39,725 nt of DNA. It comes from a virus. Location of the stretch: the IMG/VR virus record IMGVR_UViG_3300050119_000143, positions 1 to 39,725 of that record; one strand, 5' to 3'. Each line of letters opens with the position of its first letter. The first letter of the stretch is position 1. Under the pieces are notes generated by a model. That model saw only the letters and a program-made list of their open reading frames with translations, made no database searches and was not told the origin of the DNA. Position numbers and translations under genes: made by a program. Positions 1 through 39,725 of this stretch are shown here, in pieces.

Positions 1-73
1 ACCGAGAATGCGGGTACTAGGACTCTAAGTCTATATTAGACTTACTATAAAGGGCTTAAGGCGAAACCTGTAC
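1..73. repeat. Direct repeat R, copy 1 (with 19-bp palindrome)
   Basis: Bases 1-73 are identical to 39227-39299. Both copies lie directly downstream, in minus-strand sense, of an HNH-type gene. R is about 42% G+C by hand count, clearly lower than the surrounding genes. It contains a perfect palindrome at 26-44, with 8-bp arms TAAGTCTA and TAGACTTA around TAT. There is no T-run beside the hairpin, so it does not look like an intrinsic terminator. If the molecule is circular, the repeat grows to 74 bp because a C precedes both copies. Confidence 0.95.
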
Positions 74-86
74 CAGCGGACACTGT

Positions 87-560
87 TCAGCGCCGCCTTC
101 TGTTTTTGACCTGAACGGATCGCGTTGCCCATCGGCAGTTCGACGGACTGTAGTCCCCGTCGTTGTTGATGCGGTCGATTGAGAGCCCTTCCGGGCGTGG
201 CCCCATATCGCGGTAGAACGCGACGAATGATTTTCGCCAGCGAGCACACACCTTAATGCCTCGACCACCGTAGCTTTTCCAGTTTTTCACGCGGGGATTA
301 GAGCAGCGGCTTTTTAGACTTTCCCATGCCAAATATTCGGGCGAAGCGGACATGCCGTGCTTCAAGTTGTTGCGGCCTTCACGCCTCAGACATCCACAGC
401 TTCGCGAACACCCTCTCCTCAGACTGCCCAGCCGTACGCGCCCCCACTTGCCACAATCGCAACGGCACCTCCACACGCAGATGCCGTTTCTAGTGCTTGC
501 GAGCGAAACGACCTTCCAGCGCCCGAATCGCCGCCCAGTTAAATCTAATCTCGGCGGCAT
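87..560 (-). CDS. HNH-type (homing-like) endonuclease, copy 1
   Basis: A 157-aa basic protein of the phage HNH-type family. The N-terminal part has RRFGRW followed by Cys clusters CRCDCG and SCGC, which may bind zinc. The conserved core has YGGRGI and the signature [11 protein letters not shown]...NCRWAT. Canonical HNH histidines are not obvious in the core, so catalytic activity is uncertain. The start at 560 is chosen because the upstream gene ends at 562-564; a longer open frame to 614 would run far into that gene. The 73-bp repeat R follows the stop. A second diverged copy lies at the right edge, also followed by R. Such genes are often free-standing homing endonucleases in phages, and some near terminase genes assist packaging. 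Confidence 0.8.
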
Positions 561-561
561 C

Positions 562-1263
562 CTACTGCGACTGCTGCGCTGCGGCTTTTTGCTCGCGGTA
601 GCGACGTGCGGCATCGCCGAGAGATTCCGGTTGTGCTGCAGCTTCCGCCGCTTGGACAGATGTCGCGTTCAGCGGTTCGGTCCCGCCGTTCGCAGAAACC
701 ACCATCATCGATTGCGTGTCTGCCTTCGGTTCGGGATGAACTACGGTCAGCGCGGGCAAGGTGTCACCGCTCTTTCGGATCGAAACAGCGTCGCCGTCGC
801 CGTCATGAATTCCCTCTAAATCAGCAGGTGTGAATTCGCGCATTTTAATTTTCCCGCTATCGAGCGCATCCTTCCAGTGCTTTGCGAGGCATTCCGCGAC
901 CGACTGCACGTGGCGTCCGCCCTTTTGACAGGTGTAGCTGTATACGAGGTCCTTCGACTTGCGCTCGACGATGCTCATCGACACGCGCTCGTAAGCTCCG
1001 CTGATATATACGCCCGTCATCAGAGCGGTCATGACGCCCTGTGTTTTAGATCCTTCGTTCGTCGCCCAGGTGAAGCGTGCCACGTATCCCGCCTGCTGAA
1101 GATCGCCAGTCAAAGCGACAGCCACATTCTTTCGGATGACGCCCGCCGAAAAATCATTTGCGAATTCATCTTTCGATTCAACATACACGGTGGGATGGGA
1201 CCCCTGAGCCGAGGTGATCGATGCCGCGAGAACTACCAGAGAGATCAGCGCGAAAGCCTTCAT
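562..1263 (-). CDS. Secreted protein with signal peptide (acidobacterial-type moron)
   Basis: A 233-aa protein starting with a classical signal peptide: MKAF, a hydrophobic stretch [10 protein letters not shown], then a likely signal peptidase I site near ITSAQG. The mature part has TVYVES, a middle segment where substrate-like Ser/Thr/Gly residues alternate with beta-strand-like stretches, then YSYTCQKGG and AECLAKHW. This resembles a family of short periplasmic proteins that is abundant in Acidobacteriota and of unknown function. The C-terminal 80 residues are low-complexity and Ala/Gln-rich. A strong Shine-Dalgarno AGGAGG precedes the ATG and lies inside the end of the upstream gene. It is not an expected morphogenesis gene; a lysogenic-conversion or superinfection role is possible but unproven. 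Confidence 0.72.
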
Positions 1264-1433
1264 GACATCCTCCTAAAAACAAGCGTAGCTGCATTACAGA
1301 GAAACGCGAATAGTACTATTCGGCCATCTTTCCAGACGTGCAACACCGATTGAGCGGACCCGAAATATGCCGGCACGCGGACCGGGACGGCGGAGCGTTC
1401 GACGTATTCCAGCCGTGGAGTGAGGTGGCGCAT
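1260..1433 (-). CDS. Small hypothetical protein (57 aa)
   Basis: This 57-aa frame starts with an ATG overlapping the previous stop (TAATG) and ends overlapping the ATG of the secreted-protein gene (ATGA). Its last codons also carry the AGGAGG ribosome-binding site of that gene. The C-terminal half, around ILFAFLCNAATLVF-like residues, is hydrophobic and could form a membrane helix. No family is recognised. The tight coupling on both sides supports translation, although the frame could exist mainly for translational coupling. Confidence 0.5.
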   Translation of the reverse strand: MRHLTPRLEYVERSAVPVRVPAYFGSAQSVLHVWKDGRIVLFAFLCNAATLVFRRMS

Positions 1434-1519
1434 TACCGCACCTCCCGGTGAAACGTGTAGGCCAGAGCGAGAAGCCAGCCGGCGATGATGGCGAGGATGT
1501 AGATCGGCAAGGTCTTCAT
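1433..1519 (-). CDS. Mini membrane protein (28 aa)
   Basis: A 28-codon frame whose ATG overlaps the stop of the upstream 55-aa gene (ATGA) and whose TAA overlaps the next ATG. The protein is almost entirely one hydrophobic helix (IYILAIIAGWLLALAY) followed by a short charged tail, so a single-pass inner-membrane protein is expected. Its function is unknown. Overlap on both sides in a chain of tiny genes is the main support. Confidence 0.5.
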   Translation of the reverse strand: MKTLPIYILAIIAGWLLALAYTFHREVR

Positions 1520-1683
1520 CGTCCACCTCGCCGCGCCGAACGGCGCCGCTCTCGCTGCGCCCGGAGACGCGCGAGATCGTCCTTGAACTGAGCCGAGCGG
1601 TATACGTGAACCAACTCCCGGATGAGAAACACCGTCGAGAGAAAGCAGATCACGAATAGGACTCCCATCACATGGCGAATCAC
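1516..1683 (-). CDS. Small membrane-anchored protein (55 aa)
   Basis: A 55-aa frame with a GTG start overlapping the stop of the 128-aa gene (GTGA). Residues about 5-22 (VMGVLFVICFLSTVFLI) form a transmembrane helix. The remainder is an Arg-rich, probably helical tail (LARLRAQRERRRSARR). The layout of an N-terminal anchor plus a charged helix resembles small spanin- or holin-accessory proteins, but there is no specific match. It belongs to a run of overlapping small genes downstream of terminase. Confidence 0.5.
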   Translation of the reverse strand: MIRHVMGVLFVICFLSTVFLIRELVHVYRSAQFKDDLARLRAQRERRRSARRGGR

Positions 1684-2066
1684 GAGCGCACCACCAGCGA
1701 GCGGTCAACGGTTGCGGTGAGGCGTTCGGAGAGATTCGAAGCGAAGCCCACGGCGAACCGGACATGCGCGGCTTTGACGCTTTCCAGCACCGACGCCACG
1801 CTGAGATCCCGGTCCCAAACGGCGAGAGACGTTCCGGTGATCGGTTCGCGGAAGTAGTGGAGCGTGCCCGAGTCAGTCGACTGCGGACCGCCGTATTCGA
1901 CGCCCGCCAGTTCGGCGATGCGCTGCTCTTTTGAAACGGGGATGATTTGTTCGATGAACGCGGCTTCGATGGCTTCGGCGAGCGCGTGTAAAACGGACTG
2001 TGTTACCTCAGCGGGAATGGCCTTCGTTTGCGGAACGGATTCGAGTAGATTCGTTTTAGCCGTCAT
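1680..2066 (-). CDS. Hypothetical protein downstream of terminase
   Basis: A 128-aa soluble protein without a family I recognise. The N-terminal third (HALAEAIEAAFIEQIIPVSK) is amphipathic helix; the rest is mixed alpha/beta. The ATG at 2066 has a GAGG ribosome-binding site eight bases upstream and is preferred over an in-frame TTG at 2171. The gene ends overlapping the GTG of the next membrane protein. In lambda-like phages the slot after the large terminase often holds a head-completion gene, but the gpW-like candidate here is at 38.4-39.2 kb, so this remains unassigned. Confidence 0.55.
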   Translation of the reverse strand: MTAKTNLLESVPQTKAIPAEVTQSVLHALAEAIEAAFIEQIIPVSKEQRIAELAGVEYGGPQSTDSGTLHYFREPITGTSLAVWDRDLSVASVLESVKAAHVRFAVGFASNLSERLTATVDRSLVVRS

Positions 2067-2229
2067 GGTGATCGCCTCACTTTGTCGGTCAGAGGCTCGT
2101 GGGCGCGTCCAACGCCTGCGGGCCTCGCTTACTTCGATTCGAATGTTCGCTCTGAACCCCCGAACTAGCAAATCATCAACAGCAGCTTGTTCCTTTCGAT
2201 TAGGAGATCATGAGGCGATAGGAATACCG

Positions 2230-4164
2230 TTACCAGTTTTGGACCCAGCTTGACCCACGCCTGCCCGGCCCAGACCCGCCCGAGCCGCCCTGATCCCCGC
2301 CATTCGCCCCGCCTTCGCCTGGCTTCGGCCCCTTGGGGGGTTCGCGGAGCTGGGCGGCGAGTTCGCCCAGCTTCCGCAACGTGGCCTGCCCGAGGATATA
2401 GAGCGCGGCCAGTGAGTAGACTTCAAGGTCGAGCGCCTCATTCCGGGAGCGGATTTTAATATATTCCCGAACGGTGCCCTTCCCGCGTTTGTACCGGCGA
2501 ACAGCTTTCTCCGAGGTGAGCTGCGCGAGGTACTCTTCTTCGACGAAATCCGGCAGATGCATGTAGCCCGGACCGGGTGCGGGGATTTTGAGGCGCGCGA
2601 AGATGCGGTCCTTCGCCGTGTCAGTTCCGATCGTCCAGAGCTTCACCCGGTACGCGTTGTTTGCCGAGAATTTGCCGAGAATTTCCTTTCCCGATTCGCT
2701 CGAACCCTTGAGCGCGAATATCCGCCGCGCCTGCCGTGCGCGGACGAAGCGATAAACGGAATCGGTGTGCGAGCCGCCCGAGTCGATGGTCGCGCAAGCG
2801 ATTGGCACTTTCTGTCCCGAACCGGACTCCCACGTCGAGAGCAAAAACGAATCGAGTTCGCTCCAAACCTGCTCCTGTCCGGGATCGCCCCAGAATTGCT
2901 GGTAGGCGATGAGCCACGATTCCTCTTTGTCGCCCCATCCTTTCACGACGGCCTCGAGCCGGTCGCCCTGCACGTCGACCGACGCAGTGAGCAAGCCCAC
3001 ACCGTCGGGAACTTCCGCCTGGTACGCTTCGAGCCGCGACTTCAGAGTGACAGCCTCGATCGTGTCGCCGTCCTCTTCCCACGTTTCGCCCAGGCGAAGA
3101 TTGATGAACGCCTTCAGCTTCTCCGCGTTTTTTTCGCGGTTCGCCTCGTGCCACTCCTGCGCGAGCTGAAACCAGTTCTCGCGCCACGGCGAATAGAGCG
3201 CGTTGATGTGGAAGCCGACAACCGGACGTCCGGGCATCTCCGCAATCCATTCGCCGGCGTTGAGCATTTGCTGTTTGTAGCGCTCCGGGATTTTTTCCCT
3301 GCAGCCGGCGCACACGAACGCGACCGACGCCGGATCCACCTGGTGGTCGGCGTTCACGTCGAACGTGAGCCGGTACTCTTTCGTTTCGGGATCCCGCCAC
3401 CACAGCACCTGCATCTTCCGGCAGAACGGGCAGGGGACGTGGAACCGCCGCATGTCGCTGCGGAGATAGTCGCGCTCGATCGGCGAGATGCCTTTCGGCT
3501 TCGCCGGCGTCGAGCCCTTCACGATTTTATAATCCGCGAACGCGTCAGTGCGCCGAGTGCCGATCGCGACCGGATCGCCTTCGCCGTCGACGTCGAGCGG
3601 GTAGCCGTCGACCTCGTCGAACAGCACGATGGGAACGGGATCTGACCGCAAGCCGGCGCCCGAGTTCGCGCCGGTGAGTTTTAGAAAGCCTCCGGGGAAT
3701 TCCTTCAGCGCAAGAGTGTTGCCGGCGCGCGCGCGGGTCGGCGGTTTGATTTTTTCGCGAAGCGCGGAGCAGGTCTCGATCATCGGCGTGATTCGCTTCT
3801 TGCCGTAGTCCTTCGCGTTGTCGATCGTCGGCTGCACCATCATGATCGGCTTGGGATCCGCGTCGACGAAGTAGCCAATCACGTTATTCAGGATCGCGTC
3901 GCTGTAGCCCACCTGCGTGGACTTCATGATCGCGACCTCGTGGACGTTCGGATCCAGAACACAGTCCATCATTTCGATTTGGAATTTCTCGGGCTTGAAC
4001 GGACCCGGCCGCGACGTCGTGCCCTTGGGAAGGATCCGGTTTCGCGCGGCCCACTCGGAGATGGTGATGTCGGGCGGCGGGTTGAAGTGAGCCCAGACGC
4101 GCGCGGCGACCGCTGCGCAGTTAGCCGTCGCGCTTTGGTGCGTCTGAACTGTTTGCTGTTCCAT
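2230..4164 (-). CDS. Terminase large subunit (lambda GpA family)
   Basis: A 644-aa packaging motor/nuclease that translocates concatemeric DNA into proheads. The N-terminal ATPase has the GpA-type P-loop region VAIMKSTQVGYSD (about residues 78-90) and Walker B IVLFDEVD (about 179-186). Two Cys pairs, CPFC and CAGC (about 245-290), suggest a small zinc-binding insert. The C-terminal RNase H-like nuclease begins near LTASVDVQGD, with Asp397 as a likely metal ligand. The C-terminus is a Gly-rich low-complexity tail, as often seen in this family. It overlaps the small subunit gene by 44 bases. The GpA family usually packages from cos sites, which predicts cohesive ends. Confidence 0.95.
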   Translation of the reverse strand: MEQQTVQTHQSATANCAAVAARVWAHFNPPPDITISEWAARNRILPKGTTSRPGPFKPEKFQIEMMDCVLDPNVHEVAIMKSTQVGYSDAILNNVIGYFVDADPKPIMMVQPTIDNAKDYGKKRITPMIETCSALREKIKPPTRARAGNTLALKEFPGGFLKLTGANSGAGLRSDPVPIVLFDEVDGYPLDVDGEGDPVAIGTRRTDAFADYKIVKGSTPAKPKGISPIERDYLRSDMRRFHVPCPFCRKMQVLWWRDPETKEYRLTFDVNADHQVDPASVAFVCAGCREKIPERYKQQMLNAGEWIAEMPGRPVVGFHINALYSPWRENWFQLAQEWHEANREKNAEKLKAFINLRLGETWEEDGDTIEAVTLKSRLEAYQAEVPDGVGLLTASVDVQGDRLEAVVKGWGDKEESWLIAYQQFWGDPGQEQVWSELDSFLLSTWESGSGQKVPIACATIDSGGSHTDSVYRFVRARQARRIFALKGSSESGKEILGKFSANNAYRVKLWTIGTDTAKDRIFARLKIPAPGPGYMHLPDFVEEEYLAQLTSEKAVRRYKRGKGTVREYIKIRSRNEALDLEVYSLAALYILGQATLRKLGELAAQLREPPKGPKPGEGGANGGDQGGSGGSGPGRRGSSWVQNW

Positions 4165-4642
4165 CGGCTTTTCCCTGCTGCGCGAGGTAGGACATCGCGT
4201 CCTTGATCGACTTCTCGAGCTTGGCCTGAATCATGACGCGCGACGTTTCGCCCACGAGTTCTGGCGCGAGCCGCGGCGGGATCGCCATCATGCGGGCCTT
4301 GGTAGTGAGCACGAGATCGGTGAGCATTTTCTCGACATCGGGGATCGCCACGAGCTGCGACCGCTCCCGCGCCAGTTCCATTTCGCGGAGATCCGCGTCG
4401 GCGCGAATCAACCGGACGCGCTCCTCGCGTTCGTTGGACAGCGAACCGTCCGGCATCGGGACCGCTTTTTTTTCGAGCGCCGCCTGGAGATACCGGATGT
4501 ACCAGAGCATGCATTTGATGGGGTCATATTGCCCACGCTCTGCCTTGGGCATCCCCTCCTTCACGAGCTGCTGAACCCGCCGCTTGTCCAGGTTGAGAGC
4601 CTGCGCGACGCGCTCGACGTTAGCTAGTTCCGCCACGCGCAC
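4121..4642 (-). CDS. Terminase small subunit (Nu1-like)
   Basis: A 173-aa DNA-recognition subunit of terminase. The N-terminus has a winged-helix/MerR-like segment (ANVERVAQALNLDKRRVQQL, roughly residues 7-26) typical of Nu1-type proteins that bind cosB. The middle is a long charged helix that would support oligomerisation, followed by a segment rich in hydrophobic residues used to contact the large subunit. The start is GTG at 4642, 23 bases inside the preceding gene; a GTG two codons later is equally possible. It is immediately followed by the GpA-type large subunit, the standard pairing. Confidence 0.85.
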   Translation of the reverse strand: MRVAELANVERVAQALNLDKRRVQQLVKEGMPKAERGQYDPIKCMLWYIRYLQAALEKKAVPMPDGSLSNEREERVRLIRADADLREMELARERSQLVAIPDVEKMLTDLVLTTKARMMAIPPRLAPELVGETSRVMIQAKLEKSIKDAMSYLAQQGKADGTANSSDAPKRDG

Positions 4643-4868
4643 TCACCCAGACGAAATTAAAATGCGCCGGACCGATCTGCACGACGGTGTACTCGTGGCT
4701 GGGATAGACCGCCTCGACTTTTTCCGCCACCTGAAACAGAGCGGCGTCGACGGCCGCCTCGTTGTAAACCTGTCCCGCCGGCGCGCGGAGCTTGAGCATC
4801 CGCGATGCATTATTGCCGGGCTCGAACACGCGGAACCGGATCTCCTTCACGTCGGTCACGATCGTCAT
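4620..4868 (-). CDS. Hypothetical protein between methylase and terminase
   Basis: An 82-aa mixed alpha/beta protein, starting with an ATG that overlaps the stop of the methyltransferase gene (ATGA) and ending 23 bases inside the small terminase gene. Predicted beta strands alternate with a central helix (AAVDAALFQVAEKVEAVYP). I recognise no family. The overlaps show it is co-translated with the packaging genes. Confidence 0.6.
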   Translation of the reverse strand: MTIVTDVKEIRFRVFEPGNNASRMLKLRAPAGQVYNEAAVDAALFQVAEKVEAVYPSHEYTVVQIGPAHFNFVWVSARGGTS

Positions 4869-6178
4869 TCCCTCTTCGCTTTCTTCCCCGTGGCCTGTTC
4901 CCAGCGGAGCACGATGACGTCGACGAACTTCGGTTCCAGCTCACAGAGGTACGCGGAGCGCCCGAGCTTTTCGCACGAGATGAGCGTCGATCCTGATCCG
5001 CCGAATGAATCGAAAACCAGGTCGCCCTTCTTCGTGGAGTTTTTCAGAAGTTTGTCGATGAGGGCAACGGGCTTCATGGTTGGGTGTTCCTCGTTGCGCT
5101 TCGGCCGCGGGACGCGGAGCACGGTCGTGGTGAGTTCCTTGACCGCCATCTTCTCGCCTGAGATTTCAAACCACTGGTCGCCCAGGCGGAGCCGGTACAG
5201 ATTCGGTTCGACCTGCGTGAGCGGAGCCTCGAGCATGAACTCCGAGACCGTCGTCGACTTCCGGTCGCCGTACCACTTGTGCGAGCCCGTCGGTTTCCAG
5301 CCGTAGAGAATCGGCTCGTGCTGCCACTGGTAGTCGGAGCGGCCGAGCACGAGCGCGTCTTTGCACCACACCAGACACCCGGAGAGTTTGAAGCCGGTCT
5401 CTTTGAACGCGCTGCGGAAATTCAGACCTTCGGTGTCCGCGTGGCAAACGTAGATCGCGCCGCCGTCTTTCAGCATGCGGAACATCACGCCGTACGCGCG
5501 GAGCAGAAACTGTTTAAACGGCGCGTCGCCCATGTTGTCGTTTTGGATTTTTCCGGCGCCGCCCTCGTAGTTCACGTTATACGGTGGGTCGGTAAACACG
5601 GCGTCGGCGCGCTTGCCGGCGAATAATTTCTCGATGATGAACGGGTCGGTCGAGTCGCCGCAGATCACTCTGTGCGAGCCGAGCACAATCACCTCACCTG
5701 GGAACGTGACGGGCTTCGCCGGCGTCGGCGGGATCGCGTCTTCATCAACGCCTTCGAGCAGACCGCCGGGATCCGCGGACAAGAGCGCGGCGAGTTCGTC
5801 CTGATCGAAACCAGTCGCGCCGAGATCGAAGCCCATCTTGTACAAATCGCCCAGCTCGAGCTTCAGCAACGCCTCGTCCCAGTCCGCCTCTTCGTGAACC
5901 CGGTTGTCCGCGATGCGAAATGCCTTGCACTGCGCCGGCGTCAAGCCTGTGGCGACGTGGACCGGCACTTCCTTCATGCCCAGGCGCAGCGCGGCGAGCA
6001 ACCTGGTGTGCCCGGTGATGATTACGCCGTCCTTGTCGACCACGATCGGCACGCGGAATCCGAACTCCTTGATCGACGCCGCGAGTTTTTCGACAGCGCC
6101 TTCGTTTTTTCGTGGGTTCTGCTTGTACGGAATCAGTTTGTCCACGTCCCAGCTCGAAACCTTCATCACTTCGGTCAC
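4865..6178 (-). CDS. ParB-domain / DNA methyltransferase fusion
   Basis: A 437-aa fusion. Residues 1 to about 100 form a ParB/Srx-like nuclease-type domain with NPRKNEG and the hallmark GHTRLLAALRLG. Residues about 160-430 are a DNA adenine-type methyltransferase of the beta arrangement: catalytic motif IV TDPPYNV (196-202) precedes the SAM-binding motif FDSFGGSGST (389-398), with HPTMKP (365-370) before it. It would methylate phage or host DNA, probably for protection against restriction or for timing of packaging. A GTG at 6178 is used as start; ATG at 6166 is an alternative. It abuts the terminase cluster, a placement common in temperate phages. Confidence 0.93.
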   Translation of the reverse strand: MTEVMKVSSWDVDKLIPYKQNPRKNEGAVEKLAASIKEFGFRVPIVVDKDGVIITGHTRLLAALRLGMKEVPVHVATGLTPAQCKAFRIADNRVHEEADWDEALLKLELGDLYKMGFDLGATGFDQDELAALLSADPGGLLEGVDEDAIPPTPAKPVTFPGEVIVLGSHRVICGDSTDPFIIEKLFAGKRADAVFTDPPYNVNYEGGAGKIQNDNMGDAPFKQFLLRAYGVMFRMLKDGGAIYVCHADTEGLNFRSAFKETGFKLSGCLVWCKDALVLGRSDYQWQHEPILYGWKPTGSHKWYGDRKSTTVSEFMLEAPLTQVEPNLYRLRLGDQWFEISGEKMAVKELTTTVLRVPRPKRNEEHPTMKPVALIDKLLKNSTKKGDLVFDSFGGSGSTLISCEKLGRSAYLCELEPKFVDVIVLRWEQATGKKAKRE

Positions 6179-6324
6179 AGTCAGCCCCCAGTCGGCAAAG
6201 CGAAACGAAACCCGTCAAAAAATTTTAGTCGCAAGACACATATCGCGCTCGCCGTCACCCGCACTGAGCCACCCGGGGGACAGGACCCAAAGCCTCGGCC
6301 CACGAGCGACACCCTCCGTACACC

Positions 6325-6630
6325 TCAGCCCAGCCACGCCCGCACGAGCCAGCCGAGCACGACACCGAACAGCACGAGAGAGAGCACGACACACGGCACG
6401 TAGCGACCACTCACCTCTGGCAAGCGAGACGCGGCAGACGATGGTGCAGCACACACAACACCGTCGCTATCCAGAACGGATGGCTCGAACGCCTCGCCAT
6501 GCAACACGGTCTGAATCGGTCCGTCGAAATCGGCACCGAACTGACGCGCAACGGTTTGCACGCGCCCACGATGAACCTCGACCATGACGCCTTCGCTGAC
6601 ATACACATCGAACGCTTCATGCTTTCGCAC
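6325..6630 (-). CDS. Small protein with C-terminal membrane helix
   Basis: A 101-aa protein. The GTG start at 6630 has GGAGG six bases upstream. The N-terminal 60 residues are soluble, with a beta-rich segment (FDVYVSEGVMVEVHRGRVQT). The C-terminus carries a hydrophobic helix (VLSLVLFGVVLGWLVRAWL), so it is probably a tail-anchored membrane protein. No family recognised. Between its stop and the ParB-methylase start lie 146 bases that contain only weak short frames. Confidence 0.6.
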   Translation of the reverse strand: MRKHEAFDVYVSEGVMVEVHRGRVQTVARQFGADFDGPIQTVLHGEAFEPSVLDSDGVVCAAPSSAASRLPEVSGRYVPCVVLSLVLFGVVLGWLVRAWLG

Positions 6631-6642
6631 GAGTGACCTCCG

Positions 6643-7284
6643 TCACAGCCGAGACGCCTTTTGTAGAATCTCCTTCGCGAATTCATCTGAGAAGATCGCC
6701 GCAAACCGTTCGCGAATGACGGTCAGCATTGCATCGCGCAAATGTGTGTGAACAGGAATCGGTGCGTTCGGTTTAAACGAGTAGATCTCCACAGTTGCCT
6801 CTGGCGACTTGCCAGGCGCGACGCGCTCGAACACACCGACGTTCGGAACGATGAAGGTTTTCTGCCTGCCTTTGTTGCCGATGAATTTGAGGTTCTTATA
6901 GCGAAACTGCGTCGGCACCGATTGAGCAAACGACGGACGCGCGGCTTCGCCAGTAAGCGGAATCGCGATGCCTTCGCCGTTGCTCGGTTCTTTTTCGCCG
7001 CCTTCTTCGAGAAATCCGAGCAGTAGCGGCGAACCCTGCACCGCGGCGTTGACGCCGATGATCGCTGTGAGATTGCCTACTTTTGAGTAGTGCAAAATGC
7101 TAATTCGATTCAAGATGAACTGCTTTCGCACGGTGACATCGCGCTGCAGCTCTTTTCGGCCAGCGTCGACCGCTTCCTTCGCGGTTCTCGTGATCGCGTT
7201 GTTCGTCGCATATGGCAGCTGGCGGAGCACAGCCGCGGTTAGCTTCACGACGGAATCGGCATCGATATCGACTTTGATCTTCAT
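6643..7284 (-). CDS. Neck/minor tail protein, lambda gpZ-like
   Basis: A 213-aa protein starting at ATG 7284 behind GAGGA. The N-terminal helix pattern ATNNAITRTAKEAVDAGRK and the following VRKQFILNRI match the minor tail protein Z/tail-completion type, which helps join or finish tails. The C-terminal helix (MLTVIRERFAAIFSDEFAKE) is also typical. It is displaced from the other tail genes by tens of kilobases and lies among early small genes, as seen in some temperate phages of environmental bacteria. The assignment rests on pattern resemblance only. Confidence 0.6.
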   Translation of the reverse strand: MKIKVDIDADSVVKLTAAVLRQLPYATNNAITRTAKEAVDAGRKELQRDVTVRKQFILNRISILHYSKVGNLTAIIGVNAAVQGSPLLLGFLEEGGEKEPSNGEGIAIPLTGEAARPSFAQSVPTQFRYKNLKFIGNKGRQKTFIVPNVGVFERVAPGKSPEATVEIYSFKPNAPIPVHTHLRDAMLTVIRERFAAIFSDEFAKEILQKASRL

Positions 7285-7382
7285 AGTTTCCTCGGTGATT
7301 TCGGAACGTGCGGCGAAAACAACGGTGCGATGACGATCACCACTGCGATGCCAACAGCCCACAGCTCAAACCAAAACTTCAC
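7281..7382 (-). CDS. Mini membrane protein (33 aa)
   Basis: A 33-aa frame with a GTG start overlapping the stop of the Cys-motif gene (GTGA) and a stop overlapping the ATG of the gpZ-like gene (ATGA). One transmembrane helix (LWAVGIAVVIVIAPLF) is followed by a short basic tail (PKSPRKL). Its function is unknown. Support comes from the two-sided overlap, which recurs throughout this phage. Confidence 0.5.
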   Translation of the reverse strand: MKFWFELWAVGIAVVIVIAPLFSPHVPKSPRKL

Positions 7383-7597
7383 GCCTTCGCCTTTCGGAAT
7401 TTCTTAGCCTCAGGACAGTCTGCCCAGTGAGGCAAAACCTTCTCGACGCCATCGACCAGGCGCACCACGAACGGCGCGCTGTAGCCGTGCGGTGTCTTCC
7501 ACCATTCCATCGGAGCGCTGCAACCGCGACACGTTCCAGCGTTGATGAAGCGATAGCCGTCTGATTCGAGCCCTTTCCGGTCTGTGGGTAGTGGCAT
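7379..7597 (-). CDS. Small Cys-motif phage protein
   Basis: A 72-aa protein starting at ATG 7597 after GGGAG. It has CRGCSAPMEWWKTPHG and, near the end, LPHWADCP; together the cysteines and histidine could hold one zinc ion. Small proteins with this CxxC...WW.TP...HW..CP arrangement occur widely in phage early regions, and their function is unknown. It is one of several Cys-rich mini-proteins between 7.4 and 11 kb. Confidence 0.7.
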   Translation of the reverse strand: MPLPTDRKGLESDGYRFINAGTCRGCSAPMEWWKTPHGYSAPFVVRLVDGVEKVLPHWADCPEAKKFRKAKA

Positions 7598-7680
7598 TTT
7601 GCTTCTCCCTTCACAGCGGGTTTGCTGTCGGTTTTCCACAGCGACCTGCGTCGCTCGCGCGTTGCTTTTCTCTTATAGAC

Positions 7681-8148
7681 TTACTTCCTACTTCTTTCTG
7701 ACGACACCGCTGTCGGCACCATAACGACACCGCTGTCGTTATTGTTTTCTGGAGATTCACTGGTTTTCCACAGCTTATCCACTGCTCTTTTCCGCATCGT
7801 CGTGACGCCCGGACCGAGCAGCGACAGCTGCACGGCTGGCGGCGGGATCGGCTTTGCGAACTTCACAGAGTCGAGCAGCCTGATGCGAATCCCTCCGTGA
7901 AATTCCCGGTGAACCTCCACGAGACCGGCTGATTTCAGCAACCGCATATAGCGCTGCAGCGACCGGATCGTCGGAGAGCCGAGCCATCGCGACTTAATCC
8001 AGGCGTAGCCAACGGCTTTTCCGTAGAACACGAGACCGTCGGCCGACGTCTGCTGCGAAACCAAAAACTCGTGCAAAAAGAGCGCGCGGTCCAGATCCGC
8101 TGTTCGGTGAATCCTGTCTGGTGAAACCGGGACGAACCGCTCAGGCAC
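7681..8148 (-). CDS. Winged-helix replication-type protein
   Basis: A 155-aa protein. GTG at 8148, overlapping the end of the nuclease gene, is preferred over a longer frame to 8217. The segment from DLDRALFLHEFLVSQQ through SPTIRSLQRYMRLLKSAGLV to VHREFHGGIRIRLLD has the helix-helix-wing pattern of winged-helix DNA-binding proteins, such as phage replication initiators (DnaD/O-like N-terminal domains). The C-terminal 50 residues look disordered. It lies in the likely replication cluster next to a nuclease and a J-domain protein. A role in origin binding is an inference. Confidence 0.6.
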   Translation of the reverse strand: MPERFVPVSPDRIHRTADLDRALFLHEFLVSQQTSADGLVFYGKAVGYAWIKSRWLGSPTIRSLQRYMRLLKSAGLVEVHREFHGGIRIRLLDSVKFAKPIPPPAVQLSLLGPGVTTMRKRAVDKLWKTSESPENNNDSGVVMVPTAVSSERSRK

Positions 8149-8656
8149 GCGCGCGCTGCTTTCCGAGGTACTCCTTGTTGGCGCGAAGTTCGGCGGACAG
8201 ATATTCCCAGACCTCATTGCACGACCAGGCGACCAGCACGATCGCGCCGCGGTCGAACTTCGATTGCAGAAACGCGAGCTGATCGTCTGTCGCTTTTCCT
8301 GCAGCTTTGATCTGGCGGCCGCCCGAGTTGAGCCATCGCGGAGCCTTCACCTCGATGTAAAGCGCGCGACCGTTCGGCGCGAGCGTCGCCTCGATATCCG
8401 CGAAGCCTGCCGGGATCGCGCGGCCGGTCTTCGTGTTCTGAACTCCTTTGAGGTCGACGCCCGCTGCGGCCGCTGCGCCAATCATCCGGCCGCGTTGACG
8501 TCTTCCGCCGGCGTCAATCGGGACAGCGTCGACCTCGTACAAAGCAAGAAAAGTGAGAATTGAAGCCTGAACTACCGACTCCGTGTTGCGCGCCATCAGG
8601 TACGACGGTGCGGAATTCTCCGGTTCGCGCCACGGGAACGGAAAGTCGCGCTTCAA
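8141..8656 (-). CDS. VRR-NUC domain nuclease
   Basis: A 171-aa protein with the VRR-NUC signature: IPAGFADIEATL, then ALYIEVKAP (the E-V-K catalytic core) and TDDQLAFLQSKFDRGAIVLVA. Stand-alone VRR-NUC proteins in phages are PD-(D/E)XK nucleases that process branched DNA during replication or recombination. The N-terminal segment VVQASILTFLALY is also typical. The start appears to be TTG at 8656, overlapping the stop of the J-domain gene; ATG at 8596 is a possible shorter start. Confidence 0.8.
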   Translation of the reverse strand: MKRDFPFPWREPENSAPSYLMARNTESVVQASILTFLALYEVDAVPIDAGGRRQRGRMIGAAAAAGVDLKGVQNTKTGRAIPAGFADIEATLAPNGRALYIEVKAPRWLNSGGRQIKAAGKATDDQLAFLQSKFDRGAIVLVAWSCNEVWEYLSAELRANKEYLGKQRARA

Positions 8657-9303
8657 ACCGCCTCCGCCATCGCGATGCGCCGCGCCTCGTTCAATTCGGT
8701 CATCGCTTCGTGCGTTCCGCCGAGGTCCGGGTGACGCTTTCGAGCGAGAGCGTTATAGCGAGAGTTGACCTCGGAAGGGGTGAGGCGAGCGCCTTCATCA
8801 ACACCGAACACTTCGCGCCACGGTCGAGCCGTCACGATCGCTGCCGGCAGCTGGGCAAATCCGGCGAACGCGCGGTCGATGATCGCACCGCCGCCGTGCC
8901 GTTTGATCGCGCGCAGCGCTTCGAGAGTCGCGGCGACCGCAGCGAGGTTATCGGCGACGCGGTCGTAGTTGTCGATCGCCATGCACTCCGCTTTTCCTTT
9001 TTTATTTTTCCAGTAGACCGCAACGCCGTGATCGGACGGCTCGCCACGATCGCTGCGCGGAACGCCATCGTTTCGCGTTTGAATATTCGTCGAGATGATG
9101 ACGTCGGAGTCCTTGACCTCGAGCGCGCGGAGTTCGCCAGTGACCCGGCACACTCCGTCCCACACACTGATCGATGCGGTGCCGCCGTACATGCTAGGAT
9201 TCGCCGCGGCTTTGTTTTTTTTGAACCGCGCTCTAGCATATTGGCCACGTGGCGTCCGCGCCCATCCCGACGGCCAGCACAGCGGAAAACGAGTCTCGTT
9301 CAT
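8653..9303 (-). CDS. J-domain phage protein
   Basis: A 216-aa protein whose C-terminus is a DnaJ-like J domain: REVFGVDEGARLTPSEV, then YNALARKRHPDLGG with the HPD motif, then MTELNEARRIA. The N-terminal 140 residues (SGWARTPRGQ..., KNKKGKAECMAIDNYDRV) form a separate domain found in similar phage proteins. It probably recruits host DnaK to a phage replication or regulatory complex. The ATG at 9303 has GGAGGAA ahead of it. It lies upstream of the VRR-NUC and winged-helix genes, forming a likely replication module. Confidence 0.82.
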   Translation of the reverse strand: MNETRFPLCWPSGWARTPRGQYARARFKKNKAAANPSMYGGTASISVWDGVCRVTGELRALEVKDSDVIISTNIQTRNDGVPRSDRGEPSDHGVAVYWKNKKGKAECMAIDNYDRVADNLAAVAATLEALRAIKRHGGGAIIDRAFAGFAQLPAAIVTARPWREVFGVDEGARLTPSEVNSRYNALARKRHPDLGGTHEAMTELNEARRIAMAEAV

Positions 9304-9304
9304 G

Positions 9305-9775
9305 CTAAGATTTCCTCCGGGTTACCCGCTTTGAGCCCGAGGAGGCAGTGCGGCAGGCACGGAGTCTCCTCGGCTTTTTTCCATTCTGAATCAACTCCCT
9401 TGCGAGCTTACTGAGTTCTAGTGGCGATTCGCGCTTCGGCGGATCCGGGATGTTCGCGACGCGCGTTTGCTTGACGTGCAGCCGGAACTCGATCTCCGCG
9501 GATCCCGCGCGCGGCCGTTCTTTGAGCAGGTGGACGCCATCGGTCGCGAGGTCCATCAGATAACGCCGCGCGTCGATATCGGCATAAGCGTTGCCGTACC
9601 GCTTGCGGACGCCGCGAATGATTTCGCGAAACGATTCCCAGCGGTCGTTCATCGTGGCTGCGAGCAGGTAGTTCCTAAATTCCAGTCGCGGACTCATGAG
9701 TTCGCGCCTTTTCGCACGATCGGCGAACGCCCGAGGTTCGGTGAACGGTGCGCGCTTGCGGCCGCGCGGGCTCAC
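9305..9775 (-). CDS. Hypothetical protein (156 aa, basic C-terminus)
   Basis: A 156-aa protein. The GTG start at 9775 overlaps the stop of the zinc-ribbon gene (GTGA). The central part (FREIIRGVRKRYGNAYADID, then RRYLMDLATDGVHLLKERP) is helical and basic. The C-terminus is very Arg/Lys-rich, compatible with nucleic-acid binding. No family recognised with confidence. It ends just before the J-domain gene's ribosome-binding site. Confidence 0.6.
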   Translation of the reverse strand: MSPRGRKRAPFTEPRAFADRAKRRELMSPRLEFRNYLLAATMNDRWESFREIIRGVRKRYGNAYADIDARRYLMDLATDGVHLLKERPRAGSAEIEFRLHVKQTRVANIPDPPKRESPLELSKLARELIQNGKKPRRLRACRTASSGSKRVTRRKS

Positions 9776-10044
9776 GGCTTCGCTCCACTGCCCGTGATGC
9801 GGCGCGTGAATTCGTCGATTGATGAGCGCGTTACATCGTGATCGAGCAGCCACTCCGTCGACGCCAGGAAAGCCGCCTCGTACCCGTAGCCGAACTTCCG
9901 GTAGAGGTCGAGCTGCATCTGCCTCGGTAATTTTTTATAGCAAGCGCTGCAGTGGGACTGCTTCGTTCTCTTCGCGCGACCGCAGCTGGCACAGACGGAG
10001 CCGATGAAGTCTTGAAAAATCGTTTTCGTTTCTGGCGTCGTCAT
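9772..10044 (-). CDS. Zinc-ribbon small protein
   Basis: A 90-aa protein with CASCGRAKRTKQSHCSACYK (residues about 18-37), a treble-clef or zinc-ribbon type CxxC-N10-CxxC motif. A helical tail follows, ending in LASTEWLLDHDV. The ATG at 10044 overlaps the previous stop (ATGA). It probably binds nucleic acid or protein; the specific function is unknown. Similar small zinc-ribbon proteins are frequent in phage early operons. Confidence 0.65.
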   Translation of the reverse strand: MTTPETKTIFQDFIGSVCASCGRAKRTKQSHCSACYKKLPRQMQLDLYRKFGYGYEAAFLASTEWLLDHDVTRSSIDEFTRRITGSGAKP

Positions 10045-10286
10045 TTCGCGTGCCTCGGGCAGTAGTCCAGTTGGTCGGCGTCCGGGGAAGTCTTGATCGG
10101 CGTGGCGTGCCGATCGCAAATCGGCGCGTCGCAAGTGATGTTCGCGCCGCCAAGAGTTTTTCCGGTCACGAAGTCACAGAGCTTCGTGCTCGATTTCTCG
10201 CAGAAGCGGCACTTCTTCGTGCGACCCGCCGCGTGCTTTACGATCGCCACACCGCCGCCGGGCAGATTTACTATCGAACACGGCAT
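10041..10286 (-). CDS. Cys-rich small protein
   Basis: An 81-aa protein with ATG at 10286 behind GGAGG. It contains CRFCEKSSTKLCDF and a second set, ITCDAPICDRH and YCPRH, so two metal sites are possible. Cys and His spacing suggests two zinc knuckles. It is the first gene after a 170-base gap containing two strong stem-loops, so it may have its own regulation. No known family. Confidence 0.65.
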   Translation of the reverse strand: MPCSIVNLPGGGVAIVKHAAGRTKKCRFCEKSSTKLCDFVTGKTLGGANITCDAPICDRHATPIKTSPDADQLDYCPRHAK

Positions 10287-10304
10287 CACAGCCTCCGAAT
10301 TTTT

Positions 10305-10340
10305 GCGGGATCCGGGCCTTCCCAGGTACCCGGATCCCGC
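10305..10340. repeat. 12-bp inverted repeat (stem-loop) upstream of Cys-rich gene
   Basis: The arms GCGGGATCCGGG (10305-10316) and CCCGGATCCCGC (10329-10340) are perfectly complementary around a 12-base loop. In minus-strand sense the stem is followed by A-rich sequence and then the ribosome-binding site of the 81-aa gene, not by a T-run. It is therefore more likely an operator or mRNA leader structure than a terminator. Confidence 0.85.
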
Positions 10341-10377
10341 CCTCTCCCGGCACCGCGTAAGCGCCGGAACTTTGACG

Positions 10378-10408
10378 TGCGGGGATCGATCGGCCACAAA
10401 TCCCCGCA
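10378..10408. repeat. 9-bp inverted repeat
   Basis: The arms TGCGGGGAT (10378-10386) and ATCCCCGCA (10400-10408) are perfectly complementary around a 13-base loop. It is the second stem-loop in the same 170-base gene-free stretch (10287-10456). No T-run follows on either strand. It could be an operator pair or leader structure together with the repeat at 10305-10340. Confidence 0.8.
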
Positions 10409-10456
10409 CACTCCCGAGCGCCGAGTTCGGGCGGAACCGGCGGCGCCGGAAAATGG

Positions 10457-10786
10457 TTAGAGCTTTTCGATTCCCTCGACGCGTTCTGGCCAGCGCCACT
10501 GCCCGTTTTCATTTCCCGTCTGGGCGCTAAGGGTCCATAGGGTGTCGTTACCGTCGAGCATGGCCTGCCCGTTAACGCTCCACTCGTTCCACACGCGCAC
10601 GATCACCATCGGGAATTCGTCGCCGGCGTGAACTTCGTTTCCGATGTGAGCCTGCGCGCCGAGCGGCCATTTGTCGTCCCCGATTCTGGCGGCAATGCTC
10701 TGGGAATTTGTTCGACGTCGGTTGATCTGCTGGGCCTGCTCCTCTGTGATCCTGAAGATCACCGTCCTTCCGATCGTTGGCTTCAT
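10457..10786 (-). CDS. Small conserved phage protein (109 aa)
   Basis: The ATG at 10786 follows a strong AAGGAGG site. The protein has an N-terminal MKPTIGRTVIFRITEEQA, a central segment with FPMVIVRVWNEWSVNGQAML and a C-terminal NGQWRWPERVEG. This arrangement of IVRVW ... N ... W.WPE is common in short phage proteins of unknown function found in early regions. It is probably a single beta-rich domain. The role is unknown. Confidence 0.7.
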   Translation of the reverse strand: MKPTIGRTVIFRITEEQAQQINRRRTNSQSIAARIGDDKWPLGAQAHIGNEVHAGDEFPMVIVRVWNEWSVNGQAMLDGNDTLWTLSAQTGNENGQWRWPERVEGIEKL

Positions 10787-10802
10787 GAACTACCTCCTTT
10801 TT

Positions 10803-10985
10803 TCACAACATCAAAACGAGTTCGGACGTCGGGACTTCCGCGACGCAACGGGTGTTCGAGCACAGCGTCCGCGCTTCATCAACCCACCCGCACGGTTCTT
10901 CGTAATCCTCGCCGGGAAAGAGGCATGGTGTTTGTTCGGTGCAACCGCACACGCGACACTTCCCCGATTCGAGCGCGACCGTCAC
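10803..10985 (-). CDS. Cys-rich small protein (60 aa)
   Basis: A GTG start at 10985 overlaps the stop of a tiny upstream frame (GTGA). The 60-aa protein has CRVCGCTEQTPC followed by EEPCGWVDEARTLCSNTRC, giving seven cysteines suited to bind one or two zinc ions. The CxxCGCt...C...CxW.....LC pattern is often seen in small phage proteins of unknown function. It is part of the Cys-rich cluster at 7.4-11 kb. Confidence 0.7.
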   Translation of the reverse strand: MTVALESGKCRVCGCTEQTPCLFPGEDYEEPCGWVDEARTLCSNTRCVAEVPTSELVLML

Positions 10986-11038
10986 GAGCCCGCCTTTTTG
11001 CCGAGTCCATCGCATCGATCACAGAATGTTTTTTGCAT
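10982..11038 (-). CDS. Possible micro-ORF (18 aa, CxxC)
   Basis: A possible 18-codon frame beginning with an ATG that overlaps the stop of the 66-aa gene (ATGA) and ending in a TGA that overlaps the GTG of the next gene. The predicted peptide has CDRCDGLGKK, a treble-clef-like half. It may be a real micro-protein or only a translational-coupling bridge. Existence is uncertain. Confidence 0.3.
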   Translation of the reverse strand: MQKTFCDRCDGLGKKAGS

Positions 11039-11238
11039 CACTTCTCCCTTTTCTTGTCGCGAATTTCCTCGTTGAATTCCGCCAGCTGCGCCGCGATTTC
11101 ACGGAGCAGGATGTTGGTGTTAACTGCGATCACGAGCTGTGCGGCCCCCAGCGTGATTTCAGTGCTGGACCCAGCGAGCGAAGTGAGCTCGGTTTCCGCG
11201 CCAGCGAGGGGAATCTTTCTAATATCCGCGGACCTCAT
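11038..11238 (-). CDS. Small hypothetical protein (66 aa)
   Basis: A 66-aa protein whose ATG overlaps the end of the 156-aa gene. The second half (NTNILLREIAAQLAEFNEEIRDKK) is an amphipathic, probably coiled-coil helix. The first half is short and beta-like. No family recognised. It is probably a small oligomeric phage protein co-translated with its neighbours. Confidence 0.55.
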   Translation of the reverse strand: MRSADIRKIPLAGAETELTSLAGSSTEITLGAAQLVIAVNTNILLREIAAQLAEFNEEIRDKKREK

Positions 11239-11705
11239 GCCGCCCCTTTTTTCGCCGCCTCGATCGCGGAGCGGCGAAACCGTTTGAACGCTGTGAACAT
11301 CCGGTGACCCTGCAGCTTGTCGGCGAGTTCGCCCAGCGCGAGATCGAAACCGGGCAGCGAAAGCGCGAGCTGCGCGAACGCCATCAGCGCCATCTGCCGT
11401 TCGGTTTCCTGCAGGACGGCAACGATGGGCTCGTGGCCTTCCCGCTCGACGCGATCCGGTTTCGGCCCGTCGAGCGCTTCGACGAAGTCGTGCGTCGCGG
11501 AGTGAAGCAGCGTCTCGATCGTGATGGTGCCGTCGGCGACGCCGACCAGGCGGAAGATCCCGTCGCTGTTCTTCGCGTCGAAAAAGCGGAAGAAGTCGCC
11601 CGTGAATTTCAGATCGCCGATGAGCACGAGGTCATCGGGCGGCGCGAGGTACTTCACGTCGAGCGGTTCTCGCCGGACGTCGTCGTTCTCTGGCGTGTGA
11701 AACAT
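11235..11705 (-). CDS. Hypothetical protein (156 aa)
   Basis: A 156-aa protein. The N-terminal half (VKYLAPPDDLVLIGDLKFTG, then FRFFDAKNSDGIFRLVGVAD) is beta-rich. The C-terminal half is helical (TERQMALMAFAQLALSLPGF). The ATG at 11705 overlaps the stop of the 40-aa membrane protein (TGATG). I recognise no family. It belongs to the block of tiny co-translated genes between the methyltransferase and the zinc-ribbon genes. Confidence 0.55.
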   Translation of the reverse strand: MFHTPENDDVRREPLDVKYLAPPDDLVLIGDLKFTGDFFRFFDAKNSDGIFRLVGVADGTITIETLLHSATHDFVEALDGPKPDRVEREGHEPIVAVLQETERQMALMAFAQLALSLPGFDLALGELADKLQGHRMFTAFKRFRRSAIEAAKKGAA

Positions 11706-11827
11706 CAGCCCCTCCCTTCAATTACGAACATGAGTGCAGCGCCGAGCACCGCGCCGGCGATGAAGAAAAGCGCGAGGATGCCGAGCAGCTCGTGCAAACC
11801 GAAACCGCGCCTGCGCCAGGCGGTCAT
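11705..11827 (-). CDS. Mini membrane protein (40 aa)
   Basis: A 40-aa frame with ATG overlapping the previous stop (ATGA) and TGA overlapping the next ATG. It begins with a basic patch (MTAWRRRGF), followed by a hydrophobic helix (LLGILALFFIAGAVLGAAL). A single-pass membrane protein with cytoplasmic N-terminus is expected. Its function is unknown; both overlaps support translation. Confidence 0.55.
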   Translation of the reverse strand: MTAWRRRGFGLHELLGILALFFIAGAVLGAALMFVIEGRG

Positions 11828-12009
11828 TCGAGAATCACCACGAGCACGCGTTCGAGCCGAGCGCAGCGCGGCGTGTGAGGCGCGTTAGGTGCCACGTTCT
11901 GGTCGTTTCCAGCCGCTGTGGGCGACGCGGGCGAGCCGGACACGAACGGCGGCGAACCGCCCTGTTTTGCTTCGCCTGCCGCCGCCTGGTCGCCACGTTT
12001 TTCGGTCAT
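11824..12009 (-). CDS. Small disordered protein (61 aa)
   Basis: A 61-aa frame rich in Ala, Pro, Gly and Ser, with no predicted folded core except the last ten residues (LERVLVVILE). The ATG at 12009 has AGAGG upstream. It ends overlapping the ATG of the 40-aa membrane protein. It is the first gene after the repeat-bearing gap at 12010-12142. No family is recognised. Confidence 0.45.
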   Translation of the reverse strand: MTEKRGDQAAAGEAKQGGSPPFVSGSPASPTAAGNDQNVAPNAPHTPRCARLERVLVVILE

Positions 12010-12059
12010 TTTGAGCCTCTTTCAACAGGAGTCAGAGAACTTCGGTGCGACTCCATCCA

Positions 12060-12114
12060 CAACCACGTCAACAACCTGCAACCACGTCAAAAATCCAGTG
12101 CCATCCAGTGCCAT
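12060..12114. repeat. Direct-repeat cluster in intergenic region
   Basis: Within the 133-base gap 12010-12142, CAACCACGTCAA occurs twice at a 19-base step (12060-12071, 12079-12090). CCAGTGCCAT occurs twice head-to-tail (12095-12104, 12105-12114). Read on the minus strand these are TTGACGTGGTTG and ATGGCACTGG. Such stacked short direct repeats are typical of iterons, operator arrays or integrase arm sites. No good -10 element accompanies the TTGACG motifs. Confidence 0.8.
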
Positions 12115-12142
12115 CCGCCGCAGAGCGAAAAGCGGGTAATTT

Positions 12143-12271
12143 TTACCGCTTCCGCCAGCGCCAGCCGGGAAAATTCCAGCGATAAATTGCGAACGTCACC
12201 ACGAACCCGAGCGCTCCGAGCGAGCCGATCACGAGCCCGCACCACGCCGCGAAATGAAGCAGCGACCTCAC
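12143..12271 (-). CDS. Mini membrane protein (42 aa)
   Basis: A 42-aa frame beginning at a GTG that overlaps the previous stop (GTGA). It is mainly one long hydrophobic helix (CGLVIGSLGALGFVVTFAIY) followed by a basic aromatic tail (RWNFPGWRWRKR), so an inner-membrane protein with the basic tail in the cytoplasm is expected. It is the last gene before the repeat-bearing gap. Confidence 0.55.
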   Translation of the reverse strand: MRSLLHFAAWCGLVIGSLGALGFVVTFAIYRWNFPGWRWRKR

Positions 12272-12525
12272 GACTTCACCTCGGCGAGCGATGCCCGCTT
12301 TCCAATTCGGTGCTTCTTCGTTTCGGACTCGACGAACTCCGCGAGATCCCGCAGGCAGTCCTGCTCGAATGCCGCCTGACCGTTGGGGAAAAAGCAGTAC
12401 CGCCTCCAACGAGAAAACCACTGGACCCGCCCGAGATAAAACGCGCTTTGCAGGGACCAGACGGTCCAGACTTTCGTCTTTCGCTGCGGCGGCTGATCCA
12501 CGAGCGTGCAACTGATCCACTTCAC
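12268..12525 (-). CDS. Small conserved phage protein (85 aa)
   Basis: An 85-aa protein starting at GTG 12525, which overlaps the stop of the 54-aa gene (GTGA). It contains RKTKVWTVWS, then LGRVQWFSRWRRYCFFPNG and a helix (DCLRDLAEFVESE). The KTKVW ... LG.I.W...WR.Y.F.P pattern recurs in small proteins of many temperate phages, with unknown function. The rest of the longer open frame upstream is out of step with the methyltransferase gene and is not translated. Confidence 0.65.
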   Translation of the reverse strand: MKWISCTLVDQPPQRKTKVWTVWSLQSAFYLGRVQWFSRWRRYCFFPNGQAAFEQDCLRDLAEFVESETKKHRIGKRASLAEVKS

Positions 12526-12686
12526 GATGGCTTCACCACTTTCCTGATGATCGGCCGCGACACGTTCGGCTGGTCGAACTCGCGCTCGATGAATTCGCGC
12601 ACGTCGCGGAGCTGCGGCATCAGCCGTCCGGAGTTCTTCGCGAGCGCCTCGTACAGCGCTTCGCATTGGACTTGGGTGAGCTTCAT
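12522..12686 (-). CDS. Small hypothetical protein (54 aa)
   Basis: A 54-aa frame whose ATG overlaps the stop of the methyltransferase gene (ATGA). It is predicted all-helical (LTQVQCEALYEALAKNSGRL, then LRDVREFIEREF), possibly a small DNA- or protein-binding helical bundle. No family recognised. It is coupled to the next gene through a GTGA overlap. Confidence 0.5.
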   Translation of the reverse strand: MKLTQVQCEALYEALAKNSGRLMPQLRDVREFIEREFDQPNVSRPIIRKVVKPS

Positions 12687-13723
12687 GCCGGCGTCTCCGC
12701 TGCAAACAGGACTTCCTGGCGGAGCCGCTCGTTCTGCAGCGACGCATACGCGGGATTGAGTTCGCAGCCGAGATACCGGCGCCCGTTTTCCTTGGCCACG
12801 AGCGCCGTGGTGCCAGAGCCCATGAACGGGTCGAACACAATATCGTTCGGGCGCGAGCCGGCCAGCACGCACGGAAGGATTAGATCTGGCGGAAACGTGG
12901 CGAAGTGAGCGCCGGCGTAAGGCTGCGTCGAGATCTGCCACACGCTGCGCTTGTTGCGCTCGTCGACCACGGCTCTAAATGCTTCGCGGCCCACGAGGTC
13001 GATGGTCTTACCGGCGAACTCACCGCGCTTGGCTGACGGTCGCGGACCGCGTCCCGTCGTCGGGCGCGTGGCGAGAGACTTCGGACCTTGGAACTCGTTG
13101 CCGTTCCAGCCGCAGATCGCTGGCTCGCGGATCGCCGCGGCGTCATAAAAATAATCAGCGGACTTCGAAAGCAGAAAAATGTACTCGTGGCTTTTCGTCG
13201 GGCGGTCGGTGACGCTCTCGGGCATCGGATTGGGCTTGTGCCAGATGATGTCGCTGCGGAGATACCAGCCATCCGCCTGCAGCGCGAACGCCACGCGCCA
13301 CGGGATACCGATGAGGTCTTTCGGCTTCAGTCCCGGCGTGTTCTTCAGACTTCCGGTGAGCGTGCCCTTCGGATGTGCGAGGATTTGGCGCGCACTGAGT
13401 GACGTTTCTCTCGAGCTCGCGCCCTCAAGCGTCCCCGGATAGAAGTCGCCGCGACTTTGCGCGCCCCAACTGCCGGCGTAGCTATCGCCCAGATTGAGCC
13501 AAACCGTTCCGTCATCGGCGAGCAGCTCGCGGACCAGGCGGAACACGTCGACCATTTGGCCGACATATTCCGCCGGCGTCTCTTCCATCCCGAGCTGCCC
13601 CTCAACGCCATAATCGCGAAGCCCGAAATACGGCGGCGACGTGATGCACGTCTGCACGCGCACGCCCTGCAGCACGAGGCACTTCATGATCGCGCGGCAA
13701 TCGCCGATGCGAATCTCGTTCAC
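12683..13723 (-). CDS. SPPY-type DNA methyltransferase
   Basis: A 346-aa DNA amino-methyltransferase. Catalytic motif IV is TSPPYFGLRDYG (residues 28-39), and the SAM-binding motif FDPFMGSGTT lies near the C-terminus (297-306), giving the beta arrangement. SPPY is typical of N4-cytosine enzymes, although adenine specificity is not excluded. About 100 residues between the motifs include WHKPNPMPES and a target-recognition region. The GTG start overlaps the integrase stop (GTGA). No matching restriction endonuclease is nearby, so it is an orphan methylase, probably modifying phage DNA against host restriction. Confidence 0.92.
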   Translation of the reverse strand: MNEIRIGDCRAIMKCLVLQGVRVQTCITSPPYFGLRDYGVEGQLGMEETPAEYVGQMVDVFRLVRELLADDGTVWLNLGDSYAGSWGAQSRGDFYPGTLEGASSRETSLSARQILAHPKGTLTGSLKNTPGLKPKDLIGIPWRVAFALQADGWYLRSDIIWHKPNPMPESVTDRPTKSHEYIFLLSKSADYFYDAAAIREPAICGWNGNEFQGPKSLATRPTTGRGPRPSAKRGEFAGKTIDLVGREAFRAVVDERNKRSVWQISTQPYAGAHFATFPPDLILPCVLAGSRPNDIVFDPFMGSGTTALVAKENGRRYLGCELNPAYASLQNERLRQEVLFAAETPA

Positions 13724-14748
13724 GCCGGCACCGCCGCCTCGACGTTCATCTTCGCGACGGCCGCTTTGCGGTGGTCGGCGGAGAGATGCGCGTACTTCAT
13801 GGTCATCACGATGGACTTGTGCCCGAGCAGCTCCTGCACGGTGCGGATGTCCACGCCAGCCATCACCAGGCGCGACGCGAATGTGTGCCGCAAATCGTGC
13901 CAGTGAAAATCATCCACGGCCGCTTCGTCGCACGCGTGCTCAAACCAGGTCCGCCAGTCGCGCTGCGCGGATCCGTCGTTATCGGGTGAGACGAACTCCT
14001 TCTCGCCGGTGTAGCGCGAGAGCCGCTTCAGCGTGCCGATCGCGGTGTCATTGGCGACGATGTGGCGCCGTCCGGTTTTCCCTTTGACCGTCAGGATTCC
14101 CCGTTCAAGGTCGCAATCTTTCCACTTGAGCCCGAACTGCTCGCCGCGGCGCATGCCGGTGTGGAGCGCGAGGTCGAACTCCCAGCGGTGGTAATCGACA
14201 GAGATGCATTTGCGAAGCCGGTCCTCTTCCTCGGGACGCAGCCATCGCACGCGGGCATCGTTTTCCTTGTAGCGCTTCACACGCGACGCCGGGTTTGCGG
14301 ACACTCGTCCGGTGGCGAGTGCAAAAGTGAACACCGTGGAAATAAACGAGCGGTAGCGATTCACCGTGGAGTTCGAAAGCCCGGACCGCTTCAGCGCCCC
14401 GAGCGTTTCCTCGATGCGTTCGGTGGTGACGCGGTCAAACGGGATCCCGCCGATGAGCGGCGAGAGCTGCCCCAGGCGGATGCGGTCGGTCTCAATCGAG
14501 AGCGCGGCGAGGCGAAGCGACTTCTGCTTGATCGCTTCATCGGCCAGCCGGCGGAACGACCAGGTGCGCGCCTGCCGCGGCGGAACGTAGCTGCCGTTTT
14601 TGACTTCCTTCTTTCGCCGGGTGAGCAGCTCGAGCGCCGCGGCGAGCTGCCCCGCCTTTTCCTTGTGCGGACGGCCGTCGGCGTCCCTGTAGAAAACCCA
14701 GTGGACGCCAGACGCCGGCGGACGCTCGAAGATGCCCGGTATTTTCAT
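13720..14748 (-). CDS. int: Tyrosine recombinase integrase
   Basis: A 342-aa integrase from ATG 14748, which overlaps the stop of the preceding gene (TAATG); this start is preferred over 14790. An N-terminal arm-binding-like part is followed by a SAM-like core-binding domain (about residues 60-160) and the catalytic domain. Catalytic residues are visible: Arg in LHTGMRRGE (about 200), a beta-hairpin Lys in VKGKTGRR, His-x-x-Arg in HDLRHTFAS (284/287), His in LLGHKS (310) and nucleophile Tyr in MKYAHLS (319). It shows that the phage can lysogenise. There is no gap on either side for an adjacent attP, which is unusual. Confidence 0.95.
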   Translation of the reverse strand: MKIPGIFERPPASGVHWVFYRDADGRPHKEKAGQLAAALELLTRRKKEVKNGSYVPPRQARTWSFRRLADEAIKQKSLRLAALSIETDRIRLGQLSPLIGGIPFDRVTTERIEETLGALKRSGLSNSTVNRYRSFISTVFTFALATGRVSANPASRVKRYKENDARVRWLRPEEEDRLRKCISVDYHRWEFDLALHTGMRRGEQFGLKWKDCDLERGILTVKGKTGRRHIVANDTAIGTLKRLSRYTGEKEFVSPDNDGSAQRDWRTWFEHACDEAAVDDFHWHDLRHTFASRLVMAGVDIRTVQELLGHKSIVMTMKYAHLSADHRKAAVAKMNVEAAVPA

Positions 14749-15497
14749 TAGCTGATGATTGGCGAGCCCGTGATTTTTGCGCCGAGCCATGCCTTGATCG
14801 CCGCGACCGCATCGAGCCGCCAGCGCCCGCCGTCACCTTCGAACAGAGCGAGCTTCACCACACCGTTCTCCTGTTTTGCGCGGAAGATGAATGTGGCGGG
14901 CACCTGGTCGATTTCGGCAAACGTGCGATACGGCGCGAGAGTGACGCGAGCGCGGAGAGCGGCAGACTCTTTCAGCACGACGCCGGCGGCGACGTTGACC
15001 CGCTGGCTGATACCGTCGTCGACGTTGGTGACGGTCGAATCGGCCGTGATCCGCGACGATTGCTCGAGCACGTAGTCGAGGTCTTTCGCGAACGTGCCGT
15101 CATCGCCCTGAATCTTCACGCGCTGGAAGCCCTGCTGCACCGCGATGAGGAAATTCTCAACGTGAAACCAATTGCCGAACGTGAACGTCGGGCAGCTTTT
15201 CTCGGGGTAGTGTGCCTCGGCATAGATCTGGCGCCGCCCGTAGCTGTCGGACTTTCGTCCGATGAGCGAGACTAAGAACGGCGACTGGATATGCACGAGC
15301 AAATCGTCGTCGGCCTTCACATCTTCAATTTCGCCCTCGAGCAAATCCACGAGACCCTGCAGCGTGCTGACATCGATCTCGCTCGGAACCGGCGGCTTCA
15401 CGATGTGGATGTCTTTGTCGACGTACAGCTTGTCGCCGACGGTGATCTGGTTCGGTGGTGCCAGTCCTAGAATTCTGTCAATCGCTTCGCGAATCAT
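14748..15497 (-). CDS. Conserved phage early protein (249 aa)
   Basis: A 249-aa protein resembling an early-region family common in phages of Gram-positive bacteria and others. It starts MIREAIDRILGL, has DVSTLQGLVDLLEGEI and LLVHIQSPF in the first third, then FGNWFHVENFLIAVQQGF. The C-terminus has LAPYRTFAEIDQVPATFIFR and ALFEGDGGRWR. The function is not known; such genes often lie near recombination or replication genes. It is followed directly by the integrase and preceded by the replication-terminator-like gene, the usual partner order. Confidence 0.75.
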   Translation of the reverse strand: MIREAIDRILGLAPPNQITVGDKLYVDKDIHIVKPPVPSEIDVSTLQGLVDLLEGEIEDVKADDDLLVHIQSPFLVSLIGRKSDSYGRRQIYAEAHYPEKSCPTFTFGNWFHVENFLIAVQQGFQRVKIQGDDGTFAKDLDYVLEQSSRITADSTVTNVDDGISQRVNVAAGVVLKESAALRARVTLAPYRTFAEIDQVPATFIFRAKQENGVVKLALFEGDGGRWRLDAVAAIKAWLGAKITGSPIIS

Positions 15498-15533
15498 GGT
15501 GTGCCTTTCGTTTCGAGAGTGAGCTGCGTGGCC

Positions 15534-15860
15534 TTACTGCAACGACGGATCGGACTGCCGGAAAAGCGTGTTCTGCTTGGGATCGTGCGGGATCGCGACC
15601 ATCGTGGTGCCGCGCCGCTCCAAAAACATCGTGCCCTTTACGGAGTTCACAGCCGCCTGCTTCGACTTGATCGTGAACTCGATCTGCGCGCCCGAGCGGT
15701 CCTCGAACGGCTTCAGCGTGAATTCGAGCGTGATCTTCCGCTTCGATTCGGGGTTCGTATTCACGTCGCCGATGTTGCCCAGGACCTCGGACAGCTCACG
15801 CTGAAAGAGTTCCTCGACGGCGCCGCCGCAAATGTTGCTCAGTTCAATCCGGTTTTCCAC
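15534..15860 (-). CDS. Replication-terminator-like phage protein
   Basis: A 108-aa protein starting at GTG 15860, seven bases after AGGAGG; longer open frame upstream runs through the regulator gene and is rejected. It contains NICGGAVEELFQRELSEVL, then the strongly conserved-looking SKRKITLEFTLKPFEDRSG and KGTMFLERRG. Phage proteins with this layout are commonly named replication terminator protein, but the name is historical and the activity unproven. It overlaps the HTH regulator gene by 22 bases, so the two are co-expressed. Confidence 0.75.
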   Translation of the reverse strand: MENRIELSNICGGAVEELFQRELSEVLGNIGDVNTNPESKRKITLEFTLKPFEDRSGAQIEFTIKSKQAAVNSVKGTMFLERRGTTMVAIPHDPKQNTLFRQSDPSLQ

Positions 15861-16114
15861 TTTGACCTCCTGGTGTACCGCCCCTCGCGGAGCGGCTGAT
15901 AGATTTCGTCGAGCGTGAGCGCGACGCGCCGACGCCTGGCGAGACTCTGAATAGCGAAAGCCATCACGGGATGCGGGCTCGTGTTGCCGCCAATCCACTG
16001 GTAGATCGCAGAGGTCCGAACGCGAAGCCGCGACGCGAGCAGCGGGATGGGATAAGCGGTGACGAACTTCGCGAACTTTGATTCCCATCGTTTATCGTCA
16101 ATTCGTGCCGGCAT
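15839..16114 (-). CDS. HTH regulator (Cro-like)
   Basis: A 91-aa DNA-binding protein. The helix-turn-helix is seen in YPIPLLASRLRVRTSAIYQW (roughly residues 20-39), followed by helices ending in AIQSLARRRR and a basic tail. ATG 16114 is preferred to GTG 16120 because CAGGTG sits five bases upstream. It is the first gene of the minus-strand early operon and is divergent from the only plus-strand gene, so it may act as a Cro- or CII-like switch protein. The divergent gap carries an inverted repeat (16203-16240) that could be an operator. Confidence 0.75.
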   Translation of the reverse strand: MPARIDDKRWESKFAKFVTAYPIPLLASRLRVRTSAIYQWIGGNTSPHPVMAFAIQSLARRRRVALTLDEIYQPLREGRYTRRSKWKTGLN

Positions 16115-16202
16115 GGTCACCTGCTTTCGAGCACACGATTCGCGATTCCCCGTGAACGACCCCGACTCTCGCCAACTGCGAACTTATTTTTTCCTGCACT
16201 CT

Positions 16203-16240
16203 AGATTTGCCTTGCCTCCACAACCGTTACTTGCAAATCT
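16203..16240. promoter_or_regulatory. Candidate operator: inverted repeat in divergent gap
   Basis: AGATTTGC (16203-16210) and GCAAATCT (16233-16240) form a perfect 8-bp inverted repeat separated by 22 bases. They lie in the 177-base divergent gap between the HTH gene and the plus-strand gene. The spacing puts the half-sites on about the same helix face within three turns. No clean sigma-70 promoter was found around it. Operator role is inferred. Confidence 0.45.
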
Positions 16241-16291
16241 CGTAAACCGAAAGCGCGGACCGCAGCCGCCCTCAATTCCAGGAGGAAGTGC

Positions 16292-16624
16292 ATGGCTGAC
16301 GATCCCAAACTCATCGCGTTCGAATACCTGCTCGGAGCTTCCAAGTGTTCCCTGCAAAATGCGATGCTCCACCGCCTCGCCGACGCCCAGAACCGACGCA
16401 AAGAGTTATTCGAGCTGCTCGACGCCTGGGCAGAGAAGCGCGCGGAGGCTATGCTGTTAAGCTGGTTCCTGGAGCGCGGCGAGGAATTGGCGGGATCGCT
16501 CGGATCGATGACAAGGTCGCCACGAGTAACCGAAATACAACGGCTAGTACCGGCGGAAAAACCGGGTCCGCAAAAGAGCTTGGACTTCAGAGAAACACTG
16601 CGAAGCCTCGTCGAGTCAGCGTGA
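16292..16624 (+). CDS. Lone plus-strand gene, unknown function
   Basis: A 110-aa protein and the only plus-strand gene I support. It has an excellent ribosome-binding site (AGGAGG at 16280) eight bases before ATG 16292. The first 70 residues are helical (LIAFEYLLGASKCSLQNAML, RLADAQNRRKELFELLDAWA, AMLLSWFLERGEELAG). The rest is low-complexity. No HTH is visible, so it is not an obvious repressor, yet its position opposite an HTH gene is where temperate phages keep the lysogeny gene. It could be a repressor of unknown fold, an immunity protein or a moron from the host. Confidence 0.7.
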   Translation: MADDPKLIAFEYLLGASKCSLQNAMLHRLADAQNRRKELFELLDAWAEKRAEAMLLSWFLERGEELAGSLGSMTRSPRVTEIQRLVPAEKPGPQKSLDFRETLRSLVESA

Positions 16625-16735
16625 TGCCGTGCGGGGGTGGCAAGGTGGTTAACAGGAAGGCACGTTACCCTGCAATGAATACTATGTTGCATTTGCTCGT
16701 GGGGCAAACACCGGATGGGGAAAGTACGCATCGGG

Positions 16736-16909
16736 TTAAGCGGACGCCTTCAGGGGTTTTGAATCGGCCTCGCGGTGGAGGATTTGCCGAGCGAGTTCAG
16801 AGATGTCCGTGTTGCGGGCTCGCGCGAGGCGGTTAAACTTCCGCTTTTCCGCTTCGCTGACCCGGATGAACAGCCGTTCGTTTCGTTGGACTTCCTGAGT
16901 GAGTGCCAT
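16736..16909 (-). CDS. Ribbon-helix-helix (Arc/MetJ-type) protein, 57 aa
   Basis: A 57-aa protein with a classical ribbon-helix-helix pattern: LFIRVSEAEKRKFNRLARA (strand plus helix A), then RNTDISELARQIL (turn plus helix B). Such proteins dimerise through the strand and bind operators as repressors, antitoxins or plasmid/mobilisation accessory factors. No toxin gene follows. A near-consensus promoter lies directly upstream, with the -10 only about ten bases from the ATG and no Shine-Dalgarno, so a leaderless or near-leaderless transcript is likely. It is convergent with the plus-strand gene. Confidence 0.75.
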   Translation of the reverse strand: MALTQEVQRNERLFIRVSEAEKRKFNRLARARNTDISELARQILHREADSKPLKASA

Positions 16910-16919
16910 CGCGGGAGGG

Positions 16920-16949
16920 ACTGTACACGCTGTGCGGACAACGTGTCAA
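16920..16949 (-). promoter_or_regulatory. Sigma-70-type promoter for RHH gene
   Basis: Read on the minus strand, TTGACA (16949-16944) and TACAGT (16925-16920) are separated by 18 bases. The -35 is a perfect consensus and the -10 matches at four of six positions. An imperfect inverted repeat (ACACG...CGTGT) overlaps the spacer and could be an autoregulatory operator. It is the best promoter match in the window. Confidence 0.65.
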
Positions 16950-16986
16950 GCGTCGCGCGTCAGGCGGTCTGCGGATATGTGGAAAA

Positions 16987-17664
16987 CTACTTACAGTGGC
17001 CCGTAGCGCAGACCGCGCCGGCCGCGACCGCGCCGCCGATCGCAAACCATTTCGCTTTCGACTTCAGCCGAGCCCAGAACGAGCCGCCCTTCGACGCCGT
17101 GACGGCCGCGTCGCGTTCCTTCGTCATCGCCGAGAGGTCTTCGCCGGCGAGTTTGAGTTGCGAGTCCTTCGCGGCTTCGTCCGCCTGCGCCGCAGTGAGC
17201 TTTTGAGCGCATACCTGGCACTGCGTGACCTGGTCGCGGAGCGCGGGCAGATCGGATTCGGGAATCGAAGCCGTGGCGTTCGGCGTGGGATTCTGCGGCG
17301 TGGGCGCCGGCACGGTGATGGTGATCGGCTGCGGAGTCTGGACCTGCTTCGGTAACCAGTCCGCGATTTCCGCCGGCGTGACTTGCTTCGCGGCCGCGGC
17401 CGTCAGCGCCGCGACGTTCGCCGCGGTCGCCTTGTCCCGTTCGGCTTCGGCATCCTGGATTGATTTGCTCTGCGTTTGCGCGGAGCCGATGACCTGCGAC
17501 TGCGCGTCGATCGTGGCCTTCATCTTGATCGCATCTTCGCGGGCGCCGATCCACGAACCGAAAGCTAAACTGAACACCGCGAACGCCGCGATCGTGCCGG
17601 CGATTTCCCACTTGGCGCGCGCGGTGAGCGGCGTCGGAACGGTCGTGCTACTTGTTGTCGCCAT
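16987..17664 (-). CDS. Spanin-like or lysis-associated membrane protein
   Basis: A 225-aa protein with a transmembrane helix near the N-terminus (IAGTIAAFAVFSLAFGSWIG, residues about 22-41), a long periplasmic-type coiled-coil region rich in Ala, Gln and Lys, a Pro-rich linker (TVPAPTPQNPTP), a second helical region with CQVCAQKL, and a hydrophobic C-terminus (WFAIGGAVAAGAVC). This resembles i-spanin/Rz-type architecture, but the second hydrophobic end is atypical. It lies at the end of the lysis cassette after two holin-like genes. Start: GGAGG before ATG. Confidence 0.55.
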   Translation of the reverse strand: MATTSSTTVPTPLTARAKWEIAGTIAAFAVFSLAFGSWIGAREDAIKMKATIDAQSQVIGSAQTQSKSIQDAEAERDKATAANVAALTAAAAKQVTPAEIADWLPKQVQTPQPITITVPAPTPQNPTPNATASIPESDLPALRDQVTQCQVCAQKLTAAQADEAAKDSQLKLAGEDLSAMTKERDAAVTASKGGSFWARLKSKAKWFAIGGAVAAGAVCATGHCK

Positions 17665-17911
17665 CTGGACCTCCGGGCGCCGGCGGCGGATCCCCGCCGA
17701 GCGCCTTATTTTTGAGAGTGACTAAATCTTCCTTTACCGAATGCCCGAGAACGAGACCGCCGAGCGTGCCCATGAAGCCCACGTAGACCGGCGTCAGCTT
17801 GTCGAAGTACGCCATCGCATTGCCGGTGATGAAAAACGCGACGAAGAACGCCGTAGTCCGGCCGTGCGTGGCCTGCAGCACTTTGTGGGTGACCGTTTGC
17901 AGCACCGTCAT
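17648..17911 (-). CDS. Holin-like protein (two TM helices)
   Basis: An 87-aa protein with two hydrophobic helices (about 20-38, FFVAFFITGNAMAYF; and 42-58, VYVGFMGTLGGLVLG), a charged tail and a Pro/Gly-rich end (PPPAPGGPDGD). Size, two-helix topology and location next to the endolysin gene fit a class II holin that permits endolysin release. It overlaps the start of the spanin-like gene by 17 bases. Direct sequence family was not recognised. Confidence 0.6.
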   Translation of the reverse strand: MTVLQTVTHKVLQATHGRTTAFFVAFFITGNAMAYFDKLTPVYVGFMGTLGGLVLGHSVKEDLVTLKNKALGGDPPPAPGGPDGDNK

Positions 17912-17920
17912 CGGAGAACC

Positions 17921-18130
17921 TCAGAGCTTCGCGTCAATTTCCGCGATGATCTTTTGAGCCTCGACGATCGTGGAGGTGGCGCCGGACACGACGGCGGTCC
18001 GCAACCGCTTGCCCCATCCGGCCAGCTCGGCCTTCGTGGCCGCTTCTTCCTTCGCAATCATCGCGTGCCCGATCGCACCGAACGCCATCCCGACACCTGC
18101 GGCAATAATCGCTACCAGTAGCATGTGCAT
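17921..18130 (-). CDS. Small membrane protein in lysis cassette
   Basis: A 69-aa protein with an N-terminal hydrophobic helix (LLVAIIAAGVGMAFGAIG, residues 4-21) and a charged, helical C-terminal part that ends in IVEAQKIIAEIDAKL. It may be a holin of single-helix type, an antiholin or a pinholin. It lies between the endolysin gene and the two-helix holin-like gene. Confidence 0.55.
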   Translation of the reverse strand: MHMLLVAIIAAGVGMAFGAIGHAMIAKEEAATKAELAGWGKRLRTAVVSGATSTIVEAQKIIAEIDAKL

Positions 18131-18133
18131 TGT

Positions 18134-18715
18134 CTAACCTCCGTTTGAATTCCCGGCTAGAACCGGGGTTACGCTGAGAGCCGCCACGAGCTTTGCGACC
18201 GCTCCCGAAAAAACTGGCCAGCCGTTCATTCCGCCGTTCACGCGCCGGCGAACCATTTCCCAATTCTTCGCGAGCGCCGCGGCCGGTATCCCGCGCTCCT
18301 TGAAAAACACGGCGAGAATGTCGGACGCGACAGCCGGGTCGAGCGCGAGATCGGGATTACCGGCAAGGTCGTGCCCGGTCTGCAGCCCGAAATGCGTGTA
18401 GCTCCATCGCCCGGTGATCTGCACGAAGCCGCGGCCGGCGAAGCGAGCGCCATCGCCCGGCTGGGTGTTGCCCAGGTCCGTGCGGTTCTCGTAGAGATTC
18501 GTGAGGTAAGCCGGACCGCCGCGCTCTTTGATCGGCTGGAAGCGGCCGGTCTCAACCGCGATGGTCGCGATGGCGCCCACGGCCGTGAGATCGGAATAAA
18601 TCTGCATCCGGTCCAGCGACGCCTGCACGAGCGGCCAGTTCGTGGTGACGCGGTCGATTGGACCATAGTCGCCGAGCATCCCGGAGATCGCCGCTGCCGT
18701 AAGAGGAAAGTTCAT
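18134..18715 (-). CDS. Endolysin, GH19-like glycosidase
   Basis: A 193-aa cell-wall hydrolase from ATG 18715, which overlaps the stop of the upstream gene. It matches phage GH19 (chitinase-like lysozyme) enzymes: AVETGRFQPIKERGGPAYL with the two candidate catalytic Glu residues (about 55 and 64), then LYENRTDLGNTQPGDGARF and GRGFVQITGR. It cuts the glycan strand of peptidoglycan. There is no signal peptide, so it needs the holin. It has no separate cell-wall binding domain and is near the usual minimal size. Confidence 0.9.
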   Translation of the reverse strand: MNFPLTAAAISGMLGDYGPIDRVTTNWPLVQASLDRMQIYSDLTAVGAIATIAVETGRFQPIKERGGPAYLTNLYENRTDLGNTQPGDGARFAGRGFVQITGRWSYTHFGLQTGHDLAGNPDLALDPAVASDILAVFFKERGIPAAALAKNWEMVRRRVNGGMNGWPVFSGAVAKLVAALSVTPVLAGNSNGG

Positions 18716-19014
18716 TTGTGCCCTGCCATCATCATCGGAAGCGCCCACTTCACGAGTTCAATGAGCGCGATGCCGCCGCCATAGATGAGCGCGGCCATCA
18801 CCCAGTTCTTGATCGCGAGACCTGACTTTTCGCTTTCGAGCTTGCGAATTTTGTCGTGGGCGGCGCCGATGTCCTTCGCGGCTTTCACAGCGACGGTTTG
18901 CTGCAACATGTTCTCCGCGTCGATCTGCCGCCGCTGCTCGGCATCGATGCGCTCGAGAGCGCGGAGCACGAACAGCCGCTCCTCTTTCCACTCGCCGCTG
19001 GACTCGATCGTCAC
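18712..19014 (-). CDS. Coiled-coil protein with C-terminal TM helix
   Basis: A 100-aa protein. GTG 19014 overlaps the stop of the 90-aa gene (GTGA). Residues 10-70 form a charged coiled coil (RALERIDAEQRRQIDAENML and AAHDKIRKLESEKS), followed by one hydrophobic helix (NWVMAALIYGGGIALIELVKW). This XhlA-like layout (cytoplasmic coil plus C-terminal anchor) is found in phage lysis cassettes, where it helps holin function. The endolysin gene starts inside its stop codon. Confidence 0.6.
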   Translation of the reverse strand: MTIESSGEWKEERLFVLRALERIDAEQRRQIDAENMLQQTVAVKAAKDIGAAHDKIRKLESEKSGLAIKNWVMAALIYGGGIALIELVKWALPMMMAGHK

Positions 19015-19283
19015 TTGAGGTCGACCTCTTCAATCTCCGCGTCCACTTCCATCAGTTCGCCGGCGAGCTCTCGCATCCGTTCGGTGAGCACGCGACCGCT
19101 GACCTTGCGACTTTCCTCGATGCGCGCCAGAATCAGTTCGCGCCGGACGAACGGCCGCAACGCGTCGCGGTAATCCGCGTAGTCCGGTTCCCTTCTGATC
19201 GTCTTCAACTTCGAGAAAACAGATTTCGCTACTGCGGCGAGACGACCTTCTGGCGTCGCGTCGTGTACGATTCGTCCGTTCAT
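19011..19283 (-). CDS. Hypothetical helical protein (90 aa)
   Basis: A 90-aa all-helical, highly charged protein (RPFVRRELILARIEESRKV, then LTERMRELAGELMEVDAEIE). It is coupled to the lysis gene that follows by a GTGA overlap. No family is recognised. It may be a chaperone-like or regulatory partner of the coiled-coil protein. Confidence 0.55.
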   Translation of the reverse strand: MNGRIVHDATPEGRLAAVAKSVFSKLKTIRREPDYADYRDALRPFVRRELILARIEESRKVSGRVLTERMRELAGELMEVDAEIEEVDLK

Positions 19284-19298
19284 CGCTGTCCCCCATCG

Positions 19299-19751
19299 CT
19301 ACGGTCCCATCACGAACGTGAGCGTGCGAGGAGTCCCGGAGAGCGCGCCGTTGACGGGCGTGATCGTGATGGACGTCGGCAAGCTGGCATTCGAGTTATC
19401 GATTAGCCGCTGGGCGCGCGTGTACGTGTAAGTTTTGCCGGTGATGGCGGTGACGGTCCGAATCGTGACTCCATTGATCACGATGACGATGGTGTAGTTC
19501 CCCTCCGGTCCGCCGGCAACGTCGCCTGCATCCTGCGCGACAATGAATGGCCCGAGACGGTACCGATGGTTCCAGGTGATCACCGCATCGCCGGACGTGG
19601 TGGATGGGAAAGCAACTCCGTTCACTTTCACATTGCCCGGCGGATACGGCAGCGTGGCGCGAGCGATGAACGTCACGGCGACATTCGATACCGATGCAAT
19701 CGGGACTTCTCCCTGCTGGGTGTAGGGCAACAGCTTCAGGTTCGTCGTCAT
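19299..19751 (-). CDS. Fn3-like tail-tip accessory protein
   Basis: A 150-aa protein from ATG 19751, which overlaps the previous stop (TGATG). The centre and C-terminus look like the fibronectin III-like domain often fused to tail-tip proteins: ITWNHRYRLGPFIV, then GGPEGNYTIVIVINGVTIRT, KTYTYTRAQRLIDN and a final strand TLTFVMG. Here the domain is a stand-alone protein. It is probably a tip or fibre decoration that meets the cell surface. It is the last tail-type gene before lysis. Confidence 0.6.
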   Translation of the reverse strand: MTTNLKLLPYTQQGEVPIASVSNVAVTFIARATLPYPPGNVKVNGVAFPSTTSGDAVITWNHRYRLGPFIVAQDAGDVAGGPEGNYTIVIVINGVTIRTVTAITGKTYTYTRAQRLIDNSNASLPTSITITPVNGALSGTPRTLTFVMGP

Positions 19752-19963
19752 CAGTCGCGCCCCGTGGGATAGATCTGGCCCTGCCCGGTGGTGTTGGTCA
19801 CGACGCCGGCCAGCACGCATCCGATCGAAAACGGCATCTGCGGATTAAAGACCGCGCCCAGCGTGTCATTGCCCGTGGTGTAGCCGTTGATCGCGTTCGG
19901 AAAAGTCATATGCGCGAGCGGCGTGGTCTCGGTTGACGGGTCGTAGAGTGTGGGTGTCGCCAT
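19751..19963 (-). CDS. Small tail-region protein (70 aa)
   Basis: A 70-aa protein with no charged clusters and many Thr, Gly and Pro residues, resembling a small beta-structured virion protein or a domain split from a larger fibre. It includes HMTFPNAINGYTTGNDTLGA and a conserved-looking C-terminus (VVTNTTGQGQIYPTG). It is coupled to the Fn3-like gene by a TGATG overlap. Confidence 0.5.
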   Translation of the reverse strand: MATPTLYDPSTETTPLAHMTFPNAINGYTTGNDTLGAVFNPQMPFSIGCVLAGVVTNTTGQGQIYPTGRD

Positions 19964-19966
19964 CGG

Positions 19967-21085
19967 TTACTCGAACCGGAACAGGAAACCGTTCGCCGTG
20001 CCGCTGACGCGCGGAAGCCCCGTCCAAACGGAATTGAATTTGGTACAAAAAAATGTGTGGCTCGACCCGTACAGCGCGACCGAGACCGTGGCGCCCTCGA
20101 CGATGTCGCCGCCTTTTGAAAAGGCGATCGCCATCGTGGGGTTATCGAGCTTGCCGATCACTGGAAAGCAGCAACCCAGAGCGACGCTCGTGCCCACGAT
20201 GCCGCTCGAAAGTGTGGTGAGCGCGGAAACGAATTCCGTCTCGGACGTGAGCACGCCGCCGAGCGCGGGTTTCTGGACGATCTGCATCGAGGCAGACCTG
20301 GTGCCGGACGAACCGAACGCGCAATAGACCACGAAGTAGCTATCGAGATCATTGCCGGAAGAATCGTGCGCGCGCTCGATCGCGAAGAAAAACGGGAGCA
20401 CGGTGCTCGCCGTCGTCCGATGCATCAGCACCGCGACGCGGCCGGTGGACCCAGAGAAATCGCTCTCGACCGCGGTCGTCGAATTGGTGTTGTTAATGTG
20501 GACGTTGCGCGCGGAGACGTTGCCGGTGAGCGTGCCGGAACCATTGGACCCGGTGCCGGCAGTGAGAGCGAACGATGGGTTCGCCGCCACGCTCGACGCT
20601 CCATATTCGAGCTTCAGGTAAATGGGCAGAGTTGACGAAGCCGAATCGGTCGAAACCCATGTGTCGTAGAAAAAAGCGCTCGTTCCGGGAACTGTTGTGT
20701 TTGCAGTGGTCGTCCCAGACCCCGCGTGCGTTTCGTTCACGCCGCTTGCGTTCACCATTTGCACGGTGCCCGAGGATCCTCCCGAGACCGCAGTGAGCGT
20801 GAAGGTGGAGTTGTTCCCGCCGTTGCTGAAGCCGCTCCATGTGACCGACATCCCGGCGCGCGGCGCCGGACCCGTGAAAGACGAATAGGAAACGGTTGCC
20901 GTGGTGCCGGACATCGCGACCTGCGTCGCGGTGAGCACCGTCGCGGTCCACACCACCTGCCCGGTGTCGTTGGTCTGCGTCCAGCCGATCGAAGCCATCC
21001 AGGCGGAGATCGCCTGCGCCCACGTTTTGAAATCGGCGAATGTGTCGTTTGCCGGAACCGTCGTGGAAAGAATCTGCGTGCTCAT
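19967..21085 (-). CDS. Tail fibre-like protein with module A
   Basis: A 372-aa Gly/Ser/Thr-rich protein, predicted mostly beta. The N-terminus TFADFKTWAQAISAWMASIG is a helix shared in style with the two other fibre-like proteins here. Residues about 52-125 form module A (YSSFTGPAPRAGMSV...GTVQMVNASGVNETH), which also occurs in the gpW-like protein at 38368-39222. The C-terminus ends in a segment (SSHTFFCTKFNSVWTGLPRV) that could be a receptor-binding or assembly domain. It lies directly downstream of the tip protein. Confidence 0.65.
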   Translation of the reverse strand: MSTQILSTTVPANDTFADFKTWAQAISAWMASIGWTQTNDTGQVVWTATVLTATQVAMSGTTATVSYSSFTGPAPRAGMSVTWSGFSNGGNNSTFTLTAVSGGSSGTVQMVNASGVNETHAGSGTTTANTTVPGTSAFFYDTWVSTDSASSTLPIYLKLEYGASSVAANPSFALTAGTGSNGSGTLTGNVSARNVHINNTNSTTAVESDFSGSTGRVAVLMHRTTASTVLPFFFAIERAHDSSGNDLDSYFVVYCAFGSSGTRSASMQIVQKPALGGVLTSETEFVSALTTLSSGIVGTSVALGCCFPVIGKLDNPTMAIAFSKGGDIVEGATVSVALYGSSHTFFCTKFNSVWTGLPRVSGTANGFLFRFE

Positions 21086-21088
21086 TTT

Positions 21089-24022
21089 CTAAGCCTCCTC
21101 GATTTTCGCGGTGAGCGTGACGCCCACGGACTGCGCCGTGCCGCTGATGTTTTGCACGGTGTAGGAAATCGACGAAACGACGGTCGACTCGACGTTTGCT
21201 CCGTACACCTCTGGCGAGCAGATGAACGACAACCCGGTGAAGGAATTCAGAACGAAATCCATGATCACGCCGTGCGGCGTGCCGAGCACGGGCGACTGCG
21301 TGGCGGGCCTGCCGATGTCCGCATTGGCCTGTGCGACGGTGGAATAAAGCCGGACGCGGCACGCGCACGATGCCGCAATCTTCACGATCGCAAACGACTT
21401 CCCGATGGTGACAAACCCCTGCTCGTTTGCCTGGTCGGCAAGCGAGGCTGTGGTAATCGTGACGTTGCCGCGCGAGGCGATGGTCCCGTTGGCCCCAGCC
21501 GGCCCCGTGGCCCCAGTTGGCCCGGTAGCGCCCGTGGCGCCCGCAGATCCCGCAGACCCAGCCGGCCCGGTAGGTCCGGTCGGTCCTGTGGCACCCGTGG
21601 CCCCAGCGGAGCCCGTAGCCCCCGTAGACCCCGTCGCCCCAGTGCTTCCGGTGCTTCCCGTCGGCCCCGTTGGCCCGGTCGGCCCCGTAGGACCCGTGGC
21701 GCCCGCCGTGGGGATCGTGGACGGCTTCAGGAAGTCAAAGCCGACGGTGAAGAACACCACGCGCGTGCTCGTCGGATGATCGGCTGGAACCGTGTCCAAA
21801 ATGCCGCGCATCACGCCCGCGATGGTGCAGGTGCCGTCGGTATTCCGGGTGACGTTTTCCCAGGAGCAGAACTCGCCAGTGTCGGCGAACATCAGCACGT
21901 TGGTCCCGTTCGCAAGCCCGGCGGCGTTGGTGCCCACGAGCGCGTCCAGATCCCGCGCGCCCGTGGCGGACAGGATGAAGCCCGTCGAATCGGTCGCCGC
22001 AGTATTGACCGGATAGTCCGCGGTGAGCAGCCCGGATGACATGAAGCCGTCGACGGTGCCGTAGGACACGTAAGCCGAGCCGCCCGCTTCGTCCGCAAAC
22101 ATCTCGAAGCCCTTGCTGATCCCGTCGCCGCGGACGCAACCCACCGAAACGCGCGCGTCGCCCGACGTCGAGAATGCGTACGGACTTTCGATGGCGAGCT
22201 CATAGTCCGGGACCGCCGGCGCCACAAGCGGATTGACCCAGCCCGAGACCGGCGGCGCGCCGAACGCGGTGTCGTTGATTCCGAAAATGTCCTCGGCGGC
22301 GTCGATCGTGATCTTGCCGTCGACCAGTTCCCCGTAGCCGATGCGCGTAATCCGGAAGATCTGGTCGGTGATGCCGAGCGGTTCCCAGGTGAAGCGAAAT
22401 AGACCGCCGGGCCTCCACTTCCACGCCGTGCGGTCGACAACGAGTTTGATCTTCGCGAGCGGATACGTGAAGGTTTTCAGCACGCGCGTGGCGATGAGCG
22501 CGGCGGTCGCCTCGGTCGAGAGTCCCATGAACTCGATCGTTTGCGGCCGGACTTTCCCGGTGACGGCATAGTTCGCGGCGTCGTAGCAGGTGACCAGGCG
22601 CGAATTGTAGTTGTTCAGGCGCGAGCAGAATTTGATGCCCACATAGTTCGTGGTCTCTTCCCAGGAGCCGCGCGAAAGGTCTGGCGTGGTGAGCACGTTA
22701 TCGACGGTGAGCACGGGCAGTGTCGACGGATCGTAGCCGCCGCGCGCGAGCGTGATCGTCCAGAGTCCGGTCGCCGGGTCGGTGTAGAGCACGCCATCGA
22801 TGTGGCGAAGCACTTCGCCGATGAGATTGTCGGCCGACGCCTGCGTATCGAACTGCATCGAGAGCCCGAGCCCTTCGGTCGCGAGCGTGTTCGCGACGGC
22901 GGTGAAGTTCACGGCGTCGATCGTGGCCGTCGGGATCCCGAGCCCGTAATCGATATTCGAAAGCAGGTCGTAGATGATCTCGGCCGGGTTCGCGTCGCCC
23001 GAGAGATTTGCAATCGAGCTGCCGAGCCCGAGCGGATCCGGGCAGCGGCGCACGATCCACGCGAGCGGCTTCAGATAATTCGACGTGCCGACATAGACCT
23101 GCTCCCACGCGGTGTAGCAGATGTTCGGGTACGCCGGCGCGACGTGCGAGTGCTGGGTGACGATGACGAACTGGTCGCCATTTGCGAACTGCGTCGAGCC
23201 GGTGTCGACCGTGAAGTTAATCCGGTTCGGACTTCCGCCGCCGCCCGATGAGAACGCCGCGTCCGCCCAGCACGCATGCGAGCCTTCGGCGTTCGCCGTC
23301 GAATTGAGCAGCGTCCCGGAGATCGAACCCACGACACTGAACTGCATCTTCCCGAACGTCGAATGGCTGGCGTTGCCGTCGATGCCCACGCCGGTGATGC
23401 GAATCGTTTCGTTGAGCGAGCCCGGACCGCCCGACTCCGACGTGATCGTGCCGTTGCCCACGCCCGAAAACGTGTAGCCGATGCCGGTCTGCGAAAGAGA
23501 AACACGACCCTGCACGCCGGACAAATAATCGTTCGGCTGCTGCGTGCCGATGCCGCGATAGAAATCAAACGTCCCGGAGATCCCACCGCCGCCGCCGGCC
23601 GTCGTGCCGCCGAACAAATCCTGACTGGTGACCGCAAGCTTCAAATAGTTTTCGCTGCCGTTGCCGTTGAGGATTTGCGTCGAGGTATAAGCGAGGTCTT
23701 TCGCGTCGGCCTCGATGCCCACGAGCGCGTCCACGCCGCCCTGGCACAGAGCGAACTGACAGCCGAGGAAATACTGAAACCCTTCGGCCTTCGCCGCGCC
23801 GAACGACAGGATGGTAGAGAGCAGCGACGGGTTGATGGGCTTCACTTTCAGATCGCCCCACCACACGGTGTTTCCGCCGGCAATCTTCACGGTGCCGAAA
23901 ACGACGGGGATCGCGCGGCCTTCTTCCGCCGTCGGAATGGAGAAATCCCCGAGCGCGCTAGGCTGCGGCCCCTGGGGATGCGGAGAGAGCAGAGCGCCCA
24001 CGACGGTGGTGGCGACGAACAT
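21089..24022 (-). CDS. Tail tip protein (TipJ/GTA Orfg15-like) with collagen stalk
   Basis: A 977-aa tail-tip/central fibre protein. The N-terminus ([34 protein letters not shown]) matches the start of J/GTA-type tip proteins. Residues about 130-310 include module B, shared with the protein at 27581-28753. Residues about 320-650 are tip barrel-like domains. A collagen-like stretch of 24 Gly-X-Y triplets (about 774-846) is followed by a 131-residue C-terminal domain, the likely receptor-binding head. The nearest Shine-Dalgarno (AAGGGAGG) is about 27 bases before ATG 24022, and no better start codon is in frame. Confidence 0.85.
21485..21703 (-). repeat. Collagen-like Gly-X-Y coding repeat
   Basis: This 219-base stretch encodes 24 consecutive Gly-X-Y triplets, mostly Gly-Ala-Thr, Gly-Pro-Thr and Gly-Ser-Thr. 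Thr fills the Y position in most triplets in place of hydroxyproline. Phage collagen-like segments form trimeric stalks. The DNA is a degenerate 9-base tandem repeat and may vary in copy number by slippage or recombination. Confidence 0.9.
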
Positions 24023-24063
24023 GAGCAGCAGTAACCAGAAGAAGGCGACACCTCCCTTGCGCG

Positions 24064-24861
24064 CTAACCTACCGACGCGCTCCCGTCGAACGGGTTGATC
24101 TCTGGAATTAAATCCCAGCCCAGAAAATTGAACGTGTTTTTGTAGCTATCGCACGCGGCGAACGTGAGCTGACAGCCGGCGACGCCCAGAACCGAATCGC
24201 CCACCTGCAAACCAGAGATCGCCGAGAGCAGCGTGATCTGGTCGCCCACCTGCGCGACGATCATCCGAACGTCATTCCCGCGCCTCATGTATCCGGCGAG
24301 CAGCGGATCGGGCAGCGACGCGAAATCGGGAACGGTGATCACGGTCCCGGTCGAATCGATCGCGGAGATTTCGCCCGTGTAGGTGTGGTCGATGAGCGAG
24401 ATGCCGCAGCCGGCGTCGCCAAAAATGTGCGCGCACGGCGCCTGGTAGAGCTGCACGGGAATTTTTTGCTGCAGCAGGTACTGCGACGAATTGCAGGTCA
24501 GCTCGCATTGATCGGTGAACCGCGCCGACGCCACGGTCCCGGTAAAGAGCACCACGGTCTCGGTGTCGGAATAGTGCGAGCCGAAAATCGTGATCGCGAT
24601 CGGCGACGTGGGCAGGTACGGCAAGAGCAGCTGCGCGAGCGGGTGATTGCCCGGCAGTGTGATCTTGAGCTGCCCCGAGACCACCTCGTTGGACTGCTCC
24701 GATTCCGAGCGCGAGATCGTCGCCGGCACGAAATTGTTTCCGAGATAGGTGACCGGCGCATCCCCGCTCGCGAGCGCGAAGAAAATCCCGGTGCCCTGAA
24801 ACAGAAACAGCTCGTAGGGCTTGGAACCGGATCCCGATTGCTCGACCAGGTCGTAGGTCAC
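24064..24861 (-). CDS. Baseplate hub protein (DUF2163/BR0599, GTA Orfg13-like)
   Basis: A 265-aa protein matching the DUF2163/phage BR0599 family by its Cys motifs: [15 protein letters not shown] near the middle, [20 protein letters not shown], and the closing [16 protein letters not shown]. In gene-transfer agents and lambda-like phages this protein forms part of the tail-tip hub and may hold an iron-sulphur cluster or disulphides, comparable to lambda gpL. GTG 24861 overlaps the preceding stop (GTGA). The tip protein gene follows, the usual order. Confidence 0.85.
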
Positions 24862-26576
24862 GCTGGCAACTCCCTCGGCAGTTCCTGAAACGCGAGACTC
24901 GCTTCGGCGAGGTCCGCATTCATCCAGCCGATTTCGGTGTTATCGCTCGCGAGCCGCGCGAGCGTGAGAAACGAGACCATCGTGGTCGCGGCCGCGAACG
25001 CCTTCCCCGTCGGCGAATCGAGCGTGAGCGTTTCGGTGCCGTTGCCGTTATCCTCGCTCGCGGTGACCTCGCGGTAGACATTCGAACTGCCGTCGGTCGG
25101 GATGAACGCGATGAAGTGACGCGCTGGGTTCGGAAAGAAAAACCGCGAATAAAATTCAGATTCGATGTTGAACGCGCCATCGGACGCGCCGATGTTGCCG
25201 GCGAGCAAGAGGTCTTGGTCCCAGGTGGGAACCCAAAATGAATTGAGCTGCCCGAACCGCCGCAAGATGAACGCACGGAACGCGGTGACGTTCGCGTGCC
25301 CATTCAGAAACCACGGGAACTGCTGGCCCACCACTGCGCTTCCGCCCTTATCGATTACGGTGATCGGTCCCACTTTCGGGTCGAGCGTCACGATCGAGCG
25401 CTTGTAGCTTCGGTCAAGCGTGCGGTCCCAGTTCGGCGGGATCTCGAGCACGTCGATGCTTTTGTACTGCGTCGGCGAAATCGACGGCGCCGGCGCCGCC
25501 TGTAGCGCTTCCCCGATAAACTGCACGTCGATCTGGTCGATCGCGGAAGAAAAGCGCTGCACTTCGACAGAGTCCGGCATGCGCCCGAGAAACACTGGCA
25601 TTACGAGCGTTGCCGGCGACGCCGTCCAGCTGAACTGCGTGGGAGAGGAAACCGTGACGCCATTCGATGCGACGCTATCGACCGACAGCGCCTCGAAAGT
25701 AAACTCATCGACCCAGATGCAGCACAAGCCGCCGGCGGCGAACTGGCGGTCGACGGTGTTGCACGGAATGAAAAACGAACCCGCTGCGGTGTCGGCGGTG
25801 AGCGCGGTCGCATCTGGCCACCACGGAACACCGAACGGTTCCTGCTGCCATCCCCAGACCATTGACTCCATGCCGGCTGCGGTAAGCGCGGTGAGCGCGC
25901 TCGCCCGGAAGCGGAGCGCGCGCCGCGGGAGTTGCCGCAACCCACGCCGTTGCTCGTTATCGGAGTACGCCTTCAGCACGTCGGTGAGGTACTCGATCGA
26001 TTCCGCGATTCCCTCGTCCCAATCCGGCGCGACCGAAAACAGCGCGATGCGCGAGCCCGTGATGGTGATGACGCCGCCGCCGATCCCGGACAGGAAAGCG
26101 AACGTCACGGTCTGATTGATTTGCGTCGCGCCCGAGCTTGGCAGCGTGGCCTGGTAGATACGGGAATCCTGCGCGGCGAAAACGAGCGGCTCGCCGAACG
26201 GATCGGCGACCACGATGCCGCCCGAGCCCGCGATGGTGATCGACTCGAGCAGCTGGTCGAAGTCCCGGAAAGTGTTCCAGACCTCGATCGGAAACTCCGT
26301 CGCGGTCAGCACGAATTCGAGCGCCTCGAGCGTGGGTAGCATGATCACGCGCTCGAACAGCCGCCCGCCGAACAGCTCCTGAATGACCCCGGTGAGCGAG
26401 GTGTGCGCCATCGTGAGCGCCGGCTGCGGCGTGCCCTGGCTCGCGCCGAGCGGTCCCTTCGTGAGCGAGACGGACAGCGACGTGAACATCGTCATCGTGT
26501 CGATGTTTGTGGACTGGCCCGCCGGCGTCGCGCGACCGGGACCAAGTGAGATGAGCACGCCCGCGAAACTCGACAT
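24858..26576 (-). CDS. Distal tail-type protein
   Basis: A 572-aa structural protein, mostly beta, with Trp-rich patches (VWGWQQEPFGVPWWPD). The C-terminal third contains FRAFILRRFGQLNSFWVPTW and a region ending in IGWMNADLAEASLAF, which resembles DUF2460/distal tail type proteins. The position between the fibre-like genes and the DUF2163 hub protein fits a distal tail or baseplate role (comparable to lambda gpM). The exact family is uncertain. Confidence 0.6.
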   Translation of the reverse strand: MSSFAGVLISLGPGRATPAGQSTNIDTMTMFTSLSVSLTKGPLGASQGTPQPALTMAHTSLTGVIQELFGGRLFERVIMLPTLEALEFVLTATEFPIEVWNTFRDFDQLLESITIAGSGGIVVADPFGEPLVFAAQDSRIYQATLPSSGATQINQTVTFAFLSGIGGGVITITGSRIALFSVAPDWDEGIAESIEYLTDVLKAYSDNEQRRGLRQLPRRALRFRASALTALTAAGMESMVWGWQQEPFGVPWWPDATALTADTAAGSFFIPCNTVDRQFAAGGLCCIWVDEFTFEALSVDSVASNGVTVSSPTQFSWTASPATLVMPVFLGRMPDSVEVQRFSSAIDQIDVQFIGEALQAAPAPSISPTQYKSIDVLEIPPNWDRTLDRSYKRSIVTLDPKVGPITVIDKGGSAVVGQQFPWFLNGHANVTAFRAFILRRFGQLNSFWVPTWDQDLLLAGNIGASDGAFNIESEFYSRFFFPNPARHFIAFIPTDGSSNVYREVTASEDNGNGTETLTLDSPTGKAFAAATTMVSFLTLARLASDNTEIGWMNADLAEASLAFQELPRELPA

Positions 26577-26577
26577 T

Positions 26578-27570
26578 CTATGGAACCTTCAGCACGGCGA
26601 AGTTCGGGAACATCTTGTAAGTGTCGCTGCCGATCGTGTACTCGCTCGCGTTGGAAAAACCGTTTCCGACGCCGTTCGATGAGAAAACCATCGGCAAGCT
26701 GCCGGCGAGAGAAAAGCCAGTGGTGGTGCTGTCGCGATTGACCCAGAGCAGCACAGGCAAAAGATTTGCGCGGGAATCCTGCGCGCTCGTCTGCAGGTTC
26801 TGAAAATCGCCGGCGTTGCCGACCCCGGTCGCATAGACCGGCACGGCCGAGATCCCCGAACCGCCGTGCGTCGAGACCGAACTGCTGCCGACTTTTCCGG
26901 TGTAGCCCTCGAGCGCCGAGGTGTTCGGACCGATGCCGATCCACTTTCCGGTGAACGAATCGACGTCACAGCGCAGATACGCGCATACCCCCGACTCGAT
27001 GTCCGCCACTCCTCCGGGACAGTCCGATGTGGTGGTGTAACCCGCGCCCGTGCCGGCAAACGAACTGAAGAAACCGCTGGCGGATCCGTAGAAGTACGCG
27101 CCGCCTGTGATCGAACCGGCCGCATTGATCGATGGACCCCAGCCGACAAACGAGAAAACGCCAGGCGTGACCTCGACGATCACCACCACGTTCTGCCCGC
27201 CCGAATCGGTCATGAAGTAATAATTTGTGAACGGACCGACGGACAGCACCGCTGCCGCGCCGACGGGATAGCTCGCGCCGTTTCCGATCGGAGCGCCGGC
27301 GGTTTGGTTGTTCCACGGCTGGCCCGAGTTGTAGCTCGTGCCGAGGTAGAGAGCGAGCGCGTAACTGCCGCCGCCGGTGTGCTGCTGAAAAACGGTTTCG
27401 TTGACGGTGCCGCGGAGATGCACATAGTTGCCGCTGTTGTGAAGATGCGCGGCCCAGCCTGCGCCTTCGGCCGCGCTCGCGTCCTGCGTCCAGCCCGCCG
27501 CCACGAGAAACGTAACGAGCTGCTGAAGCAGGTCGACTGGTCCCGTGGCCGTTCCATTCGCGTAAGACAT
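26578..27570 (-). CDS. Tail-associated fibre-like protein
   Basis: A 330-aa Gly/Ser/Thr-rich beta protein with ATG behind TAGGAG. The N-terminal helix (DLLQQLVTFLVAAGWTQD) and the short closing strands (SEYTIGSDTYKMFPNFAVLK) resemble those of the neighbouring 390-aa protein, suggesting a shared origin by duplication. The middle is a likely beta-barrel. It lies between the tape measure and distal tail genes, an unusual spot for fibre genes. It could decorate the tail tube or tip. Confidence 0.6.
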   Translation of the reverse strand: MSYANGTATGPVDLLQQLVTFLVAAGWTQDASAAEGAGWAAHLHNSGNYVHLRGTVNETVFQQHTGGGSYALALYLGTSYNSGQPWNNQTAGAPIGNGASYPVGAAAVLSVGPFTNYYFMTDSGGQNVVVIVEVTPGVFSFVGWGPSINAAGSITGGAYFYGSASGFFSSFAGTGAGYTTTSDCPGGVADIESGVCAYLRCDVDSFTGKWIGIGPNTSALEGYTGKVGSSSVSTHGGSGISAVPVYATGVGNAGDFQNLQTSAQDSRANLLPVLLWVNRDSTTTGFSLAGSLPMVFSSNGVGNGFSNASEYTIGSDTYKMFPNFAVLKVP

Positions 27571-27580
27571 TCGAACTCTC

Positions 27581-28753
27581 CTAGCTCAATCGCACGGCGA
27601 AAAAATCGGACTTGGTGTTGCGAAACACGTTCTGCACCACGAGGTAGGTGACGCCGCCCACGACGATGGTGTTCTCGACCGCCTGGGAAAACCCGGTGAC
27701 GGCTTTCACGCCTTCGAGTTCGCCGTAGACATTCGGCGTGTTATCACAGAGCACGATCGGCAAAAGCGAATAGCCGCCGTCGAGATCCGGGCGCCAATCC
27801 CAGCTGCCCGGCGAGCACCACGCCGCCGGCCACACCTTGCCGTGCGTGTCGCCTGCGCCAGAGGAAAAGCCGCGCCACGAGCCGCCGGGCAACCGGAGCC
27901 GCATCTGGCTATCGGCATCCTGAGAGAGTGCCGTGATGTCCGGCATCGGGAACGCGCGCATTTCATTTCCGGTGTAGCTCCACCGAAAGTTCACGCTCGT
28001 CGCGCCTGGTTCGGTGGTTGCGAAATTAAGCGACCCGGCGACCACGAGCGGGTACGGGAACGCGCCGGGCGCCATATACGAACTGAGAAAGCCGAGGTAG
28101 CAGCTGACGTAGACCGTCGAGACTTTCGCGACCACGATCACGCGCCGTCCGTTCGCGACGAACCAAAACGGGATCGTCGAATTCCAGAGCGGCAGAATCG
28201 GCGACGGCGTCGACTGCCCTGGACCGCCCACGTAGCCTGCCTGGTTCACAAACGAGAGCGCGGAGTTGTACGCGGTGAATCCGCCCAGGCGCCAGTTCCA
28301 GTAATCGCCGGTGATGTTCGAAAAGATATTCGCGCCCACGATGATCTCGTCGGCCCCGCCATTTCCCGGTGCCTGCCAGATCATGGTCGTGCCCGAGGTG
28401 CGGAGCAGCGAGGTCCACGGCGGCGTGACCGCGAATGTAAAAGCGTCGGTCGCAACGAAAGCCGTGCCGCCGGCGGTGATCTTGAATACCGTTTTCGAGT
28501 TGGTGAACGTGGTGCCGACGGTACCGGTTCCGAGCGAGCCCGAGACCGAGCCCACAACGCCGAACGCGGTCGCGCTCGTGAACGTCACGGTGATCGTTTC
28601 GGCGACGCCGGCGGAGCCGCCAAGCGCGGAGATGGTCCCGTTGCCCGTGCCGACAAACGACGGCGTGAGCGCCATGCCCGTCGAGGTGAGAAACGAATCG
28701 AGTTGGTTGAGCAGATCTGTGTAGCTCGTCGCCGAGCCGATTAAAACGGACAT
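27581..28753 (-). CDS. Tail fibre-like protein with module B
   Basis: A 390-aa protein. The N-terminal helix SYTDLLNQLDSFLTSTG resembles its neighbour's. Residues about 37-115 form module B (GTGNGTISAL...GVVGSVSGSLG...FKITAGGTAFVATDAFTF), which recurs in the tail-tip protein. The C-terminal half is a beta-rich domain ending in IVVGGVTYLVVQNVFRNTKS. The ATG overlaps the tape-measure stop (TAATG). It is probably a surface or adhesin-like tail component. Confidence 0.65.
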   Translation of the reverse strand: MSVLIGSATSYTDLLNQLDSFLTSTGMALTPSFVGTGNGTISALGGSAGVAETITVTFTSATAFGVVGSVSGSLGTGTVGTTFTNSKTVFKITAGGTAFVATDAFTFAVTPPWTSLLRTSGTTMIWQAPGNGGADEIIVGANIFSNITGDYWNWRLGGFTAYNSALSFVNQAGYVGGPGQSTPSPILPLWNSTIPFWFVANGRRVIVVAKVSTVYVSCYLGFLSSYMAPGAFPYPLVVAGSLNFATTEPGATSVNFRWSYTGNEMRAFPMPDITALSQDADSQMRLRLPGGSWRGFSSGAGDTHGKVWPAAWCSPGSWDWRPDLDGGYSLLPIVLCDNTPNVYGELEGVKAVTGFSQAVENTIVVGGVTYLVVQNVFRNTKSDFFAVRLS

Positions 28754-31422
28754 TAGCCTTGACTCCTTCCAAGCGCTTTCGACGCGGCCTTCGGATTCTG
28801 CGTGAGGTGATTCAGCACGATGCGCCCGGCGTCTTTCGATGACAGGTAATGGAGAATCAAACCCTTGTCGAGCGTGATGCCCATATTGACCTGGCCAGGC
28901 GAACCCGATCCGCCGGCCGGTCCCACGAGCCCGCCATCAGCGAACTTCGGCATCGCGAGGTTTGCCATCGCGGGGATTTTCATTCCGCGATTGATGGCTT
29001 CAAGGTTGTGCGCGCCGAACGCGCTGACGGCGTCGGCCTTCACCACGAACTCGCCAGCGGAAAGCCTCGCGGGAATCGCGTCATCCTTCGGCCCGCCTGG
29101 TCCCTTGATGAGACCGCCCTCTTTGTGACCGCCGCCGAGCCCAGTGAGAAGGGATCCGAAAAAGCCGGTGCCTCCGCCGGTCGCTCCCGCGGCTTCCTTC
29201 GCGATTTTCAAGAGCAGGAGCTTGATGAGCATTTGCTCGATCGACTGCACGACCGACGCGGCCAGATTCTCGAACTGCCGCGCGACGCCCTGCGTGCCGC
29301 GGCCCACAGTCTCGAAGAAATTGGTGAACGAGGCATTCAGGTTTTGCCCCATTTGCAGGCCGAGATCCTTCGCGGAAACCGTGATGTCCTGAATCTTTTG
29401 CTTGTCGTCGTTCGCGGCGGCGATGGCGTCCTTTTTGCCAGTTTTCTGCGCGGCACCGATTTCGGCATCGGCGTCGGCCTGAAGAAGCGGCAGGCGATCG
29501 CGAATGAGCTGGTTGATTGCCCGCTCCGTTTCAATCGGTGAGAGCTGCCCAGCCTTGCCCTTAATCTGAAGCCCTTGCTTCTCTAGCTCGAACGCCTTCT
29601 GGTCCTGCTGCGTCTTTTTCCGCGCGGCCTCGAAATCGGCCTGTGCGGTTTTGAGCTGAGTGAACTGCGCGAGCTCGGCGTCGATCTGTTCCTTCGACTC
29701 GCCCGCCTGCTCGAGCTGAATGCGGTGCTTTTGTGCTTCGAGCGCGATATCGGATTTCGAGACCTCCTGCTCTTTGCCCTGCAGCTGCTCGAGCTGTTTG
29801 TGGAACTCGAGTACCTGCTGCTGGTTCTCCTTTTTTTTCTCAAATTCCTCAGCGTCGAGCGCGCCCTGCTTGGTTGACGCAGCATCCTGTGCGAGAGCAA
29901 TTTTCGTATTGAGCTCGTCGACCTTTGCGAGATCGGTGAGACTTTCGGCATTGAGCTTGTCGCGAGCCGACGATTTGTCCGGTTGTTTCAGAGCTGACTT
30001 AGCGGCTTTGTCGGCTGCTGCCTGGACGTCGTCGCGTTGCTGCTGCAGAATCGTGATTTCCTCGGCCGCTTCGGAGGCGATGTCCGCGCGGCGCCGCGCG
30101 AAATATGTTTCGAGCGAGATCGCGCCACGGTCGTACTCGGCTTTATCTTCTTCGGCGCGCTTTGCGAAATAGGCTTTGAACAGCTCCTGTTCGTCCTCGA
30201 GCTTCTTCTCGGTGAGCGCGAGCTGCGCTCGGTTCGCGGCGTCTGGTGCGGCTTTCGCGACCTTGGAACCTCCCGGACCATCCTTGCCGGCGGGAGGCTT
30301 TATCGGCGGAGCGTTCGACGCCCCTCCGAAGATGTCGAGGTTCGATTTGTCGTTTTCTTCCTTGAACTGTTTCTCGATTGCGGCGATTTGAGCTGCGAGA
30401 TCCTTTCCGGCGTTCGTCGTGCCGAGTTCCTTCATCGCTTGGAACGCGCCGATGATGTTTCCCGTCAGAGCGGCACCCAGCACAACCGCCGATTCTTTCA
30501 TGTGGCCGACGGCGTAATCCCACGCCGACTCCATGATCGCGATGGCTTCGGCAACGCGCTGCCCAGTGGTGACCAGTCCGTAGGCCACTTTCTCTACGAG
30601 CGACCCGACCTCTTCGCCCAGCGATTTGAAGCCACTTCCGGCCCCGGATCCATTGATGGCCTGCAACATCGCGGTCGAGACGTTCGTAATCGCTGGGATG
30701 AGCCCGGCTTCAAATTGCGTCGCAGCGCCGGTCGCCTCGTCTTTCAAATCCTCAATCTGCCCCTTCATTTGCAGGATCGAGTTCGCCGTCTGGTTATCGA
30801 GGAGCAAGCCCATCGACTTCGCGCGCGCTTCGACTTCTCCGAACCCCTTGCCAGCGAGCTGTGACAGGACTGGAAGAACCTCCGCGCCGCTGCGTCCGAG
30901 CAATTGCTGCGCGAGCGCAGCGCGATTGGTGCCTTCGGCCATTGAGCCGAGACGGTCTGTAACGAGCTTTATTTTTTGGTCGGTGCTCAGTCCGACGAAA
31001 TCTTTCGCGGAGATGCCCAGCTGCCTGAACGCGGCGACGGTTTGAGTGTTTCCGTTCTGGAAGTTAAGAATCGAGCGGGAGAGCCGCACGAAGCTGGTAT
31101 CGACCAACTCGGCATCGATGCCGAGATCGCCAGCGGCTTTGTGGAACACGCCGATGGTTTGGGCGGACGCGCCAGTAATCTGCGCGGTGCGGGCTATCTG
31201 CGTGCCTGCATCAAAAACGCTCTTTACGAAAGCGGCGACGCCGTATGCCGCCGCGCCAAACGCGATTCCCTTGAGCGCCGAGCCGAGCCTGAGTGAGCTC
31301 CCGGCCGTATCGTCCTGCTGCGTTTTCAGGTTCTTCAGCTGTGCGCCGAGTTCCTTAATCGCTGCGGCGACCCCGGTGTCTTCCGCGGTCAGTCGAACTT
31401 TGACTTCGGGAGCGTCTGCCAA
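28753..31422 (-). CDS. Tail tape measure protein
   Basis: An 889-aa tape measure. A TTG start at 31422 sits six bases after GAGGTG. The N-terminal region (VKVRLTAEDTGVAAAIKEL) and IAFGAAAYGVAAFVKSVFD are typical. A long coiled-coil middle, Glu/Lys/Gln-rich, spans about residues 400-700. The C-terminus has the hallmark GGHKEGGLIKGPGGPKDDAI and LSAGEFVVKADAVSAFG. At about 1.5 angstrom per residue the length predicts a tail near 130 nm, consistent with a siphovirus. Confidence 0.92.
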   Translation of the reverse strand: MADAPEVKVRLTAEDTGVAAAIKELGAQLKNLKTQQDDTAGSSLRLGSALKGIAFGAAAYGVAAFVKSVFDAGTQIARTAQITGASAQTIGVFHKAAGDLGIDAELVDTSFVRLSRSILNFQNGNTQTVAAFRQLGISAKDFVGLSTDQKIKLVTDRLGSMAEGTNRAALAQQLLGRSGAEVLPVLSQLAGKGFGEVEARAKSMGLLLDNQTANSILQMKGQIEDLKDEATGAATQFEAGLIPAITNVSTAMLQAINGSGAGSGFKSLGEEVGSLVEKVAYGLVTTGQRVAEAIAIMESAWDYAVGHMKESAVVLGAALTGNIIGAFQAMKELGTTNAGKDLAAQIAAIEKQFKEENDKSNLDIFGGASNAPPIKPPAGKDGPGGSKVAKAAPDAANRAQLALTEKKLEDEQELFKAYFAKRAEEDKAEYDRGAISLETYFARRRADIASEAAEEITILQQQRDDVQAAADKAAKSALKQPDKSSARDKLNAESLTDLAKVDELNTKIALAQDAASTKQGALDAEEFEKKKENQQQVLEFHKQLEQLQGKEQEVSKSDIALEAQKHRIQLEQAGESKEQIDAELAQFTQLKTAQADFEAARKKTQQDQKAFELEKQGLQIKGKAGQLSPIETERAINQLIRDRLPLLQADADAEIGAAQKTGKKDAIAAANDDKQKIQDITVSAKDLGLQMGQNLNASFTNFFETVGRGTQGVARQFENLAASVVQSIEQMLIKLLLLKIAKEAAGATGGGTGFFGSLLTGLGGGHKEGGLIKGPGGPKDDAIPARLSAGEFVVKADAVSAFGAHNLEAINRGMKIPAMANLAMPKFADGGLVGPAGGSGSPGQVNMGITLDKGLILHYLSSKDAGRIVLNHLTQNPKAASKALGRSQG

Positions 31423-31426
31423 CTCG

Positions 31427-32088
31427 TCACCTCAAAATTTTCGGAACATCCGGCGGCTTCGTCTGCCGCTTCTGGTGCGGCGCGAGCATCGCCCAGACCA
31501 GCAGCTCGGTCTGGAAGTTCTGTCTGGCGTTTTCGCGCATCCGCTCGACGAATACGAGACAGATTTCGCGCAACGGCCAGTCCATCACGGCATCGAATCT
31601 ATCCGGATCGTGCGCCGCTGCCTCGCGAACGAGCGGCGCAAAATCCCCCAGATCTATCGCCCCGCGCTCTTTGTACGACTTGCCTTTGCGGTCGGGCTCG
31701 AAGATCTCGGGGAAGTCGTCGATGATCCCGCCCCTAACGAAAAAAAACCGATGACGAACCCCACGATCGCCTCTCGCATCGCAACCTTCTCGTCGTTGTC
31801 GGTGATCTCGCTGAACGCGATCGCGTTGCGATCCGCTTCGGCAACCGTCCACTTTTTGCCGACTTCGGTGAGACAGCCGGCGAGCACGTTGTGGGTTTTG
31901 CCCGTGAGCTGCAGGCGGGTGAGCAGCTCCTCAGCCTTAGCTCGATCGGTCCGCGTTTCGTCAATATCGAGCAGCACGTCTTTCGCGCCCGAGCGCGCGA
32001 GGTGCGCCTGCACGTATCCGTCCTGGTTTGCTGTTAGGGATTGGGTGATGCCGGTGAATTCCCTGCCGTCGAGCTTCAGAGTATCCAT
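31427..32088 (-). CDS. Tail assembly chaperone GT (-1 frameshift product)
   Basis: A predicted 220-residue fusion made by -1 frameshifting at the T8 run. Decoding reads ...FVIGFF in frame 0, slips back one base and continues as FVRGGIIDDFPEIFEP. The extension ends in LLVWAMLAPHQKR and KILR. The overall 662-base span becomes a whole number of codons only with a -1 shift. In lambda the GT protein binds the tape measure and recruits the major tail protein. The gene order (major tail protein, G/GT, tape measure) is exactly that of lambda. Confidence 0.85.
31654..32088 (-). CDS. Tail assembly chaperone G (short form)
   Basis: A 144-aa frame-0 product starting at ATG 32088 behind GGAGG. It contains MDTLKLDGREFTGITQSL, then AEELLTRLQLTGKTHNVLAG, which fit the helical G domain that coats the tape measure during tail assembly. 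The last 30 residues after the slippery site (LGAGSSTTSPRSSSP) are low-complexity read-through, typical for the non-shifted product. Confidence 0.8.
   Translation of the reverse strand: MDTLKLDGREFTGITQSLTANQDGYVQAHLARSGAKDVLLDIDETRTDRAKAEELLTRLQLTGKTHNVLAGCLTEVGKKWTVAEADRNAIAFSEITDNDEKVAMREAIVGFVIGFFSLGAGSSTTSPRSSSPTAKASRTKSAGR
31740..31747 (-). promoter_or_regulatory. -1 ribosomal frameshift site (T8)
   Basis: The minus strand reads GGTTTTTTTTCG: eight T residues arranged as GGT TTT TTT TCG in frame 0, containing the canonical T TTT TTT heptamer. A slip of one base back gives TTC GTT AGG in the overlapping frame. It sits 110 codons into the G gene, as in other siphophages. Confidence 0.85.
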
Positions 32089-32131
32089 TTCGCCTCCGGG
32101 TCGGAGTTGCCGCCCGCGTCCATCGAACTAG

Positions 32132-32169
32132 AAAAATGGGAAGCCGGTCCCTCTTCTTCCCGGCTTCCC
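32132..32169 (-). terminator. Intrinsic terminator after the major tail protein gene
   Basis: On the minus strand, GGGAAGCCGG and CCGGCTTCCC make a perfect 10-bp stem (32160-32169 with 32138-32147) around a 12-base loop, followed by ATTTTTC. This hairpin plus U-tract lies 44 bases after the major tail protein stop and would cut transcription before G/GT. It may raise capsid and tail-tube yield over distal genes. Confidence 0.8.
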
Positions 32170-32213
32170 GACTGCATCCAAACGGTTGCGCCCGTCTTCC
32201 CTAACCGGACCGT

Positions 32214-33005
32214 TTAGAAATACGTGAGCTGATAGAACGGTGCGTTCGGCGTGAGCGCGGTGTTGTCGAGGATCTCGCCGTCGAGCGACCAATTCGCGTA
32301 ATCGTCTGAGATCAAACCGAACTGCCCCTGCGGATGCAGATTGCACTTCCACAAGTCGGCCATGATCTTCTGCCCGTCCACGGGATCCGGGACGAACTTG
32401 AGGTGCCCCTGCTGGAACGGAACGGTTGCCGCGGCGACCTGGTCCTGGGAACCCACGAGCGTGTTGTAGGTGGCCGTGACCGCGTGCGACGAAATCGTCG
32501 AGGCGGCGGGAATGTAATAAATGCTCTTGATCGCATCGACCAGGACATAGTCGGTGCCGGCAGTGAGCACGACTGCGTTCGACGTCAGCACGGGCGGCGT
32601 TCCCACGCCGTCGGTGTTGAAGTGAAGCGCCTGGAAATAGCGGCCGATGGCATTCGGTGCCTGCGCCGCGGTGATCAAAACCTCGGACGTGAAGGTCGTG
32701 GCCGTTGTCGCGAGCGATGTCTTGCCACTGGACATCTGGGTGATCGCGCCGTGGACCGACGAAAAGTCGGTGCCGGTGATGCTGATTTTGCCCTGCCGCT
32801 TTTTCAGCGCGGAACCGATCTGCGTCACGCTTTTGTTGAGCGACTGGAACAGCTCGGCGATGTCGTCCTTCAACTCGATTTCAAATTTTGTCGCGTTGCC
32901 CAGATGCTGGAAGCCGGACGGGTTCCCGCTCGCATCGAAAATATCGAGCAGCACCGACCCTTTGCCGAGCATCAGGACATGAGGTACCGGGTAAATAATG
33001 CCCAT
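32214..33005 (-). CDS. Major tail protein
   Basis: A 263-aa protein starting at ATG 33005 behind AGGAGG. It contains GNATKFEIELKDDIAELFQS and KRQGKISITGTDFSSVHGAI, strands and loops typical of tail tube proteins that form hexameric rings around the tape measure. The location between the tail terminator and G/GT fits. A dedicated terminator follows, as expected for an abundantly needed protein. It is a mostly beta-structured protein of typical size. Confidence 0.8.
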   Translation of the reverse strand: MGIIYPVPHVLMLGKGSVLLDIFDASGNPSGFQHLGNATKFEIELKDDIAELFQSLNKSVTQIGSALKKRQGKISITGTDFSSVHGAITQMSSGKTSLATTATTFTSEVLITAAQAPNAIGRYFQALHFNTDGVGTPPVLTSNAVVLTAGTDYVLVDAIKSIYYIPAASTISSHAVTATYNTLVGSQDQVAAATVPFQQGHLKFVPDPVDGQKIMADLWKCNLHPQGQFGLISDDYANWSLDGEILDNTALTPNAPFYQLTYF

Positions 33006-33014
33006 ATTGTCCTC

Positions 33015-33473
33015 CTAGGACTTCGAAGTCGGATCGAGCCTGCTCGTCCGATACTTAATCGTGAAGTGAACCGTGGCGGCGGCGATTGGCTTGTCGCCCT
33101 CTTTCGACATCCACACCGTCCGGTCCTCCTCAACTCCGTTAGCGAGACCGCCGAAAGTCTCGTCCAAAAAGATTTGCTGGTTCGCCCACACGATGATCGG
33201 GTCGAGCACCTGGTCGACCGACGAAGTCGACGAGCCCTCGGCCCGGCACTGCAAACCGATCGACAGCTGACGCTCGGTCGTGGGCGCGCGATAGTTCTGC
33301 GCGGCGAGAGGTTTCGGCTGATCGTCCTCGGCGTAAATCATGATCGCCGGAAGCGAATCGATCTCGATCGCTCTGGTGCGCTCGCGGTGGACGGTCAAGC
33401 CGGCAGGTCCGCCGCCCACCGCGAGCGCTGCAGCGAGCGCGGTCATGATTTGCTCGCGAAACGAATCAGCCAC
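33015..33473 (-). CDS. Tail terminator (gpU-like)
   Basis: A 152-aa protein from GTG 33473 behind AAGGAG. The N-terminal helix (SFREQIMTALAAALA) is followed by VHRERTRAIEIDSLPAIMIY, RQLSIGLQCRAEG and a final strand TVHFTIKYRT. This alpha/beta layout matches phage tail terminator proteins such as lambda gpU, which cap the tail tube. Position just before the major tail protein supports the call. Confidence 0.7.
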   Translation of the reverse strand: MADSFREQIMTALAAALAVGGGPAGLTVHRERTRAIEIDSLPAIMIYAEDDQPKPLAAQNYRAPTTERQLSIGLQCRAEGSSTSSVDQVLDPIIVWANQQIFLDETFGGLANGVEEDRTVWMSKEGDKPIAAATVHFTIKYRTSRLDPTSKS

Positions 33474-33482
33474 AAAACTCCT

Positions 33483-33944
33483 TTACGACGCCGTCAGCGT
33501 TTGATTCGTTGACGGACGCAGGTACCACACGCCGCCGAGAGCTACCAGGTTGAGCTGATCGGCCAGCGCGCCGCCAAACGTGGCCTTGTGATTTGCGCCG
33601 CCGCTGATGCCCGCAGTCGTCGTGACGATGTGCGCGTGCGCGGTGACCGCGATGATGGACAGCTCTTTGCCGTCGTCGGTTCCGCTCACGGGATTTGCAA
33701 GCGTCATGGTGAGAGCGCCCGCGCTGCCGAGAGTGACCGTGCCCGCTTTCAGCGAGATCGCGCCGGAAGTCGTGTGCGCCTCGATCGCGCAACCGCTCGC
33801 GGTGTTCGCGCCGCCGAGACCGGCGACCGCAGTATCGAGAATGTCCTCGTTTGCCGCCTCGTTCGATTGCCCGCTTGCGGCGTTCCCGGAAACGACGTTT
33901 AGGTCGGCGTCCGGTTTTGCCAGTCCCAAACTCAGAGTCTTCAT
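33483..33944 (-). CDS. Probable head decoration or small virion protein
   Basis: A 153-aa Ala/Gly/Thr-rich protein, predicted beta, starting at ATG 33944 after AAGGAGG. It contains TVTLGSAGALTMTLANPVSG, DDGKELSIIAVTAHAHIV and LNLVALGGVWYL. These repeats of short strands suggest a capsid decoration or stabilising protein. The strongest ribosome-binding site in the head module suggests high expression. No exact family. Confidence 0.5.
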   Translation of the reverse strand: MKTLSLGLAKPDADLNVVSGNAASGQSNEAANEDILDTAVAGLGGANTASGCAIEAHTTSGAISLKAGTVTLGSAGALTMTLANPVSGTDDGKELSIIAVTAHAHIVTTTAGISGGANHKATFGGALADQLNLVALGGVWYLRPSTNQTLTAS

Positions 33945-33971
33945 GCGACTGCCTCCTTCGAAAAGTTTGTG

Positions 33972-34286
33972 TTACGCCGTGCCGAGCAAAAGCTTGGTCA
34001 GCCCGCCATCGCCCATCTTCAGGCGTTCGCGAACCGTGAAATTCTTAGAGCCGATCGCGACCGCGGCGCCGATGGCAACGGCCGGAAACGCCGAGGTCTG
34101 CACCGTGAGCGTCGTGGCCAGCACCACCACCTGGCCTCGCTGCGAATCCTGCACAACGATCTCGTCGGCTTCGTCGAGCAGCCCGACACCGCTCGCGCCG
34201 CCCACGGCGACCGCGATACCCATGTCCGCCATCAAGGCGGGGATATCGCTGTCGCCGAAAGCGGCGGCGGTGGACGGGAGAGGCAT
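33972..34286 (-). CDS. Head-tail joining protein (FII-like)
   Basis: A 104-aa protein. The second half (GQVVVLATTLTVQ, VAIGAAVAIGSKNFTVRERL, MGDGGLTKLLLG) resembles the small beta-barrel of lambda gpFII, which sits at the head-tail interface. Its place between the capsid gene and tail-terminator gene supports a connector role. The N-terminal 30 residues are probably flexible. Confidence 0.6.
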   Translation of the reverse strand: MPLPSTAAAFGDSDIPALMADMGIAVAVGGASGVGLLDEADEIVVQDSQRGQVVVLATTLTVQTSAFPAVAIGAAVAIGSKNFTVRERLKMGDGGLTKLLLGTA

Positions 34287-34292
34287 CTGTCT

Positions 34293-34556
34293 TTAAGCGC
34301 TCTTGCGCCTTGCCGTCGTCGGGTCCGCGTTTTGCGGTTTCGGATCGGCGTGGACAGGCTTTTCAACCCGCACAGTTGTTGGCGCGCTTTCTGGTGCTTC
34401 GCCCGGTTCGAGGTGTTCGACCGCGCAACCCGAGCCGATAATGTCGAGCGCTTTTCCGCGCGGAACAGAAACAACCGTTCCCTTCTCCGCATGCTTGCCA
34501 TCGATGATGAGATGGCGCGTGAGTTTGATTTTTTTGACATTTCGCCGTTCTTCCAT
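34293..34556 (-). CDS. Small head-region protein (87 aa)
   Basis: An 87-aa protein starting at ATG 34556, eight bases after AAGGAG; a longer open frame to 34622 lacks a good start. The central IIDGKHAEKGTVVSVPRGKA and DIIGSGCAVEHLE match small proteins next to phage capsid genes (a 'G..V..G.vv.vp..kA.diigSG.A' pattern). The C-terminus is Pro-rich and basic. The role is unknown. Confidence 0.6.
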   Translation of the reverse strand: MEERRNVKKIKLTRHLIIDGKHAEKGTVVSVPRGKALDIIGSGCAVEHLEPGEAPESAPTTVRVEKPVHADPKPQNADPTTARRKSA

Positions 34557-34649
34557 GCCGCTCTTCTCCTTGGCGGTGATCTCGGGCGGTCCAGCCTTTC
34601 GGCCAGACCGCCGAGCCCACATCGAATGAGCCGTAGCTCTTGCGATTCG

Positions 34650-36797
34650 TTACGAGACGATGAGATCGGTCGCCGCTACGAAAGCCGGTCCGTATTTCAG
34701 CGTGATGTCGGTCAGCATGAACGTGGTTAGCTCGATCATGCCCTGCTTCTTCAGGCGGTACGGATCGACAACCAGCTCGAACCCGGAGCCCCACATGCCG
34801 ATGATCATGGTCTCGAAGATCCCGTAGATCGCGGTGTGGAGAGCCGTGCCCGAACCCTTCGTGCCGTTGGACGCGACCTGGTTCGTCGAGCGCGCCATCT
34901 TGCCGTCGACCGTGTCGTCGTCCGCCCAGATCGGCAGTCCGATCGTGTTTCCCAAACGCGCTGTGCGCTTCAGCCGAGACTTCACACCCGGTGTGGTGAG
35001 CCATCCGCCATTCCCGAGCTGATCGGCGTTCACGTCCTCGATGAGCGTTTCCATGTTGACGATGTCGTCCCACACGGGCGCGCCGCCATTTGCTGAGTCC
35101 GCTTCCACGACGTAGCTCTGCACACCCGAGGTGTTCAGAATTCCGGTGGGTTGATTCGAGCTGCCGCTGCCAGAGATGGCTGCGGTGTCGACGGCGAGCG
35201 CGAGATCGCGCGCGAGGTCTTCGCGCACGAGCGTATCGACATCGACGACAGCCTGCGCCAGCAACTGCCGTGAATAGCTGGACGATGACTGGTAGCAGTG
35301 AGGCTGCGACGCGATGGCGCCGAGAGTGAGAGCGGAATCGGCGACATCGCTGCCGGGATTCTCACCCACCCACGAGCCCGTCGCGCGGCCGGTTTGTTTC
35401 GGGTAGCTCACGTTGTCGCGGAGACCCGCGATGGTGCGAGCGCCCAGTTCCTTGACGCGCATCCGGTTGTAGAGAAACTGGATGAACTCGCCGGGTTCGG
35501 TGAACTTCAGCGTTTGGCCGGCGGTGGAGCTGCCCGAGTCGAGACCCGCGCGGGTTTTCATTTGCCCTGGGAATCGCTTCTCGAGGTTGTCGGACCAGGC
35601 GTGACGGATCGACCAGGGCACAAACAAGCCGCCGTGCGATTCGCGCGTGTGACGCTTTTCGAGTTCGTCCGAAATTTCCAGTTCGAACGTGTTCTCGCGC
35701 TTCGCCGAGCCGCTCATGTTCGATTCGACATTGGCGACCGCGGCCATAATTCCGCGCGCGAGGTTGTACTGCCGTTGCTCTTTTTCGGTGAGGTTGAGAC
35801 GCTCCTGCTCCTCCGCCGAGTTGGTAACGATCGGACGGGCGCCGCGCTTCTCGACATCCGAAAGAATTTCGCGTGAAGCCTGCTCGACGGTCAGACCGTC
35901 GGACACCATCTTTACCGTGCGTTCGTGATCGATCCCGTGTTGCTTGCCGAGCCGAAAAATTTCAGCGGCGGCGGTCCGGGATTCGGTGACTGCTGTGTTC
36001 GTTTCCACTGTGACCTCCCTCGAATTCGGCTTGGAAGCCGGTAGATTTTCACTGCCCACGAGCACCACGGGAAACTTGCGCTCCCCTGCCGCGCGGTTAT
36101 TGCCGACAGTCGGGTCGGCGGGAACGCCAACCGAACTGACCTCCATCGGAGTCCAGTTTGTAGCCCGGTACGTGTCGCCTTCGTCCTTCGACGATTTGTC
36201 GAGCGTGTACTCGTTGACCCCGTACCCAACAGAGATGAAACGCCGGATCCCGTCGAGAATGTCCTGCTTGATCGACTGCGCGGCGGGATTGCGGCTAAAC
36301 CTGACTTTTCCTCGGAGCTTTTTATCGTCGCCGACCTTGATGCCCTCGACGATGCCGATGACGCTCTTGGAATCGTGCGAATCGAGAAACGAGAGCCCGA
36401 GCTTTGCGCGGGACAGGTCGACTGCATCCTTCGAGTGATCGAGGATTTCCGTCGCGCCCCAGCGCGAGACCGGATACTCGGACGAAATCGAAATGTCGAA
36501 ACGGTCCTCGTCCCGTTTGCCGGCGGCTTCCTTGCCTTCGTTGCCGGTGTCGTCGGAGCGGTCCTCGTCCTCGCCGTCGTCGTCTTCCTCATCGTCGTCG
36601 GCGTCGTCGGTTTTGCCAGCGGCTTTATTTGCGGCGCGCGTCACCGCGCGAGCGGCGCGAGCCGCCACGCGCGCGAGCTTTTCGTCCGCGGTGCGCCGTT
36701 TGACCGGCGTCATGGTGACAACTTCAAACTGGCGGAACATCATCCCGAGTTCGCTCGGGAGAGCTTCGCGCACGGTCGGATTCGTTGTGGTTGCCAT
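34650..36797 (-). CDS. Fused prohead protease / HK97 major capsid protein
   Basis: A 715-aa fusion. Residues about 40-90 are basic then strongly acidic (DDADDDEEDDDGEDED). Residues about 98-230 are an HK97-type U35 protease with candidate His141 in FLDSHD and Ser189 in RRFISVGY. Residues about 270-385 are helical and may act as scaffold/delta domain. Residues about 390-715 are the HK97-fold capsid protein, with SWVGENPGSDVADSALTLGA, NQPTGILNT and a C-terminal YGPAFVAATDLIVS. Fusion of protease, scaffold and capsid in one reading frame is known but uncommon. Start: ATG behind GAGGAG. Confidence 0.93.
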   Translation of the reverse strand: MATTTNPTVREALPSELGMMFRQFEVVTMTPVKRRTADEKLARVAARAARAVTRAANKAAGKTDDADDDEEDDDGEDEDRSDDTGNEGKEAAGKRDEDRFDISISSEYPVSRWGATEILDHSKDAVDLSRAKLGLSFLDSHDSKSVIGIVEGIKVGDDKKLRGKVRFSRNPAAQSIKQDILDGIRRFISVGYGVNEYTLDKSSKDEGDTYRATNWTPMEVSSVGVPADPTVGNNRAAGERKFPVVLVGSENLPASKPNSREVTVETNTAVTESRTAAAEIFRLGKQHGIDHERTVKMVSDGLTVEQASREILSDVEKRGARPIVTNSAEEQERLNLTEKEQRQYNLARGIMAAVANVESNMSGSAKRENTFELEISDELEKRHTRESHGGLFVPWSIRHAWSDNLEKRFPGQMKTRAGLDSGSSTAGQTLKFTEPGEFIQFLYNRMRVKELGARTIAGLRDNVSYPKQTGRATGSWVGENPGSDVADSALTLGAIASQPHCYQSSSSYSRQLLAQAVVDVDTLVREDLARDLALAVDTAAISGSGSSNQPTGILNTSGVQSYVVEADSANGGAPVWDDIVNMETLIEDVNADQLGNGGWLTTPGVKSRLKRTARLGNTIGLPIWADDDTVDGKMARSTNQVASNGTKGSGTALHTAIYGIFETMIIGMWGSGFELVVDPYRLKKQGMIELTTFMLTDITLKYGPAFVAATDLIVS

Positions 36798-36799
36798 CG

Positions 36800-38371
36800 C
36801 TATCTCCTCATCGCCACGAGTTTTGAGCTTGCGGACTCCGCCGACTTTTTGCCCTTGTCCGTTTCGTCGACTTCTTCCTGCGGCACGTCTTCCTCGTCGT
36901 CGCCGGCAGTGACTGGATTCTGCGGACCCTTTTGCACGCCGGGCTTTGTGGCCGAGACGGTGAACTCGAGCCCGAGCGCCTCGGCCTGTTTCTTTTCCGC
37001 GGCGAGAGTCTCGAACACCTGCTCGATCGAGTCGCCGCGTTCGGACACGATCGCGTCACGCGATTGCAGACCCGAGCCGATCGCGAGAATGGAAGCCTGC
37101 ACGTCCTTGAGCGGATCGACCCACTGCCAGCCGCGAGGTTCCCATTTGCCGCACAAAAAGCGCGACGGATCGCGCGAGTCGAGCACGAGCTGCCCGGAGA
37201 GAAGCGCCATGCCCATGAAGGATTCGAAAATCGGCTGCATGAAGGTTTCGGCCATCATCGACTGGCAGATCTTCCACTGGTCGCGCTCGATGAGCAGACC
37301 GGACCGCATCGATGAGTAGTTGACGCCTTCGAGGTCGGAGGCGAGCGCGTTGTACGACACGCCCAGCGCGCCGGCGATAAAGCGGAGCATGGACTTCACG
37401 AACATCTGGAAAGCGTTCGCCGGATGGTCGGGATTCCACGGCACAAAATCCATTCCCGGAGGCAGCTGCTCGATCACGCCGGGATTCGCCTCGATGCGGT
37501 ACTTGGCGTCCTCGTTCGGCGTTTCGTAAGCGGCGGGCTCGGTGGTTTTGAGGAAACCGATTTTCGCGGCGCCCACGCGGGCGGCGACCAGCTCGGCTTC
37601 GACGTAGCCGCCGAGCATGCGCATCTCCTGCATGCAGGGATGAAACCAGGTGACGCCGCGCGTTTGATTCACGCGCTCGGGATCGTAGAGATGCAGAACG
37701 TACTCGGCCGGGATCCGTTCGCGGAGCAGCGAGCCGCCGAGGTCCGATGGATGCGCGGGGTTGACGTGGTAGGCAACGGGTTTGCCCCATTTGTCCACCT
37801 CGACGCCCATCCGGATTTCGTTTTCCTGCTTCGAAGCGAAGCGGCTGAACAAATGATCGATTTGATCTGGATCCACCATCTGCAGCGCGAAGCGGTACTT
37901 ATTTGCGAAGCCGGGCACCATTCGAACGAACGCCTCGCCGTCGGTCGCAATCGTTTTCAGCACGAGAGTCTGAACCGCGCGAAACGAATATTTCCCGTCG
38001 ACGGTGCAGTTGCCTTTTTTAGACCACTCTTTCCAGGCGCACTCGATCTTCTCGTTGAACGTGGAGTTCAGCGTCTTGTCGTTGTTGCGGACCTGCGGCT
38101 GGTAGCCCATGCCCTTTTCGCCGAGCACGTTTGCCACGAGAATTTTGAGGTAGGACTTCGCGACGGCGTTGTTGCGGGACAGCTCGCGCGCACGCGCGCG
38201 GAGCAACCGGAGGTTTGATTTCACCTCTTGATCGGCGGAGAGAATCGAGGTAACCCAGTCCATCGTGAGGCGGGATCCCGAAGCGCCATTGAACGTCGAG
38301 AGGTTTCTAACAGCGCCGACAATCATCTTGCCGGCGAGAACGACGCGCTGAAAGAATCCGGGCGTCTTCAT
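36800..38371 (-). CDS. Portal protein (lambda family)
   Basis: A 523-aa portal of the lambda gpB family, which forms the dodecameric DNA channel of the head. Visible features include LRARARELSRNNAVAKSYLK near the N-terminus, MVDPDQIDHLFSRFA, EYVLHLYDPERVNQTRGVTW and NALASDLEGVNYSSMRSGLL. The C-terminal 60 residues are a flexible Asp/Glu/Lys-rich tail. ATG 38371 overlaps the previous stop (ATGA). It is followed by the protease/capsid gene. Confidence 0.93.
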   Translation of the reverse strand: MKTPGFFQRVVLAGKMIVGAVRNLSTFNGASGSRLTMDWVTSILSADQEVKSNLRLLRARARELSRNNAVAKSYLKILVANVLGEKGMGYQPQVRNNDKTLNSTFNEKIECAWKEWSKKGNCTVDGKYSFRAVQTLVLKTIATDGEAFVRMVPGFANKYRFALQMVDPDQIDHLFSRFASKQENEIRMGVEVDKWGKPVAYHVNPAHPSDLGGSLLRERIPAEYVLHLYDPERVNQTRGVTWFHPCMQEMRMLGGYVEAELVAARVGAAKIGFLKTTEPAAYETPNEDAKYRIEANPGVIEQLPPGMDFVPWNPDHPANAFQMFVKSMLRFIAGALGVSYNALASDLEGVNYSSMRSGLLIERDQWKICQSMMAETFMQPIFESFMGMALLSGQLVLDSRDPSRFLCGKWEPRGWQWVDPLKDVQASILAIGSGLQSRDAIVSERGDSIEQVFETLAAEKKQAEALGLEFTVSATKPGVQKGPQNPVTAGDDEEDVPQEEVDETDKGKKSAESASSKLVAMRR

Positions 38372-39222
38372 CGGTCAAGCCCCGTCACGTCGGTCCACGT
38401 TGCAGGGAACTTCGTCTCTTCCTGGACGTTGAACTCGATGTGGTACGACTGCGAGAGGCGGCCGGGATTTTGCTGGCGCCACACGGCCGCGCGAAGCAGC
38501 CCGCGCAGATCCGTCAGTTCCTTCAGGTTGTACTTCGAAACCGCGCGTCCAGCGATTTGATAGCTCTGGATGCCGCCCGAAAGATTGCCCGAGATCGCGG
38601 CCTCGACCACGGCGAGCGTTCGCTCTTCGTAGGTCTGAAACGTGCCGGCGGGAGAAGTGGCGGCGTCTGGCTCGATGTTAATTACCAGCTCGTCGCCGCG
38701 AAGATCGTACGTGAGCGCCGGGCCTCGCCCCGTAGCCGCGGCGGTTTCATTCACAGCCGCGGCGTTCGCCACGGTCACGGTTCCGGCGCCCACGCCATCG
38801 AGCTCGATCGCAGTGACTGCGCCGGCAGCCAAATTATTTGTGGAGTTGGTGTAGCCCGCAATCGCGAGGTTTATGCCGACGTACGGCTGCGGACCCGTGA
38901 AGCCGGAAAACGAATAGATCGCTTCGGCGCCGGCGGTGACCACCTGCGTGAGAGTCAAAGCCGTGCCGGGATTGGTGAGGCGTTCGGTGTAGCGGTACGG
39001 ACCAGGCGCGAGCCCTTCGGTGTCGGACGGAAGAAACTCGATTTGAAAATCAGCACCGCCGCCGGCGTTGGCCTGCTTGTTGAACTTCGTGGTGAGCCCG
39101 TTCAGATAGATCGTGTAAAGCCAGCCATCCTCCGGTGAAAAATTATCGAGAGAACGGGAGTAGCGAACGGTGGTTCCGGCTGGGAAATGGGCAGGGACGC
39201 GGTCCGGTGCAATCGGTGCCAT
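38368..39222 (-). CDS. Head-completion protein with gpW-like C-terminus and module A
   Basis: A protein of 284 aa from ATG 39222 (or 286 aa from GTG 39228). The base domain (FSPEDGWLYTIYLNGLTT, FLPSDTEGLAPGPYRYTERL ... GTFQTYEERTLAVVEAAISG) resembles short head-neck proteins of temperate phages. Residues 92-167 are an insertion, module A (FTGPQPYVGINLAIAGYTN...VNETAAATG), also present in the fibre-like protein at 19967-21085. The C-terminus SYQIAGRAVSKYNLKELTDL resembles gpW-type head-tail joiners. The GTG start borrows its first bases from the edge of repeat R. Confidence 0.65.
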   Translation of the reverse strand: MAPIAPDRVPAHFPAGTTVRYSRSLDNFSPEDGWLYTIYLNGLTTKFNKQANAGGGADFQIEFLPSDTEGLAPGPYRYTERLTNPGTALTLTQVVTAGAEAIYSFSGFTGPQPYVGINLAIAGYTNSTNNLAAGAVTAIELDGVGAGTVTVANAAAVNETAAATGRGPALTYDLRGDELVINIEPDAATSPAGTFQTYEERTLAVVEAAISGNLSGGIQSYQIAGRAVSKYNLKELTDLRGLLRAAVWRQQNPGRLSQSYHIEFNVQEETKFPATWTDVTGLDR

Positions 39223-39226
39223 TTGC

Positions 39227-39299
39227 ACCGAGAATGCGGGTACTAGGACTCTAAGTCTATATTAGACTTACTATAAAGGGCTTAAGGCGAAACCTGTAC
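39227..39299. repeat. Direct repeat R, copy 2
   Basis: Identical to bases 1-73, including the palindrome (39252-39270). This copy separates the second HNH-type gene from the gpW-like gene, so it is the leader of the head operon. Its AT-rich palindromic core could act as a promoter/operator. No -35 consensus was found at a proper distance from the TATAGT and TAATAT hexamers in R. Confidence 0.95.
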
Positions 39300-39725
39300 T
39301 AGTGGACTGGTGATCGGCGATTGGTGCGACGATTACGGGATTGCATCAGGGGCGTGGCCCATCGGCAGTTGCGAGGGGAGTAGTTGCCATTGGTATTTTT
39401 TCGGTCGAGCGACCTCCCTTTTGGGCGCGGCCCCATGTCGGCTAGAAACGCAGCAAACGAGCGTGACCAACGCGCACAGACGCTAATTCCCCGCCCTCCG
39501 TAATCCTTCCAGTCCTTCCCTCTTCGATTCGAGCATCGCTTTCGCATGCCGCACCAAACTGCCCACTCCGCCGTTTTCGCGCGACCGTGGATTCTCGCGC
39601 GTTCAGCGGCGAGTTCTCGTTGAAGGCATCCGCAGCTTCTCGTATGGCCGGTGACCAGCCAATTTGAAACCACACGCGTCTTTCGTCCGCAGTCACACCT
39701 GCAAACCCACGGAGCGATTCGGTCC
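39299..39725 (-). CDS. HNH-type endonuclease, copy 2 (5' end beyond the window edge)
   Basis: The open frame continues to the right edge and encodes at least 142 residues, so the listed GTG at 39673 is not the start. It has APWVCRCDCG, SCGC, CSNRRGKDWKDYGGRGISV and DMGPRPKGRSLDRKNTNG...NCRWAT, closely related to copy 1 in the core and diverged at both ends. When joined to base 1 the frame continues 11 codons into R before a TAA, and aligns ungapped with copy 1. A GTG exists exactly at the junction. It may be an N-terminally truncated, possibly inactive copy. The exact repeat R follows its stop (TAG). Confidence 0.75.
   Translation of the reverse strand, partial: DRIAPWVCRCDCGRKTRVVSNWLVTGHTRSCGCLQRELAAERARIHGRAKTAEWAVWCGMRKRCSNRRGKDWKDYGGRGISVCARWSRSFAAFLADMGPRPKGRSLDRKNTNGNYSPRNCRWATPLMQSRNRRTNRRSPVH

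Follow-up and report, generated by a model that had tools for sequence, protein, structure and literature searches.

A dif-like site beside a new family of small helical proteins: a putative Xer/dif integration module in temperate tailed phages of Acidobacteriota

Integrative mobile elements exploiting Xer (IMEX) use the host recombinases XerC and XerD for insertion at the chromosomal dif site. In the attP sites of known IMEX, one arm and the centre of dif are kept, and the other arm is divergent (PMC5357621). Among the IMEX phages described in the literature that was found, most are filamentous or lack a tail. XafT of TLCphi, a Vibrio satellite phage, provides a precedent for a Xer factor encoded by a phage; it is cited as a Xer activation factor (PMC9765430).

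The window, i.e. the whole stretch of 39,725 nt that was analyzed (IMG/VR record IMGVR_UViG_3300050119_000143), represents a temperate siphophage. Its terminase, portal, head, tail and lysis genes and its early operon are encoded on the minus strand. The host is probably a soil bacterium of the Acidobacteriota; hosts were assigned from the order and not for each phage individually. Two DNA methyltransferase genes are also present (4865-6178 and 12683-13723), one of them with a ParB-like N-terminal domain. A previous sequence-only reading had singled out the one plus-strand gene, which encodes 110 amino acids, as part of a candidate lysogeny switch. A codon-usage gene call, trained on long ORFs, indeed left no other plus-strand ORF. 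The good ribosome-binding site (AGGAGG, with a spacing of 6 nt to the ATG) and the gap of 177 bases to the divergent HTH gene, counted from the HTH start at ATG 16114, were also found as described. Two features had been overlooked, namely the RHH gene at 16736-16909 and the dif-like site at 16665-16692. The features of the region are summarized in Table 1.

Table 1. Features of the early operon and of the region around the 110-aa gene
Feature	Position	Strand	Basis or remark
Early-operon tyrosine recombinase	13720..14748	-	In relatives irrespective of slot content
phrog_1029 protein, 249 aa, early operon; query for finding relatives	14748..15497	-	PHROGs match
phrog_997 protein, early operon	15534..15860	-	PHROGs match
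Cro-like HTH gene, heads early operon	15839..16120	-	ATG 16114 or GTG 16120; weak P22_Cro match
Shine-Dalgarno AGGAGG of the 110-aa gene	16280..16285	+	Sequence; ATG 6 nt downstream
110-aa gene (family FAM)	16292..16624	+	Translation, family search, dN/dS, AF2
dif-like site, putative attP, TTACCCTGCAA TGAATA CTATGTTGCAT	16665..16692	+	Best record-wide match to G490 dif
57-aa ribbon-helix-helix (RHH, CopG/Arc type) gene that converges on the 110-aa gene	16736..16909	-	RHH_1, gene call
Putative promoter of the RHH gene, sigma-70-type, TTGACA-N18-TACAGT	16920..16949	-	Unique in the record in having at least 10/12 matches
Imperfect 22-bp palindrome ACACGTTGTCCGCACAGCGTGT, candidate RHH operator	16925..16946		Within the promoter spacer

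The codon usage of the 110-aa gene was weakly coding (5.9 bits; GC by codon position 0.64/0.44/0.67), and therefore the reality of the gene was settled by its conservation. Searches with the single protein retrieved no homologue. The family was reached via synteny: relatives of the phage were found with the 249-aa early-operon neighbour, and two of them had a similar divergent gene at the same position. Profile searches then yielded 11 distinct phage members, with L047 as a near copy of L040. The family is under purifying selection (dN/dS 0.07-0.28 for the pairs for which it was computable), and several of its members are preceded by Shine-Dalgarno sequences. The 110-aa ORF is a genuine, conserved gene. 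Its product belongs to a new family that is absent from the libraries searched: neither Pfam, PHROGs and NCBIfam nor, by sequence, the PDB contained a match, and a fold search was also empty. The structure prediction that the sequence-only reading had proposed as a check yielded one long helix comprising residues 5-72, with pLDDT values above 90 over much of its length, followed by a disordered tail. A second query sequence gave the same predicted fold. The lack of an HTH in the protein was thus borne out by this single-helix prediction and by the absence of a match to any HTH family.

The genomic context of the family gene is a mixture of constant and exchangeable elements. In 11 of 11 phages it is the sole opposite-strand gene, with the lysis genes on one side of it and the early or integrase operon on the other, and in all of them a small DNA-binding gene is convergent with it. 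This convergent partner is of the RHH type in the window, L040, L041, L044 and L024, and an XRE-type HTH gene in L007, L008, L011, L021, L022 and L023; a TTGACA is present in its promoter-like sequence in 10 of the 11 phages. The divergent partner is an HTH gene in six phages and an RHH gene in L021 and L022, and in L023 the 110-aa homologue directly adjoins a divergent recombinase gene. A phylogenetic tree contained one chromosomal group and two phage clades; it did not resolve the root, and the chromosomal group was weakly supported.

A dif-like half site was found 7-199 nt beyond the stop codon of the family gene in all 11 phages, and almost nowhere else. A motif related to wAYTATGTT, which resembles the XerD half of dif, recurs 3' of the gene. 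It matched 11 times in 2,200 in-gap positions, versus 4 times in 944,520 positions elsewhere in the 33 phage loci, with L021 recognized by its XerC half. As the motif had first been noticed in the same phage sequences, the subsequent search for dif in host genomes served as the independent test. In the window, the site is flanked by the 110-aa gene on one side and the RHH gene on the other. This constant dif-like neighbour in all family phages points to integration.

For the host search, the genomes of the order to which the Terriglobia genome G001 belongs were scanned by a pattern search. An initial pattern with a fixed C missed most sites and was replaced. Exactly one dif site per genome was found in 40 of the 95 genomes, and the reversed pattern, used as a control, had no match in the 95 genomes. 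The host dif has an 11-6-11 form, GCGTCCYATAA GTWATA TTATGTTAACT, with variants. A second TATATTATGTTAACT in G460 was rejected as dif; it lies upstream of gidB-parAB, in an origin-type neighbourhood. As a separate observation, a conserved TTGACA precedes the host dif, with 17 bases to a TATTAT inside dif, so that dif and a promoter-like sequence overlap (L104-L108, L110, L112).

The half sites of the phages agreed with dif variants of this order at 12-17 of 17 bases. The closest agreement was observed for L023 and L024, in which 17 bases are identical to the site of G436. When the centre and the XerD arm were compared with dif of G490, L040 matched at 16, L041 at 15 and the window at 14 of 17 positions. 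The half site of L011 matched dif of G441 at 16/17, the XerC arm and centre of L022 and L021 matched dif of G453 at 16/17, and the half sites of L007 and L008 had 13/17 matches. A first PWM, built from dif sites of other clades, missed the site of the window, and dif of G490 picked it, with 19/28 matches overall and 14/17 in the right half (the runner-up elsewhere in the record had 18/28). Several dif variants were tried, and thus the value of 19/28 for the window alone is weak evidence. We regard 16665-16692 as a dif-like site because it is supported by the aligned sites of L040 and L041; with the latter it forms a conserved island (21/24). On its sequence, it would be the attP for integration at dif by the host XerC/XerD. 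In the dif-like sites of L007 (1011-1065), L008 (4124-4178) and L022 (8458-8499), the XerD-type arm is inverted and there is also an inverted repeat, ATACGG...CCGTAT in L007; these sites could form hairpins and recall the attP of CTXphi.

The sequence-only reading had held that close homologues with a known but unrelated chromosomal function would speak against a lysogeny switch, and the chromosomal homologues that were found do so in part. They occur in 53 of the 95 genomes of the order, nearly always as one copy per genome, and are located in the dif region; the remaining sampled genomes of the class and the phylum contained no homologue. The distance to dif was 15-46 kb in the seven genomes that have both on one contig (31 kb in G436), and these seven genomes are related to each other and hence not independent. 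In most chromosomes the homologue is linked but not adjacent to dif. In G441 it starts about 100 bp from dif, with its 5' end facing the site, whereas in the phages it is the 3' end. The neighbourhood of the chromosomal homologue is conserved: one side is occupied by a NuoI-like gene, a disulfide-reductase-like gene and parAB, and the other by a divergent, likewise conserved cluster of three small genes (L076:1945-2889, with equivalents in L070-L092). Their products are a small protein with CxxC, a winged-helix protein and a protein of 132 aa that matched no family.

Lysis and virion-type genes, probable remains of an element at dif, are present on one side of dif in most of the host genomes that were inspected; they are missing from G444, which has no 110-aa homologue. 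The conserved set, consisting of lysis genes (spanin, transglycosylase) and virion-type genes, adjoins dif in L113, L117, L125, L126, L127, L130 and L132; it might represent a tail-like particle or a gene transfer agent, or else a domesticated prophage. An intact family prophage flanked by two dif sites was not found in the host genomes looked at. Further family members are present in mobile elements of the host order, i.e. in a DnaB-bearing element (L119:8356-8601), a prophage (L120:8205-8405) and an element of unknown type (L121:6001-6279); with the pattern used, a dif-like motif was absent near two of these three copies (L119, L121).

The relatives of the phage reveal what else can occupy the position of the 110-aa gene. 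A serine integrase gene is found there in L005, L009, L012, L013, L016 and the G001 prophage, and a second tyrosine integrase gene in L018, L042 and L043. The early tyrosine recombinase is also present in these relatives. As the slot holds integrases in relatives and the early recombinase is constant, the position is an integration slot, in which the family gene replaces the slot integrase. The prophage of G001 (contig 49, 35442-75048; L067-L069) is complete-looking and interrupts comM; the insertion adjoins the serine integrase gene, and a 12-bp repeat, the core CCGTGCGGGTAT, is present at both ends. A 9-bp comM-like word at 16627 in the window, which resembles this core, was discarded, as its position is not matched in relatives. 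In the serine-integrase relatives, inspection by eye indicated that a TetR-like regulator gene replaces the RHH or XRE gene (L005:4990-5316, L016:5051-5398).

The proposal of a lysogeny switch of unknown type therefore survives in part: the gene belongs to the lysogeny region, in the same slot as the integrases of relatives, but it is probably not the switch. The 8-bp inverted repeat noted in the divergent gap, AGATTTGC-N22-GCAAATCT at 16203-16240, is present, but it is near chance level, a repeat of such kind being found in 5% of shuffles and in 12% of the 171-nt windows of the record, and it is kept in no relative; it was rejected as an operator. A search for motifs common to the gaps between HTH and 110-aa genes gave nothing convincing. 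A repressor function of the 110-aa protein was not supported: a DNA-binding domain is absent, the supposed operator lacks conservation, and the adjacent RHH gene is a better candidate. The product of the RHH gene matched RHH_1 with 22.2 bits (cut-off 20.5). The palindrome upstream of it is symmetric at 18 of 22 positions, which 3% of shuffles equalled, and its core is conserved in L040, L041 and L044. As the RHH gene has its own strong promoter with a palindrome, it is, judged from these sequence features, most likely the repressor-type gene of the region.

Taken together, we interpret the region as a module by which a temperate tailed phage of Acidobacteriota would integrate through Xer/dif, with the 110-aa protein as a candidate Xer accessory factor, and we give this combined interpretation about an even chance of being correct. 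The module as such is well supported; the accessory role proposed for the protein is the weaker part. The host XerC/XerD would recombine the phage attP with the chromosomal dif, as in IMEX. The long-helix protein, whose gene is divergent from the early operon, would act on the Xer reaction, by activation, synapsis or control of its direction. In the lysogen, the 110-aa gene and the HTH gene would stay together at one end, and the RHH gene would go to the other. A more far-reaching version appears possible, yet we hold it only tentatively: the protein would be the founder of a class of single-long-helix Xer/dif factors, new to science, that tailed phages use for insertion at dif, and the chromosomal homologue would have been domesticated in the dif region of one order.

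Three other explanations have to be weighed against the Xer/dif module. Genes near att sites at prophage ends are often cargo, and the 110-aa gene might be cargo or a host mimic that serves the lysogen or interferes with the chromosomal homologue, probably via mixed coiled coils, with integration performed by the host Xer proteins alone; it would lie beside attP only because cargo collects there. The single-copy chromosomal homologue that is common in one order and the predicted long-helix fold, which suits dimer exchange, are both compatible with this explanation. Cargo would be expected to vary, however, and the gene is kept, always together with the dif-like site, while both flanking regulators are exchanged, so that we judge a cargo function to be unlikely. 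The same constancy speaks more for a function in recombination than for one with either of the regulators, and it also bears on the idea that the protein is a lysogeny regulator without an HTH, i.e. a repressor partner, antirepressor or immunity protein that has the RHH or XRE protein as its partner or the Cro-like protein as its target. The divergent HTH or RHH genes and the convergent DNA-binding gene of every family phage fit such a function, as does the divergent orientation of the chromosomal copies to an operon with a winged-helix gene. Nevertheless, the protein has no DNA-binding domain, the inverted repeat in the gap is not conserved, the partner genes are non-homologous between phages, and a second copy of the RHH palindrome was sought in the early promoter region and none was present. 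A regulator of this kind is therefore unlikely.

Several observations speak against the Xer/dif module: the missing intact prophage at dif, the modest match of the window's own site, the two mobile-element copies that lack the motif, the reversed orientation of the gene in G441 and its distance from dif in most chromosomes. A further point against it is that the phage encodes its own tyrosine recombinase (13720-14748), which could use the dif-like site. The early enzyme would then target dif, and the 110-aa protein would be its directionality factor; the recombinase gene directly divergent from the homologue in L023 could be taken in the same sense. The same recombinase is, however, present in relatives that integrate otherwise, e.g. 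in the comM prophage of G001, and we consider integration by the phage's own enzyme to be quite improbable.

If the Xer/dif module with its accessory protein is confirmed, 40-kb tailed phages with a dif-type attP, which swap this module for ordinary integrases, would bring a major group of phages into the range of Xer hijacking. The association of a small protein with the site would make it possible to test directly how Xer is turned on or off by these phages. In addition, the host could be predicted from the phage site, as every site has its particular counterpart among the dif variants of a single acidobacterial order.

The comparison with described systems yields different degrees of similarity. 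Like the CI/C2-type phage repressors, the 110-aa gene is divergent from a Cro-like gene that heads the early operon; in contrast to them, it lacks an HTH and a conserved operator. The features of Arc/CopG ribbon-helix-helix repressors are found in the gene at 16736-16909 and not in the 110-aa gene, namely the RHH_1 match and a strong promoter with a palindrome, the target being putative. With XafT, the 110-aa protein would share the small size, the phage origin and the proposed role in the Xer reaction; it is not presented as a homologue, has a predicted long-helix fold, and its action is that of a candidate. The similarity to IMEX is most extensive: the family phages have a dif-like putative attP, which matches the host dif and in which one arm is conserved and the other divergent, and a resemblance to host dif was found in 11 of 11 phages, at the level of half sites and with hosts assigned from the order. 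They differ from IMEX in that they are tailed siphophages of Acidobacteriota that encode their own tyrosine recombinase and carry a new protein family beside the putative attP.
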